Shown here: in pieces, positions 1 through 64,000 of the stretch
How positions within the stretch are numbered: the stretch's first letter is position 1
Layout: every line of letters starts with the position of its first letter
Source: an uncultured Bacteroidota bacterium
Lineage (GTDB): Bacteria; Bacteroidota; Bacteroidia; Flavobacteriales; Flavobacteriaceae
Length of the DNA: 64,000 nucleotides
Reading direction: 5' to 3'
Assembly: GCA_913062555.1 (NCBI GenBank)
Contig: CAJXVU010000004.1
Coordinates: forward strand, 83,422 to 147,421
The notes under the pieces: generated by a model
The model's database searches: none
Seen by the model: the letters and a program-made list of their open reading frames with translations, nothing else
Told to the model about the DNA's origin: nothing
Program-made: the position numbers and the translations under genes

Positions 1-255
1 ATTAGACAACACATCTTTTATTAACGTTAAAGAATCTTTAAAATGACGTTCGTATTGAAAAATACCATTATTTCTAACCCCAACATAATGCTTATCTCTA
101 AAGTCGAAAGAAATAGTAGACACTTTAAACTTGTCACCTCCAGCAACTTCAATTGCTTTGTTCACAACTGACTTTGCATCCAAAACCGTTTCTTGGTTCT
201 TACAGCTAAAACTTAACATAACTAAGCTTATTAATACGGGGAAATATCTGTTCAT
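1..255 (-). CDS. Lipoprotein, N-terminal part only (runs off window; possibly DUF6503-like)
   Basis: Reverse-strand reading MNRYFPVLISLVMLSFSCKNQETVLDAKSVVNKAIEVAGGDKFKVSTISFDFRDKHYVG...; lipobox-like LSFSC; open to the window edge. Confidence 0.7.
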   Translation of the reverse strand, partial: MNRYFPVLISLVMLSFSCKNQETVLDAKSVVNKAIEVAGGDKFKVSTISFDFRDKHYVGVRNNGIFQYERHFKDSLTLIKDVLSN

Positions 256-345
256 TTTATTTTATTTTAAACTTTCTGTCGCAAAACTAAGTATTACATA
301 ACATGGGTATCAAAAAATAATCATAAATTATTACCTTTGGCCTCC

Positions 346-801
346 ATGCAAAAAAACATAAACATACAAAACAAAAAAGCGCGCTTTGAGTTTGAATTAC
401 TCGATAAGTTAACTGCTGGTATTGTACTAACCGGAACTGAGATAAAATCTATACGGTTAAGTAAAGCGTCCATAACCGAAAGCTTTTGCGAATTTAATGA
501 GCAAGGTGAGCTATTTGTTGTGAATATGTCAATTGAAGAATATGCCTATGGTAATTATATTAATCATAGACCAAATGCCGAACGTAAGCTGCTACTTAAC
601 AAACGTGAGTTACGCAAACTTGAAAAAGAAGTTAAAAACACAGGATTAACCATAGTTCCTTTGCGTTTATATATTAATGATAATGGTTATGCAAAATTAA
701 ACATTGCTTTAGCTCGAGGTAAAAAACTTTACGACAAACGAGAGTCCATAAAAGACAAAGATAATAAGAGAGATTTAGATAGAATTAAGAAAAATTTCTA
801 A
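346..801 (+). CDS. smpB: SsrA-binding protein SmpB
   Basis: [27 protein letters not shown] and [17 protein letters not shown] motifs; ATG at 346 preferred over the upstream TTG at 337. Confidence 0.96.
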
Positions 802-907
802 TAAGTTTAAGATTGCTCTAACACATTGTAATCGTTTTATTACATAAGTTTGATTAAAATTTTGAGTGAAATTCCCGAAATTTTAATTAACCACGAACCC
901 GCTTTTC

Positions 908-3370
908 ATGAAATTAAAACTACTTTTCCTATTTATTTTATTGTACACTATTAATGGTTATTCACAAATTATAGGTAAGGTAAAGGACAGTAATAATACC
1001 CCTTTAGCATTTGTTAATATTTATATTGAGAACACATATATTGGAACTACAAGTAATGATGATGGAGATTACGAGTTAGCATATACTGAAAAATCAAGCT
1101 ATACCTTAGTTTTTAAACACCTTGGCTATAAAACTTTCAAAAAAGTAATAACGAACCCTAAACTTCCTTATACATTAAACATTGTCCTGGAAGAAGAAAG
1201 TGTCTCTTTAGATGAAGTTATTATAAACTCTAATGAAAATCCTGCTGATCGGATTATTAGAAGTGCTATTGCGACTAGAAAACAATACTTAGAAAAAATA
1301 AATGAATTTAAGGCCGACTTCTATTCACGAGGATTAATACGAATTAAAAATGCTCCCGAAAAAATTCTAGGACAAGAACTTGGCGATTTAGGTGGCGGAT
1401 TAGACTCAACAAGAAGTGGAATTATCTACTTATCTGAAACTATTTCTAAAATTGAATTTCAGCGCCCTGATAAACTCAAAGAAAAAATTATAGCCTCTAA
1501 AGTTAGTGGTGACGATAACGGTTTTAGTTTCAATTCAGCAAGTGATGTAGATTATAATTTTTACAACAATACTGTTGAATTAGGTAATCAGATCGTTTCT
1601 CCAATAGCCGATTATGCCTTTAATTATTACCGTTTTAATTTGGAAGGTGTTTTTTATGATGACAAAGGTCATCTCATTAACAAAATCAAAGTGATTCCCA
1701 AAAGAAAAACCGATCGTATTTTCTCAGGAACCATTTATATAGTGGAAGATCAATGGTCTATTTACGCTTTAGAACTGGACATAACAGGACAACAGGCTCA
1801 AATTCCAGCAGCCGATATAATTACCCTAAAGCAAACATTTTCTTTTTCAGAAACAAATAATTTCTGGACGCTTATATCTCAAAGTATAGATTTTCAGTAT
1901 GGTATTTTTGGGATCAAAGGAGACGGACGATTCACAGCAGTGTATAGTAATTATAATTTCATTCCAAATTTTACAACAAAAACATTCACAAGAGAAGTTT
2001 TATCATTTGGAATTGCTGCAAACAAAAAAGACTCTATCTATTGGAATACGCTTCGCCCTGTACCATTAACACTGGAAGAATCTAACGACTATAGTACTAA
2101 AGAAAGTATACAAATAATTAGAAAGTCAAAAACATATTTAGACTCAATTGATGCCGTTTCAAACAAATTTAAAGTTATGGATATTGTGTCAGGGTATAAC
2201 TACTCCAACTCATACGAGCATTATAATCTGGGCTACAATTCTCCTTTATCTTCAATTAATTTTAATACTGTTCAGGGATGGAATAGTAATATTGGTTTTT
2301 ATTTCAGAAAAAATTACGACGACTTTAAACGGTACTTTAGAGCAAACGCAAATTTTAATTATGGATTAGACGATAAACGATTACGAGTTACGGGCTCATT
2401 AACGTATAAATTCAACAATATTAATAGACCCTTTTTAACGCTTTCGGGAGGTATTACAACTCAGCAATTTAACAGCAGCCAGCCAATCTCAAAATTAGTC
2501 AACTCGATAAGTACTTTGTTTTTTGAAGACAACTATATGAAGCTATACGAAAAGAGTTTCTCCCAATTGTCCTATTCGCAAGAATTGTTTAATGGGCTTC
2601 ATTTCTATTCTATATTTAGCTATGAAAAACGGAAACCCTTATACAATACTACCAATCAAACCTTTTATAATGACAAATCGGATTTTTATTCGAGTAATAA
2701 CCCACTAGACGAAACTGCCTTCGGTATTGCCCCTTTTAACCCTCACAATATTATGAAGCTGAATGTTTTTACGGCTATTAATTTTGGACAAGAATATTTA
2801 AGTTATCCTGATAGTAAATTTAATATTTCAAACGGAAAATACCCAACCTTACTAATTGGTTATGAGAAAGGATTTGCTTCCACAAATGCCGATTATAATT
2901 TCGACAAAATTAAAATGAGATTAACACAGGGATTTAATGTGGGAAACAAAGGCTATTTTCAATACAATTTAAAAGCAGGAGCCTATTTTAATGCCGATGA
3001 TATCTCATTTATAGACTACCAACATTTTAATGGTAACCAAACACCAATAAGCCGTGGTAATAACTTAAGTGTTTTTAATAATTTACCCTATTATGAGTTG
3101 AGCACAAACAAATCATACCTAGAATTTCATACCGAGCACAACTTTAAAGGTTACATTTTAGGGAAAATTCCATTAGTAAATAAGCTCAACTATAACCTTA
3201 TTATTGGGGCTCACAACTTATCTACCAGTAATAACAATCCTTATCAGGAATACACTATAGGTATTGATAATATTGGCTGGGGTAAATTTCGGTTTCTAAG
3301 ACTTGACTATGTACGCTCATACCAAAATGGTTTTAAGGGAGATGCTATTATTTTTGGATTGAGTTTTTAA
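908..3370 (+). CDS. DUF5686 / carboxypeptidase-like regulatory domain outer-membrane protein
   Basis: Signal peptide, N-terminal CarboxypepD_reg-like domain (IIGKVKDSNNTPLAFVNIYIENTYIGTTSNDDGDYEL), long beta-rich C-terminus. Confidence 0.85.
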   Translation: MKLKLLFLFILLYTINGYSQIIGKVKDSNNTPLAFVNIYIENTYIGTTSNDDGDYELAYTEKSSYTLVFKHLGYKTFKKVITNPKLPYTLNIVLEEESVSLDEVIINSNENPADRIIRSAIATRKQYLEKINEFKADFYSRGLIRIKNAPEKILGQELGDLGGGLDSTRSGIIYLSETISKIEFQRPDKLKEKIIASKVSGDDNGFSFNSASDVDYNFYNNTVELGNQIVSPIADYAFNYYRFNLEGVFYDDKGHLINKIKVIPKRKTDRIFSGTIYIVEDQWSIYALELDITGQQAQIPAADIITLKQTFSFSETNNFWTLISQSIDFQYGIFGIKGDGRFTAVYSNYNFIPNFTTKTFTREVLSFGIAANKKDSIYWNTLRPVPLTLEESNDYSTKESIQIIRKSKTYLDSIDAVSNKFKVMDIVSGYNYSNSYEHYNLGYNSPLSSINFNTVQGWNSNIGFYFRKNYDDFKRYFRANANFNYGLDDKRLRVTGSLTYKFNNINRPFLTLSGGITTQQFNSSQPISKLVNSISTLFFEDNYMKLYEKSFSQLSYSQELFNGLHFYSIFSYEKRKPLYNTTNQTFYNDKSDFYSSNNPLDETAFGIAPFNPHNIMKLNVFTAINFGQEYLSYPDSKFNISNGKYPTLLIGYEKGFASTNADYNFDKIKMRLTQGFNVGNKGYFQYNLKAGAYFNADDISFIDYQHFNGNQTPISRGNNLSVFNNLPYYELSTNKSYLEFHTEHNFKGYILGKIPLVNKLNYNLIIGAHNLSTSNNNPYQEYTIGIDNIGWGKFRFLRLDYVRSYQNGFKGDAIIFGLSF

Positions 3371-3520
3371 TAGCTTAATTGATACGAATTAAGGTGCTTT
3401 TAACGGACCAGCAGCTTCACATTTCTTACTTTCGGACTTGAATATTTTTTTTAGATGAATAATCTATTTAAGTTTATCCATAATAATTATGGTATCTAGC
3501 TATTAATTAAATTCAAAAAC

Positions 3521-4048
3521 ATGACAAAAAAACTAACGACCCTGATATGCTTTTTAGTATTAAGCACCTCTATTAATGCACAAGAAGCCAGTAAGGATTA
3601 CAGTAGTAAAGTTGAGTCTCTAGACAATACTCTGGAAACGCTTTATGGCGTTATTTCTGGTGAAAAAGGAGAAGCACGCAATTGGGAGCTTTTTAAATAT
3701 TTATTTCATCCAGATGCGAAGTTAATTCCTTCAGGAAAAAACAAAGAAGGCAAAATTGGCGCTCGATTTATTAGCCCAGATCAATATATAAGTAGTTCTG
3801 GTAAATGGCTGGTTGAAAATGGTTTTTTTGAAAAAGAAATATCCAGAACTGTCGACACTTTTGGAAACATCACTCAGGTCTTCAGTACCTATGAATCTTA
3901 CAGAAGTGAATCGGATACGGATCCATTCATGAGAGGAATTAATAGCATTCAATTGCTTAATGATGGTAATAGATGGTATATTATAAACATCTATTGGACT
4001 CAAGAAACACCGGCCAACCCTATACCAAATCAATATTTAACAAATTAA
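3521..4048 (+). CDS. Secreted nuclear transport factor 2 (SnoaL-like) family protein
   Basis: Signal peptide then NTF2-like pattern (LFKYLFHPDAKLIP...WYIINIYWTQE). Confidence 0.75.
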   Translation: MTKKLTTLICFLVLSTSINAQEASKDYSSKVESLDNTLETLYGVISGEKGEARNWELFKYLFHPDAKLIPSGKNKEGKIGARFISPDQYISSSGKWLVENGFFEKEISRTVDTFGNITQVFSTYESYRSESDTDPFMRGINSIQLLNDGNRWYIINIYWTQETPANPIPNQYLTN

Positions 4049-4063
4049 TAAAACCAGTACACG

Positions 4064-5896
4064 ATGAAGTTTACACTTTTGACAGTAATCCTTATTAGCA
4101 TGACTTCTTTAAATAGTTATGCCCAAAAAAGCTCAAAAACAACGCCTATTTTCAAAAATGGGGAAGCACAAATAGTCGAGGCATTCAATACGCCCGATAA
4201 ATGGATTAGACATGATCTTTGGGTAGAAACTACCTTTGACACAGATGGTGATGGAAAACTGGATAGAATGCATGTTGATGTAACCCGACCTCATCAAACG
4301 GATAACGAAGGACTTAAATTACCAATAGTTTATGTTTCAAGCCCCTATTTTGCTGGTGTTGCACCAGATGTAGAAGGCGTATTTTGGGATGTTAACCACG
4401 AACTCGGTGAAATGGGAAAACCTCGGGTTCATCCAGAGGTTACACGTTTAGGTAAACGTCCAATAATTTCAAATTCTCATATCAAAACCTGGGTCCCTAG
4501 GGGCTATATTGTAGTACACTCTTCGTCGCCTGGCACAGGATTATCACAAGGTTCTCCTACAGTTGGTGGCGATAACGAATCATTAGCTCCAAAAGCTGTT
4601 ATTGATTGGTTATGTGGCCGTATTAAGGGTTATACCTCAGCCTATGGCGATGAAACTGTTGAGGCCTTTTGGTCTACTGGTAAAGTTGGAATGACTGGAA
4701 CATCGTATAACGGTACCATTCCATTAGCAGCTGCCACCACAGGTGTTGAAGGTCTTGAAGCTATTATTCCTATTTCGCCAAACACCTCGTATTATCACTA
4801 TTATCGTTCCAATGGTTTGGTCCGTTCTCCTGGGGGTTATTTAGGAGAGGATATTGATGTATTATATGATTACATACATAGTGGTGATGAATCTAAACGG
4901 GCTTATAATAACGCCACGACCCGTGATACCGAAATGAAAAATGGTATGGATAGAGTTACAGGAGATTATAATGATTTTTGGGCAGGACGTGATTATATGA
5001 ATGATATGCAGCCTATGAAAGCTGCCTTATTAATGTCGCATGGTTTTAATGATTGGAATGTAATGCCAGAGCATAGCTATAGAATCTATAAGAAAGCTAA
5101 GGAAATGGGACTTCCTACTCAAATATACTATCACCAGAATGGACATGGAGGCCCGCCTCCAATGACCATCATGAATAGATGGTTTACGCGTTATTTACAT
5201 GGTATTAAAAATGGTGTAGAGAAAGACGCAAAAGCCTGGATTGTTCGTGAAGATGATGAACGAGGTAATCCAACTCCTTATAAAGACTATCCTAACCCGG
5301 ATGCTTCACCAGTAAAGCTACACTTAAGTTTTGGGGGGCTCCATATTGGAGGATTGAATACCAAAAGAACTTCAAATCATGGTGCAGAAACTTTAGTAGA
5401 TGATTTCTCCATTTCTGGCGCTTCACTTGCAAAAGCAACACAGAATAAACATCGATTGTTGTATGTTACTCCAAAGTTAACTAAAGACATACATATCTCT
5501 GGAACAGCAAATGTGACGGTAACTTTATCGAGCAGTAAACCTGCGGCAAATTTATCGGTTTGGCTAGTTTCTCTACCTTGGACCGAGGGCGATGCTACAA
5601 AAATTACAGATAATATCATTACTCGTGGCTGGGCAGATCCTCAAAATCATAAATCTATTCGCAAAAGTGAACCATTACAAAAAGGAAAATTTTATAAAGT
5701 GTCTTTTGATTTAATGCCTGATGATCAAATCATTAAAAAAGGACAACAAATTGGACTGATGATTTTCTCCAGTGATAAAGAGTTTACTTTGCATCCAGAA
5801 CCGGGAACTGAATTAACGATAAAATTAGAGTCTACAAACCTTACTTTACCCGTAGTTGGAGGTATTAAAGCGCTCAACAAAGCACTTAAAAATTAA
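4064..5896 (+). CDS. Xaa-Pro dipeptidyl-peptidase-like CocE/NonD alpha/beta hydrolase
   Basis: VGMTGTSYNGTIPLAAA nucleophile elbow, SHGFNDWNVMPEHS, C-terminal X-Pro dipeptidyl-peptidase domain. Confidence 0.88.
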   Translation: MKFTLLTVILISMTSLNSYAQKSSKTTPIFKNGEAQIVEAFNTPDKWIRHDLWVETTFDTDGDGKLDRMHVDVTRPHQTDNEGLKLPIVYVSSPYFAGVAPDVEGVFWDVNHELGEMGKPRVHPEVTRLGKRPIISNSHIKTWVPRGYIVVHSSSPGTGLSQGSPTVGGDNESLAPKAVIDWLCGRIKGYTSAYGDETVEAFWSTGKVGMTGTSYNGTIPLAAATTGVEGLEAIIPISPNTSYYHYYRSNGLVRSPGGYLGEDIDVLYDYIHSGDESKRAYNNATTRDTEMKNGMDRVTGDYNDFWAGRDYMNDMQPMKAALLMSHGFNDWNVMPEHSYRIYKKAKEMGLPTQIYYHQNGHGGPPPMTIMNRWFTRYLHGIKNGVEKDAKAWIVREDDERGNPTPYKDYPNPDASPVKLHLSFGGLHIGGLNTKRTSNHGAETLVDDFSISGASLAKATQNKHRLLYVTPKLTKDIHISGTANVTVTLSSSKPAANLSVWLVSLPWTEGDATKITDNIITRGWADPQNHKSIRKSEPLQKGKFYKVSFDLMPDDQIIKKGQQIGLMIFSSDKEFTLHPEPGTELTIKLESTNLTLPVVGGIKALNKALKN

Positions 5897-6390
5897 TGAC
5901 AGAACTAATTCTTGCTAATTCTAAAAAACACTATCTGCTAATTGAACAATTGGCAGATAGTGTTTGGAAAGAACATTATACAGCTATCATTGGAATTGAA
6001 CAAGTAAATTATATGCTTAACAAGTTCCAAACGGCAGCGGTTATAGAAACGCAAGTATCACAAGGATCTCAATATTTTATAATTATGAATGATGATATCC
6101 CAGCTGGGTATATCTCCATAAAAAAAGATAAAGAAGCCTTATTTTTAAGCAAGATCTATGTATTAAAAGATTTACGCGGACAAGGCATTGGAAAAATAGC
6201 TATGACTTTTACTGAGTCACAAGCTAAACTTAAAAACTGTTCTAAAATAACCCTCACCGTGAATAGGCATAACAGCAATTCAATAAAGGCCTATGAAAAG
6301 ATTGGATTTATCAATACAGGAACAATAGTCCAAGATATTGGTAATGGTTATGTTATGGATGATTATACCATGGAGAAAAGCATTGATTAA
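5896..6390 (+). CDS. GNAT family N-acetyltransferase
   Basis: LSKIYVLKDLRGQGIGKIAMTF acetyl-CoA binding motif; overlaps the previous stop (ATGA). Confidence 0.9.
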   Translation: MTELILANSKKHYLLIEQLADSVWKEHYTAIIGIEQVNYMLNKFQTAAVIETQVSQGSQYFIIMNDDIPAGYISIKKDKEALFLSKIYVLKDLRGQGIGKIAMTFTESQAKLKNCSKITLTVNRHNSNSIKAYEKIGFINTGTIVQDIGNGYVMDDYTMEKSID

Positions 6391-6462
6391 TAAGTTCAAT
6401 TTCTACAAATACAGATAGAATAGCAAAGTTCTTTTTAAATTACATTTTTAAAAATTATACCG

Positions 6463-6915
6463 ATGAAAAAAGCCATACTATTATGTTTAATTGCTCTTTT
6501 ATTTACACCAACAGGGTGGAGTCAAAGTGCAGCATATCTAAAAAAGAAAGCTGAAAAAATAGAGAAGGGCTCTGTTTTCACTAAAATAATTAACAGAGAA
6601 TTACCAGCAACAATCGTTTATGAAGATGAAGATATTATTGCATTCGTTCCTTTAAGATTACAGGCTCCTGTTCACTTACTAATTGTCCCAAAAAAAGAAA
6701 TTCATACTATAAATGACGCTACTAACGAAGATTTAATAGTGCTTGGAAAACTATTTTTAGTAGCAAAAAAATTGGCTAAAGAAAAAGGAATTTCTGAGAC
6801 TGGTTATCGCCTTTCCATAAATGTAAATGAAGATGCGGGTCAATCAGTTTTTCATTTACATATGCACTTATTGGGAGGTCAAAAATTGGGACCTATGATG
6901 ACTCAAAAAAAATAA
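6463..6915 (+). CDS. HIT family protein with N-terminal signal peptide
   Basis: Signal peptide MKKAILLCLIALLFTPTGWSQ followed by an HIT domain with HLHMHLLGG. Confidence 0.9.
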   Translation: MKKAILLCLIALLFTPTGWSQSAAYLKKKAEKIEKGSVFTKIINRELPATIVYEDEDIIAFVPLRLQAPVHLLIVPKKEIHTINDATNEDLIVLGKLFLVAKKLAKEKGISETGYRLSINVNEDAGQSVFHLHMHLLGGQKLGPMMTQKK

Positions 6916-6982
6916 TCTAAATCTGTAACTACTTTGAATTAAAAGTCGTCATATGTGAAAATTCAATCAATTCTATCCTCAA

Positions 6983-7714
6983 ATGAACTTAGACAAAAAT
7001 CATTTAACTGGTAATACAGAAGTAGAAACGACAGACTTAAACTCAAATAATTACATAGGTGTTTTTGTTGATTTAGCAATTTATATTTCTGTAATGTTTT
7101 TAATTAGAGAACTATACATCCCAAATGTCAGTTTTATTGCCAATGGCCTTTTTTGGTCATTTTCAACATTAATTGTGGCTACTTGGCGAATGAGGGCTCG
7201 AGGCATTACATGGAAAGATTTAGGATTACGAAAACCAAAAAGCTTAAAAAAAACCCTCTTAATTGCCATCTTAATTTTTATATCTACAATTGTAACTATT
7301 GTGGCTTTCAATATCATAAAAGATCAATTACCATTTGTAACAGCTCCAGACACTTCTCCTGAAACTGCCGTTTCAAAATTTGGTGACTTAAAGGGAAATT
7401 GGACCCTTTTCTTTACAATCATACCTTTCATTTTGATTGAATCTTGTTTGGAAGAACTTTTAGACAGAGGCTTTTTAATGAATTGGATTGAGCGGCTTTT
7501 CTCAAAAACCAATGTTGCAACAGTTATTGCTGTGATACTACAAGCTGCAATTTTTGGTTTCAGGCACTCCAATGATTTATCAGAACGTTCAATAACAGTC
7601 GGGCTTATTGGCTTAGTTATGGGGATAGCCTATTATGCTTTTGGACGCAACTTGTGGCCTTTAATCATAGCACATTGTATTTTAAACACAATGTCGATGG
7701 TAGATCGGGTTTAA
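6983..7714 (+). CDS. CPBP family intramembrane glutamic endopeptidase
   Basis: Multi-TM protein with EELLDRG and FGFRHSND motifs. Confidence 0.88.
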   Translation: MNLDKNHLTGNTEVETTDLNSNNYIGVFVDLAIYISVMFLIRELYIPNVSFIANGLFWSFSTLIVATWRMRARGITWKDLGLRKPKSLKKTLLIAILIFISTIVTIVAFNIIKDQLPFVTAPDTSPETAVSKFGDLKGNWTLFFTIIPFILIESCLEELLDRGFLMNWIERLFSKTNVATVIAVILQAAIFGFRHSNDLSERSITVGLIGLVMGIAYYAFGRNLWPLIIAHCILNTMSMVDRV

Positions 7715-7728
7715 ACTATTGACTCCTA

Positions 7729-9246
7729 TTAAAATCGTTCCATCAAAATGGAAGTGATGGTTTTAATTCCGTCAATATAGTTTCCTATTCGGATATTTTC
7801 ATTCGGACTGTGCTGATTATTATCAGGGTTAACTGTTGGTACAGCGACGGCAGGAATATCTAGTGTTATTACAAAGGGCGAAATAGGAATTGAGCCTCCC
7901 GCTGTTCTTATTTGAATAGGGTCTTTACCAAATGCATTTCGCATTCCTTTGCGCAACCACGCTCCTATTTCGGTATCAAAATCGGTTCTAAAAGCGCCAT
8001 AGGCAATTTCAGAATTGAATCGTACAATTTTATCATAAGTCATACGCTCTTCTTCCGTTGGCGCATCTTCTACCAAATAATAGCCTTGATTTATAACATG
8101 ATTTTTAAGCAGACCTACCATCCGTTCGCCTTTGGTTTCTCTAACCAAGCGAATATTCATTTCTGCAATAGCTGTTGCCGGAATAATAGTTCTGGTTTTT
8201 TTACCAACCCAGGCCGCTTCAAGACCTAATATACTCAATGAAGGAAATTGAATGGCTTCCTGAAAATTATTCCCAATATTATCAACTGAAGCGATACCAA
8301 AATCCTTTCGAATTTGATCTTCATCATCGGGCACTTGCTTTAAAATGTCCTTGACCTCATCAGAAATCACCAAATCATCATACCAATTAGGGATCGCGAC
8401 ACGACCATCATCATTCCACATTGTCCCTAATAGTTTCGATAACTTTACTGCAGGATTTGGTGCATAATTGCCATAATTACCACTATGTAATGGCACTCTA
8501 GGCCCAAATACTTCCAACGTAACCATAGCAATACCACGGGCTCCATAGCTCAATGTAGGTTGATTGGACAAATGTCTAGGACCATCAAAAATGACGAGCA
8601 TATCGGCAGCCAATGTCTCCTTATTATCCAAAACTGCTTTTGGTAATCGAGGAGAACCTAACTCTTCTTCAAAATCCATAATCACCTTTATATTAAAATT
8701 GGGATTAAAATTATGGTCATTGATAATATCCATAGCCTTTAAAAACATCATATCAGGACCTCTGGCATCGGAAGCAGAACGAGAAAAAATTCGCCAGTCT
8801 AGATTGATTTCTCCATCCAGTTTATTCCAATCAATATGGCCCCATTCACCGTTTTTAGATTTTTCTTTTAGTGATGGAACATAAGGATCTGGCTGATGCC
8901 ATTTCGAAGTATCCACCGGCTGCCCATCTACCTGCAAATAAATCAAAACCGTACGTTTAGCATTTGGATAATTTCTAGTGGCTAAAAGCAAAGGAACCGT
9001 TGCTGTTTCTAAGCGTTGCGTTTTAAATCCACGTTTTGTAAAGGCATTTTCACACCATTTTACATTGGGTTCTATTTGTTCGGGATAATTGGCATCATTA
9101 GAAATACTAAAAAATTCTTGCAATTCATCAAATGATGCTTTCGCATATTGTAACGAGAGACGGTCTAAATTTTTATGTTCTAACTGTTGAGAAAAACTAA
9201 ATGAAATTGAGAATAGAAATACTCCTAAGATTGATTTTTTTAACAT
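7729..9246 (-). CDS. M20-family metallopeptidase, secreted
   Basis: VLIYLQVDGQPVD, DFEEELGSP, RTAGGSIPI motifs; signal peptide. Confidence 0.88.
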   Translation of the reverse strand: MLKKSILGVFLFSISFSFSQQLEHKNLDRLSLQYAKASFDELQEFFSISNDANYPEQIEPNVKWCENAFTKRGFKTQRLETATVPLLLATRNYPNAKRTVLIYLQVDGQPVDTSKWHQPDPYVPSLKEKSKNGEWGHIDWNKLDGEINLDWRIFSRSASDARGPDMMFLKAMDIINDHNFNPNFNIKVIMDFEEELGSPRLPKAVLDNKETLAADMLVIFDGPRHLSNQPTLSYGARGIAMVTLEVFGPRVPLHSGNYGNYAPNPAVKLSKLLGTMWNDDGRVAIPNWYDDLVISDEVKDILKQVPDDEDQIRKDFGIASVDNIGNNFQEAIQFPSLSILGLEAAWVGKKTRTIIPATAIAEMNIRLVRETKGERMVGLLKNHVINQGYYLVEDAPTEEERMTYDKIVRFNSEIAYGAFRTDFDTEIGAWLRKGMRNAFGKDPIQIRTAGGSIPISPFVITLDIPAVAVPTVNPDNNQHSPNENIRIGNYIDGIKTITSILMERF

Positions 9247-9303
9247 CGCTGGTGGTTTTAATCCTTGAGGTATTAAAAATAATAAAAATGATTCAAATCA
9301 GCG

Positions 9304-9945
9304 CTAGTTCTTATCTTCTAATAAGGGAACAAATCTAAAGGACCCTAATTCGTGTTTTTCAAATTCTTTAGGGCCTTTTCTAATATATAAAGTCATTGTT
9401 TGTACATTATCTCCAACAGGAATTACGAGACGACCATTAATTTTAAGCTGTGCCAATAATGGCTTTGGTACAAACGGTGCGCCTGCAGTAACAATTATGC
9501 TATCAAAAGGAGCCTCTTCTTCCAAGCCTTTATAGCCATCCCCAAAAATGAGTTTTTTGGGACCATACCCTAATTTCGGTAAAAATTTACTCGTTTTTTT
9601 AAATAATTCTTGTTGTCTTTCAATACTGTAAACTTTGGCGCCCAGTTCACATAATACCGCTGTTTGATATCCACTCCCTGTACCAATTTCAAGCACTTTG
9701 TCTCCTTTTTTAACTTCGAGTAATTCTGATTGAAATGCCACAGTGAACGGCTGAGAAATTGTTTGATCTGCAGCTATAGGAAATGGTTTATCCTGATAGG
9801 CATGGTCCAAAAAACTTGAATCCATAAACAAGTGCCTCGGAATTTTCCCAATTGCTGCAAGGACATTTTTATTTACTATACCCTTAGAAACTAATGTACT
9901 AACTAACTTTTGTCTTAACCCTTTATGCTTAAATGTATCTTTCAA
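9304..9945 (-). CDS. pcm: Protein-L-isoaspartate O-methyltransferase
   Basis: TISQPFTVAFQSELLEVKKGDKVLEIGTGSGYQTAVL, typical PCMT core. Confidence 0.93.
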   Translation of the reverse strand: MKDTFKHKGLRQKLVSTLVSKGIVNKNVLAAIGKIPRHLFMDSSFLDHAYQDKPFPIAADQTISQPFTVAFQSELLEVKKGDKVLEIGTGSGYQTAVLCELGAKVYSIERQQELFKKTSKFLPKLGYGPKKLIFGDGYKGLEEEAPFDSIIVTAGAPFVPKPLLAQLKINGRLVIPVGDNVQTMTLYIRKGPKEFEKHELGSFRFVPLLEDKN

Positions 9946-10080
9946 TGTTCATGCTGTTTATCAGGCTAAAATTAGCTAAAATGTTAGTGCTACAAAAGCA
10001 GGATCAGCATTAAATTTTAAATTTTTAATTCATCTTTAAAACCGCATAAAAAATCTTATTTTTGTTCAAAACGAAAAACT

Positions 10081-11040
10081 ATGCTAAAAGCTGGTGTACT
10101 TGGTGCTGGCCACCTTGGTAAAATTCATTTAAGACTCTTAAATCAGTCGGAGAACTATGAACTCATAGGCTTCTATGATGCTGACGAGACTAATGCTAAA
10201 AAGGTTGAGGCCGAGTTTGGCTATAAATACTTCAATACTATTGAAGCACTCATAGAGGCTGTTGATATGGTAGATATTGTCACACCTACATTATCACATT
10301 ATGATTGTGCATTACAAGCTATTGCAAAAGGTAAACATATTTTTATTGAAAAACCGATCTCAAATACAGTTGAAGAAGCTGAAGAGATAAGATTACTTCT
10401 GGCAAAAAACGATTTGAGAGGTCAAGTTGGGCATGTCGAGCGTTTTAACCCTGCATTTATTGGTGTAAAACATCAAATTGAAAATCCTATGTTTATTGAA
10501 ACACATCGACTGGCAGAGTTTAATCCTCGTGGTACAGATGTTCCTGTAGTATTAGATCTAATGATTCATGATATAGACATTATCTTGAGTGTCGTAAATT
10601 CTAAAGTAAAAAAAATATCGGCAAGTGGTGTTTCTGTAATTAGTGATACGCCAGATATTGCAAACGCCAGAATTGAATTTGAAAATGGCTGTGTTGCCAA
10701 TCTCACTGCAAGTAGAATATCCTTAAAAAACATGCGGAAATCACGTTTTTTTCAAAAAGACGCCTATATCTCAGTTGACTTTTTAGAAAAGAAATGTGAA
10801 GTGGTTAAAATGAAAGACGCCCCTGAGGTCCCTGGTGATTTTGACATGATTCTTCAAAATGCAGAAGGCATTAAGAAGCAAATCTATTTTGATAATCCTG
10901 AAATCTCAGCAAATAATGCTATTCTGGACGAATTAGAATCTTTTGCACATGCAATAAACACAAATACGAAACCAATTGTAACGCTTTATGATGGTACTGA
11001 AGCATTACGTGTTGCGAAGCAAATTATAGATCAGTTTTAG
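10081..11040 (+). CDS. Gfo/Idh/MocA family oxidoreductase
   Basis: N-terminal GAGHLGKIH Rossmann motif, EKPISN, GHVERFNPA. Confidence 0.9.
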   Translation: MLKAGVLGAGHLGKIHLRLLNQSENYELIGFYDADETNAKKVEAEFGYKYFNTIEALIEAVDMVDIVTPTLSHYDCALQAIAKGKHIFIEKPISNTVEEAEEIRLLLAKNDLRGQVGHVERFNPAFIGVKHQIENPMFIETHRLAEFNPRGTDVPVVLDLMIHDIDIILSVVNSKVKKISASGVSVISDTPDIANARIEFENGCVANLTASRISLKNMRKSRFFQKDAYISVDFLEKKCEVVKMKDAPEVPGDFDMILQNAEGIKKQIYFDNPEISANNAILDELESFAHAINTNTKPIVTLYDGTEALRVAKQIIDQF

Positions 11041-11138
11041 TAGTAAATATTATCGAACAACAAGAGACCTCACAAATTGAAATTTAGAGTTAATAATAAA
11101 TCAAGATCCTCATATAAAGGGAATTAAAAATATATTTT

Positions 11139-12029
11139 ATGAAAAACGTCGCAGTTATAGGTGCAGGAACTATGGGGAATGGCATAGCGCATACTTTTGC
11201 CCAAAGCGGATTTAAAGTTCAATTAATTGATGTGAGTGAAATTGCACTTAAAAAAGGCATAGATACCATTACAAAAAATTTAGATAGAATGGTCGCCAAA
11301 GCACGTATCACAGAAGCTCAAAAAAACGAGACTCTAGGCAATATCACTTGCTTTTCTAATATTAGCGAAGGTGTTGAATATGCCGGATTAGTAGTAGAAG
11401 CTGCAACCGAAAATATAGACCTGAAACTCAAAATTTTCAAACAATTAGATGAGGCTTGTCCAGATGATACTATTCTTGCCACAAATACATCTTCCATTTC
11501 AATTACTCAAATTGCTGCCGTAACCTCAAGACCTGAAATGGTGATAGGTATGCACTTTATGAATCCGGTTCCAATTATGAAATTAGTGGAAATCATCCGT
11601 GGATATAATACCAGTGATGCCGTTACTAAGCTTATCATGGACATGTCTAAAAAATTAGGTAAAACCCCAGTAGAAGTTAACGATTATCCAGGTTTTGTTG
11701 CAAATAGAATCTTAATGCCAATGCTCAATGAGTCTATAGAAACGCTTTACAATGGTGTGGCCGGCATACAAGAGATTGATACGGTTATGAAGCTAGGTAT
11801 GGCACACCCAATGGGCCCTTTACAACTTGCTGATTTTATTGGATTGGATGTGTGTTTATCCATATTAAATGTAATGTACGATGGGTTTAAAAACCCCAAA
11901 TACGCCCCTTGCCCATTATTAGTAAATATGGTAAGAGCCGGGAAATTAGGAATAAAGTCAGGAGAAGGATTTTATGACTATTCTGAAAGTAGAAAAGCAG
12001 AAAAAATCGCAGCACAATTTTCAAAATAA
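11139..12029 (+). CDS. 3-hydroxybutyryl-CoA dehydrogenase
   Basis: VIGAGTMGNGIAHTFAQ; GMHFMNPVPIMKLVEIIRG; GFVANRILMP. Confidence 0.94.
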   Translation: MKNVAVIGAGTMGNGIAHTFAQSGFKVQLIDVSEIALKKGIDTITKNLDRMVAKARITEAQKNETLGNITCFSNISEGVEYAGLVVEAATENIDLKLKIFKQLDEACPDDTILATNTSSISITQIAAVTSRPEMVIGMHFMNPVPIMKLVEIIRGYNTSDAVTKLIMDMSKKLGKTPVEVNDYPGFVANRILMPMLNESIETLYNGVAGIQEIDTVMKLGMAHPMGPLQLADFIGLDVCLSILNVMYDGFKNPKYAPCPLLVNMVRAGKLGIKSGEGFYDYSESRKAEKIAAQFSK

Positions 12030-12091
12030 ATGATCTCAGTCTTCTGTAATTAGAAACGCTGTATACTGCAGCTAAAACTGAAAATTAAACA

Positions 12092-13330
12092 ATGGCTAAA
12101 GTAATTCCATTTAAAGCGGTTAGACCTACTCGAGATAAGGTTAGTCTTGTCGCCTCTCGCTCATATCAAAGTTATACCAAAGCAGAACTCGAAGCACGAT
12201 TAGATTATAATCCGTTTTCGTTTTTGCATGTTTTAAATCCCGGCTATAAATATGATAAAAAAATTTCTGGTCAGGAGCGTTATGAACTTGTAAAAAATCG
12301 ATATTTAGAGTTTAAAGAAGATGGTGTTTTTGTGCAGGACGAAACGCCTTCTTACTATGTTTATAAAATTGTTGACCGTGATCGCAATGAATATAACGGG
12401 ATTGTTGCCGCTGTAAGCACAGAGGATTATGAAAACAACAAAATTAAAAAGCACGAAGCAACTATTGAGTATCGCGAACTTGTATTCAAGCAGTATTTAA
12501 ATACTGTTGGTTTTAATGCCGAGCCGGTTTTACTCACCTATCCAGATAATAAAATTATTGCCAATATTATTTCAAAAACTCAAAACGATAGAGCTGAGTT
12601 TGAATTCACCACAACCTATAGAGACACACATTTTGTTTGGAAATTAAGCGACCAAAAAACTGTTGCCTCCCTTAAAAGCGAGTTTAAAAAAACGAAAACT
12701 ATTTATATCGCTGATGGCCACCATCGTTCGGCATCTGCCTATTTATTAGCTAAAGATTTAAGATCGAGTAATAAAAACCATAATGGTGAGGAAGCGTATA
12801 ATTTCTTCATGAGCTATTTAATTCCAGAATCTTCTTTAAGAATCTCGGAATTCAATCGCTTGGTCACAGATTTAAATGGATTGTCCAAGGAAGAATTTTT
12901 AATTCAACTTGATTCTATATATCGAATAGAGAATAGAGGAAGTATCCTATATAAACCTTCAAAAAAACATCATTTCAGCATGTATCTTGATGGAGAGTAT
13001 TATTCATTATACCTACGTAAATTTAATTACACATTTAACTCATCTCTTGATGCTCTAGATACACAAATATTGTATCAAACCATTTTAGAACCCATCTTAG
13101 GTATTAAAGATATGCGAAATGACCAACGATTAGATTATTCGTATGAAAAAAATGATTTAGTTTCTATTAAAACTAAAGTTGATAGCGGTGATTTTAAAAT
13201 TGGTTTTGGTTTAGTTCCAATTACTATTAATGAAATGAAATCAATTGCGGATGACGGGCTAACAATGCCTCCTAAAAGCACATATATTGAACCTAAGTTG
13301 CGAAGTGGTGTCACTATTTATGAGTTTTAA
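12092..13330 (+). CDS. DUF1015 family protein
   Basis: YIADGHHRSASA signature and overall DUF1015 layout. Confidence 0.9.
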   Translation: MAKVIPFKAVRPTRDKVSLVASRSYQSYTKAELEARLDYNPFSFLHVLNPGYKYDKKISGQERYELVKNRYLEFKEDGVFVQDETPSYYVYKIVDRDRNEYNGIVAAVSTEDYENNKIKKHEATIEYRELVFKQYLNTVGFNAEPVLLTYPDNKIIANIISKTQNDRAEFEFTTTYRDTHFVWKLSDQKTVASLKSEFKKTKTIYIADGHHRSASAYLLAKDLRSSNKNHNGEEAYNFFMSYLIPESSLRISEFNRLVTDLNGLSKEEFLIQLDSIYRIENRGSILYKPSKKHHFSMYLDGEYYSLYLRKFNYTFNSSLDALDTQILYQTILEPILGIKDMRNDQRLDYSYEKNDLVSIKTKVDSGDFKIGFGLVPITINEMKSIADDGLTMPPKSTYIEPKLRSGVTIYEF

Positions 13331-13439
13331 GAAGATTAAAAAAGAAAGAAGAAACTTCTAGATTCTTATACTTAGTATAGTTGCAATATGTTGTAGAAAA
13401 TTGTAATATTAATCATTAAATTAAAAGTTAATTCTTTAA

Positions 13440-14111
13440 ATGTCAATTGAACAAAACTTAAATAATATAAAATCCCAACTTCCGGAGCAAGTGACTCTGG
13501 TCGCGGTATCAAAAACGAAACCTGTAAGTGATATTTTAGTAGCATACAATACTGGTCATCGCGTATTTGGTGAAAATAAAATTCAAGAAATGGTGGAGAA
13601 GTCACAGGAACTGCCTAATGATATTGAGTGGCACATGATTGGACATGTACAACGCAATAAGGTAAAGTACATGGCTTCCTTCGTGAAATTAATTCATGGT
13701 GTGAATAATTTCAAACTTCTTAAAGAAATTAATAAACAGGCATTAAAGCATGATAGAGTAATTAATTGCTTGCTTCAAATAAAAATTGCAGATGAAGATT
13801 CAAAATTTGGAATGACAGCAAATGACGCTCAAAACATTTTACAATCATCAGAGTTTTCAGATTTACAAAATATAAAAATCATAGGTCTTATGGGCATGGC
13901 TTCTTTTACTGATGATGAAGCACAATTAAAAGCTGAATTTAACCATTTGCACAATGCTTTTGTATCGCTCAAATCATTGAAAACTAAAAATTGTCATCTA
14001 AAAACACTTTCAATGGGTATGAGTGGTGACTATCTACTTGCTATAGCGTGTGGGAGCACAATGGTTAGAATAGGAAGTAGTATATTTGGAACTAGAAATT
14101 ATTCAATTTAA
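13440..14111 (+). CDS. YggS family pyridoxal phosphate-dependent protein
   Basis: VTLVAVSKTKP, FGENKIQEMVEKS, HMIGHVQRNK, MGMSGDYLLAI. Confidence 0.94.
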   Translation: MSIEQNLNNIKSQLPEQVTLVAVSKTKPVSDILVAYNTGHRVFGENKIQEMVEKSQELPNDIEWHMIGHVQRNKVKYMASFVKLIHGVNNFKLLKEINKQALKHDRVINCLLQIKIADEDSKFGMTANDAQNILQSSEFSDLQNIKIIGLMGMASFTDDEAQLKAEFNHLHNAFVSLKSLKTKNCHLKTLSMGMSGDYLLAIACGSTMVRIGSSIFGTRNYSI

Positions 14112-14122
14112 AAGAAATACTT

Positions 14123-15484
14123 ATTTACGCAATTTTAGACATAGAAACTACTGGAGGAAAATTTAATGAAGAGGGCATTACCGAAATTGCAATCTATAAG
14201 TTTGACGGCCATGAAATAATTGATCAATTTAGCACACTTATCAATCCAGAGAGAGAGATACAACCCTTTGTGGTCAATCTCACTGGAATTAATAGTAGGA
14301 TGTTACGCGATGCTCCTAAATTCTATGAAATTGCAAAGCGTATCATTGAAATTACTGAAGGCTGTATTATTGTAGCTCATAATGCAACATTTGATTCTAG
14401 AATACTTCGTACAGAATTTAAGCGTCTTGGTTTTGATTACAGTCGGGAATCTTTATGTACCGTAGAATTAGCCAAAGACCTTATTCCAGACCAAGCATCT
14501 TATAGCTTAGGAAAGCTAACAAGAGCTTTAGGAATTCCTGTAAGTGATAGGCACAGAGCTGCTGGTGATGCACAGGCAACAGTGAAACTCTTTAAAATGT
14601 TACTCGCCAAAGATTTGGATAAAAAAATAATCCAAGAATCTATTCGGTTAGAACCAAAACATCGAATGGAACCGCGCTTATTAGACATAATTGACGCACT
14701 CCCTTCTATTACTGGAGTATATTATATGCACAGAGCTGATGGCAAAATTATATATATTGGTAAGAGTAAAAATATCCGGAAACGTGTTAATCAACATTTT
14801 ACAAGTACAAATTCCAAATCAAAAAAAATGCAAATACAAGTGACTACAGTAACTTATGAAGATACTGGAAGTGAGCTTGTCGCGCTTTTAAAAGAAAGCG
14901 AAGAAATTAAACGAAATAAACCCATATTTAACCATGCTTTAAAGCGAAATGTCTTCTCGCATGGCTTATTTAGTTTTACCGATAACAATGGCTATATAAA
15001 TTTAAAAGTAGGCAGGGTAAACGGTAAAGAAAAACCAATAACTACCTTTTCAAATTTGAAAAGTGCAAAAAGTTTTGTTGCAAGAGCTACGGATGAACAT
15101 AACTTATGTCAAAAATTAACAGGAATGCACACCGCTGATAATAATTGTTTTAATTATAGTATTAAACAATGTTTTGGTGCCTGTACTGTAGAAGAACATT
15201 TTACGGATTACAATAAAAGAATCTCCTCTATAATCAATCACCATAGTTTTGAAAATCAAAATATGCTTATTGTAGATCGTGGCAGAGCGGTTGATGAACG
15301 CAGCGCTATACTAATTGAAAATGGGGAATTTAAGGGCTATGGTTTTTACAATCTCAACTATCAAATAAATACCCCTGAGGTGCTACAATCTATTATTACT
15401 CCAATGCATAACGATAGAGACACACAACATATAATTCAAACTTATTTAAGGCGAAATAAAAAGTTGAAAATTGTTCAATTATAA
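14123..15484 (+). CDS. DnaQ-like 3'-5' exonuclease domain fused to GIY-YIG (UvrC-N/Cho-like) nuclease
   Basis: Reading the frame upstream of the ORF-track GTG (14270) gives YAILDIETTGGKFNEEGITEIAIYKFDGHE (Exo I motif), then AHNATFDSRIL, HRAAGDAQAT, and GIY-YIG GVYYMHRADGKIIYIGKSKNIRKRVNQHF. Frame closes at TAG 14093. No ATG/GTG/TTG before the Exo I motif; start placed at ATT 14123 (ATA 14117 also possible). Confidence 0.85.
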   Translation: MYAILDIETTGGKFNEEGITEIAIYKFDGHEIIDQFSTLINPEREIQPFVVNLTGINSRMLRDAPKFYEIAKRIIEITEGCIIVAHNATFDSRILRTEFKRLGFDYSRESLCTVELAKDLIPDQASYSLGKLTRALGIPVSDRHRAAGDAQATVKLFKMLLAKDLDKKIIQESIRLEPKHRMEPRLLDIIDALPSITGVYYMHRADGKIIYIGKSKNIRKRVNQHFTSTNSKSKKMQIQVTTVTYEDTGSELVALLKESEEIKRNKPIFNHALKRNVFSHGLFSFTDNNGYINLKVGRVNGKEKPITTFSNLKSAKSFVARATDEHNLCQKLTGMHTADNNCFNYSIKQCFGACTVEEHFTDYNKRISSIINHHSFENQNMLIVDRGRAVDERSAILIENGEFKGYGFYNLNYQINTPEVLQSIITPMHNDRDTQHIIQTYLRRNKKLKIVQL

Positions 15485-15493
15485 ACAGCGTAT

Positions 15494-17467
15494 ATGAAAT
15501 ACTGCTTATTACTACTTCTCTTTTTTTCATTACCAAATATAACTGCTCAAACCAAATTTGATGCTACAAGTTATAATGTTACGATAGACGATTTAAAAAC
15601 AAATACATATGAACATGATTCTACAGCCAATGCTCTAGTGATTTTTGAGGAAGGCAATAGCTATTTTCAAAAACCAAAGGATAACATAATCACAGAGATA
15701 AAGAAGAAAATTAAAATATTAAATAAAAAAGGAAACTCTAAAGCAACAGTTGAAATCTTTTTGTATAATGACGATTCAAAAAAGAACATTGAATCGATAA
15801 GCAATATTGTTGCAACTACTTATAATCTAATAAACGATAAAATATTTACAACGGCTCTAGATGAAAATGAAATCTATACTGAGATTTACGACAATAACCA
15901 TACCCTTGTAACATTTAGCTTACCAGATGTTCAAGAAGGCTCTGTAATAACCTATAACTACACCCTAGAATCACCTTTTATTGACAAATATAAAACATGG
16001 GACTTTCAAGACGACATTCCAAAATTATATAGCGAATACCGCACTAGTATTCCATATTATTATGAATATAACATACAACTTATTGGCTATCAGGATTTAG
16101 AGATCCAAGAAGAAAAAACTAAAGCTCCCTGTCCGGACACCAAAGGGAAAGTTGGTTACTCCTCTTGTTTTATCTCTAAATATGCTATGAAAAATATAGC
16201 GCCATTCATTGAGGAAAAATTCATGACAACAAAATATAATTATTTGTCTCAAATTGATTATGACTTAAGTGCTATTTCTGCAATTGATGGCACTGTTGAT
16301 AGGATTATAAAGACTTGGAAAGAAACAGATAAAGCGCTAAAAATAAATCCAAATATTGGAAAACAATTACTAAAAAGGTCATTAGGTAAAGATTTATTAC
16401 CCCCAGATATTAAAAATATTACACCTACAAAAGAAAGAGCTAAAGCCATCTATCAATTTATTCAAAACGAATTTACATGGAATGAAGAATTCAATATTTT
16501 GAATGGAGTTTCTGTAAAAAACTTAATTAAAAATAAGTCGGGCAATGTATCCGAAATAAATATCTTATTAAACAATTTATTAAAGCGAAACGGGATTAGT
16601 ACAAAGCCAGTACTACTTTCGACAAGAAAAAATGGATTCGTAACCAAATTATATCCCAATGTATACGACTTCAATTATTTAATAGTTCAAGTAACTATCG
16701 ATGATGAGGTCTTTTTGTTAGATGCTACGGATGACTATCTAAGTTTTGGAGAACTCCCTTTTAGATGCTTAAATCATTCTGGGAGGTTATTAGACTTTAA
16801 AAATGGAAGCGAATGGATAGAAATTATTCCTAAAACTAATTCTTCTATCCTATACAACGTTGAACTAAGCATTAATCCTGATACAGAATTACTTGGAGGA
16901 AAAATCAAGTCTCGGTATACAGGCTATCATTCACGCTCTAAAAAGCGCAATTACTTTTCAGGTCCAGAAAAATACGAGTTAGATTTTGAGAATGAATTTC
17001 ATGACTTTAGAATAAGCGAGCTCAACATAGATTGTAAAACTAAGACAGAAGAACAATTTAATGAATCATTTAATTTAGAATTTCATGAGCTCAACATTCG
17101 AGGAGATAAAATTTATTTAGATCCTTTTCTTATCAAATTCTATACTGATAACCCATTTCAATTACTAGAGAGAACCTATCCTGTTGATTTTGGATATAAG
17201 GACAATTACTTTTATTCATTTCAAATTGACTTAGGAACAAGGTATGAAGTTGTTAAATTGCCTGAAGATGTTAGTATGACGCTCCCAGGAGCTAGTGGAG
17301 ATATTGTATTTAACTCAAAAGTATTAAACAATAAGCTCATAGTATTTCTTAATATACGTTTCAAAAAAGAGATTTATAGTCCAGAGAATTATCCAGCGTT
17401 AAAGCAATTTATGAATACAATTGTTGAACTTCAAACAAAAACTTTGATTGTTCTAAAAAAGAAATAG
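15494..17467 (+). CDS. DUF3857 domain protein with transglutaminase-like region
   Basis: Signal peptide; YNYTLESPFID, AKAIYQFIQNEFTW, LIVQVTIDDEVFLLDATDDYLSFGELP. Confidence 0.85.
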   Translation: MKYCLLLLLFFSLPNITAQTKFDATSYNVTIDDLKTNTYEHDSTANALVIFEEGNSYFQKPKDNIITEIKKKIKILNKKGNSKATVEIFLYNDDSKKNIESISNIVATTYNLINDKIFTTALDENEIYTEIYDNNHTLVTFSLPDVQEGSVITYNYTLESPFIDKYKTWDFQDDIPKLYSEYRTSIPYYYEYNIQLIGYQDLEIQEEKTKAPCPDTKGKVGYSSCFISKYAMKNIAPFIEEKFMTTKYNYLSQIDYDLSAISAIDGTVDRIIKTWKETDKALKINPNIGKQLLKRSLGKDLLPPDIKNITPTKERAKAIYQFIQNEFTWNEEFNILNGVSVKNLIKNKSGNVSEINILLNNLLKRNGISTKPVLLSTRKNGFVTKLYPNVYDFNYLIVQVTIDDEVFLLDATDDYLSFGELPFRCLNHSGRLLDFKNGSEWIEIIPKTNSSILYNVELSINPDTELLGGKIKSRYTGYHSRSKKRNYFSGPEKYELDFENEFHDFRISELNIDCKTKTEEQFNESFNLEFHELNIRGDKIYLDPFLIKFYTDNPFQLLERTYPVDFGYKDNYFYSFQIDLGTRYEVVKLPEDVSMTLPGASGDIVFNSKVLNNKLIVFLNIRFKKEIYSPENYPALKQFMNTIVELQTKTLIVLKKK

Positions 17468-17491
17468 TAAACTTTTCTTATTTTTGATTAT

Positions 17492-18322
17492 ATGACAAAA
17501 AATAAATCGGGTTCAAAATGGCAACATAAACTCCACGAAATACTTTATGAGGCAGATACGCCAATGGGCAAAATTTTCAATATGCTTTTGCTTATTGTTA
17601 TTTTGGCAAGTATTGTACTTGTCATGCTTGAAAGTGTTGCTAGTTTTGATGCGGAATACCATAATTTTTTAAATATTTCGGAGTGGATCATTACTATTTT
17701 ATTTAGTATTGAATACATTGGCCGAATAATAGCTGTAAAGAAACCTTTGAAATACATTTTTAGTTTTTACGGTATTATAGACTTACTATCTACTATTCCA
17801 AAATACTTATCGATAATTTTTGTAGGCTCCCATTCATTGGTGGCACTAAGGGCATTACGTTTAATGCGGGTATTCCGAATATTGAAATTAGCACGTTATA
17901 TAGGAGAATCTACAAATTTTGTAATTGCCTTAAAAGCTAGTCGTGCAAAAATTGCCGTGTTTTTATCTTTTGTTATAATTCTATGTATTGTTTTAGGAAC
18001 TGTAATGTATTTAATTGAAAGTGATCAAGATAGTGGGTTTACAAGCATCCCTAGAAGTGTTTACTGGGCTATTGTTACCTTAACTACTGTTGGATATGGA
18101 GATATTGCACCCATAACTCCTTTTGGGCAATTCATAGCTTCCATTATTATGATAATGGGTTATGGTATTATCGCTATACCTACTGGCATTGTCTCTTCTG
18201 AAATGACAAAATCTAGCAGTAAAAAAATACAGGTCAATACCCAAGCATGTCCAAATTGCATGGCGGAATCTCACAAAGATAATGCTGATTTTTGTTATAA
18301 TTGTGGCAACCACTTAAACTAA
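17492..18322 (+). CDS. Voltage-gated ion channel (K+-selective) with C-terminal zinc ribbon
   Basis: S4-like LRALRLMRVFRILKLARY, selectivity filter TLTTVGYGD, C-terminal CPNCMAESHKDNADFCYNCG. Confidence 0.92.
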   Translation: MTKNKSGSKWQHKLHEILYEADTPMGKIFNMLLLIVILASIVLVMLESVASFDAEYHNFLNISEWIITILFSIEYIGRIIAVKKPLKYIFSFYGIIDLLSTIPKYLSIIFVGSHSLVALRALRLMRVFRILKLARYIGESTNFVIALKASRAKIAVFLSFVIILCIVLGTVMYLIESDQDSGFTSIPRSVYWAIVTLTTVGYGDIAPITPFGQFIASIIMIMGYGIIAIPTGIVSSEMTKSSSKKIQVNTQACPNCMAESHKDNADFCYNCGNHLN

Positions 18323-19242
18323 TGAAGAAGTATTTAATTTCAATTGTTGGTCCAACGGCTATTGGGAAAACCGCACTGAGCATAAAATTAGCCCAACATT
18401 ATAATACCGAAATTATCTCAGCAGATTCAAGACAGTTTTTTAAAGAAATGCAAATTGGTACCGCTGCTCCTAATTCAAGTGAGTTAGAACAGGCAAAACA
18501 TCATTTTATTCATCATAAATCAATAGAACAAGCGTATAGTGTTGGTAGTTATGAAAAAGAGGCTATAACTTGTTTAGACACCTTATTTCAAACTAAAGAT
18601 ATTGTAGTGCTTGTTGGTGGTTCGGGTTTGTATGTCGATGCGATTACCAAAGGTCTTGATGAATTCCCAAAGATAGACCCTAGCATTAGAGCAGATTTAA
18701 ATGATCAATTAGAAACTAATGGACTTGTCTCATTGCAAGAACAACTTAAGAAGTTAGATATAATTAGTTATAATACCATTGCCATAGATAATCCTCACCG
18801 AGTTATTCGAGCCTTAGAAATATGCATAGGTACAAATAAACCCTATTCTAGTTTTCTAAATAAAGAAAAATCTAAACGAAATTTCCAAACCATTACAATA
18901 GGTCTAACTGCTGATCGCGAAATCATTTATAATCGAATTAATCAGAGGGTGGATATTATGATGGCTGAAGGCTTATTGAATGAAGCCAAAACGCTCATAG
19001 AAAAGCAAGCATTAAATGCGTTAAATACTGTTGGATATAAAGAACTATTTAAATATTTTAAAAATGAATGGCCTTTAGATTTTTCAGTTTCGGAAATAAA
19101 GAAGAATACGCGTCGATTTGCTAAACGTCAACTCACTTGGTTTAAAAAGAATCAAGCCACTTTATGGTTTGATTATAAGGATCAAATTGACAAAATTATA
19201 AATGCTATAGATCAAGAAATTAATAAACAAAAAACCAACTAA
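18322..19242 (+). CDS. miaA: tRNA dimethylallyltransferase
   Basis: SIVGPTAIGKTALSIKLA, ISADSRQFFKEMQIGTA, RRFAKRQLTWFKKN; start in a TAATG overlap with the channel stop. Confidence 0.95.
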   Translation: MKKYLISIVGPTAIGKTALSIKLAQHYNTEIISADSRQFFKEMQIGTAAPNSSELEQAKHHFIHHKSIEQAYSVGSYEKEAITCLDTLFQTKDIVVLVGGSGLYVDAITKGLDEFPKIDPSIRADLNDQLETNGLVSLQEQLKKLDIISYNTIAIDNPHRVIRALEICIGTNKPYSSFLNKEKSKRNFQTITIGLTADREIIYNRINQRVDIMMAEGLLNEAKTLIEKQALNALNTVGYKELFKYFKNEWPLDFSVSEIKKNTRRFAKRQLTWFKKNQATLWFDYKDQIDKIINAIDQEINKQKTN

Positions 19243-19291
19243 TTATATAAATTAGCTGGATTTTTAGCATTAACAACTTAAAAATATTTTA

Positions 19292-20002
19292 CTATGCTTT
19301 TTGATTTACTACTAATCTAAAGCCTTCGCCATGTATGTTTAAAATTTCTACATTTTCATCTACTTTTAAATACTTACGTAATTTTGCGATGTATACATCC
19401 ATACTTCTAGATGTAAAATAATTATCGTCTCGCCATATTTTGGTTAAGGCTAATTCACGTGGCATTAAATCATTTTCATGCAAGGCCAATAAACGTAATA
19501 ATTCATTTTCTTTAGGAGACAGTTTTGAAGGTTCTCCCCCTTTATGTCTTAAAAAACGCAACTTAGAATTTAAATGAAACTGACCAATTTCAAACTCAAA
19601 TTGCTTGCTATCTGCAACACTATCTGTAGCTTTACGTTGAATAATGGCCTTAATTTTCATCAATAATACTTCACTATCAAAAGGCTTATTTAGATAATCA
19701 TCTGCCCCTACTTTATAACCTTTTAAAACATCTTCTTTCATTGCTTTAGCAGTTAAGAAAATGATAGGTACATCAGCATTTTTCTCACGAATCTCTTTAG
19801 CCAAAGTAAAGCCATCTTTATAAGGCATCATGACATCTAGGATGCATAAATCGTAATCATCTTTTTTAAATTTCTCAAAGCCTTCCATACCATTTTTAGC
19901 ATGAACAACATCATAATCGTTCATAGTTAAATAGTCTTTTAAAACAGTTCCAAAATTTGGATCATCTTCAACTAAAAGTATTTTCTTGTTTTGTTCTTCC
20001 AT
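19292..20002 (-). CDS. OmpR-family response regulator (RprY-like)
   Basis: Receiver DLCILDVMMPYKDGF, winged-helix LSPKENELLRLLALHEN. Confidence 0.93.
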   Translation of the reverse strand: MEEQNKKILLVEDDPNFGTVLKDYLTMNDYDVVHAKNGMEGFEKFKKDDYDLCILDVMMPYKDGFTLAKEIREKNADVPIIFLTAKAMKEDVLKGYKVGADDYLNKPFDSEVLLMKIKAIIQRKATDSVADSKQFEFEIGQFHLNSKLRFLRHKGGEPSKLSPKENELLRLLALHENDLMPRELALTKIWRDDNYFTSRSMDVYIAKLRKYLKVDENVEILNIHGEGFRLVVNQKA

Positions 20003-20009
20003 AATTATA

Positions 20010-21581
20010 TTATGATATTAATGGTAATTTTATTATAAAGGTACTACCCTTTCCTTTTTCGCTTTCTACAGTTACATGACCATGATGGTCATCAACAATT
20101 CTTTTGACATAAGCTAAGCCTAAACCATGGCCTTTTACATTATGTACATCACCAGTGTGTTCTCTATAAAATTTTTCGAACACCTTTTTTTGAACGATTT
20201 TTGACATCCCGTTCCCTTGGTCTTTTATTTTTAACAAAATGCTATTTCCAACATTTTCCGTATATAAATCAATTTTTGGTTCTTCATTAGAATACTTTAC
20301 TGCATTGTCTAACATATTTACTATAACGTTAGTAAAGTGAGTTTCATTGGCCAACACATCAGAATTCAAAGCTTCCAAATGTGTGTTTATATAACCATTT
20401 CTATTTTCTACAATCAAGTGGATGTGTGCCACTGCATCAGTTACAAGATCATGTAATACAACTTTATCTTTACTAATATTAAGTTCGTTCTTTTCAAGTT
20501 TAGATATTCTCAATACATTTTCTACCTGCGCATGCATTCGTTTATTTTCCTCTTTTATCATTTTTAAATAGCGCTTCACTCTATCTTCATCACCAATTAC
20601 TTTAGGATTCCTTATGGCATCTAAAGCTAAATTTATAGTGGCTATGGGTGTTTTAAACTCATGGGTCATATTATTAATAAAGTCCGTCTTAATCTGCGAT
20701 ATTTGACGTTGCTTTCTCAATTGATATATGGCACTTGTATAGGCTACAATAATGATAATAGTAAAAATTATAGACAACATTGTCATTCCCAATATAGACG
20801 ATAATATAAATTTATTTCGTTCTGGAAAATTGATATATAATCTATAATTACTCTCTTCATTATTATCTAAAAAAACCTTTATCCCCAATGTAGATTTTAT
20901 TCCAATTTCAAAGTTGGCAGATTGCACCTTTGTAGCAAGATCTTTACTATAAATGGCAAACTCATATCCGATATCAATATTCTCTTCATTCAGTTTTTTA
21001 TCTAATAGATTCTCAATTTCTTTAGCAGAAACACGTAAATGAATTGGTAATCTTGCAGCTAAATCTTTATGAGAGGTTTCAAAAATAATTTCTTCACGAC
21101 GAGATACCTCTCCTAATTTCAGTAATCGTTCTTCTGGAGTTACATTTGAATTAGGTTCAATATTTACATCTTTATAAATTTGAGTTTCTCGTTCATTGGT
21201 TAATCGTATTACATTGATACTATCTGAACTTATGTCAAAGAACGATGGTATTTTAAAATTCTCTTCTAAAATTCCATTTCTATAGGTAATGGTTTCATTA
21301 GAATCTATATCATCCTGAATGACGTATAAATTTCTAATTGCTGTTGTATCTCCTTCAATAAAGCCTGTTTCTCTTAATGCTTCAAACTTTAAAACATACT
21401 TTAGGTATTCTTTTTCTTGAATAGCATTAGACGTAAAACCAAGGGCTTTTTTAACTTTATAGGTAAATTGAGCCTCTTCATTTTCAACTGTATTTTTAAT
21501 AAAATAAGCTTGCACAAAAATTATACCAACAAGTGATAAACTCATTAATACAACCAATATGCCAAATATCTTTTTACTCAT
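20010..21581 (-). CDS. Sensor histidine kinase (RprX-like)
   Basis: H-box FINNMTHEFKTPIATINLA, N-box NMLDNAVKYS, G-box GHGLGLAYVKRIV; two TM helices. Confidence 0.93.
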   Translation of the reverse strand: MSKKIFGILVVLMSLSLVGIIFVQAYFIKNTVENEEAQFTYKVKKALGFTSNAIQEKEYLKYVLKFEALRETGFIEGDTTAIRNLYVIQDDIDSNETITYRNGILEENFKIPSFFDISSDSINVIRLTNERETQIYKDVNIEPNSNVTPEERLLKLGEVSRREEIIFETSHKDLAARLPIHLRVSAKEIENLLDKKLNEENIDIGYEFAIYSKDLATKVQSANFEIGIKSTLGIKVFLDNNEESNYRLYINFPERNKFILSSILGMTMLSIIFTIIIIVAYTSAIYQLRKQRQISQIKTDFINNMTHEFKTPIATINLALDAIRNPKVIGDEDRVKRYLKMIKEENKRMHAQVENVLRISKLEKNELNISKDKVVLHDLVTDAVAHIHLIVENRNGYINTHLEALNSDVLANETHFTNVIVNMLDNAVKYSNEEPKIDLYTENVGNSILLKIKDQGNGMSKIVQKKVFEKFYREHTGDVHNVKGHGLGLAYVKRIVDDHHGHVTVESEKGKGSTFIIKLPLIS

Positions 21582-21658
21582 TGTTCAAAATTAATATTTT
21601 AACATTTAGCATTACTGCCATTTAACCTTACATTAACACAAATGTTAAAATTTATAGT

Positions 21659-22246
21659 TTAACAAATGCTTTTAAGAATTTTTTGGTGTATTTCCATTAC
21701 TTGTTGAGCTGTATCAATCAAATCAATATTAATAATAACATATTGTGATAACGCAATCTTTTTGGCATCATCCCATTGATTATTAATAACTGCTTTAATA
21801 CTTTGGGAAGTAGAGTCATCGCGCTCAATAACTCGTTGTATTCTAAGGGTTTCTGGAGCTGTAACAGTAATTATTTCATCACAACTTCGATAAGCCCCGT
21901 TTTCAAATAAAATTGCAGTTTCTTTTATTATATATGGGGATGATTGTATTGCTACCCATTTTTTAAAATGTCGTCCTACTTTTGGATGTACAATTGCATT
22001 AATCTCCTCAAGTAGTTTCTTATTATTAAATATACGATCTGCTATAAATGGTTTATTTAATTCATTATTAATATAAGATTGTTCCCCTAGTAGTGTAATT
22101 AGCTGCCGCTTTATAACTTTAGAGTTACTCATTAACTTTTTAGCCTCAAAATCTGCAATATAAATTGGTATTCCCAGATCCTGGAACATTTTAGCGACCG
22201 TAGTTTTCCCACTACCTATACCTCCCGTTATTCCTATTATTTTCAC
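21659..22246 (-). CDS. coaE: Dephospho-CoA kinase
   Basis: IIGITGGIGSGKTTVAKMFQDLGIPIYIAD; VTAPETLRIQRVIERD. Confidence 0.95.
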   Translation of the reverse strand: MKIIGITGGIGSGKTTVAKMFQDLGIPIYIADFEAKKLMSNSKVIKRQLITLLGEQSYINNELNKPFIADRIFNNKKLLEEINAIVHPKVGRHFKKWVAIQSSPYIIKETAILFENGAYRSCDEIITVTAPETLRIQRVIERDDSTSQSIKAVINNQWDDAKKIALSQYVIINIDLIDTAQQVMEIHQKILKSIC

Positions 22247-22299
22247 AAAATTAATTTTTACTTAGTCAGTAATTGTATAGTATCCTAGAACCAATAGTT

Positions 22300-23259
22300 T
22301 CATTCTACTATAATATACTCAATTCTTTTCACTTGCAATTTGGAATTTTTAACCAAGTCTGGTTGTTGTACTATTTTAGGAATAAGATAAGAGTCTTGAA
22401 CATTAAGTGTATTATAATCGCATTCTACAATAAAGCTAGCTGAAGAAATACTGTTAAAATTGCTCAAACTTGTATAGTAAATTACTGGAACTACTTTTGG
22501 ATAGTATTTAACCTGAATGCCGTTAGGAACGTTAATCACATTAATTGGAACGTCAATTGTACCTTCTGTGAACTTTTCCACAGCACCTGACACCTCAATA
22601 CTTTCATGTGAATACTTCAAATCCTGATCTTTTTTTGGAAGTTTCAACTTTACATTAGTCAAAATATTTGAATTGATATTTTCTAATAACAAGAGTTCAG
22701 TAAATATTTCAGAAATTGAATCTGTCAAAATTTTTGGACCTATGACTTTTATCGAGTCTGGTACTAAATTAAATGTTTCTGTTAAATCAAATCCCGATAA
22801 AAATTTTATATCAGAATTTAGTACAAGTGGAACTTTCTTTACTGTATTACGATCATACCTAAACCGAAGCGTATCAGGATTAATATTTTCAATTTTTACA
22901 TTGGGATCAAACTGATTAATCACATTTGACAATTCTCGTTTTTCTATCCAATTAAAATGTGTTGGTGTTTTATCAAGATTTTTAAAATCGATGTCTATTG
23001 TTGGCGATGAAAAATAATATTTAATATGCTTAAATCCGTAAGTTGTTAAGGTAATGCGAATGACATTAGTAGAATCTTTAATTACCACCATATCTTCAGG
23101 CACATTTAAAGCATTAATGTTAAACAGAAAAGTTTGTGTATAATCTCTAGAAAGCTTTGTCAAGAGTGAAAACAATACAGCTATTAAAATGAACAGGGCA
23201 AATACATTGGCTCTCTTACTTTTAAAATAGGGGATTATTTTACGATTTAATACACTCAT
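22300..23259 (-). CDS. YbbR-like domain-containing protein
   Basis: Single N-terminal TM followed by YbbR-like repeats; position between glycosyltransferase and coaE. Confidence 0.75.
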   Translation of the reverse strand: MSVLNRKIIPYFKSKRANVFALFILIAVLFSLLTKLSRDYTQTFLFNINALNVPEDMVVIKDSTNVIRITLTTYGFKHIKYYFSSPTIDIDFKNLDKTPTHFNWIEKRELSNVINQFDPNVKIENINPDTLRFRYDRNTVKKVPLVLNSDIKFLSGFDLTETFNLVPDSIKVIGPKILTDSISEIFTELLLLENINSNILTNVKLKLPKKDQDLKYSHESIEVSGAVEKFTEGTIDVPINVINVPNGIQVKYYPKVVPVIYYTSLSNFNSISSASFIVECDYNTLNVQDSYLIPKIVQQPDLVKNSKLQVKRIEYIIVE

Positions 23260-24269
23260 TGTTTTATTTTAAAAAATAAATTTGGAAACTGTTGTTCAAC
23301 ATCTTTATTAGAAACAAATAATAGTATGGTAGATTTTAAAAAACCATAGCCATAGCCAAAAAATTGAATAGCAACTGCAAGCAAAGAGAACAACGCAACT
23401 TTTAAATTTGTCGTTTTAATCAAAGCTAGCAAAAAGCAACTCATGAAATATATGCCATAAATTTTTAACGGTAAATTAAATCCGATTAATGCAAGTATAA
23501 CAGCGCTAATGAGCCCTAAGTTAAACAAGCTAGGAAACCAATATGTAAGTTTTCTTGTTTCGGGATGCCATCGATTCAAAATAGGTCTAACCGATCCAAA
23601 TTTATATACTTGTTTATAAAACTTAGACCAAGAAATTCTTCGCTTATGATATACATATGCTTCGGGAATTAGTCTTGTTTTAAATCCTAATTTATTAAGT
23701 CGTATCGATAAATCTGGGTCTTCTCCTGGATGTATTCTACCAAACCCTTGTGTAGCTTCAAATGTCTCTTTAGAGATTCCCATATTAAAACTTCTAGGCT
23801 CAAATTTATTAACGCTAGATTTATTTCCCCTAATTCCTCCTGTAGTTATAAAAGATGTCATTGCAAAATTAATGGCTTTCTGGATATTACTAAAGGAATG
23901 GTGAGCTGCGTCAGGACCTCCAAAACAATCTATATACTCTGAATTTAAACTTTCCAAGACTTTATTTAAATATTGCTCTGGCAAAACGCAGTCCGAATCC
24001 AATATTATAAAATAATTGCCTTTGGCTGCACGCATTCCAAAGTTTCTGGAATCTCCAGGCCCCGAGTTTTCCTTAAAAAAATAAGAAATATTTAACCGAT
24101 CCTCAAAGCTATCCACAACGCTTTTAGAAGTTATAGTAGAACCATCTTCAATAATTACTATTTCAAAATCCTTCGCGCCACTTAAAGTCTCAAAACTTTC
24201 AAGTAATTCTTTTGCCTCGTCTGGTCGATTATAAATAGGAATAATAAAAGAAATATTATTTGCTGTCAT
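23256..24269 (-). CDS. Glycosyltransferase family 2
   Basis: SFIIPIYNRPDEAKELLESF, VIIEDGS, LDSDCVLPE. Confidence 0.93.
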   Translation of the reverse strand: MTANNISFIIPIYNRPDEAKELLESFETLSGAKDFEIVIIEDGSTITSKSVVDSFEDRLNISYFFKENSGPGDSRNFGMRAAKGNYFIILDSDCVLPEQYLNKVLESLNSEYIDCFGGPDAAHHSFSNIQKAINFAMTSFITTGGIRGNKSSVNKFEPRSFNMGISKETFEATQGFGRIHPGEDPDLSIRLNKLGFKTRLIPEAYVYHKRRISWSKFYKQVYKFGSVRPILNRWHPETRKLTYWFPSLFNLGLISAVILALIGFNLPLKIYGIYFMSCFLLALIKTTNLKVALFSLLAVAIQFFGYGYGFLKSTILLFVSNKDVEQQFPNLFFKIKQ

Positions 24270-24327
24270 AGCTCACAAAGATAATTATTCCATAAATATA
24301 AGTACCCTAAATATTTTGTAATAAAAA

Positions 24328-24353
24328 ACCTCGCTAAATAAATTAGCGAGGTT
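24328..24353 (-). terminator. Intrinsic terminator hairpin after the T9SS protein gene
   Basis: AACCTCGCTAA...TTAGCGAGGTT perfect inverted repeat with flanking A/T runs. Confidence 0.8.
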
Positions 24354-24375
24354 AAATAAATTAATTATAATTTAA

Positions 24376-25920
24376 TTATCGTTTTATAATTTGTTTTGTT
24401 TCGGTAATACCATTAATTGTAACTCGTACAAAATATGCTCCCGTATTTAAGCTAGACATATCTATCTCACTAGTTAATTTATTAGGTGCTAAACGAATTA
24501 CTTCCTGACCTAGCATATTGTAAATTGAAACATTTTCAATAGTGCTCTGTGCTTTTAAATTAAGAGTAGTATTCACCGGGTTAGGGTAAAATTTGAATTT
24601 GTTTATCTCAACATTTTCAACTGCAAGTGGTGGAGAATCTGGAGACCAAACTTTAATTGTAAAGTTCCCATTATCCACATAATTTGCGTGGTTTGTTGGA
24701 TAAAAATTAAATACTCTCACATAATAAGTATCTCCTACCGTTAAACCTGTTGCGTTAATTTCTTCAAAAGAACTCGTCGTCCCTGCATTTGCATCAATAC
24801 AAATTACGACAACTGGAGTATCTCCACATGCATTTGAATATAAAACTGCAACACCATCAAAGTTTAAGTCGAATCTAATATTAACATTAGCTGTTTTGGC
24901 AACAAAAGAATACCAAACATCCTCTTCAGGAGTTCCTGTACATTCTGCAGCAATTCCAGAATCAGAAGAATCATCAATAGTACCATTAGTTGGGGTCGCT
25001 GCATCTGCATCAACAGTATCAGTTTCTTGTACAATAACCGTAGCATCTGTACATTCATCATTAGTTGGTGCTGTTGAAAATGTGTATGGTCCAGACCAAG
25101 CACTAGTATCTCCTCCAGTACAATCAGCTCTAACATAAACATCATAGGTATTACTTGCTGTCAAGCTTGAAAAATCATGAGTTCTATTTGGTGTAATCCC
25201 TGAAGCTGTAGCGGTTCCTGTTGGGGATCCACCTCCGGTGTTATCAACGAGTTCAACATCCCATAAAGTTTCTGTACCACCTGGTCCAGAACTCCAATTA
25301 AAAGTAGCTCCTGTCGCAGTAACACTTGCAAAGGTTCCGGCTGTTGGTTCAACACATGATGGTGGTTCTCTAACCAATACATCGTCAACAAACCATTGTG
25401 ATTTATCGGCTGCTTCATATTCATAAGCGATATAAACGGTTGCGTTTACAGGTAAGGTATAAGGACCTTTAATCCCCCAAGACTCTGCACCTGTAGCACT
25501 AGACAACAATACCCAAGTGGCAGTATTTAAATTAGCTCCGTTGTAATCTATAGAATAGTATACATTATTTACTGCAGGGGTAACAGCAAATTTTAAACTT
25601 TCATAATACGTTAATTCTGGAGCTGTTGCTCCTGATAAGTTCATAACTGGTGAAATTAACCATCGATGCTTATTTACTTCAGCACCTCCAACTTCTCCAA
25701 CAAAAAAATCGTCGAACCAAGCAGATTTTGTTCCCGAATTTGCTCTTGCGCTTGTGGCAGCCCATGTATAGGCACCAGCGGTAACATCATTATTAGCTCC
25801 AGCAGGATCGGTCCACCCTGTTGGCAAAAAACTACCTTCGAATCCTTCAGTCAGGTAGGTTTGGGCAAATAAAGCAGATGAACATGCAAGCATGGTAATT
25901 AATAGCGTAATTTTTTTCAT
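24376..25920 (-). CDS. Secreted protein with fibronectin type III domain and T9SS type A C-terminal sorting domain
   Basis: Signal peptide; FN3-like block SVTATGATFNWSSGPG...; C-terminal KFYPNPVNTTLNLKA...GAYFVRVTINGITETKQIIKR. Confidence 0.92.
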   Translation of the reverse strand: MKKITLLITMLACSSALFAQTYLTEGFEGSFLPTGWTDPAGANNDVTAGAYTWAATSARANSGTKSAWFDDFFVGEVGGAEVNKHRWLISPVMNLSGATAPELTYYESLKFAVTPAVNNVYYSIDYNGANLNTATWVLLSSATGAESWGIKGPYTLPVNATVYIAYEYEAADKSQWFVDDVLVREPPSCVEPTAGTFASVTATGATFNWSSGPGGTETLWDVELVDNTGGGSPTGTATASGITPNRTHDFSSLTASNTYDVYVRADCTGGDTSAWSGPYTFSTAPTNDECTDATVIVQETDTVDADAATPTNGTIDDSSDSGIAAECTGTPEEDVWYSFVAKTANVNIRFDLNFDGVAVLYSNACGDTPVVVICIDANAGTTSSFEEINATGLTVGDTYYVRVFNFYPTNHANYVDNGNFTIKVWSPDSPPLAVENVEINKFKFYPNPVNTTLNLKAQSTIENVSIYNMLGQEVIRLAPNKLTSEIDMSSLNTGAYFVRVTINGITETKQIIKR

Positions 25921-26071
25921 GTGTATTCAATTTAGTTAAGTTTATTTTCGATTTATTAAATTTATAGCAAAATGATGATTATTAGCACATTAATCGTTAA
26001 AATATAAAATATTCACGTTGAACAGATTAACAATTAAATGGTGTGTAAATAACCCAATACTAATGTAATAA

Positions 26072-26100
26072 AAAAAACCTTGCAAATTGCAAGGTTTTTA
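26072..26100 (-). terminator. Intrinsic terminator after fabI
   Basis: AAAAACCTTGCAA/TTGCAAGGTTTTT inverted repeat. Confidence 0.85.
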
Positions 26101-26124
26101 ATTAGAGCATTATCGTTAATATGC

Positions 26125-26940
26125 TTATTCTTCCATGAAATTTTCCATAACCTCGTTACTGACACCCATATTGCTAAAACCGCCATCATTAAAGAGGTTT
26201 TGAAGCGTTACTCGTTTTGTTAAATCACTAAATAAGGATACTGTATAATTTGCACAATCTATTGCTGTAGCATTTCCTAATGGAGACATTTTATCTGCAT
26301 AAGCAATAAATCCATCAAATCCTTTAACACCTTGACCAGCAGTTGTTGGCGTAGGTGATTGAGAAATTGTATTCACTCTTACTTTTTTGTCTTTCCCAAA
26401 GAAATAGCCAAAACTACGAGCAATACTTTCTAAATAGGCTTTATTATCAGCCATGTCATTATAATCAGGAAACACACGCTGAGCTGCCATATAAGTTAGT
26501 GCAACTATACTTCCCCACTCGTTCATTGCATCGTTTTTATATAAGGTTTGCATTACTTTATGAAATGACATTGCAGAAACATCAGTTCCTTTTTGAGTCC
26601 AATCATAATTTTGGTTGGTATAAGCATTTCCTTTTCTAACATTCACAGACATTCCAATTGAATGTAAAACAAAATCAATTTTACCACCTAAAATTTCCAT
26701 AGACTGCTCTACCAAATTTTGCAAATCTTCTAAAGAAGTTGCATCGGCTGGAATAATTTGAGAACCTGTTTTTTCTGCAAGATCCTTAATTTGTCCCATT
26801 CTCATAGCAATTGGCGCATTTGTAAGAACAAATTCACCGCCTTCTTCATGTACTCGTTCTGCTGTTTTCCAAGCTATCGAATTGGCATCTAAGGCACCAA
26901 ATATGATTCCCTTTTTTCCTTTTAATAAATTGTATGACAT
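26125..26940 (-). CDS. fabI: Enoyl-[acyl-carrier-protein] reductase FabI
   Basis: LKGKKGIIFGALDANSIAW; LTYMAAQRVFPDYNDMADNKAYLES. Confidence 0.95.
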   Translation of the reverse strand: MSYNLLKGKKGIIFGALDANSIAWKTAERVHEEGGEFVLTNAPIAMRMGQIKDLAEKTGSQIIPADATSLEDLQNLVEQSMEILGGKIDFVLHSIGMSVNVRKGNAYTNQNYDWTQKGTDVSAMSFHKVMQTLYKNDAMNEWGSIVALTYMAAQRVFPDYNDMADNKAYLESIARSFGYFFGKDKKVRVNTISQSPTPTTAGQGVKGFDGFIAYADKMSPLGNATAIDCANYTVSLFSDLTKRVTLQNLFNDGGFSNMGVSNEVMENFMEE

Positions 26941-27111
26941 GTTATAATTGGTTTATATTTAAGTTATTTGAAGTGGCAAAGATAATATTAAATTAAGAAT
27001 TTTAATAAATTCTGTTATTCAGATTTTAATATTACATAATTGTTACTAAAATAGAATAAGGAAATGAAACTTTTGAATCAAAATTAATGGTCAAAATAGT
27101 CTATTAATATC

Positions 27112-28764
27112 TTAATTCAACAATTGTTTTGCATGGGCAATTGCAGATCCAGTCATATCTTTTCCTCCTAACATTTGTGCAATTTCTACAATTCGTTCTT
27201 CCGAATTTAATTTCACCAGATGAGTTATTGTTTTGTTATCAATATCTGCTTTATATACTTTATAATGCGTATCTCCTTTTGCGGCAATCTGTGGTAAATG
27301 TGTAATAGTAAAGACTTGCATTGACCTACTCATTTGCTGCATTATAGTTGCCATTCTATTGGAGATTTCTCCAGAAACTCCAGTATCAATTTCATCAAAC
27401 ATGATAGATGGTAGTTGTATATATTTTGCCAATATTGATTTTACAGCTAACATTATTCTCGAGAGTTCCCCACCAGAAGCTGCCTTTTTTAAAGGCTTAA
27501 AATCACCCCCTTTATTAGCTGTAAATAAAAATGACAAGCTATCCTTTCCATTATTTAAAAAATCATCATTAAAGTTTAAAGAAATATTAAACTTAGCATT
27601 TTCCATTCCTAAATTTGAAAGTAAACTCTCTAATTGTTCAGTTAATTTAGGGATAGCCGCCGCTCGTTGATCGTGAATTAACTCCGCAATTTTATCCAAG
27701 CCTTTAACTATTGTGTCAATGGCTTTTTGATTATCCTCTATTTCGGTATCTATATTTTCTGTTGCTATTACCGTCGTCGATAATTTATTTTGAACATGCA
27801 ATAATTCATCAATTGAACCTACGGCATGCTTCTGAAATAAGTTATGAATGCTTTGTAATTGACCGTTGATTACTTCTAATCGATTTGGATCTACTTCAAT
27901 CCGTTCTTGAGCCGATTCTACTTCATTAAATACATCATTTAACTCAATTAAAGCACTATTCACACGATTATATAAATCGGTGTAATTGTCTGACATGTTA
28001 GACAATTTCTGAGCGCTATTCTTCAAAGAAGTTAAAGCTTGAAGAATACCAATTTGTTCTTCACTTAACAATTGATTAGCCTGCAACAACCCTTCACCAA
28101 TGGCTTCGATATTATTTAATATTTTATATTCTGATTCAAGTATTTCCAAGGTACCAGAAACCAGTTTAGCTGCTTCTAATTCATTCAATAAAAACAAATT
28201 ATAATCGTACTCTTTAATTGCATTAGCTTTATGCTCTTGAAGTGCTACGAGTGTCTTTTTAATGTTTTTATAGTCTTTTAATTTTAGCTTATAATCCTGT
28301 AAGTATTGTTCGTTATTTGCCAGGGCATCAATAATTTGAAATTGAAAATCATCATTGGCGAGCTCCATAGTTTGATGCTGTGAATGAATATCAATTAAAT
28401 AGGCTCCTAATGCTGCTAAAGCATTTAGATTGACTGGAGAATCGTTTACAAAGGCCCTTGATTTTCCTGAAGGTAAAATTTCACGTCGAATTATTGTTTC
28501 TGATTCATAATCTAAGTCTTCATTTTTAAAAAATGATTTTAAATTATATCCGCTAATATCGAAAGTGGCTTCAATAATGCATTTCTTCGAAGTATCTTTA
28601 ACATTGGTAAGGTCTACTCGTTTTCCCAAAACTAGAGATAATCCACCTAAAAGAATTGATTTTCCCGCTCCAGTTTCACCTGTTATAATGGTTAACCCAT
28701 TACCAAAACCAACATGAAGGTAATCAATTAAAGCATAATTTTTTATAGATAAAGATGTAAGCAA
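27112..28764 (-). CDS. recN: DNA repair protein RecN
   Basis: GLTIITGETGAGKSILLGGL; LSRIMLAVKSIL; MFDEIDTGVSGEIS. Confidence 0.96.
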   Translation of the reverse strand: MLTSLSIKNYALIDYLHVGFGNGLTIITGETGAGKSILLGGLSLVLGKRVDLTNVKDTSKKCIIEATFDISGYNLKSFFKNEDLDYESETIIRREILPSGKSRAFVNDSPVNLNALAALGAYLIDIHSQHQTMELANDDFQFQIIDALANNEQYLQDYKLKLKDYKNIKKTLVALQEHKANAIKEYDYNLFLLNELEAAKLVSGTLEILESEYKILNNIEAIGEGLLQANQLLSEEQIGILQALTSLKNSAQKLSNMSDNYTDLYNRVNSALIELNDVFNEVESAQERIEVDPNRLEVINGQLQSIHNLFQKHAVGSIDELLHVQNKLSTTVIATENIDTEIEDNQKAIDTIVKGLDKIAELIHDQRAAAIPKLTEQLESLLSNLGMENAKFNISLNFNDDFLNNGKDSLSFLFTANKGGDFKPLKKAASGGELSRIMLAVKSILAKYIQLPSIMFDEIDTGVSGEISNRMATIMQQMSRSMQVFTITHLPQIAAKGDTHYKVYKADIDNKTITHLVKLNSEERIVEIAQMLGGKDMTGSAIAHAKQLLN

Positions 28765-28856
28765 ACTCGAATAATAATTAAAAATTAAGAAAACAAACTA
28801 CGCTATTTTTTTAGCAGAAAACAAGTCTTAAACTTAAAATAAGCTGTTTATAGCAT

Positions 28857-29744
28857 TTAGAAACTAATGTTCCTCCATTTACTAGAATGTAGAGGTGCAA
28901 TTGTAGTTAGGGTGGACATCAATTCTGAGATATTAACATTTGGGCCATCGCTAAAAATATCTTCTATTTCCGAGGCCTTTGCATCAAAGAATACTCTTAA
29001 AATAAATGAATTTGGCCTACGTCTATTCATGTTTTGTAGCTCCTTGATCGCTAAAGCGATATTTTCCTTCCCTTTTTTAGCACTTTGTTGCATTTGGTCT
29101 AATGCTCCAATATGATAATTATATAATACGCTTCTAAATTCTTTATACGTAGGAGACATAATATTATCCATTAAAGTAAATCGCGATTGCAATCCATCTT
29201 CTGGTTTCCATCCTTTGAACGCCCCTTGTTGTGAATAACTCAATATATTTCTAGCCTGTTGATAATGGCTTTCTCCTCCTCGCATTTCAAACGAATCGGC
29301 ATCCATGCCCAAAATCATATATACATGAAAAGCCAGTACCGAAACTAAGTTAGATTCAAACTGTGAAGGATTATATATGATATTCTGAAATTCTTGATAT
29401 CTGAATGAAAAATCTCTATCATTAAAATTATAAATTGGCGAACTATAAGAAGAGTTAAAGACTGGTCGTGAAGACCTTACTTGAATTGAAGCTTGAAAAA
29501 CGTTATTATCATAACTTGTAATATTTATTACCATGCTACAATTAATACGCTCATTAGCAGAAAATGATTTAGTTGTCCAATGGGTATTATTAATAAACTC
29601 TTTCAATTGATTTTCTAAAGTCTTAAAAACTTGAACATTCTCATTACCTGTTTGTTGCGCATTTACAACAACATCGCAGTTTAATTCCTGAGATATAGAC
29701 ATTAGAGAAAACAAAAATGAAAGTACAAATAATATATTACGCAT
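28857..29744 (-). CDS. DUF4835 family protein
   Basis: Signal peptide, ELNCDVVVNAQQTGNENVQVFKTLENQLKEFINNTHWT; conserved Bacteroidota context next to coaBC. Confidence 0.88.
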   Translation of the reverse strand: MRNILFVLSFLFSLMSISQELNCDVVVNAQQTGNENVQVFKTLENQLKEFINNTHWTTKSFSANERINCSMVINITSYDNNVFQASIQVRSSRPVFNSSYSSPIYNFNDRDFSFRYQEFQNIIYNPSQFESNLVSVLAFHVYMILGMDADSFEMRGGESHYQQARNILSYSQQGAFKGWKPEDGLQSRFTLMDNIMSPTYKEFRSVLYNYHIGALDQMQQSAKKGKENIALAIKELQNMNRRRPNSFILRVFFDAKASEIEDIFSDGPNVNISELMSTLTTIAPLHSSKWRNISF

Positions 29745-30951
29745 TGAATTGTTTTAAAATTTCATCCATCAAATCTTTAGCGACCTCAGCTTTAGATTTT
29801 AGGCCATAGTTAATACTATTTTCGTTTTTATCGATAATAGTTACTTTATTGGTGTTTCCGCCAAAACCAGCACCATCATCGTTTAACGAATTTAATACAA
29901 TTAAATCTAAATTCTTCTTTTTTAACTTAGCAATTGCATTTTCCAATTCGTTATTAGTTTCCAAAGCAAAACCAACAAGTATTTGCTGTTGCTTTATTTC
30001 GCCTAAAGATGCCAATATATCCTTAGTCTTTTCTAACTCTAAGTTTAACGTTGAAGCAGCCTTTTTTATTTTTTGCTCAGCAATAAATTTTGGTTTATAA
30101 TCTGCAACTGCAGCTGAAAGAATTGCAATATCCGAATTTTCAAAATACTTATGACTGGCAATATACATGTCATTAGCACTTACTACGGGTATTACTGTAA
30201 TTAAATTATTATTATTAATGCTTTGATGTGTTGGTCCAGAAACCAAGATTACCTTTGCCCCTAGAGATGCAGCAGCATTGGCAATTTCAAAGCCCATTTT
30301 ACCACTAGATTGATTTCCAATAAAACGAACAGGATCTATAGCTTCATGTGTTGGGCCAGCTGTAATTAACACCTGTTTACCGTACAGAGGCAAACCCTTT
30401 ACAATATCATTTTCTAAAAAAGCGATAATATATTCTGGTTCAGCCATACGACCTTTCCCTACCAAACCACTAGCAAGCTCGCCACTGGTAGCCGGTATCA
30501 TTATATTACCAAAGCTTTCTAATTTTTCAATTGAGTTATTGGTGGATTCATGCTTGTACATATCGAGATCCATGGCAGGTGCAAAATACACTGGGCATTT
30601 TGCAGATAAATAAGTGGCCAGTAATATATTATCACTATTACCAGATGCCATTTTGGACATTGTATTAGCAGTTACAGGGGCAATTAAAAATAAATCGGCC
30701 CAAAGTCCTAACTCTACATGATTATTCCATGTTGCATTATCGTCATCTTCATTTGTAAAAGATGATATTACGGGATGTTTTGAGAGTGTTGATAAGGTTA
30801 AGGGGGTAACGAAGTCTTTAGAAGCAGGTGTCATTACGACTTTCACGTTAGCACCTGCTTTTATAAATAACCTTACTAAGGATGCTGTTTTATAAGCAGC
30901 AATACCAGCAGTTATGCCTAAAAGTATATTTTTACCACTTAAAATAGACAT
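29737..30951 (-). CDS. coaBC: Bifunctional phosphopantothenoylcysteine decarboxylase/phosphopantothenate-cysteine ligase
   Basis: ILLGITAGIAAYKTASLVR; TAGPTHEAIDPVRFIGNQSSGKMG. Confidence 0.96.
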   Translation of the reverse strand: MSILSGKNILLGITAGIAAYKTASLVRLFIKAGANVKVVMTPASKDFVTPLTLSTLSKHPVISSFTNEDDDNATWNNHVELGLWADLFLIAPVTANTMSKMASGNSDNILLATYLSAKCPVYFAPAMDLDMYKHESTNNSIEKLESFGNIMIPATSGELASGLVGKGRMAEPEYIIAFLENDIVKGLPLYGKQVLITAGPTHEAIDPVRFIGNQSSGKMGFEIANAAASLGAKVILVSGPTHQSINNNNLITVIPVVSANDMYIASHKYFENSDIAILSAAVADYKPKFIAEQKIKKAASTLNLELEKTKDILASLGEIKQQQILVGFALETNNELENAIAKLKKKNLDLIVLNSLNDDGAGFGGNTNKVTIIDKNENSINYGLKSKAEVAKDLMDEILKQFNA

Positions 30952-30960
30952 CGCTTTTTA

Positions 30961-31293
30961 TTATTCTTGAGTATCTTCTGCTTCGGTATTTCTATAATAG
31001 ATTTTGTCATTTAGCCATTCTTGAACAGCTAAAGCATGAGGTTTAGGTAATTTTTCGTAAAATTTTGACACCTCAATTTGCTCTTTATTTTCGAAAACTT
31101 CTTCAAGACTATCATTATAAGTAGCAAACTCCTCTAACTTGTCGATAAGTTCTTTTCTTATCTCTGTATTAATTTGTTCTGCTCTTCTTGAAATAACAGA
31201 AATAGCTTCATAAATATTTTGAGTAGGCGCGTCAATTTCATTTCTATTGTACGTCTCAGTATTTACAGGAGCATTAACTTTCTTTAAATCCAT
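30961..31293 (-). CDS. rpoZ: DNA-directed RNA polymerase subunit omega (Bacteroidota type)
   Basis: 110 aa; NIYEAISVISRRAEQINTEIRKEL; located between bamD and coaBC. Confidence 0.82.
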   Translation of the reverse strand: MDLKKVNAPVNTETYNRNEIDAPTQNIYEAISVISRRAEQINTEIRKELIDKLEEFATYNDSLEEVFENKEQIEVSKFYEKLPKPHALAVQEWLNDKIYYRNTEAEDTQE

Positions 31294-31305
31294 CTTTATA
31301 TATAA

Positions 31306-32121
31306 TTAACTTTTTGTATTAAATTCTTTTTGCAACTCAGTAAGTTCAATATTCTTTTTATCTGCTTCTTCAATATGTTCAGAAGTATTATATCTACTTT
31401 TAAATGAGCTGTAATATAAAATCGCATCTTTTACGCGTTCTTCCTTTTTCCACTCTACACTATTTATAGCTAATTTATAAGCCGAATCAAATTTGTAAAA
31501 CATAGCTTCTTCTCTAAAAGAAGTCCCTGGAAATTCTGATATAAAATTATCAAATGCCTTTATAGCAGCATTATAATCACCAAAGTTTACAGGTGCAATT
31601 GTATAATATTGCTTTGCAATTTCAAATGCCTTTTTTTCTAATTTATAATCTAATTCCTGTACTAGTTTAGTAGCTTCATCTATATATGAAGATCCTGGAT
31701 AGCCATTAATAAAATCTTGCAACTTCTGAATAGCATCTACGGTTTCCTTCTGCTCCTTACTATAAACAGGAGACAAATGATAAAAACTCTTTGCACCCAA
31801 GAAAGCAATTTCTTCAGCTTTCTCACTTTTAGGGTATGCACTAACAAAACGTTCTGCTTGATAATTAGAAGTATAATACTCACGCAGCTCATAGTATGCT
31901 TTGGTATGCATAAACATTAACTTTTCAGCTTGAGGCTTCCCTCGATACTTAGGTACAATTTGCAAAAAAAGACGATGTGCCTTTGCATACTTCCCAGCAT
32001 CAAAAAGGTCAGTTCCCATTTTAAATTTGGCACCTATCTCTTCAGATTTTAATGCTTTTTGATATTCACTACATGAACTAAATGTAATGGCGATAATTAA
32101 TATATAAATAAGTTTCTTCAT
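31306..32121 (-). CDS. bamD: Outer membrane assembly lipoprotein BamD
   Basis: Lipobox FSSCSEYQ, TPR-like repeats, KYAKAHRLFLQIVPKYRGKPQAEKL. Confidence 0.9.
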   Translation of the reverse strand: MKKLIYILIIAITFSSCSEYQKALKSEEIGAKFKMGTDLFDAGKYAKAHRLFLQIVPKYRGKPQAEKLMFMHTKAYYELREYYTSNYQAERFVSAYPKSEKAEEIAFLGAKSFYHLSPVYSKEQKETVDAIQKLQDFINGYPGSSYIDEATKLVQELDYKLEKKAFEIAKQYYTIAPVNFGDYNAAIKAFDNFISEFPGTSFREEAMFYKFDSAYKLAINSVEWKKEERVKDAILYYSSFKSRYNTSEHIEEADKKNIELTELQKEFNTKS

Positions 32122-32229
32122 AATTTTAAACAGAATGCAAAAGTAAGCATTTATAACGTATTTTAAAAACTATTATTTTACGCTAAAGTAAAACGAGTTA
32201 TTCCCATAAATCCATGGTTTAAGTAATAT

Positions 32230-33153
32230 TTAACTTTTAATGGATTCAATACAATTTAACAGCTTATGATCTAAGACCATTTTACCTTCCTTATTGTAAT
32301 AATAAGCCATTGTAAACTTATAATCAATTTTAATATCGTTCAATATATAAGAATGTAATTGATGTACTTCCTGATTAAAAGAATCATCATAATAACTAAT
32401 CATTACCAAAAGCTCACCGGTAAGCTTGTTTATTTCTTCTTTCGAAAAATTATAAAACGGGCTATTTTCATCAATTTCATGAACAATAGTCCAGGTTGTT
32501 GGTAAATACCTTATGTTTTCCCGTTCTAACTGTAAAGCATAAAATGTATTTTTAAATTCTCCTTTGTTATTTTCTTCAGAAAGAGATAAAGTTACAGACA
32601 CTTTAGGTTTAATCATGATGCTTTTTCGGTTATTAACCAACCTAAACATGATGGCTTTTGTAAGATCAAAATCTCTCAAAATAATGGCATCACTAAATCT
32701 AATTGAGGCTTTGGGCTTTGAAAACCGTCCATATAACAATCCTGTAATAAATGAAAACAACAATAAACCAATCAGCGCTTCAATTGAAGATACAATACCA
32801 CTACCCACTCCTGTGGGTGACATTGCTCCATAACCCAAAGTTGTTATTGTTTGTGATGAAAAAAAGAGCGCATTCAAAAAATCATGGAAAAGATCTCCAG
32901 ATGGCTTTGAAATTTCTTCTATGCCTATCAACACATAAATTATTGCAAAAAAAGCATTTAAAACCAAGTATGTAAAAAAAGCAAGCGTAAAAAAATGGAA
33001 CCAAGATAAACGTACGAGATAATTATAAGCTTCTCTAAGTTGTACAGATTTATTTAGATGAATGACATTAAATGTACCATCGCTATTCACCATCCGTTTT
33101 GCATATGGTGAAGAGGTATTCCCTAAGCCTGGGTCCTTTATTTTTTTAGCCAA
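32230..33153 (-). CDS. Inward-rectifier-type (KirBac-like) potassium channel
   Basis: Pore TITTLGYGAMSPTG; cytoplasmic IRF(S)DAIILRDFDLTKAIMFRLVNNRKS. Confidence 0.9.
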   Translation of the reverse strand: MAKKIKDPGLGNTSSPYAKRMVNSDGTFNVIHLNKSVQLREAYNYLVRLSWFHFFTLAFFTYLVLNAFFAIIYVLIGIEEISKPSGDLFHDFLNALFFSSQTITTLGYGAMSPTGVGSGIVSSIEALIGLLLFSFITGLLYGRFSKPKASIRFSDAIILRDFDLTKAIMFRLVNNRKSIMIKPKVSVTLSLSEENNKGEFKNTFYALQLERENIRYLPTTWTIVHEIDENSPFYNFSKEEINKLTGELLVMISYYDDSFNQEVHQLHSYILNDIKIDYKFTMAYYYNKEGKMVLDHKLLNCIESIKS

Positions 33154-33154
33154 A

Positions 33155-34030
33155 TTAAAACTGTGTTATATAATTTTTAATTTTAGCTTTTAAACCTTGA
33201 GTTGCAGGAACTAATGGTAATCTAACATAATCATTACATAAATTTAAAGCCTGTAAAACAGCTTTAATACCTGCTGGATTATTTTCTTCAAATATTAAGC
33301 TAGTAACTTCCATAAACTTTAAGTGCAACTTATAGGCTTCATTAGCATTGTTATCTAACCCTAACTGAATCATTTTAGAAAATTCTTTAGGAAATGCCTG
33401 ACCCAAAACCGAAATTACACCAGAGCCTCCCGCAAGTGTAATACCTAAAGCCAAATCATCATCACCCGAGATTACATGAAAATCAGTTGGTTTATTTTTA
33501 AGTAACTGCAAGTATTGAGCAACTTTATTACCAGCTTCTTTTACAGCTACAATATTTTCAAAATCATTGGCCAGACGTAAGGTGGTTTCCGGCAATACAT
33601 TAGATGCTGTCCGACCTGGAACATTATATAATATTATGGAGATAGGACAAGCTTTAGAAATTGCCTTAAAATGCTGATAAACCCCTTCCTGTGTAGGTTT
33701 ACTATAATATGGTGAAACAGATAGAATCGCAGTAAACTCACTCAAATCCGTTGACTTAATTTCTTCAATTACCTGAGCAGTATTATTTCCTCCAATGCCC
33801 AAAACTAATGGAACTCTTCCATCATTAGCCTTACTAATAGTTGCAACAATTTCCTTTTTTTCCTGCTTGGATATCGTAACACTTTCTCCTGTTGTGCCAC
33901 TTATAACCAAATAATTTGTGCCATTATCAATATTGTAATTTACAATATTTGTCAGTGCGTTATGATCTACACTTAGGTCTTCTTTAAAGGGAGTCACAAG
34001 AGCAACTCCTGTTCCTATTAATGCTTTCAT
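33155..34030 (-). CDS. dapA: 4-hydroxy-tetrahydrodipicolinate synthase
   Basis: GTGVALVTPF, ISGTTGESVT, SVSPYYSKPTQEGVYQHF, YNVPGRT. Confidence 0.96.
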   Translation of the reverse strand: MKALIGTGVALVTPFKEDLSVDHNALTNIVNYNIDNGTNYLVISGTTGESVTISKQEKKEIVATISKANDGRVPLVLGIGGNNTAQVIEEIKSTDLSEFTAILSVSPYYSKPTQEGVYQHFKAISKACPISIILYNVPGRTASNVLPETTLRLANDFENIVAVKEAGNKVAQYLQLLKNKPTDFHVISGDDDLALGITLAGGSGVISVLGQAFPKEFSKMIQLGLDNNANEAYKLHLKFMEVTSLIFEENNPAGIKAVLQALNLCNDYVRLPLVPATQGLKAKIKNYITQF

Positions 34031-34549
34031 TTATATTTTGTTAAGTACTTTTAAATATTTTAATAATTCTTCTTTAAACAGCTGTAATTGCCCTGTTTCT
34101 ACATCAATAATAAAATCATTTAGACGTTCATCAGTGTTAGAAATTCCAATTTTAAAATTGGCTTTAGACAATGTTGTAATCATATTTAAATTCAGATTGT
34201 CATTTTTATAATAACTGATAAGCGCATCAAACTCCGAATCAATAAACGTTTGTAATTCCGGCCCTAAAATCTTTCCTTGCCATCCAATATCCTTAGGGTA
34301 AAAACTAGAATCCCAACTGTTAATCTCCATTTTTTCATTTGATATAAATGATATAATTTTTATCTTATTTTCATTAATACCTAAACTTTTAAAAAGCGCC
34401 TTTAATTCATCATAGTCACTAAACTCTTCAATATTCACAACAATTCCAACCGATTCTATATGACGATTATCTACAGAAGATATTCTAGAATTTAATATTC
34501 TATTAATATATTTTTGATTGGAATTTTCCTTGAATCGCTTTAAAATCAT
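34031..34549 (-). CDS. Conserved hypothetical protein (DUF6913-like)
   Basis: 172 aa ORF directly upstream of dapA; LGPELQTFIDSEFDALISYY. Confidence 0.65.
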   Translation of the reverse strand: MILKRFKENSNQKYINRILNSRISSVDNRHIESVGIVVNIEEFSDYDELKALFKSLGINENKIKIISFISNEKMEINSWDSSFYPKDIGWQGKILGPELQTFIDSEFDALISYYKNDNLNLNMITTLSKANFKIGISNTDERLNDFIIDVETGQLQLFKEELLKYLKVLNKI

Positions 34550-34590
34550 CTATATTTATACTTTTTACAAATGTAATAAACGGTTAAGAT

Positions 34591-34680
34591 AATTGTAAAA
34601 GAAATAATAGAATTTGACTAAAATGTAAAAGAAATAACAACTTTCAACATTATTGTAACAGAAATAACAACTTTACGAAA
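34591..34680 (+). repeat. Three tandem 30-bp imperfect direct repeats
   Basis: aattgtaaaagaaataatagaatttgacta / aaatgtaaaagaaataacaactttcaacat / tattgtaacagaaataacaactttacgaaa; exact 30-bp period. Confidence 0.9.
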
Positions 34681-35435
34681 TGATTTATAAAAACTTAATT
34701 CTTTGTGCTTTAATTTGTTTTGTTACCAGTTGCAAACAAGAGGTGTATTTAAACAGAATTGAAGGGGAAAGGCTTGAAATTAATGATTCCATTTCCAGTA
34801 ATGAAGTAATTGATAATTTTATAAAGCCATATAGAGAAAATGTCAACAAAAATTTAGATAGTGTATTAGCTTATTCTGTAGAGACCTATTCTAAAACTGA
34901 TGGCACTCTAAATACGGCTCTCGGTAATTTCATGGCAGATGTTGTTCTCGAGCAATCTAACCCTGTTTTTAAATCTGAAACGGGAAAGGACATTGACATG
35001 GTATTATTAAATCATGGCGGAATGCGCTCCATCATATCCAAAGGCAACATCACCTCTAGGACAGGTTACCAACTCATGCCATTTGAAAACAGCGTTGTGG
35101 TAGTTGAACTAAAAGGTGCAATAATTATGGAGATTGTTGCCTATTTACAAAAGAGTAAAAGGGCACATCCAATTTCTAATTTAAGTATCATCTTGGATGC
35201 AGACTATAAGCTTATAGAAGCTAAAATCAACAATGAACCAATAGTACAAGATAAAACCTATTATGTTGCCACCAATGACTATTTATATGGTGGTGGAGAT
35301 AACATGACTTTTTTCAAAAAAGGAGACAATCTGCATTTCTTAAATTATAAAATTCGGAATGCCCTTATTGATTATTTCAAAAAAGTTGACACCATCAGCC
35401 CTGCTATTGATAATCGATTCATAAAATTAAATTAA
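34680..35435 (+). CDS. 5'-nucleotidase C-terminal domain protein (lipoprotein)
   Basis: Lipobox FVTSCKQE; LGNFMADVVLEQSNP, LNHGGMRSIISKGNIT, LMPFENSVVVVELKG. Confidence 0.9.
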   Translation: MIYKNLILCALICFVTSCKQEVYLNRIEGERLEINDSISSNEVIDNFIKPYRENVNKNLDSVLAYSVETYSKTDGTLNTALGNFMADVVLEQSNPVFKSETGKDIDMVLLNHGGMRSIISKGNITSRTGYQLMPFENSVVVVELKGAIIMEIVAYLQKSKRAHPISNLSIILDADYKLIEAKINNEPIVQDKTYYVATNDYLYGGGDNMTFFKKGDNLHFLNYKIRNALIDYFKKVDTISPAIDNRFIKLN

Positions 35436-35450
35436 TTGGACTCTAGCTAT

Positions 35451-36365
35451 ATGAAAAGAAGAGATTTTTTACAACAAACAGCTGCAACAACGGCATTAGT
35501 TACTCTTGGAGGGGTTGGTTTACAATCATTTTCGACATCAAAAACAAAGCAAATTACTATTTTACATACCAATGATGTACATAGTCATATTGATCCATTT
35601 GGCCCTGATGATGGAAGAAATGCTAATAAAGGTGGTGTGGCAAGACGAGCAAATTTGGTTGAAGCCATTCGAAATGAAAATCCGAACACACTTTTATTAG
35701 ATGCCGGGGATATTTTTCAGGGGACACCATATTTTAATTTTTATGGTGGTGAACTTGAGTTTAAACTCATGAGCATGCTTAAGTATGATGCTGCTACCAT
35801 TGGAAATCATGATTTTGACAATGGTATTGATGGCTTATACAAACAACTTCCTCATGCCGATTTTGAATTTGTAACCGCTAATTACGATTTTTCGAATACC
35901 ATAATGGATACCCATGTAAAGCCATACAAAATCTTTGTAAAAGATGGTATTAAAATCGGGATTTTTGGTCTTGGAATTGCATTAGATGGATTAGTATTAA
36001 AAAGTCTTTTTAAGGAAACAGTCTATCTAAATCCTATAGAAATTGCACAAGATATGAGTAGAATTTTAAAAGAGGATGAACAATGTGATCTTGTTATCTG
36101 TCTATCTCATTTGGGCTATAATTATAAAAACAATCCAAACATAGCTTCCGATTTAAATTTGGCAAGAGCTACTAAAGATATTGACCTCATTATTGGAGGG
36201 CATACACATACTTTTTTACGAAAACCAACGATTGAAAAAAATATTATTGATAAAAATGTGCTTGTAAATCAAGTGGGGTGTTATGGTCTTTATCTGGGTC
36301 GAATAGATTTTTACTTTGACGGCGATAAGAATAAATCTGCGAACGGGACTTCAATTATTGTTTAA
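35451..36365 (+). CDS. 5'-nucleotidase/UshA-like metallophosphoesterase with twin-arginine-type signal
   Basis: MKRRDFLQQTAATTALVTLGG signal; ILHTNDVHSH, LLDAGDIFQGTP, IGNHDFDNG, GGHTHTF; ATG 35451 preferred over TTG 35436. Confidence 0.9.
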   Translation: MKRRDFLQQTAATTALVTLGGVGLQSFSTSKTKQITILHTNDVHSHIDPFGPDDGRNANKGGVARRANLVEAIRNENPNTLLLDAGDIFQGTPYFNFYGGELEFKLMSMLKYDAATIGNHDFDNGIDGLYKQLPHADFEFVTANYDFSNTIMDTHVKPYKIFVKDGIKIGIFGLGIALDGLVLKSLFKETVYLNPIEIAQDMSRILKEDEQCDLVICLSHLGYNYKNNPNIASDLNLARATKDIDLIIGGHTHTFLRKPTIEKNIIDKNVLVNQVGCYGLYLGRIDFYFDGDKNKSANGTSIIV

Positions 36366-36428
36366 TCTATAATTGTACTTTAATTTATTTTGGATGAAAA
36401 GATATTTAAAGTCAATCCTTAAAAACCT

Positions 36429-37172
36429 TTATGATTCTACCTTGCGTAAAATTTCATAGTTCTTCTCTTTTACATAGTTCATATTTGCTTGAATATAAAA
36501 GAAACCGAATGCTAACACTAACAATACAGAGTACACTACTGCGAATATATTTTCATCGGAAACATAATAATAGGCCACTTGTATAACTTCAGAAAACACG
36601 ATACAAAGCGCTCCTAATAATAAGTTCATTGCCTTTTTTGAGTCTCTACTAATGTAATTGACTAAAGTAACTGTTAGCAATAACATCATAACGATGTTGT
36701 AAACAATTTCTACAACAAATTCCATAGTATATTCAAAATAGCCACTATTTTCGGAAACCTGAGAAACAAGAATCACACTATATATATCTAAAACCAGTAA
36801 AATAAAAATATGTACAGGATAGTTTTTCCATATCATTCTTAAGTCCATTGATTTTATCAACTCCAAAATCAAAAAGATATAGGCCATAATACTAAGCCCG
36901 TTCCCACCATAATACATCAGTTCATATATCGTAGAAGAAGGATCTGGTAAAAATGCAAATACACCTGTAAACTCAGCTAAAGAAAAACATAGTAAAAAGT
37001 AGAAAAAATAACTCCGTCTATCCTTTGTTTTTAAGCAATATAAAACGGTCAGCATTGGTAAAATTATTATCCTCACAACTATAGCTAATTCTTCCAGTTC
37101 AAAAATCTGGAATCCTATGAAGCTAATGGCAAGTAAAATAATAAAGCCTAATAATATTTTGGTTAGTCGCAT
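36429..37172 (-). CDS. Multi-TM membrane protein of unknown function
   Basis: Several hydrophobic segments; start MRLTKILLGF (37172) or MIINHMRL (37187). Confidence 0.65.
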   Translation of the reverse strand: MRLTKILLGFIILLAISFIGFQIFELEELAIVVRIIILPMLTVLYCLKTKDRRSYFFYFLLCFSLAEFTGVFAFLPDPSSTIYELMYYGGNGLSIMAYIFLILELIKSMDLRMIWKNYPVHIFILLVLDIYSVILVSQVSENSGYFEYTMEFVVEIVYNIVMMLLLTVTLVNYISRDSKKAMNLLLGALCIVFSEVIQVAYYYVSDENIFAVVYSVLLVLAFGFFYIQANMNYVKEKNYEILRKVES

Positions 37173-37197
37173 ATGATTTATAATCATGTTTGTGAGA

Positions 37198-37251
37198 CAA
37201 ATATAACACAATTATACCTATTATCGATAAAAAATTACACTTTATCGATAA
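37198..37251 (-). promoter_or_regulatory. Predicted -7 box (TATATTTG on minus strand) with two upstream TTATCGATAA palindromes
   Basis: CAAATATA 37198-37205; TTATCGATAA at 37221-37230 and 37242-37251. Confidence 0.55.
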
Positions 37252-37272
37252 AATACATTATTTATAATCATT

Positions 37273-39267
<1,995 letters not shown>

Positions 39268-39453
39268 TCAAATAAATAAAAGAATTTATATAATCTTTTT
39301 AGGCTATATTTAATGCAACTAATATACTAAAATGCTGCTCAAGAAAATGCTACTGAAATTAGTTTTTATCAGCTATTTATCCTGATGAATAATGCAAATA
39401 CATAAAAGCTTTGCGTTTGGCTTTTAGGATATTAAAACCAAATAAATGAAATT

Positions 39454-40194
39454 ATGATACTAGAAATCTGTACGAGCTCTTTTAAATCTGCTCATAATGC
39501 ACAGAATGCTGGAGCACAACGCATAGAATTATGTGCCGAATTGGCTATTGGAGGTATTACACCGTCTTATGGGCTAATAAAGCAAGTTGTAGATACTTTA
39601 TCAATTGCTGTAAATGTTTTAATTAGACCACGAAGCGGTAATTTTACCTATTCTGATGCCGAATTCGATATCATGAAACAGGATATTCAACTTTGTAAAA
39701 ATTTAGGATGTGCTGGGATTGTATCAGGGATTTTGAATTCTGACAATACCATAGATCTAGATCGTACAAAAGAACTGATTGAACTTTCTAAGCCCTTACC
39801 TTTTACTTTTCATCGTGCTTTTGATTGGACTCCTAATGCAAAAACCGCAATATCACAATTACTTACCTTAGGCGCTCATGGCATATTAACTTCTGGACAA
39901 AACACAAGTGCCGAAAAAGGACTCTCCTTACTTATGGAACTCCAAGAATTTGCTGGAGACAAAATCAATATTCTTCCAGGAGGAGGCATAAATTCTGAGA
40001 ACGCCGGTCTATTTAAGGCTGTTGGGTTCGATGAAATTCATGCATCAGCTTCCGTCATAAAAAAAACAAATAAGACTCCTAAAATTTCAATGAATAGTCA
40101 AAAATTCTTTGATGAAACCATCGAGACTTATTCAGACGTTGACAAGATAACATCTATATTAAATGTTATTAATGAAGAAATCGCTGGTAGTTAA
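39454..40194 (+). CDS. cutC: Copper homeostasis protein CutC
   Basis: AQNAGAQRIELCAELAIGGITPSYGLI; FHRAFDW; ILPGGGINSEN. Confidence 0.93.
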   Translation: MILEICTSSFKSAHNAQNAGAQRIELCAELAIGGITPSYGLIKQVVDTLSIAVNVLIRPRSGNFTYSDAEFDIMKQDIQLCKNLGCAGIVSGILNSDNTIDLDRTKELIELSKPLPFTFHRAFDWTPNAKTAISQLLTLGAHGILTSGQNTSAEKGLSLLMELQEFAGDKINILPGGGINSENAGLFKAVGFDEIHASASVIKKTNKTPKISMNSQKFFDETIETYSDVDKITSILNVINEEIAGS

Positions 40195-40225
40195 GATTGT
40201 AGAATTAAATTTTAAATTGAGTAAT

Positions 40226-40816
40226 TCAAGTCCGCTCGACTTTTAACCACTTCGGAACAGCCTTAGGTTTAAAAGATTTCATTTTATCAAGTAATGAATC
40301 AATATCGCGATCAACAATGAGCAGTTCTAAGTTGTCCATTTTAAGAAACCCATTAGAAACCATGGTTTCTAACATACCTATTAACTCATTATAAAAACCA
40401 TCACAATTTAATAATCCAATTGGTTTTTGGTGCAAGCCTAGTTGCGCCCAAGTAATAATTTCGAAGAGTTCTTCTAAGGTACCAAAGCCCCCAGGAAGGG
40501 TAATAAATCCATCTGATAATTCATGCATTTTCAATTTACGCTCATGCATGTTTTTGGTTGTAATCAATTCATGTAATCCTAAATGCACCACTTCTTTAAG
40601 TTTCAAGAACTCAGGAATTACACCAATTACTATTCCGTTATTATCAAGTGACGCCTGTGCCACTTTGCCCATAATACCAATCTTGGCAGCCCCATAAACT
40701 AAACTTATATTTTCTTTTGCTAAGGTGACACCTAATTGTTCAGCTTGAGCTATAATATAAGGTGCATTTCCTTCACTGCTACCGCAAAACACCGCTATAG
40801 ATTTTAGTTGGTTCAT
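40226..40816 (-). CDS. TIGR00730/LOG family protein (cytokinin riboside monophosphate phosphoribohydrolase-like)
   Basis: AVFCGSSEG; FITLPGGFGTLEELFEI. Confidence 0.93.
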   Translation of the reverse strand: MNQLKSIAVFCGSSEGNAPYIIAQAEQLGVTLAKENISLVYGAAKIGIMGKVAQASLDNNGIVIGVIPEFLKLKEVVHLGLHELITTKNMHERKLKMHELSDGFITLPGGFGTLEELFEIITWAQLGLHQKPIGLLNCDGFYNELIGMLETMVSNGFLKMDNLELLIVDRDIDSLLDKMKSFKPKAVPKWLKVERT

Positions 40817-41697
40817 ATAATTTCTCCTTTAATCATTCTATCCTTATTAAAAACATCTTGTTTCAATACTAAATTTATAAATCCTTCATTTTCCATGAGC
40901 AATTCTGTCTCTTCTCCAAGATACTCATTAATTTCAAAAAATAATTGCCCTTTAGTATTTAATATCTCTTTTGAAAGTTGAGTAATTTTACGGTAGAACA
41001 ACAAAGCATCATCGTTGGCAACAAACAACGCCAAATGTGGTTCATGCGCTAACACATTTTCCGTCATCATATCTTTTTCCAATTCACGAACATAAGGGGG
41101 ATTTGAGACTATAACATCTATACCTAAATCACCTAGCTCCAAGTTCGAAAGCTTCTCCTTATTATTATCTATAATCAAATTCAAAACATTCGCTTCAATA
41201 AACTCAATATTTACACTGTTTTTATCTGCATTTTGTTTGGCAACGGCTAATGCCTCTTCACTTACATCTAAAGCAAAAACCTTGGCATTTGGTAAATGTT
41301 TAGCCAATGCAACAGCAATACAACCGCTCCCCGTTCCTATATCCAGAATCGTAATGTTTTTTTTTGCTTTATTATCATTTATGATCCATGCAACCAATTC
41401 TTCAGTTTCTGGTCTGGGAATTAAAACTGAACTATTTACATTAAAAAGCAAACCATAGAACTCAGTGTCGCCAAGAATATATTGTATAGGCTCATAGTTT
41501 TGAAGTCGCTCTAAAGCTTTTTGAAATTGATCATAAGCATCTGCTTCAATACCTGTTTCAACATTTAAGGATACGTCAATTCGCTTCAACCCTAGTACAG
41601 ATTCACTAAGCATATAAAAGAATGAGTTGACTTCCGTAACAGGATAATATCCTAATAATGCATTATTAAAATATGTCTTTAATGATTTTAAAATCAT
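40813..41697 (-). CDS. prmC: Peptide chain release factor N(5)-glutamine methyltransferase
   Basis: LIPRPETEELV, ILDIGTGSGCIAVALAK, VSNPPYV; start at MILKSLKTYF. Confidence 0.94.
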   Translation of the reverse strand: MILKSLKTYFNNALLGYYPVTEVNSFFYMLSESVLGLKRIDVSLNVETGIEADAYDQFQKALERLQNYEPIQYILGDTEFYGLLFNVNSSVLIPRPETEELVAWIINDNKAKKNITILDIGTGSGCIAVALAKHLPNAKVFALDVSEEALAVAKQNADKNSVNIEFIEANVLNLIIDNNKEKLSNLELGDLGIDVIVSNPPYVRELEKDMMTENVLAHEPHLALFVANDDALLFYRKITQLSKEILNTKGQLFFEINEYLGEETELLMENEGFINLVLKQDVFNKDRMIKGEII

Positions 41698-42182
41698 AAC
41701 AAGTCTTTTATCATCCATACACCACAAGAATAATGTCCTGTATTTCCTAAGGGTTCTTCCAAATGTTTATATCCGGCTTTTTCATACATTGAAATTGCAA
41801 TTTTCATTTGTGATGCCGATTCTAAATAACATTGTTTATAACCATAATCCCTAGCAGCATCGAGACATTTGTTGAAAATTATTTTACCATATCCTTTACC
41901 TCTTACTTCGGGAGGAAAATATACTTTTTGCAGTTCACAAATTTCTGTTTCAAAACCTTTTAAGGGCTTTATACCTCCACCTCCTAAAATCACACCATTC
42001 TCTTCTACAACAAAATAAACTTCATTGACACCTTGATACGATTGGTACATTCTTGGTGTTTCAGCATCTTCATATGCTGTGCCTATTAATGGTAAATTAA
42101 ACTCAGGAAAAATATCTTTAATTATTTGCTCAATAGCGAGATTATCTACTTGTTGAATTTCTCTTATTATAAGCTTGCACAT
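41694..42182 (-). CDS. GNAT family N-acetyltransferase
   Basis: LQKVYFPPEVRGKGYGKIIFNKCL. Confidence 0.9.
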   Translation of the reverse strand: MCKLIIREIQQVDNLAIEQIIKDIFPEFNLPLIGTAYEDAETPRMYQSYQGVNEVYFVVEENGVILGGGGIKPLKGFETEICELQKVYFPPEVRGKGYGKIIFNKCLDAARDYGYKQCYLESASQMKIAISMYEKAGYKHLEEPLGNTGHYSCGVWMIKDLL

Positions 42183-42240
42183 ACCAATTTTTATATCTTA
42201 TTTTTGTAATGTGAAGATACATATATTCTAATTCATTTAA

Positions 42241-42696
42241 ATGAGAAAAATTCTTTTATTATCAACCTTTATTATTCTTTTTACAAATTGTAATATAAAA
42301 GAAAAACCAGAATTTATAAAAGTTGAAAAAATTGAAATAACTAATGCATCAGCAAAAATCATAACACTTAATATCAACGCTATTTTTAACAACCCAAACG
42401 ATATTGGCGGTTCATTAAATTGTGAAAACATTGTCATTTTGATAAATGATGTAGCACTTGGTAAAATTTCTTCGGAAGATTTTAAAGTTCCTGCTCATAA
42501 GGAATTCAAAGTACCTCTAGAAGTGACCATAAACACTAAAGAGATTTTAGGCAGTAACAGTATTAGTGGGATTTTAAATAGTTTCGTAAAGAAAACCATA
42601 AAAGTGCAATACAAAGGGGATATTATTTATAGACTAGTTGGTTCTTCATTTAAATATCATATCGACACAACAGAAAATGTAAAATTAATACTTTGA
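42241..42696 (+). CDS. LEA type 2 family lipoprotein
   Basis: Lipobox LFTNCN; KIITLNINAIFNNPNDIGGSL LEA2-like pattern. Confidence 0.75.
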   Translation: MRKILLLSTFIILFTNCNIKEKPEFIKVEKIEITNASAKIITLNINAIFNNPNDIGGSLNCENIVILINDVALGKISSEDFKVPAHKEFKVPLEVTINTKEILGSNSISGILNSFVKKTIKVQYKGDIIYRLVGSSFKYHIDTTENVKLIL

Positions 42697-43697
42697 ATTT
42701 ACACGAGATCTATATAAATCGTTGCCTTGAGATTGCAAAAAAAGGCTTAGGAACTACTGCTCCAAACCCTATGGTTGGTAGCGTGATTGTTTATAACAAC
42801 AAAATTATTGGGGAAGGATTTACCAGTCCTTATGGAGGGTCTCATGCTGAAGTAAATGCCATTAATTCGGTTAGCAACAAATCGCTTTTAAGCAGGGCCA
42901 CACTCTACGTAACTCTAGAACCTTGTTCTCATTTTGGAAAAACGCCTCCGTGTAGTGATCTAATAATTAAACATAAAATTCCAAATGTCATAATTGGTTG
43001 TTCAGATGACAACCCGAAAGTAGCTGGTAAAGGTATTGCAAAACTTAAAGCTTCTGGTTGTGATGTCATTGTTGGTGTTTTAGAAAACGATTGCAAACAA
43101 CATCACAAGCGTTTTTTTACATTCCACAATAAAAAAAGGCCTTATATAATTTTGAAATGGGCTGAAACAAGTGATGGTTTTATTGCTCCTAAAACTAAAA
43201 AAGAAAGCAAACCCGTTTGGATTACTAATGCCTATTCGAGGCAACTGGTTCATAAATGGCGCGGTGAGGAACAGGCCATATTGGTTGGTACTAATACCGT
43301 GTCTCAAGATAATCCAAGTTTAACTTCGAGAGATTATCAAGGTAAACACCCCATAAGAATCGTTATCGATAAAACAAAAAAACTTTCAACAAACTACAGT
43401 GTATTTAATGATACAGCAAAAACAATTGTAATTTCTGAAAGCACCATAGCTTTTAAGGCTCCCCTAGGAGAACAAATTTGTCAATATCTACATATTAATG
43501 ATATCAATTCCGTAATTATTGAAGGCGGAAGGAAAACATTACAAACTTTTATTGATGAAAACCTTTGGGATGAAGCCCGTGTTTTTACAGGTAAAACTAA
43601 CTTTAATTCTGGAACAAAAGGCCCTTTATTAAACGGAAAATTATATTCTGAAATCTCTATTTTAGAGGACTCTTTAAAAATATATTTGAATGATTAA
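42693..43697 (+). CDS. ribD: Bifunctional diaminohydroxyphosphoribosylaminopyrimidine deaminase/reductase RibD
   Basis: TTAPNPMVGSVIV, GGSHAEVNAI, LEPCSHFGKTPPC; TTG start in a TTGA overlap. Confidence 0.94.
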   Translation: MNLHEIYINRCLEIAKKGLGTTAPNPMVGSVIVYNNKIIGEGFTSPYGGSHAEVNAINSVSNKSLLSRATLYVTLEPCSHFGKTPPCSDLIIKHKIPNVIIGCSDDNPKVAGKGIAKLKASGCDVIVGVLENDCKQHHKRFFTFHNKKRPYIILKWAETSDGFIAPKTKKESKPVWITNAYSRQLVHKWRGEEQAILVGTNTVSQDNPSLTSRDYQGKHPIRIVIDKTKKLSTNYSVFNDTAKTIVISESTIAFKAPLGEQICQYLHINDINSVIIEGGRKTLQTFIDENLWDEARVFTGKTNFNSGTKGPLLNGKLYSEISILEDSLKIYLND

Positions 43698-44304
43698 AAC
43701 CATAATTTTTGATTTTGGGGACGTATTCATCAACCTAGATAAACCAGCAACAGAAAGAGAATTACTAAAATTAGGCCTTCCAAAGATTACAGACGAGATG
43801 TATCAATATGCATTTCAATATGAAAAAGGATTAATTAGCACTGAAGATTTTACAGCTTATTATTGTGAATTATTTCCGGAAATTTCAAAATTGGCTCTTG
43901 AAAATGCATGGAATGCAATAATTTTAGATTTTCCAGATCATCGATTAAAATTTATTGAATCCCTGTCAAGCTCAAAAACATATCAGCTTATATTACTAAG
44001 TAACACCAACGAACTTCATATAAAAAAGGTTATTAAAAACATGGGAATAGATCGCTATAAGCGTTTCCAGAACTGTTTTGATAAATTTTATTTATCGCAT
44101 GAGATACATTGCAGAAAGCCCGATTCAGAAATTTATAAATATGTAATTGAAAAGAATAATCTAGTGGCGCAAGAGTGTTTATTTATTGATGATACCATAG
44201 AAAATACTGTAGCCGCCTCATCAATAGGACTATATTCCTGGAACAACAACCCAGCAACGGAAGATGTTGTAAATTTATTCACCATAAAAAAAGAATTATT
44301 TTGA
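43690..44304 (+). CDS. HAD family hydrolase
   Basis: IIFDFGDVFINLD, LLSNTNELH, CLFIDDTIENTVAA. Confidence 0.92.
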   Translation: MIKTIIFDFGDVFINLDKPATERELLKLGLPKITDEMYQYAFQYEKGLISTEDFTAYYCELFPEISKLALENAWNAIILDFPDHRLKFIESLSSSKTYQLILLSNTNELHIKKVIKNMGIDRYKRFQNCFDKFYLSHEIHCRKPDSEIYKYVIEKNNLVAQECLFIDDTIENTVAASSIGLYSWNNNPATEDVVNLFTIKKELF

Positions 44305-45164
44305 TTTACCTTTTATTAAGTATACTAGCTTCTACAGCGATATTTGTAATTTTCAAATTATTTGATTATTTCAAAATCAATACACTCCAAGCAATTGTTA
44401 TAAACTACATAACGGCTTGTATTAGTGGTGCATTAAGCTATGAAGCCAGCATAAATACAACCGAAATAATTAACTCCAAATGGTTTCTTGGAGCTATTGC
44501 CTTAGGGTTTTTATTTATTTCTGTCTTTAATTTAATGGCCTTAACAGCACAACGTAACGGCTTGTCTGTAGCATCAGTGGCAGGTAAAATGAGCGTCATT
44601 ATTCCGGTTATTTTTGGAATTTATGTCTATAATGAAACCGTCGGCTTCCAAAAAGTCTTTGGTATTATTTTAGCTTTAATTGCAGTTTATCTTACTACTG
44701 TAAAAAGTAAATCCTCATTTAATTTCCGTAAAGGCATGCTTTTTCCATTGTTATTATTCATTGGATCAGGGATAATAGACACCGCAATAAAATATATAGA
44801 AACAACTTATATTGCTGCAAATGGTATTCCAATATTTTCAGCTACCATATTTGCATGTGCTGCCATCATCGGTATTTTAATCTTGTGTATTAAGGCCGTA
44901 TTAGGTCAATTCAAGTTTGATATAAAAAGTGTTATAGGTGGAACTATACTTGGAGTAGTAAACTACTATTCTATTTATTTCTTGTTGAAAGCTCTGCAAT
45001 TTGAAGGCCTTGAAAGCTCTACCCTATTTACAGTTAACAATGTTGCTATTGTGATGGTCACAACATTAATTGGACTGGTTATGTTTAAAGAGCATATCTC
45101 AAAAAAGAATTGGCTAGGCATTACACTAGCAATAGTTTCAATATTTTTAGTAACCTTAGCATAA
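44301..45164 (+). CDS. EamA/DMT family transporter
   Basis: Ten-TM hydrophobic pattern; TTG start in a TTGA overlap with the HAD gene. Confidence 0.8.
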   Translation: MIYLLLSILASTAIFVIFKLFDYFKINTLQAIVINYITACISGALSYEASINTTEIINSKWFLGAIALGFLFISVFNLMALTAQRNGLSVASVAGKMSVIIPVIFGIYVYNETVGFQKVFGIILALIAVYLTTVKSKSSFNFRKGMLFPLLLFIGSGIIDTAIKYIETTYIAANGIPIFSATIFACAAIIGILILCIKAVLGQFKFDIKSVIGGTILGVVNYYSIYFLLKALQFEGLESSTLFTVNNVAIVMVTTLIGLVMFKEHISKKNWLGITLAIVSIFLVTLA

Positions 45165-45779
45165 GTGGAAATAAACGACACATACAGAACAATTACAACA
45201 GCTTCCGATGCATCACTGTTTAAAGATAAGAACAGCAAGTTTTATGGCTATGCATTTCCCGTACTAAATGAACAAAGCATAAAACTGCATTTAGAAGACT
45301 TGAAAAAACGCCATCACTCCGCAAGACATTGGTGTTATGCATATCAATTAGGAACAGAAAAGACTACATATCGCGCAAATGATGATGGAGAACCAAGTAA
45401 CAGTGCTGGGCAACCCATTTACGGTCAAATCCAATCATTTGATATTACCAATGTCCTGATTGTGGTAGTACGCTATTTTGGTGGCGTAAAACTTGGGGTT
45501 GGAGGATTGATTAACGCGTATAGAACTGCTGCTCAATTAGCATTGGAAAATGCCAATATTATAGAAAAAACCATCAATAAAGAATACAACATCACTTTTG
45601 ACTATAAAAACATGAATAAAGTGATGCGGATAATTAAAGAAAAACAAATTAAAATTGTAAATCAAAAATTAGAATTAGATTGTCAAATTCATATTTCTGT
45701 CAGAAAAAAAGATGCAAATCAGATTTTTGAAATTTTTAACCAACATTACGAGATTAAAATCACGAACTTAATCGATTAA
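45165..45779 (+). CDS. YigZ/IMPACT family protein
   Basis: SKFYGYAFPV, ARHWCYAYQLG, DDGEPSNSAGQPI, VVVRYFGGVKLGVGGL; GTG start. Confidence 0.93.
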   Translation: MEINDTYRTITTASDASLFKDKNSKFYGYAFPVLNEQSIKLHLEDLKKRHHSARHWCYAYQLGTEKTTYRANDDGEPSNSAGQPIYGQIQSFDITNVLIVVVRYFGGVKLGVGGLINAYRTAAQLALENANIIEKTINKEYNITFDYKNMNKVMRIIKEKQIKIVNQKLELDCQIHISVRKKDANQIFEIFNQHYEIKITNLID

Positions 45780-46174
45780 TTTTGCAGTTTGTCGATTATG
45801 AATTTTGGACATCGTGTTGGTCTATTGGTTTTCATATTAATAAAAGCCAAAACTGTGCTCCCTAATGTTAAAATTTCACCCTTCTGATTAGTGATTTCAT
45901 AACTAAATTCTATGGTAGCAGTAGGCATTTTTATGAGTTCTGTTTTTACACAAATCTCATCGTCGTAACAAGCCGGTTTTTTATAGTTCAAAGACAAAGA
46001 AACCACCGGAAGCATTACCCCATCAGCCTCCATCTGCTTATACGATATTCCTAAACTACGCAACCATTCTATTCGTGCTATCTCTAAATAACTTGGATAA
46101 TTTCCGTGATATACTACGCCCATTTGATCTGTTTCACCATAACGTACACGCATCTTAGTTTTATGATATTTCAT
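45776..46174 (-). CDS. Acyl-CoA thioesterase (hotdog fold)
   Basis: VRYGETDQMGVVYHGNYPSYLEIARIEWLR. Confidence 0.93.
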   Translation of the reverse strand: MKYHKTKMRVRYGETDQMGVVYHGNYPSYLEIARIEWLRSLGISYKQMEADGVMLPVVSLSLNYKKPACYDDEICVKTELIKMPTATIEFSYEITNQKGEILTLGSTVLAFINMKTNRPTRCPKFIIDKLQN

Positions 46175-46282
46175 TTTATAAATGTAATCGATTTAAATAT
46201 TTTTGTTGTACTTTCATCGGGATTTAAACATGCGAAAAAAAAACTAAATATTCAATAGCTTACGATTTTTTTTTTTAGATTT

Positions 46283-46302
46283 TTGTTCACATATTTGTCA
46301 CA
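46283..46302 (+). promoter_or_regulatory. Possible DnaA-box pair upstream of dnaA
   Basis: TTGTTCACA (46283-46291) and TTTGTCACA (46294-46302), similar to TTATNCACA. Confidence 0.35.
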
Positions 46303-46379
46303 TAGAAAACAGCCGGTAGAAAATATATTCTCTATTACTTTCTATAACCAACTAACTAACTTAAAATTTTAACACAAAC

Positions 46380-47807
46380 ATGAGTATATCTGCGCAATCG
46401 GTATGGGGCAACTGTCTAAAATTCATAAAGGATAACATCCAACCGCAAGCATATAAAACTTGGTTTGAACCTATTAAAGCAGTAAAACTTACTGAGAATG
46501 CTTTGAGCATTCAGGTACCCAGTAAATTTTTCTACGAATGGCTCGAGGAACATTATGTTAAAATTTTAAAAGTTTCTTTAACAAAGGAGTTGGGTGAATC
46601 TGCCAAACTTGTTTACATTATTAAAATGGAAAACACTTATGGTAACAAACAACCTTTTACCGAAAGAATACCTAGTTCTAATCGAGTGTCTGTTAAATCA
46701 CAAACTGTTGAAATTCCTTTAAAAAATAAAAGTCCAGAGCTTAAGAATCCGTTTGTAATTCCTGGAATTAGAAATGTTAAAATTGAGTCTCAACTAAATC
46801 CTAACTATAGTTTCGAGAATTTTTTAGAAGGTGACTCTAACAGGTTGGCCCGTAATGCAGGATTAGCTGTAGCTAATAAGCCAGGGGGAACATCTTTTAA
46901 TCCGTTATTGATTTTTGGAGGCGTTGGCTTAGGAAAAACACATCTAGCACATGCTATTGGTGTTGACATAAAAGACAAATACCCAGAGAAAACAGTATTA
47001 TATATTTCGGCAGAAAAATTTACACAACAATACATCGATTCTGTTAAGAAAAATAATAGAAATGATTTTATTCATTTTTATCAAATTATTGATGTTTTAA
47101 TTATTGATGATGTTCAATTTTTATCCGGAAAATCTGGTACGCAAGATGTATTTTTCCATATTTTCAATCATTTACATCAAAATGGGAAACAGGTTATCTT
47201 AACGAGTGATAAAGCTCCTGTTGACATGCAAGATATTGAACAACGATTATTATCTCGTTTTAAATGGGGATTATCTGCAGAATTACAAACACCTGATTTT
47301 GAAACTAGAGTTTCCATTCTTAAAAACAAATTGTATCGTGACGGCGTAGAAATGCCAGAAGATATTATTGAATACGTAGCCAAACATATTAAAACCAATG
47401 TACGTGAATTAGAAGGTGCCATTATATCCCTAATTGCACAATCTTCATTCAATAAAAAGGAAATCACAATTAATCTTGCCAAAGATATTGTTGAGAAGTT
47501 CGTAAAAAACACAAAACGAGAAGTTTCTATTGATTATATTCAAAAGGTCGTTTCCGATTATTTCCAAATGGATGTAGACACCTTACAATCTAAGACTAGA
47601 AAACGTCATATAGTACAAGCGCGTCAATTGGCTATGTTTTTTGCTAAAAAGTTCACCAAAGCATCACTCGCAAGTATTGGTTCACAAATTGGCAAACGAG
47701 ATCATGCTACAGTACTTCATGCCTGTAAAACGGTAGACAATTTATCATCTACAGACAAGCAGTTTAGAAAATATGTTGAAGATCTTTCTAAAAAACTTTC
47801 TCTATAA
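46380..47807 (+). CDS. dnaA: Chromosomal replication initiator protein DnaA
   Basis: FIFGGVGLGKTHLAHAIG-type Walker A (IFGGVGLGKTHLAHAIG), LIIDDVQF, C-terminal KRDHATVLHACKTV. Confidence 0.98.
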   Translation: MSISAQSVWGNCLKFIKDNIQPQAYKTWFEPIKAVKLTENALSIQVPSKFFYEWLEEHYVKILKVSLTKELGESAKLVYIIKMENTYGNKQPFTERIPSSNRVSVKSQTVEIPLKNKSPELKNPFVIPGIRNVKIESQLNPNYSFENFLEGDSNRLARNAGLAVANKPGGTSFNPLLIFGGVGLGKTHLAHAIGVDIKDKYPEKTVLYISAEKFTQQYIDSVKKNNRNDFIHFYQIIDVLIIDDVQFLSGKSGTQDVFFHIFNHLHQNGKQVILTSDKAPVDMQDIEQRLLSRFKWGLSAELQTPDFETRVSILKNKLYRDGVEMPEDIIEYVAKHIKTNVRELEGAIISLIAQSSFNKKEITINLAKDIVEKFVKNTKREVSIDYIQKVVSDYFQMDVDTLQSKTRKRHIVQARQLAMFFAKKFTKASLASIGSQIGKRDHATVLHACKTVDNLSSTDKQFRKYVEDLSKKLSL

Positions 47808-47821
47808 TAACTCCCAGTAAG

Positions 47822-48274
47822 ATGATTAACATATTGATGGTTTGCTTAGGTAATATATGCCGATCACCATTAGCCGAAGGCATTTTAAAATCTAAATTAC
47901 CCAAAACACTTTTTTTTGTAGATTCTGCTGGAACGAGCAATTATCATATTGGAGAACTTCCGGACATTAGATCCATTGCTATTGCAAAAAAATACAACAT
48001 TGATATTACGAATCAACGCGGTCGTCAATTTGTAGTGTCAGATTTTGATACGTTTGATTATATCTATGTCATGGATACGTCCAATCTTCAAAATATCGTA
48101 AAGCTAGCACGAAATTCTGACGATATTTCAAAAGTAAAACTCATTTTAAAGGAATTGTCTGATTTTACTATTTGTGATGTCCCAGATCCATATTATGGTG
48201 GAGATCATGGCTTTCAAAATGTATTTGAATTATTAGAACTAGCATCCAATACTATCGCTCATAAATTACTCTAA
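47822..48274 (+). CDS. Low molecular weight protein-tyrosine-phosphatase
   Basis: VCLGNICRSPLAEG; VPDPYYGG. Confidence 0.95.
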   Translation: MINILMVCLGNICRSPLAEGILKSKLPKTLFFVDSAGTSNYHIGELPDIRSIAIAKKYNIDITNQRGRQFVVSDFDTFDYIYVMDTSNLQNIVKLARNSDDISKVKLILKELSDFTICDVPDPYYGGDHGFQNVFELLELASNTIAHKLL

Positions 48275-48387
48275 CCGCACTGAGGCAATAATTATAAATA
48301 TCTAGAACTCTACCACTAAAAACCTTATATTGGTATTATACATTGTGGCTAGTATTAATATCGATCTTAAAGCAAAACATAAAATTC

Positions 48388-49104
48388 ATGGAGACATTAA
48401 AAGGAAAGTTATATTTAATTCCAACCAGACTTGGTGACAATGCCCCTTTGGAAGTATTACCAATATCGATTAAAAAGATAATCGAGACCGTCGATGACTA
48501 TATAGTGGAAAACGAAAAAACAGCTAGACGATTTATAAAAGTAGTAAGTTCGAGTAAATCACAGCAATCGCTTAACATTCATATCTTAAATAAGTATACT
48601 GATGCCAATGAATTGCCAAGTTACCTCAATGCTTGCGTTAATGGAAAACCAGTTGGCTTATTGTCGGAAGCAGGCTGTCCTGGTATTGCTGATCCTGGTG
48701 CCGAAATCGTTAAAATTGCACATGAAAAAGATATCACTGTTGTTCCTTTAGTTGGGCCTTCATCAATTTTATTAGCATTAATGAGCTCTGGTATGAACGG
48801 TCAAAGTTTTACCTTTAATGGTTACTTGCCAATTGACAAAAGCGAACGAAGAGCTGCATTAAAGAAACTTGAGCGGATTTCTTTTGAACAAAACCAAACA
48901 CAAATATTTATTGAAACACCATATAGAAATAATAAGATGCTTGAAGAAATCTGTGCATCCTTGAACAATAATACCAGAATATGTGTAGCATGTGATATTA
49001 CACTACCTACAGAGTATATTAAAACTAAAACCGTAAACGATTGGAAACACACCAACATAGATCTTCATAAAAGACCAGCCATTTTTATAATTCAAAAAGA
49101 TTAG
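48388..49104 (+). CDS. SAM-dependent methyltransferase, RsmI/YraL-type tetrapyrrole methylase fold
   Basis: GKLYLIPTRLGDNAP, LLSEAGCPGIADPGAEIV, PLVGPSSILLALMSSG, FIETPYRN; start METLKGKL. Confidence 0.88.
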   Translation: METLKGKLYLIPTRLGDNAPLEVLPISIKKIIETVDDYIVENEKTARRFIKVVSSSKSQQSLNIHILNKYTDANELPSYLNACVNGKPVGLLSEAGCPGIADPGAEIVKIAHEKDITVVPLVGPSSILLALMSSGMNGQSFTFNGYLPIDKSERRAALKKLERISFEQNQTQIFIETPYRNNKMLEEICASLNNNTRICVACDITLPTEYIKTKTVNDWKHTNIDLHKRPAIFIIQKD

Positions 49105-49107
49105 AAA

Positions 49108-49761
49108 CTATAATAAACTAGCCTTCGCCCGTTTATTTGGAATAATGAATGAAGTATCATAACCCGAGAACCTACTCATGTAGTTTCTTATTGTTGTACC
49201 ATAAGCATCCGCAAATCCAATAGCGCCATAACTACGCAAATATTTCTTTACACTTCCAGGGCCAGCAAGATGAGCCGCTGCTAAAATTCCTGATTCAGTA
49301 ACAACAACACCATCAATTTGTCTACCAACAAATCGTTTAATATCACGTCTTAACACCCATTTATTACGCTGCGTGTTAGCAATAAACGCGTTTTCTTGTA
49401 GCTTAGGATTATTTAAAAACTGAGTTGGGTTATGAATTCCTATAACCTTTAAAGTGCCTTTTCCAAATTGATACTTACCTAAATACCCTAAGGTATTAAC
49501 CACAAAATAATTACCTCGTGATTCTTTAAAAGCCAAGGCTTCTTTAAAACCAACAAATGATTTACCTAAATTAGTTGAAGTAAATTCTACAACCTCAGAA
49601 GATTCAACTTTTGGTATTTCTCCAGCTACATTATAACTAAGATCTAAACATTGAATAGAATACTTTTCCATGTCCAAATCCGTACTTGTATTTATTGCAC
49701 TAATAAATGCAACAAAAAGTACAACTGGTATTATCGAATATGCTACTAATCCTTTATACAT
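49108..49761 (-). CDS. Lysozyme-like / lytic transglycosylase-type peptidoglycan-binding protein
   Basis: FKEALAFKESRGNYFVVNTLGYLGKYQFG; AAAHLAGPGSVKKYL. Confidence 0.7.
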   Translation of the reverse strand: MYKGLVAYSIIPVVLFVAFISAINTSTDLDMEKYSIQCLDLSYNVAGEIPKVESSEVVEFTSTNLGKSFVGFKEALAFKESRGNYFVVNTLGYLGKYQFGKGTLKVIGIHNPTQFLNNPKLQENAFIANTQRNKWVLRRDIKRFVGRQIDGVVVTESGILAAAHLAGPGSVKKYLRSYGAIGFADAYGTTIRNYMSRFSGYDTSFIIPNKRAKASLL

Positions 49762-50539
49762 AATTTAGAATTTATAAAGCTTTAATAATTAATTAATAGA
49801 GCTTTATATTTCAGCGTGCAAAATTACACTTTTTTTTAATTTATTCAAAATTAATCGTTTAAGTGTATTTTATAAAAGCACAATAGATGAAATACAGGCC
49901 CATTTTGCTATTAAATAAGGACTTGAGGAGAGCGATTATTGACGTTAAATAACCTACTAAATAGGATACAAAACGCGATTCTATGTAATTATGACTAATC
50001 AAATTTACATCAAATGACGGATAAATAGCAAACTGTTAACTTGGAGTTGTACACAAATTATTAACAAATTATCCATCTACTCAAACCAGCCTCATCCCAA
50101 TAAAACAAAGGCAATCAGGTCTTTATACAAGTTAAAATTAAATTTAGACCCCATAATGTTCCAAAATAACCACCCCTTTAAAGAGGCAAATAAAAGTAGT
50201 TTTAGTAAGTGGTTAATTTATAGAAAAGGTTAATTCTGAAATAGAACCACCTCAATTTAGATAATTCTTTCAAACTTAAAAATAGCTCAAATCAAAAAAT
50301 AAATAAATTCTAGAAAAGCACCTTTATTACTGTTTGAACGCATATTGTATTTATGGTGTAAATGTTAAATCTATAGGGTAAAACGCAAGATTTACGCTAA
50401 CAACTACGAATATGTCAACATAATTTACCGTTTATCCTGTTTTTAATCATTCAAAAAAAAATGAATATTTCATTTTTAATCGCGAAAATATTTTTGTTAT
50501 AAGGGCTCTAAAACAGAAATACGAATTGAATACGCCAAT

Positions 50540-51583
50540 TTACCTTCTAATTCCTTGATTCGATAAATATCTCTGATAGTCTCGTGCATTTTGGTTATGC
50601 TGAGATAAGGTTTTTGCAAACTTATGAAATCCAGGTTTTCTAGCATCAGCAGCGAAATAAAAATAGCCATGAGTTTCATAATTTAAAACCGCGTCAATTG
50701 CAGAAATATCTGGCATTACAATTAGACCTGGTGGTAATCCAGCATTTTTATAAGTATTGTATGGTGAATCAATAGCTTTATGCTCATTTAGGACACGACG
50801 AATAATAGTATTTTTATATTTTGGTAATTTATAAGCTGCAAATTTTAATGTAGGATCGGCCTGTAATGGCCAATCATTTTTCAAACGGTTCACATAAACA
50901 CCTGCAATTCTAGATTGCTCACTTTTTTGCTTAGATTCCTCTTGAACTATAGATGCCATAGTCACCACTTCATATGGATTTAACCCCATACTTCTCGCTT
51001 TCCCAAGTCTGGAGTCATTCCAAAATTTACCATACTCAGTTAACATTTTAGCTCTAAACTCTTCAGCAGATGTATTCCAGAAAAATTCATAGCTGTTTGG
51101 TAAATACATTCCTAATGCAGTTGGTTGGCTAAAACCGTTTTGTTCCATGAAATCTACATTATTGAATACATTTACTAATGAAGTACTATCCGCCTCTATT
51201 TGACCCGCGATACGAGAAGCCAATTGTTCCATTGAATTTTGATTATTGAAAGACACACGTACAGGAACATTATTACTTCTTATAGAGTTAATAATATCAT
51301 TATTGGTCATGTCTTTTTCAATTCTATATTTTCCACCTTTTATATTGGCAATATATTTTTTACGCGAAGCCAGTGCATCAAAAGATTTAATATCTTTTAA
51401 AAGTGGCTCTAAATCTGCCCGTACATCATTGTAAGTTGCAGATGTGCTTATGTAGATATAAGCTTCTTCATTATTAAATTTTGTATTAGACACAAACATT
51501 GCCGAGTATACAAAATAAGCAAAATAAGCAGCGATAGCTAATCCTATTAGCACAATGGCCAGAAGTATTTTTTTAAAGTACAT
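50540..51583 (-). CDS. mltG: Endolytic transglycosylase MltG
   Basis: TMASIVQEESK, AGVYVNRLKNDWPLQADPTL, YNTYKNAGLPPGLI. Confidence 0.95.
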   Translation of the reverse strand: MYFKKILLAIVLIGLAIAAYFAYFVYSAMFVSNTKFNNEEAYIYISTSATYNDVRADLEPLLKDIKSFDALASRKKYIANIKGGKYRIEKDMTNNDIINSIRSNNVPVRVSFNNQNSMEQLASRIAGQIEADSTSLVNVFNNVDFMEQNGFSQPTALGMYLPNSYEFFWNTSAEEFRAKMLTEYGKFWNDSRLGKARSMGLNPYEVVTMASIVQEESKQKSEQSRIAGVYVNRLKNDWPLQADPTLKFAAYKLPKYKNTIIRRVLNEHKAIDSPYNTYKNAGLPPGLIVMPDISAIDAVLNYETHGYFYFAADARKPGFHKFAKTLSQHNQNARDYQRYLSNQGIRR

Positions 51584-52106
51584 TAGTATTTATAAGTTGA
51601 AATAAATATTCGTTTTTATAGTGTCCATTCACAAAGTTCCAATCTTTTTTCAGACCAATTTTATCAAATCCCTGATTTTTAAAAAGATTAAGGCTTGCAG
51701 TATTATCCTCTGAGATATTGCAATATAATTGATGTAAATGTAAATGTTTGAAACAATAATCACATAATAATTGGAGCGCTTCAGCACCATACCCCTGCTT
51801 TCTGTTTTTAATATCTTGAATTAAGATCCCGATGCCCGCACGTTTATTTGAAAAATCAAAATCAAATATATCTATCATTCCAATAGCCATGTTATCATAC
51901 GTAGAAATAACCAAGCGCAATTGCTTGACTTCATAAATATCCTTATGTGCATGCTCCAAGTATTGTTTAATTAAAAACTTAGAATAGGGAGTTTGTGTAT
52001 TACTCACCTCCCAAATACGTTCATCATTTTCTATCTCATGAATAAAATCAAGATCTTCAGGCTCGAGGGCGCGTAAATAAATTAATTGTCCTTTTAAGCT
52101 TACCAT
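51573..52106 (-). CDS. GNAT family N-acetyltransferase (RimJ/RimL-type)
   Basis: LIYLRALEPEDLDFIHEIEND; NRKQGYGAEALQLL. Confidence 0.92.
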   Translation of the reverse strand: MVSLKGQLIYLRALEPEDLDFIHEIENDERIWEVSNTQTPYSKFLIKQYLEHAHKDIYEVKQLRLVISTYDNMAIGMIDIFDFDFSNKRAGIGILIQDIKNRKQGYGAEALQLLCDYCFKHLHLHQLYCNISEDNTASLNLFKNQGFDKIGLKKDWNFVNGHYKNEYLFQLINTNVL

Positions 52107-52879
52107 TCAATTTCTCCTTTAAATACGAGAGTCGCTGGCCCCATTAACCAAACATCATCAAACTCAGCTTCCTTTTTATTAAATGAAACTTCTAAATTAC
52201 CGCCCTTAGTTTTTAAGGTTAAGTGGTTTTTTTCTGTTTCTCCAATATAATGCATAGCCAAGGCGACAGCAGTCACTCCTGTTCCGCAAGATAAGGTTTC
52301 ATCTTCTACCCCTCGTTCATAAGTTCGTACTGAGAATGTATGATCATTAATTTTTTCTACAAAGTTAACATTAGTTCCTGCCTCATTATATAGTGCGCCA
52401 TTTCTAATAATTGCACCTTCCTTTTTTACATTCAATGCTTCTAAATTATCTTTAAACATCACGTGATGTGGCGACCCTGTATCAAGAAACACATGATGTT
52501 CATGCCTTTGTACTTTGTCCACATTTTGCATTTGTAATTTCACAATACTACCATCAATAACCGCATGATGTAAGCCATCTATGGCTTCAAAAGTTGCTCG
52601 GTTTTCAATAACTCCCATCTTTTTGGCAAACGCTACAAGACACCGTCCTCCATTACCGCACATTGTACTCTCATTCCCATCGGCATTATAATAAACCATA
52701 GTAAAATCTGCAGTATCATGGTTTTCCAGTAAAATTAATCCATCTGCCCCAATACCGAATCGTCTATCACACAATTGGGCAATTAGTTTAGTGTTTTCCT
52801 TTTCAAAATTGGCATTGCGATTATCCATAATCACAAAATCGTTACCTGTACCTTGATATTTATAAAATGTGTGCGTCAT
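52100..52879 (-). CDS. dapF: Diaminopimelate epimerase
   Basis: FYKYQGTGNDFVIMDN, NADGNESTMCGNGGRC, ETLSCGTGVTA. Confidence 0.97.
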   Translation of the reverse strand: MTHTFYKYQGTGNDFVIMDNRNANFEKENTKLIAQLCDRRFGIGADGLILLENHDTADFTMVYYNADGNESTMCGNGGRCLVAFAKKMGVIENRATFEAIDGLHHAVIDGSIVKLQMQNVDKVQRHEHHVFLDTGSPHHVMFKDNLEALNVKKEGAIIRNGALYNEAGTNVNFVEKINDHTFSVRTYERGVEDETLSCGTGVTAVALAMHYIGETEKNHLTLKTKGGNLEVSFNKKEAEFDDVWLMGPATLVFKGEIEW

Positions 52880-52920
52880 AAGTCAATGCAAAGATATAAA
52901 TATTAAATCGTAATTCATGT

Positions 52921-52963
52921 TGTTAAATGAGCGTTAAAGTAGACGTTAAAAACCGTTAAAGTA
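52921..52963 (+). repeat. Four tandem (T/C)GTTAAA units upstream of htrA-type gene
   Basis: TGTTAAA 52921, CGTTAAA 52932, CGTTAAA 52944, CGTTAAA 52954; steps 11, 12, 10 bp. Confidence 0.85.
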
Positions 52964-53035
52964 ACTGCACTAAATCAATAAATCTTTAATTTTAATCGTT
53001 ATCAAATTTTAAAACATCTTAAAATAGAAAGACAC

Positions 53036-54442
53036 ATGAAAAAGATTTTCACACTTGTTTTTGCTTCAGCACTGGGAGGTATCCTCACTTTAGGCTCATA
53101 TAAACTTTTTATAGAAAAAGAAAATCCGACTGTATTTGAGCAGTCCAAAGCAAGTCCTTATACAATTCCGGCTAGCTACATTACAAATAACACAGCCTTA
53201 GCAAAGGGAGAAACAATAGATTTTACGACTGCTGCTGAGCAAACTATTCATAGTGTAGTACATGTAAAAAACACAACCACAAGTTCAGGACAGACAACCT
53301 TTGAAGATTTGCTTTTTGGAAGACGCTCTCAACGTCCACAAATTGGAACCGGATCAGGTGTAATTATATCGGCAGATGGTTTAATTGTTACAAATAATCA
53401 TGTTATTGATGGCGCACAATCAATTACTGTAACCTTAAATAACAACAAAACATACGAAGCTGAACTTATAGGAACAGATCCTAAAACAGATATTGCGCTT
53501 TTAAGAATTAATGCTGATGAAGATTTACCATACACCACTTTTGGAGATAGCGATCATGTAAAAATTGGCGAATGGGTATTAGCAGTTGGTAATCCATTTA
53601 ACTTAACTTCTACAGTAACCGCAGGTATTATTAGCGCAAAATCAAGAGATCTTTCTGGAAGTTATGGACAATCGTTTATTCAAACAGATGCCGCTGTAAA
53701 TCCAGGGAATTCAGGTGGTGCTTTAGTAAATACAAATGGTAAGCTTATAGGGATTAACACGGCAATAACGTCACAAACGGGATCATACGTGGGTTATTCA
53801 TTTGCTGTACCTAGCAATATCGCTAAAAAAGTTGTAGAAGATCTCATGGAGTTTGGTAACGTCCAAAATGGAATCTTAGGAATTATTCCTCAATCGTTAA
53901 ACACAGCATTAGCCGAAAAAATTGGGATCACAGAAACCGAAGGTATTTATGTTCGTCAAGTTGAAGCAAACTCTGGAGCAGATAAAGCTGGAATTGAGAA
54001 AGGCGATATTATTAAAAAAATGGATGATGTGACAATTTCTAAGTTTTCTGAACTCAAAGGATATTTAAATACAAAACGCCCTAACGATATTATTAATGTA
54101 ACGATATTAAGAGATGGTGCTGAAAAAACATTTCCTGTTACATTATTTAAAAACGAGACCATAAATATTCCATCCATCGGTTTATTAAAAACCACCACAA
54201 AAAAGGATTTAAGCAAGTATGATTTAAAATATGGATTGAAAATTTCCCGTCTAAACGCAGATAATAGCGAAGAGTGGAAAGCAGATGGTATCGATAAAGG
54301 AAGTATTGTAACAGCTATTAATGGAGTAAAAGTAAACTCTGTTGAAGATGTTGAACAAGCAATTAGTAATAATTCAAGCAGAATTTATCGTGTAGAAATC
54401 GTAAAAAATAACGGTGAAAAAGTAAGCTATCGATTTAGATAA
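53036..54442 (+). CDS. Do/DegP/HtrA-type trypsin-like serine protease with PDZ domains
   Basis: TNNHVIDGA, DIALLRI, QTDAAVNPGNSGGALVN, two PDZ-like segments. Confidence 0.95.
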   Translation: MKKIFTLVFASALGGILTLGSYKLFIEKENPTVFEQSKASPYTIPASYITNNTALAKGETIDFTTAAEQTIHSVVHVKNTTTSSGQTTFEDLLFGRRSQRPQIGTGSGVIISADGLIVTNNHVIDGAQSITVTLNNNKTYEAELIGTDPKTDIALLRINADEDLPYTTFGDSDHVKIGEWVLAVGNPFNLTSTVTAGIISAKSRDLSGSYGQSFIQTDAAVNPGNSGGALVNTNGKLIGINTAITSQTGSYVGYSFAVPSNIAKKVVEDLMEFGNVQNGILGIIPQSLNTALAEKIGITETEGIYVRQVEANSGADKAGIEKGDIIKKMDDVTISKFSELKGYLNTKRPNDIINVTILRDGAEKTFPVTLFKNETINIPSIGLLKTTTKKDLSKYDLKYGLKISRLNADNSEEWKADGIDKGSIVTAINGVKVNSVEDVEQAISNNSSRIYRVEIVKNNGEKVSYRFR

Positions 54443-54463
54443 ACCCATAAATATTGACATCAC

Positions 54464-54499
54464 AAAACCCTCGTCTATAAGCTTAGATTTGAGGGTTTT
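54464..54499 (+). terminator. Intrinsic terminator after htrA-type gene
   Basis: AAAACCCTC...GAGGGTTTT followed by a T-rich tract. Confidence 0.8.
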
Positions 54500-54583
54500 A
54501 TTTTTTCTTAAAAAAGCTTACTAAAACGTTTGAAATATGTTATTTTTGCGCCAAATTTACACAACACACTAAACTAAATTACA

Positions 54584-56032
54584 ATGAGTTTTAACGAAAC
54601 TTATGAGAAGGAATTATCCTTTCAAGCAGACCGCAGAAGAGCTACAGTTGAATTTATAAAAATTGTTAGCGATCTATGGTATGACAAATCAATAGAGTTG
54701 GTGATTTTTAGAAACCAATTAATCGATCGAAATGTTAGCGAAATTTTAAATCTCCATGAATACGCTGGAGAGTTTGTTCAAAAACCTATTTCAATTTTTG
54801 ATTCTGTAGAAATTGCTCAGGCAATTAAAACACTTGATATCCCGCTTTCAAAACTTGATATTGGTAAATTAACATACGAGTACCACCTAGAAGACGACAA
54901 ATACAACAACGCGATTGCTTTTGTTGCGGATAAGCTTAAAGATGCAAGAAAAAATGGCGCAATACACCCAAAAGATGTGGTATTATATGGCTTTGGAAGA
55001 ATTGGACGCCTTGTTGCTCGTGAATTAATGAGTAAAACTGGTAAAGGGAGTCAATTACGTTTAAGAGCTATTGTTACCCGTGGCGCTATTAATGCAACGG
55101 TGTTAGAAAAAAGAGCTTCATTATTACGTAATGACTCTGTACATGGTGATTTTTCCGGAACTGTACTTGCAGATGCAAAAAACAACGCCTTAATTATCAA
55201 TGGTACAACTGTTAAAATCATTTCGGCTAATGCTCCGGAAGACATTGATTATACAACATACGGTATAGATAATGCTTTAGTTATTGATAATACAGGCGCT
55301 TTTAGAGATAAAAAAGCATTAAGTCGTCATTTAACATCAAAGGGTGTCGACAAGGTTCTTTTAACCGCTCCTGGAAAAGGAATTCCTAATATTGTACATG
55401 GTGTTAATCAATTTGAAAATGATCCCGATAAGGTTGATATTTTCTCTGCTGCATCTTGTACAACAAATGCTATTACACCTATTTTAAAAGCGATTGAAGA
55501 TTCTTTTGGTATAAAAAGCGGACATCTTGAAACGATTCATGCCTACACTAATGATCAAAATTTGGTTGATAATATGCACAGTAAATATCGTCGTGGTAGA
55601 GCTGCTGCATTAAATATGGTGATTACCGAAACAGGTGCCGGAAAAGCTGTGAGTAAAGCATTACCTTCACTGGAAGGAAAATTAACATCCAATGCCATTC
55701 GCGTGCCTGTTCCTAATGGCTCCTTAGCAATTTTAAGCTTAGATATAAAGAACGTAACATCAGTAGATGGTGTAAACTCGGTAATTAAAAAATATGCTTT
55801 AGAAGGAGATTTAGTCGAGCAAATAAAATATGAATTAAGTGATGAGCTTGTATCCAGTGATATTGTTGGGAGTTCAGCACCTTCTATATATGATAGTAAA
55901 GCAACTATTGTACGTCCTGATGGTAAAAACATAGTCCTATATATATGGTACGATAATGAATATGGTTATAGCCATCAAGTTATTCGTCTCGCCAAGTATA
56001 TCGCCAAAGTAAGACGATTTACTTATTATTAG
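54584..56032 (+). CDS. gap: Glyceraldehyde-3-phosphate dehydrogenase, long form
   Basis: LYGFGRIGRLVARELM, ASCTTNAITPILKA, WYDNEYGYSHQV; ~130 aa N-terminal extension. Confidence 0.95.
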   Translation: MSFNETYEKELSFQADRRRATVEFIKIVSDLWYDKSIELVIFRNQLIDRNVSEILNLHEYAGEFVQKPISIFDSVEIAQAIKTLDIPLSKLDIGKLTYEYHLEDDKYNNAIAFVADKLKDARKNGAIHPKDVVLYGFGRIGRLVARELMSKTGKGSQLRLRAIVTRGAINATVLEKRASLLRNDSVHGDFSGTVLADAKNNALIINGTTVKIISANAPEDIDYTTYGIDNALVIDNTGAFRDKKALSRHLTSKGVDKVLLTAPGKGIPNIVHGVNQFENDPDKVDIFSAASCTTNAITPILKAIEDSFGIKSGHLETIHAYTNDQNLVDNMHSKYRRGRAAALNMVITETGAGKAVSKALPSLEGKLTSNAIRVPVPNGSLAILSLDIKNVTSVDGVNSVIKKYALEGDLVEQIKYELSDELVSSDIVGSSAPSIYDSKATIVRPDGKNIVLYIWYDNEYGYSHQVIRLAKYIAKVRRFTYY

Positions 56033-56069
56033 TAAATATATTCGTTTAAATACTTTTTTTTAGACATAT

Positions 56070-56098
56070 ATAAGCCTCACATTTTGTGGGGCTTATTT
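56070..56098 (+). terminator. Intrinsic terminator after the GAPDH gene
   Basis: AAGCCTCACA-TTT-TGTGGGGCTT stem with flanking T-rich sequence. Confidence 0.7.
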
Positions 56099-56145
56099 AT
56101 TTAATAATTATCTTTACAATTATTCTATTTAAATTAAACGCTAGT

Positions 56146-56751
56146 ATGAAGTATATAAAGTTGTTATTATTATCAATGTTTTTTGGAGCTACTGCTATGT
56201 TTGGCCAAGATGACCAAACACAATCCATAAATGAAGGGAGTATTGATGACCAATTTAAATTTGTATTAAGAAAATCTAGCAATTGGAATGACGAAAGAGG
56301 ACAAGCCTATGAAGTCATTAAAAATAACATGATTTTAAATTTAAAAGCACATGTTTTAGATTCTTTAAAAGCTAATCAAAATGAGCTAAACAATACAAAA
56401 GCTACGATACAAACTCAACAACAAGAAATTGTAACTTTAAAATCGACCTTATCAAAAACTCAGGATACTTTAGCGACTACTAACGTAAAAAAAGATAGTA
56501 TGGCGCTTTTTGGTTTACAAATGAGTAAAACCAGCTATAATTTACTGATGTGGATTAGTATTATGGTATTATTTGCATTATTACTATTGTTTATTATTAA
56601 ATTTAAGAATAGTAATTCGGTCACTAAAATTGCTCAAAATAATTTGGCAGATGTTGAAGAAGAATTTGAAGAACATCGACGGATAGCTTTAGAACGTGAG
56701 CAAAAAGTTAGACGTCAATTGCAAGACGAAATCAACAAACAAAAAGGATAA
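56146..56751 (+). CDS. Secreted/membrane coiled-coil protein of unknown function
   Basis: Signal peptide MKYIKLLLLSMFFGATAMFGQ, coiled coil, one TM; start MKYIKL preferred. Confidence 0.7.
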   Translation: MKYIKLLLLSMFFGATAMFGQDDQTQSINEGSIDDQFKFVLRKSSNWNDERGQAYEVIKNNMILNLKAHVLDSLKANQNELNNTKATIQTQQQEIVTLKSTLSKTQDTLATTNVKKDSMALFGLQMSKTSYNLLMWISIMVLFALLLLFIIKFKNSNSVTKIAQNNLADVEEEFEEHRRIALEREQKVRRQLQDEINKQKG

Positions 56752-56773
56752 TTTTATTTAACATATAATATTT

Positions 56774-56805
56774 AAAAATCTGTAATTTCGATTACAGATT
56801 TTTTT
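56774..56805 (+). terminator. Intrinsic terminator after the coiled-coil gene
   Basis: AAAAATCTGTAAT-TTCG-ATTACAGATTTTTTT perfect stem. Confidence 0.88.
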
Positions 56806-56815
56806 ATTTTTGCTT

Positions 56816-57259
56816 ATGACTATTACACAAGCAAAACCCGAACACCTCGATGTTCTTACCCCCCTTTTTGATGCCTACCGTATGTTTTACAAACAAACAT
56901 CAAATTTAAAGCAGGCAAAAACATTTTTAAAGGAACGCCTTTCTAAAAAAGATGCTGTTATTTATATCGCATTTATAGACCATAAAGCTGTTGGTTTTAC
57001 GCAACTTTATCCAACATTTTCTTCCGTCTCTATGGAACAAGTTTATGTATTAAACGATTTGTATGTTAATTATAAGTATAGAGGCAATAGCGTCGGACAG
57101 GAACTCATACATGCTGCAAAAACTTTTTGTATAGATAATAATTCAAAAGGCTTAACACTTCAAACTGCATTCAATAATCCAGCACAACATTTATATGAAC
57201 GCTTAGGATTTATTAAAGACACCGACCTTCATTACTTTTGGTCAAACAACAATAAGTAA
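56816..57259 (+). CDS. GNAT family N-acetyltransferase
   Basis: YVLNDLYVNYKYRGNSVGQELI; start at MTITQAKPEHLDVL. Confidence 0.9.
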   Translation: MTITQAKPEHLDVLTPLFDAYRMFYKQTSNLKQAKTFLKERLSKKDAVIYIAFIDHKAVGFTQLYPTFSSVSMEQVYVLNDLYVNYKYRGNSVGQELIHAAKTFCIDNNSKGLTLQTAFNNPAQHLYERLGFIKDTDLHYFWSNNNK

Positions 57260-57298
57260 TGTTTGATTAGTACTACGATTCTTCGCATCTTTGCAACT

Positions 57299-57976
57299 AT
57301 GAGAATTGATATTATTACCGTATTACCAGAATTAATAAAGAGTCCATTTGAAGCTTCTATTATAAAACGAGCTATCAATGCAAATCTCGTTGAAGTCCAC
57401 TTTCACAATCTTAGAGATTATACTACAGATAATTACAAAACTGTTGATGACACTCAGTATGGTGGTGGCGCTGGTATGGTTATGCTTATTGAACCTATTG
57501 ACAAATGTATCTCAGGACTCAAAGCGGCTCGTAATTACGATGAAGTTATTTATATGACGCCCGATGGTGAAAAATTAAATCAAGGTATTGCAAACCACAT
57601 GTCGCTAAATGAGAATATTATTATTCTTTGCGGACACTATAAAGGTGTAGACCAGCGTGTTAGAGATCTATTTATAACTCGAGAAATTTCAATTGGAGAT
57701 TTTGTACTATCCGGAGGTGAATTAGGTGCAGCCGTATTATGTGATGCTATTATTAGATTAATCCCTGGAGTATTAGGCAATGAAACATCGGCTTTAACCG
57801 ACTCTTTTCAAGATGGATTATTGGCACCACCAATATATACACGACCAAGAGAGTACAAAGGTTGGAAAGTTCCAGAACTATTATTCAGTGGTAATTTTCC
57901 CAAAATAGAAAAATGGCGTGAAGAAAAGGCTTATCAACATACAAAAGAAAGACGCCCGGATTTACTTGAGGACTAA
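57299..57976 (+). CDS. trmD: tRNA (guanosine(37)-N1)-methyltransferase
   Basis: [47 protein letters not shown]. Confidence 0.96.
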
Positions 57977-58179
57977 ATCATCTATTTATTTAGAGCATCC
58001 ACATACAAATTGATGTCCTTATTATCAATTTTTAATACTCATAGGAATGATTTGTGTTAAGGATGGTAGCGACATCCTTTAACGATAGTTAAAGATATAG
58101 TGTATAGCCCGACTTTTACTGATCATTGCTCATGGCAAATGGATTAGTAAAAGGGACACCAAAAAAAACCTAATAAGCC

Positions 58180-58209
58180 TTGTATTTTGTTAAATATTAC
58201 TTATTTTTG
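58180..58209 (+). promoter_or_regulatory. Predicted Bacteroidota-type promoter of rplS
   Basis: TTG (58180-58182), N19, TATTTTTG (58202-58209). Confidence 0.7.
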
Positions 58210-58280
58210 CAGCCAATTTCGGGTTAACCTCTGGCGAGAATCGCGAACGTTATTTCGAATTAACAATTAAAAAGATTAAA
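58210..58280 (+). promoter_or_regulatory. Candidate L19 mRNA leader
   Basis: Direct repeat ATTTCGGGTTAAC / ATTTCGAATTAAC plus GGTTAACC and GCGA-GAA-TCGC foldable elements between promoter and start codon. Confidence 0.45.
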
Positions 58281-58631
58281 ATGGAATCTTTAGTAAAGTT
58301 TGTACAAGACGAATTTGTAACAAGAAAAGACTTTCCGGAATTTGGAGCTGGAGACACAATTACTGTGTATTACGAAATTAAAGAGGGTAACAAAACACGA
58401 ACTCAGTTTTTTAGAGGTGTTGTTTTACAAAGAAGAGGCACAGGTTCTTCTGAAACGTTTACCATCAGAAAAATGTCAGGATCAATTGGAGTTGAGCGTA
58501 TCTTCCCAGTAAATTTACCTGCATTACAAAAAGTTGAGGTTAATAAAAGAGGTAAAGTTCGTAGAGCTCGTATCTTTTATTTTAGAGGCCTTACTGGTAA
58601 AAAAGCTAGAATTAAAGAAAAAAGATATTAG
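58281..58631 (+). CDS. rplS: 50S ribosomal protein L19
   Basis: FGAGDTITVYYEIKEGNKTRTQFFRGVVLQRRGTGSSETFTIRKMSG. Confidence 0.97.
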   Translation: MESLVKFVQDEFVTRKDFPEFGAGDTITVYYEIKEGNKTRTQFFRGVVLQRRGTGSSETFTIRKMSGSIGVERIFPVNLPALQKVEVNKRGKVRRARIFYFRGLTGKKARIKEKRY

Positions 58632-58655
58632 TAGTAAATTATTTTTAACATCTTA

Positions 58656-58687
58656 TAAAAAGCCTTGGAAATTTTCCAGGGCTTTTT
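58656..58687 (+). terminator. Intrinsic terminator after rplS
   Basis: AAAAGCCTTGGAAA/TTTTCCAGGGCTTTTT inverted repeat. Confidence 0.85.
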
Positions 58688-58779
58688 CGTTATCAACAAT
58701 TGTTAATAAGCCCGGTTCACAAATGGTTGATATCTAATTGGTTGAAATATTTGGATTTTTAAAATCTTATATTAAATTA

Positions 58780-59305
58780 GCATCAGGGTTAAGGAAAAAA
58801 GATCATGAAATACTGGTTTTAGATTGCTAAGGCAATTACCCTTAATTCTAATAAAGTAACGTTCTTTATATAATTGTTTTTCGAGATTTCAAGGTCCCAT
58901 GTGTATGCATGGTTAAATTGAGAGATCATGATATTTTAAGAAGTACTGAATGTTTAGGCAGGCAGCAACTGGTGAAATTGAAAGTTCTAGAATTAGCAGG
59001 ATCGAAAGTGAAACCTAGTGAAAGGAGCAATGCTTTATAAGTTGTAACTCATGCAAATGAAGGACAATAGATAAAGGATCAAGAAAAGTAATTAACTTGA
59101 AACATTTTAGTAATTGGTCAATACATTTTGATTATTATGTTAGAAAATGTTTCAATTGAAATAGTGAAACTTGAACGGAAAAGGGATTTAGAATGCAAAT
59201 TTTAATTTCTGAGGTTGACAGCAATGTCGAATAACGTCACGCAAAACTATTTCAAAGAAAGCCATGTCAGAGTAGCTCGTCTACAGTGATATGGCTTTTG
59301 TTATT
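58780..59305 (+). ncRNA. Candidate structured non-coding RNA locus (identity unknown)
   Basis: ~525 nt without a credible ORF; hairpins ATTGC-TAAG-GCAAT nested in TTAAGG/CCTTAA, CCATG/CATGG, TTGAAACATTTT/AAAATGTTTCAA, and a 3' terminator. Confidence 0.4.
59258..59305 (+). terminator. Strong intrinsic terminator at the 3' end of the ORF-free locus
   Basis: AAAGCCATGTCA-GA-GTAG-CTCGT-CTAC-AG-TGATATGGCTTTTGTTATTTT. Confidence 0.8.
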
Positions 59306-59403
59306 TTATAAATCGTTGTTCTGTTTTTTACAGATTTATCAAAAAACAATCCCTTTATTACTATTTTATTAAATCGCTTAGTTTAGGCATACTTCGCTAT
59401 TGA

Positions 59404-61716
<2,313 letters not shown>

Positions 61717-61738
61717 TTAAATAGCAAATCAAAATATT

Positions 61739-61768
61739 AAATGCTCCTCATGCAGGAGCATTTTTTTT
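61739..61768 (+). terminator. Intrinsic terminator after the IDH gene
   Basis: AATGCTCCT-CATGC-AGGAGCATTTTTTTT. Confidence 0.88.
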
Positions 61769-61824
61769 AATAACGTACATCTTAGTTTTACTTAAAATTG
61801 AAACTAAAAGGATGCATAAACGAA

Positions 61825-61854
61825 TTGCTAACATCTCAAAATTTCTTACTTTTG
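61825..61854 (+). promoter_or_regulatory. Predicted Bacteroidota-type promoter of murQ
   Basis: TTG (61825-61827), N19, TACTTTTG (61847-61854). Confidence 0.7.
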
Positions 61855-61858
61855 AACT

Positions 61859-62689
61859 ATGAGCTTTACTAAAACTACAGAACAGGATTCTCATTATAAC
61901 CACTTGGAACAGATGGATATAGCTGAGCTACTTAAGCATATAAATACCGAAGATAAATCAGTTCCATTAGCTGTAGAGAAAGCAATGTCTCAAATTGAAA
62001 AATTAATTAGTCAGGTAGCCCTTAATTTAGAATCAGGCGGGCGACTTTTTTATATCGGCGCAGGGACTAGTGGTCGATTAGGAATTTTAGATGCATCAGA
62101 ATGTCCACCAACCTTTGGTGTTTCTCATGATTTAGTCGTTGGAATAATTGCAGGAGGTGATACTGCCATTAGAAAAGCTGTCGAATTTGCAGAAGATTCT
62201 AAAATTCAAGGTTGGAAAGATCTACAGGGTTTTGATATCAATACAAACGATTTTGTTGTTGGTATTGCCGCTTCAGGTACTACGCCTTATGTTATAAGTG
62301 CATTAGAACACTGTAATACAAATGGAATTAATACCGGATGTATTACTTGTAACCACAATAGTCCATTATCAAATGTTTCTAAATTTCCTATTGAAGTCGT
62401 AGTTGGTCCAGAATTTGTTACTGGGAGTTCTAGAATGAAAGCTGGTACTGCACAAAAACTAGTACTTAATATGATTACCACCACCACAATGATTCAATTG
62501 GGAAAAGTGAAGGGGAATAAAATGGTAGATATGCAATTAAGTAACAATAAATTAGTCGAGAGAGGTGTGAAAATGGTAATGAATGATTTACAAATCTCTT
62601 TTAAAGAGGCTTCAGATCTCATAGATAAATATCAAAGTGTAAGAGCGGCAATAATAGCATACAAACATGGAAACACAAAGAACAAATAA
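61859..62689 (+). CDS. murQ: N-acetylmuramic acid 6-phosphate etherase
   Basis: GGRLFYIGAGTSGRLGILDASECPPTFG; VVGPEFVTGSSRMKAGTAQKLVLNM. Confidence 0.96.
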   Translation: MSFTKTTEQDSHYNHLEQMDIAELLKHINTEDKSVPLAVEKAMSQIEKLISQVALNLESGGRLFYIGAGTSGRLGILDASECPPTFGVSHDLVVGIIAGGDTAIRKAVEFAEDSKIQGWKDLQGFDINTNDFVVGIAASGTTPYVISALEHCNTNGINTGCITCNHNSPLSNVSKFPIEVVVGPEFVTGSSRMKAGTAQKLVLNMITTTTMIQLGKVKGNKMVDMQLSNNKLVERGVKMVMNDLQISFKEASDLIDKYQSVRAAIIAYKHGNTKNK

Positions 62690-62915
62690 GGAAGTACTAG
62701 CCAAGGGACTCAAAAAAATGGGGATTTCTCTAGTGCTTATGTTCGCAGGACCTACATTATTTTATATCGTCACAACTAATAAAGAAAAGGGATTTTATAT
62801 ACCCCTTTTAATTGTGAGCTTTATACTTTGCGCTATGGCTGTATTTTTTGCCTTTAAAGGACTGCAAACAATTATGGACAGTTTGTTTGGTAAAAAAAAG
62901 TCTAAATCAAATTAA
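62667..62915 (+). CDS. Small two-TM protein (DUF6095-like)
   Basis: 82 aa with two hydrophobic segments, overlaps the murQ 3' end. Confidence 0.7.
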   Translation: METQRTNKEVLAKGLKKMGISLVLMFAGPTLFYIVTTNKEKGFYIPLLIVSFILCAMAVFFAFKGLQTIMDSLFGKKKSKSN

Positions 62916-63408
62916 TTTCTGGCCTAGGTGTTGTAGGGTTATAACCGAAGGTTTCATCTTCAACGCTTATATCCAGACGATCTAAGATATAATTGATAAT
63001 AGCATAATGATGAATTGCATGACTATTGGCTTGAGCTAATGCAGCTCCTAATGAATACTCAATTTCAACTTTACCAATACCCAAATCATCTAACACAATA
63101 AGTGATCTTTTAAGATCTTCCGTATTTAATAAATCCAGTTGGTCAATCACACGAATCACATTTGTATGTGCGTATTGACAATCTTCATGCAATCGTATAT
63201 CCCTCTCTCTATTCGTTAAATCAACATGAGCACTTTTTATTCCAGATAGAATACAATCATAAAAATCTAAAACATGTCTAATGTGAGAGCCTATACATGA
63301 ATAATATGGTGGCACGGATATATTTCTCAATTCTTCATTAGATAACCTTGTGAGCAATAATTTGGATTTATTTAGCGTATGTATGGACGATTGAATGATA
63401 ATATTCAT
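62902..63408 (-). CDS. DinB-like family protein
   Basis: Four-helix pattern with IGSHIRHVLDFYD, ANSHAIHHYAIINYIL histidine motif. Confidence 0.75.
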   Translation of the reverse strand: MNIIIQSSIHTLNKSKLLLTRLSNEELRNISVPPYYSCIGSHIRHVLDFYDCILSGIKSAHVDLTNRERDIRLHEDCQYAHTNVIRVIDQLDLLNTEDLKRSLIVLDDLGIGKVEIEYSLGAALAQANSHAIHHYAIINYILDRLDISVEDETFGYNPTTPRPEINLI

Positions 63409-63618
63409 GAACTCTAATGTAATAAAATATTATGAGGAAAAAAACAGTTATTCGATTTAGTACATATCAGTAAACGACCGTATAAAAAGACGAGAATAAC
63501 TTTAAAAAACAATTCATCTAAAAAAGGATTGATTTCGAATATAAAACCACCAGGATTGCGGTTTTTGTGACCACATAAAATGTTTAATTACAAGCTTATC
63601 CTTAAAATTAGGACAAAA

Positions 63619-63648
63619 AAAATCCTCAACATGTATATGTTGAGGATT
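63619..63648 (-). terminator. Intrinsic terminator of the rRNA operon
   Basis: AATCCTCAACAT-GT-ATATGTTGAGGATT inverted repeat downstream of 5S on the minus strand. Confidence 0.85.
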
Positions 63649-63654
63649 TCTAAA

Positions 63655-63762
63655 AAAGGCAGCGACCTACTCTTCCACAATAGTAGTACCATCGGCGCTA
63701 ATGGGCTTAACTTCTCTGTTCGAGATGGAAAGAGGTGAGCCCCATTGCTATAACCACCCTAA
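63655..63762 (-). rRNA. rrf: 5S ribosomal RNA
   Basis: Reverse complement contains GGTGGTTATAGCAATGGGGCTCACCTCTTTCCATCTCGAACAGAGAAGTTAAGCCCATTAGCGCCGATGGTACTAC; ends approximate. Confidence 0.95.
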
Positions 63763-63891
63763 GTTTTTCCCTTTAACTCCCTAAAGGAGATAATTATTAC
63801 CTAATACGTCCCATTGGGAATGATATAGGTGGGATAATATCTTAACATATTGAAAAAAAATACATACATAATTTCATAAAAAGAACGGCTG

Positions 63892-64000
63892 TACAATAAG
63901 CCTATGGGTTATTAGTACTACTTGGCTATGACATTACTGCCTTTACACCTATAGCCTATCAACGTGGTAATCTTCCACGACCCTTTAAAGAAATCTCATC
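63892..64000 (-). rRNA. rrl: 23S ribosomal RNA, 3' end (runs off window)
   Basis: Reverse complement resembles the 23S 3' terminus (GGTCGTGGAAGATTACCACGTTGATAGGCTATAGGTGTAAAGGCAGTAATGTCATAGCCAAGTAGTACTAATAACCCATAGGCTTATTG). Confidence 0.93.

Follow-up and report, generated by a model that had tools for sequence, protein, structure and literature searches.

Among bacterial RNAs, a length above 500 nt combined with a conserved multi-domain structure is rare. The known large ones are tmRNA, RNase P RNA, rRNA, OLE, GOLLD and ROOL, which are either important or under active study. Here we analysed a window of 64,000 nucleotides from the chromosome of an uncultured member of the Flavobacteriaceae, in which the stretch 58780-59305 is located between rplS and the isocitrate dehydrogenase gene (icd). 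A preliminary description, made from the sequence alone, had proposed a plus-strand structured RNA at this position. The best explanation overall is very probably an uncatalogued non-coding RNA (ncRNA) of ~520 nt that is independently transcribed, although transcript data are not available.

Like OLE, ROOL and GOLLD, the ncRNA is long, untranslated and composed of multiple domains with strong covariation (PMC12286853). In contrast, Rfam scans detect no sequence or structure homology to any of the three. Moreover, the ncRNA is encoded on the chromosome, usually at the same locus, while GOLLD and ROOL are linked to phages or prophages (PMC12286853). The Flavobacteria 6S RNA (RF01685) is likewise non-coding and present in the same genomes, and for the ncRNA a link to growth is inferred as well. 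However, RF01685 covers only ~108 model positions and has a separate copy in the genome, with no match here. A GTTC-type motif downstream of the promoter and a long untranslated transcript are reminiscent of rRNA leaders with boxA, the NusB/NusE site (PMC4807359), but unlike in rRNA operons no rRNA follows the ncRNA, which has an intrinsic terminator of its own. The L19-Flavobacteria leader (RF03130) is also a structured RNA of the rplS locus; it is 29 nt in length, located upstream of rplS and unrelated. Finally, the Rfp sRNAs of Flavobacterium psychrophilum (median length 176 bp) are independently transcribed RNAs of the same family (PMC9723704), a property inferred from sequence in the case of the ncRNA. 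No description of the ncRNA was found in the open-access literature, subscription papers and supplements being outside the search. We rate the RNA family as categorically new, while its genre, that of large bacterial RNAs with a structure but without an assigned function, is already known.

Organization of the locus

The features of the locus are given below.

46380-47807: dnaA, 11 kb upstream of the ncRNA
58281-58631: rplS (Pfam Ribosomal_L19)
58660-58687, plus strand: intrinsic terminator of rplS, AAGCCttggaaattttccaGGGCTTTTT, identified in the sequence; part of the neighbour, outside the ncRNA
58690-58709, no strand: palindromic control site TTATCAACAATTGTTAATAA, conserved upstream of the ncRNA and, as TAATTAACAnnTGTTGATAA, upstream of gyrB
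58714-58733, no strand: two more half-sites of the same type (GTTnATAA/GTTGATAT)
58750-58780, plus strand: putative promoter of Bacteroidota sigma-A type, TTTG-N19-TAAATTAG (TAnnTTAG), with conserved spacing
58786-59306, plus strand: predicted ncRNA, ~520 nt, start inferred from the promoter and end from the terminator
58788-58850, plus strand: variable 5' hairpin domain, consensus helices 1 and 2
58851-58869, plus strand: short hairpin ATAAAG/CTTTAT flanking the boxA-like motif
58860-58868, plus strand: boxA-like antitermination motif CGTTCTTTA, in 41/47 homologues at about the same offset
58871-59095, plus strand: central multibranch domain, helices 4-15, closed by 58871-58880/59085-59095
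59097-59155, plus strand: hairpin domain GAAACAT/ATGTTTC, helices 16-18, with inner stems
59158-59253, plus strand: domain closed by GAAATAGT/ACTATTTC (59158-59165/59246-59253) with two inner helices; helices 19-23
59257-59306, plus strand: terminator GAAAGCCATGTCA/TGATATGGCTTTT with inner stem, then a T-rich tail; helices 24 and 25
59432-59439, plus strand: -7 box of the icd promoter, TATATTCG, separate from the ncRNA promoter and recognized by sequence conservation
from ~59503: coding region of icd, monomeric NADP-dependent isocitrate dehydrogenase (Pfam IDH)

The unit is slightly larger than first described: the conserved control site starts at 58690, the promoter occupies 58750-58780 and the RNA extends from ~58786 to 59306. 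The separate rplS terminator of the preliminary description is indeed present as a hairpin at 58660-58687. Because dnaA adjoins, 11 kb upstream, the ncRNA is found at ~10-16 kb in several complete (rotated) genomes. The L19-Flavobacteria leader mentioned above was detected at window position 58225-58252 upstream of rplS, as well as in 9/10 homologous loci scanned. A sub-threshold match to the Flavo-1 RNA (37.3 bits, gathering threshold 42) is located between trmD and rplS (58052-58118).

Secondary structure and strand

The structure alignment consists of 47 homologues which are 49-82% identical to the window copy. In the resulting consensus of 133 bp, 90.7% of the cells pair, compared to 40-44% when the partners are slid by 1-3 columns. 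Cells changed on both sides amount to 770 versus 143-187 in the slid controls (47 sequences), so that covarying base pairs, one of the checks set out beforehand, are found on a massive scale. The observed pairing values were reached by none of 500 shuffles of this alignment. As the consensus was derived from the same alignment, the paired fraction is somewhat inflated, but not to the observed degree. Within the consensus pairs 581 G-U cells face 104 A-C cells. Since G-U lies far above A-C, the ncRNA is placed on the plus strand, and covariation together with this bias supports the RNA proposed in the preliminary description. The region 58788-59306 was calculated to fold with -125.7 kcal/mol (z = -3.7), a value that none of 100 shuffles could match. 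That the stretch represents a structured ncRNA with several domains held by compensatory changes is strongly supported by these sequence comparisons. We hardly doubt the prediction of an RNA gene at 58786-59306, even without transcript data.

Several elements noticed before coincide with conserved helices. The CCATG/CATGG hairpin corresponds to helix 6, the 12-bp inverted repeat (TTGAAACATTTT at 59097, AAAATGTTTCAA at 59144) to helix 16 and the terminal stem (59257-59299) to helices 24 and 25, for which 99.8% and 83% of the cells are paired in the 47-sequence alignment. The nested TTAAGG/CCTTAA and ATTGC/GCAAT hairpins (58788-58850) exist as well and fall within the variable 5' domain. Both reported copies of GATCATGA were located; the one at 58924 overlaps a conserved helix strand, and no role was found in the homologue comparison for the other (58801). 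AGTGAAA likewise recurs as stated, at 59007, 59017 and 59163, the copy at 59007 overlapping a conserved hairpin with GAAA tetraloop.

The arms of the central multibranch domain carry conserved or recurrent GNRA loops, and the apical GTCAATACATTTTGA of the hairpin domain 59097-59155 is near-invariant. GNRA loops cap four hairpins in total (43/47, 35/47, 24/47 and 18/47 sequences). We infer that the exchanges between GAAA, GCAA and GTAA loops are of the kind typical of tertiary contacts. A kissing interaction between the loops of helices 6 and 18 was considered by eye, whereby no covariation was seen.

Promoter, boxA-like motif and palindrome

Among the 27 homologues that fit the strict pattern, 25 have a spacing of 19 between TTTG and TAnnTTAG. 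The putative promoter resembles the flavobacterial sigma-A box TAnnTTTG that was mapped in F. psychrophilum (PMC9723704). A sigma-70 scan of the locus is unsuited to Bacteroidota promoters. The criterion of an own promoter combined with an own terminator is met on grounds of sequence conservation only.

Approximately 75 nt downstream of the promoter, CGTTCTTTA fulfils the criterion of a GYTCTTTA-like, i.e. boxA-like, sequence. It is also found in the divergent loci of Maribacter, Flagellimonas, Polaribacter and Aquimarina. In the rRNA leaders of the relatives the main boxA-like position reads GTTCATTAAC/GTTCATAAAC, and GTTCTTTA itself was observed in a single genome only, within its upstream rRNA leader. 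Within the ncRNA the motif also forms the 3' strand of a short hairpin predicted there. CGTTCTTTA resembles boxA, the NusB/NusE site, as a motif match only. E. coli reporters show that boxA suppresses Rho-dependent termination on long untranslated RNA (PMC4807359).

The ncRNA promoter is preceded by the palindrome TTATnAACAnnTGTTnATAA, and 3-5 half-sites are present in all 49 homologues. A search of 12 genomes with the related pattern TWATNAACANNTGTTNATWA resulted in 15 perfect sites, of which 10 lie before gyrB, 3 before the ncRNA and 2 elsewhere, compared to none for the reversed pattern as control in the same genomes. Slightly imperfect versions exist at many ncRNA loci. In the genome of the window, sites with one mismatch lie before gyrB and rpoD (locus L201, G000:C16:2105). 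Upstream of gyrB, TAATTAACAnnTGTTGATAA is near-invariant in many Flavobacteriaceae and accompanied by repeated TTTAAG-type motifs (loci L202, L216, L221, L293-L301 and L306). The palindrome upstream of gyrB is possibly an undescribed operator or a DnaA-like site.

Distribution among Flavobacteriaceae

A scan with the rplS protein yielded 80 named relatives. In an alignment of the DNA downstream of rplS, the conserved block starts right after the rplS terminator and ends right after the second terminator at 59300. With a query of 641 bases, several other genera were matched at 68-70% identity over the full length and further genera in part, which satisfies conservation in relatives as another check set out beforehand. 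Homologues are found in Algibacter, Flaviramulus, Seonamhaeicola, Winogradskyella, Olleya, Lacinutrix, Psychroserpens, Formosa and Mangrovimonas, among others. Versions with greater divergence are present in Maribacter, Flagellimonas, Polaribacter, Aquimarina, Kordia, Sinomicrobium, Galbibacter and Leptobacterium.

The wider distribution was searched using a covariance model of the 3' half of the ncRNA (219 positions, E up to 0.001). It matches 162/251 genomes and 155/237 genera of the Flavobacteriaceae, mostly with one copy. The 162 genomes are a lower bound, as one genome with palindrome site and divergent interval (G012) was missed nonetheless. Weak matches to the 3' model alone, e.g. in Tenacibaculum and Salegentibacter, draw in part on the terminator hairpin and are of lower certainty. 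Matches outside the Flavobacteriaceae (order and phylum samples) were few and weak with at most 36 bits and were rejected. No copy of the ncRNA was detected in the Flavobacterium or Mesonia genomes accessed via named loci, nor in several MAGs; the Flavobacterium genomes checked have none between rplS and icd and no match elsewhere in the genome. This absence shows that some lineages can dispense with the ncRNA. In most of the Flavobacteriaceae genera sampled, the ncRNA gene has a single locus.

Alternative explanations

In most genomes the ncRNA immediately precedes icd in the same orientation and has a terminator at its end, as would a long cis-acting leader or attenuator of icd that starts at 58786 and either stops at 59300 or reads through into icd. 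However, icd has its own promoter at 59432-59439, the -7 box of which is kept in most homologous intervals. In many genomes, including Winogradskyella, Olleya, Lacinutrix and Psychroserpens, a gene for a pentapeptide-repeat protein separates the ncRNA from icd, and elsewhere icd is gone or a gene on the opposite strand is next while the ncRNA remains intact. Flaviramulus, Mangrovimonas and others keep the ncRNA beside rplS, with icd no longer adjacent. A leader should always lie directly upstream of the regulated gene, which is not the case, and we regard this reading as very unlikely. Conversely, in Hyunsoonleella the palindrome, the promoter and the ncRNA accompany icd, with an aminotransferase gene upstream instead of rplS. 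The ncRNA survives the loss of either neighbour and is therefore a gene of its own, neither the icd leader nor the 3' UTR of rplS, the latter being excluded by the synteny breaks. A chromosomal origin or DnaA-controlled site, in which DNA sites and no RNA gene are conserved, would agree with the clustered TTATnAACA half-sites, with dnaA 11 kb upstream and with a GC skew that becomes positive in the window at about 52-56 kb. Yet no switch in GC skew occurs at the locus in three single-contig relatives, so that this criterion for an oriC is not met at the coarse sampling used, the half-site repeats lie outside the transcribed part and covariation with G-U bias demands an RNA; an origin is scarcely credible.

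A degraded gene or element had been put forward as the main alternative to an RNA. Integrase genes indeed adjoin partial copies at some loci, and the hairpins could then be incidental. Nevertheless, the family-wide conservation with compensatory changes and the indels among the homologues, only 123/861 of which are multiples of three, rule it out. The longest ORFs of the homologues average 55 aa, mostly on the minus strand, which is near the shuffled expectation (44 aa), and no conserved ORF was found across them. In agreement with the earlier statement that a credible ORF is missing, none within the stretch of the window exceeds 43 aa. The predicted ncRNA stretch is non-coding. Moreover blastn gave no match to a plasmid or phage, and matches in a virus collection were rejected as short conserved words rather than the ncRNA. 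We therefore see practically no room for a decayed protein gene or mobile-element remnant. A derived housekeeping RNA (RNase P, tmRNA, 6S, SRP) or a known large RNA is conceivable with respect to size and complexity, which fall in the range of these RNAs, but can hardly be upheld. None of 4227 Rfam 15 families reaches its gathering threshold at the ncRNA in the window and ten homologous loci (the L19 leader apart), and relaxed thresholds gave no match for the window either. Sub-threshold matches look like chance matches to terminators and were discarded. RNase P RNA (RF00010), tmRNA (RF00023) and 6S RNA (RF01685) have their copies elsewhere in the same genome (contigs C54, C47 and C52 of G000), and SRP RNA had no model match at the locus in the Rfam scans of the window. 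That the preliminary description recognized no signatures of RNase P RNA, tmRNA or SRP RNA is in line with these searches.

Some arrangements around the ncRNA were observed in addition. The pentapeptide-repeat protein is Qnr/MfpA-like, well below the Qnr cut-offs, and its gene often follows the ncRNA (L040:4092-4661, L066:4713-5282 and others). Such a neighbour deserves attention given the link between the ncRNA and gyrB by the palindrome. In Flaviramulus (L287, G669:C91:1943-2116; L012) an intact ncRNA is located with rplS and a 3' remnant lies beside icd and an integrase fragment, as if the ncRNA gene had been the insertion point of an island. In Mangrovimonas (L288, G673:C6:63487-63653) a weak partial match to the 3' half is found beside a tyrosine-recombinase integrase gene.

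Possible function

The analysis is in favour of a stand-alone RNA with a structural or regulatory role. The palindrome common to the ncRNA and gyrB points to a link to growth, topology or replication, with no partner or target shown. RNA polymerase would start at ~58786 under the control of a regulator or DnaA-like protein bound to the palindrome. The boxA-like element near the 5' end may then, as it does in rRNA operons, protect the long untranslated transcript from being terminated prematurely. The RNA is predicted to fold into a compact, GNRA-rich structure that would act in trans and probably serve as a scaffold or the core of an RNP in connection with growth or replication, and not as a cis leader. 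This mechanism, comprising a palindrome-bound regulator, a boxA-like element and a trans-acting structural RNA, is tentative and could well be wrong as worded. Our best guess for the function is a growth-linked, trans-acting structural RNA, which is unproven.

It is a rather doubtful extension that the Flavobacteriaceae possess an RNA machine, i.e. a compact RNA or RNP with tertiary structure under the rare operator of gyrB, which would couple a large RNA to the control of DNA topology or replication. To our knowledge such a coupling has no precedent for an RNA of this size. The ncRNA is present in many culturable marine species and hence open to deletion, probing and pull-down, and the operator it has in common with gyrB provides a concrete first hypothesis for what it may do.
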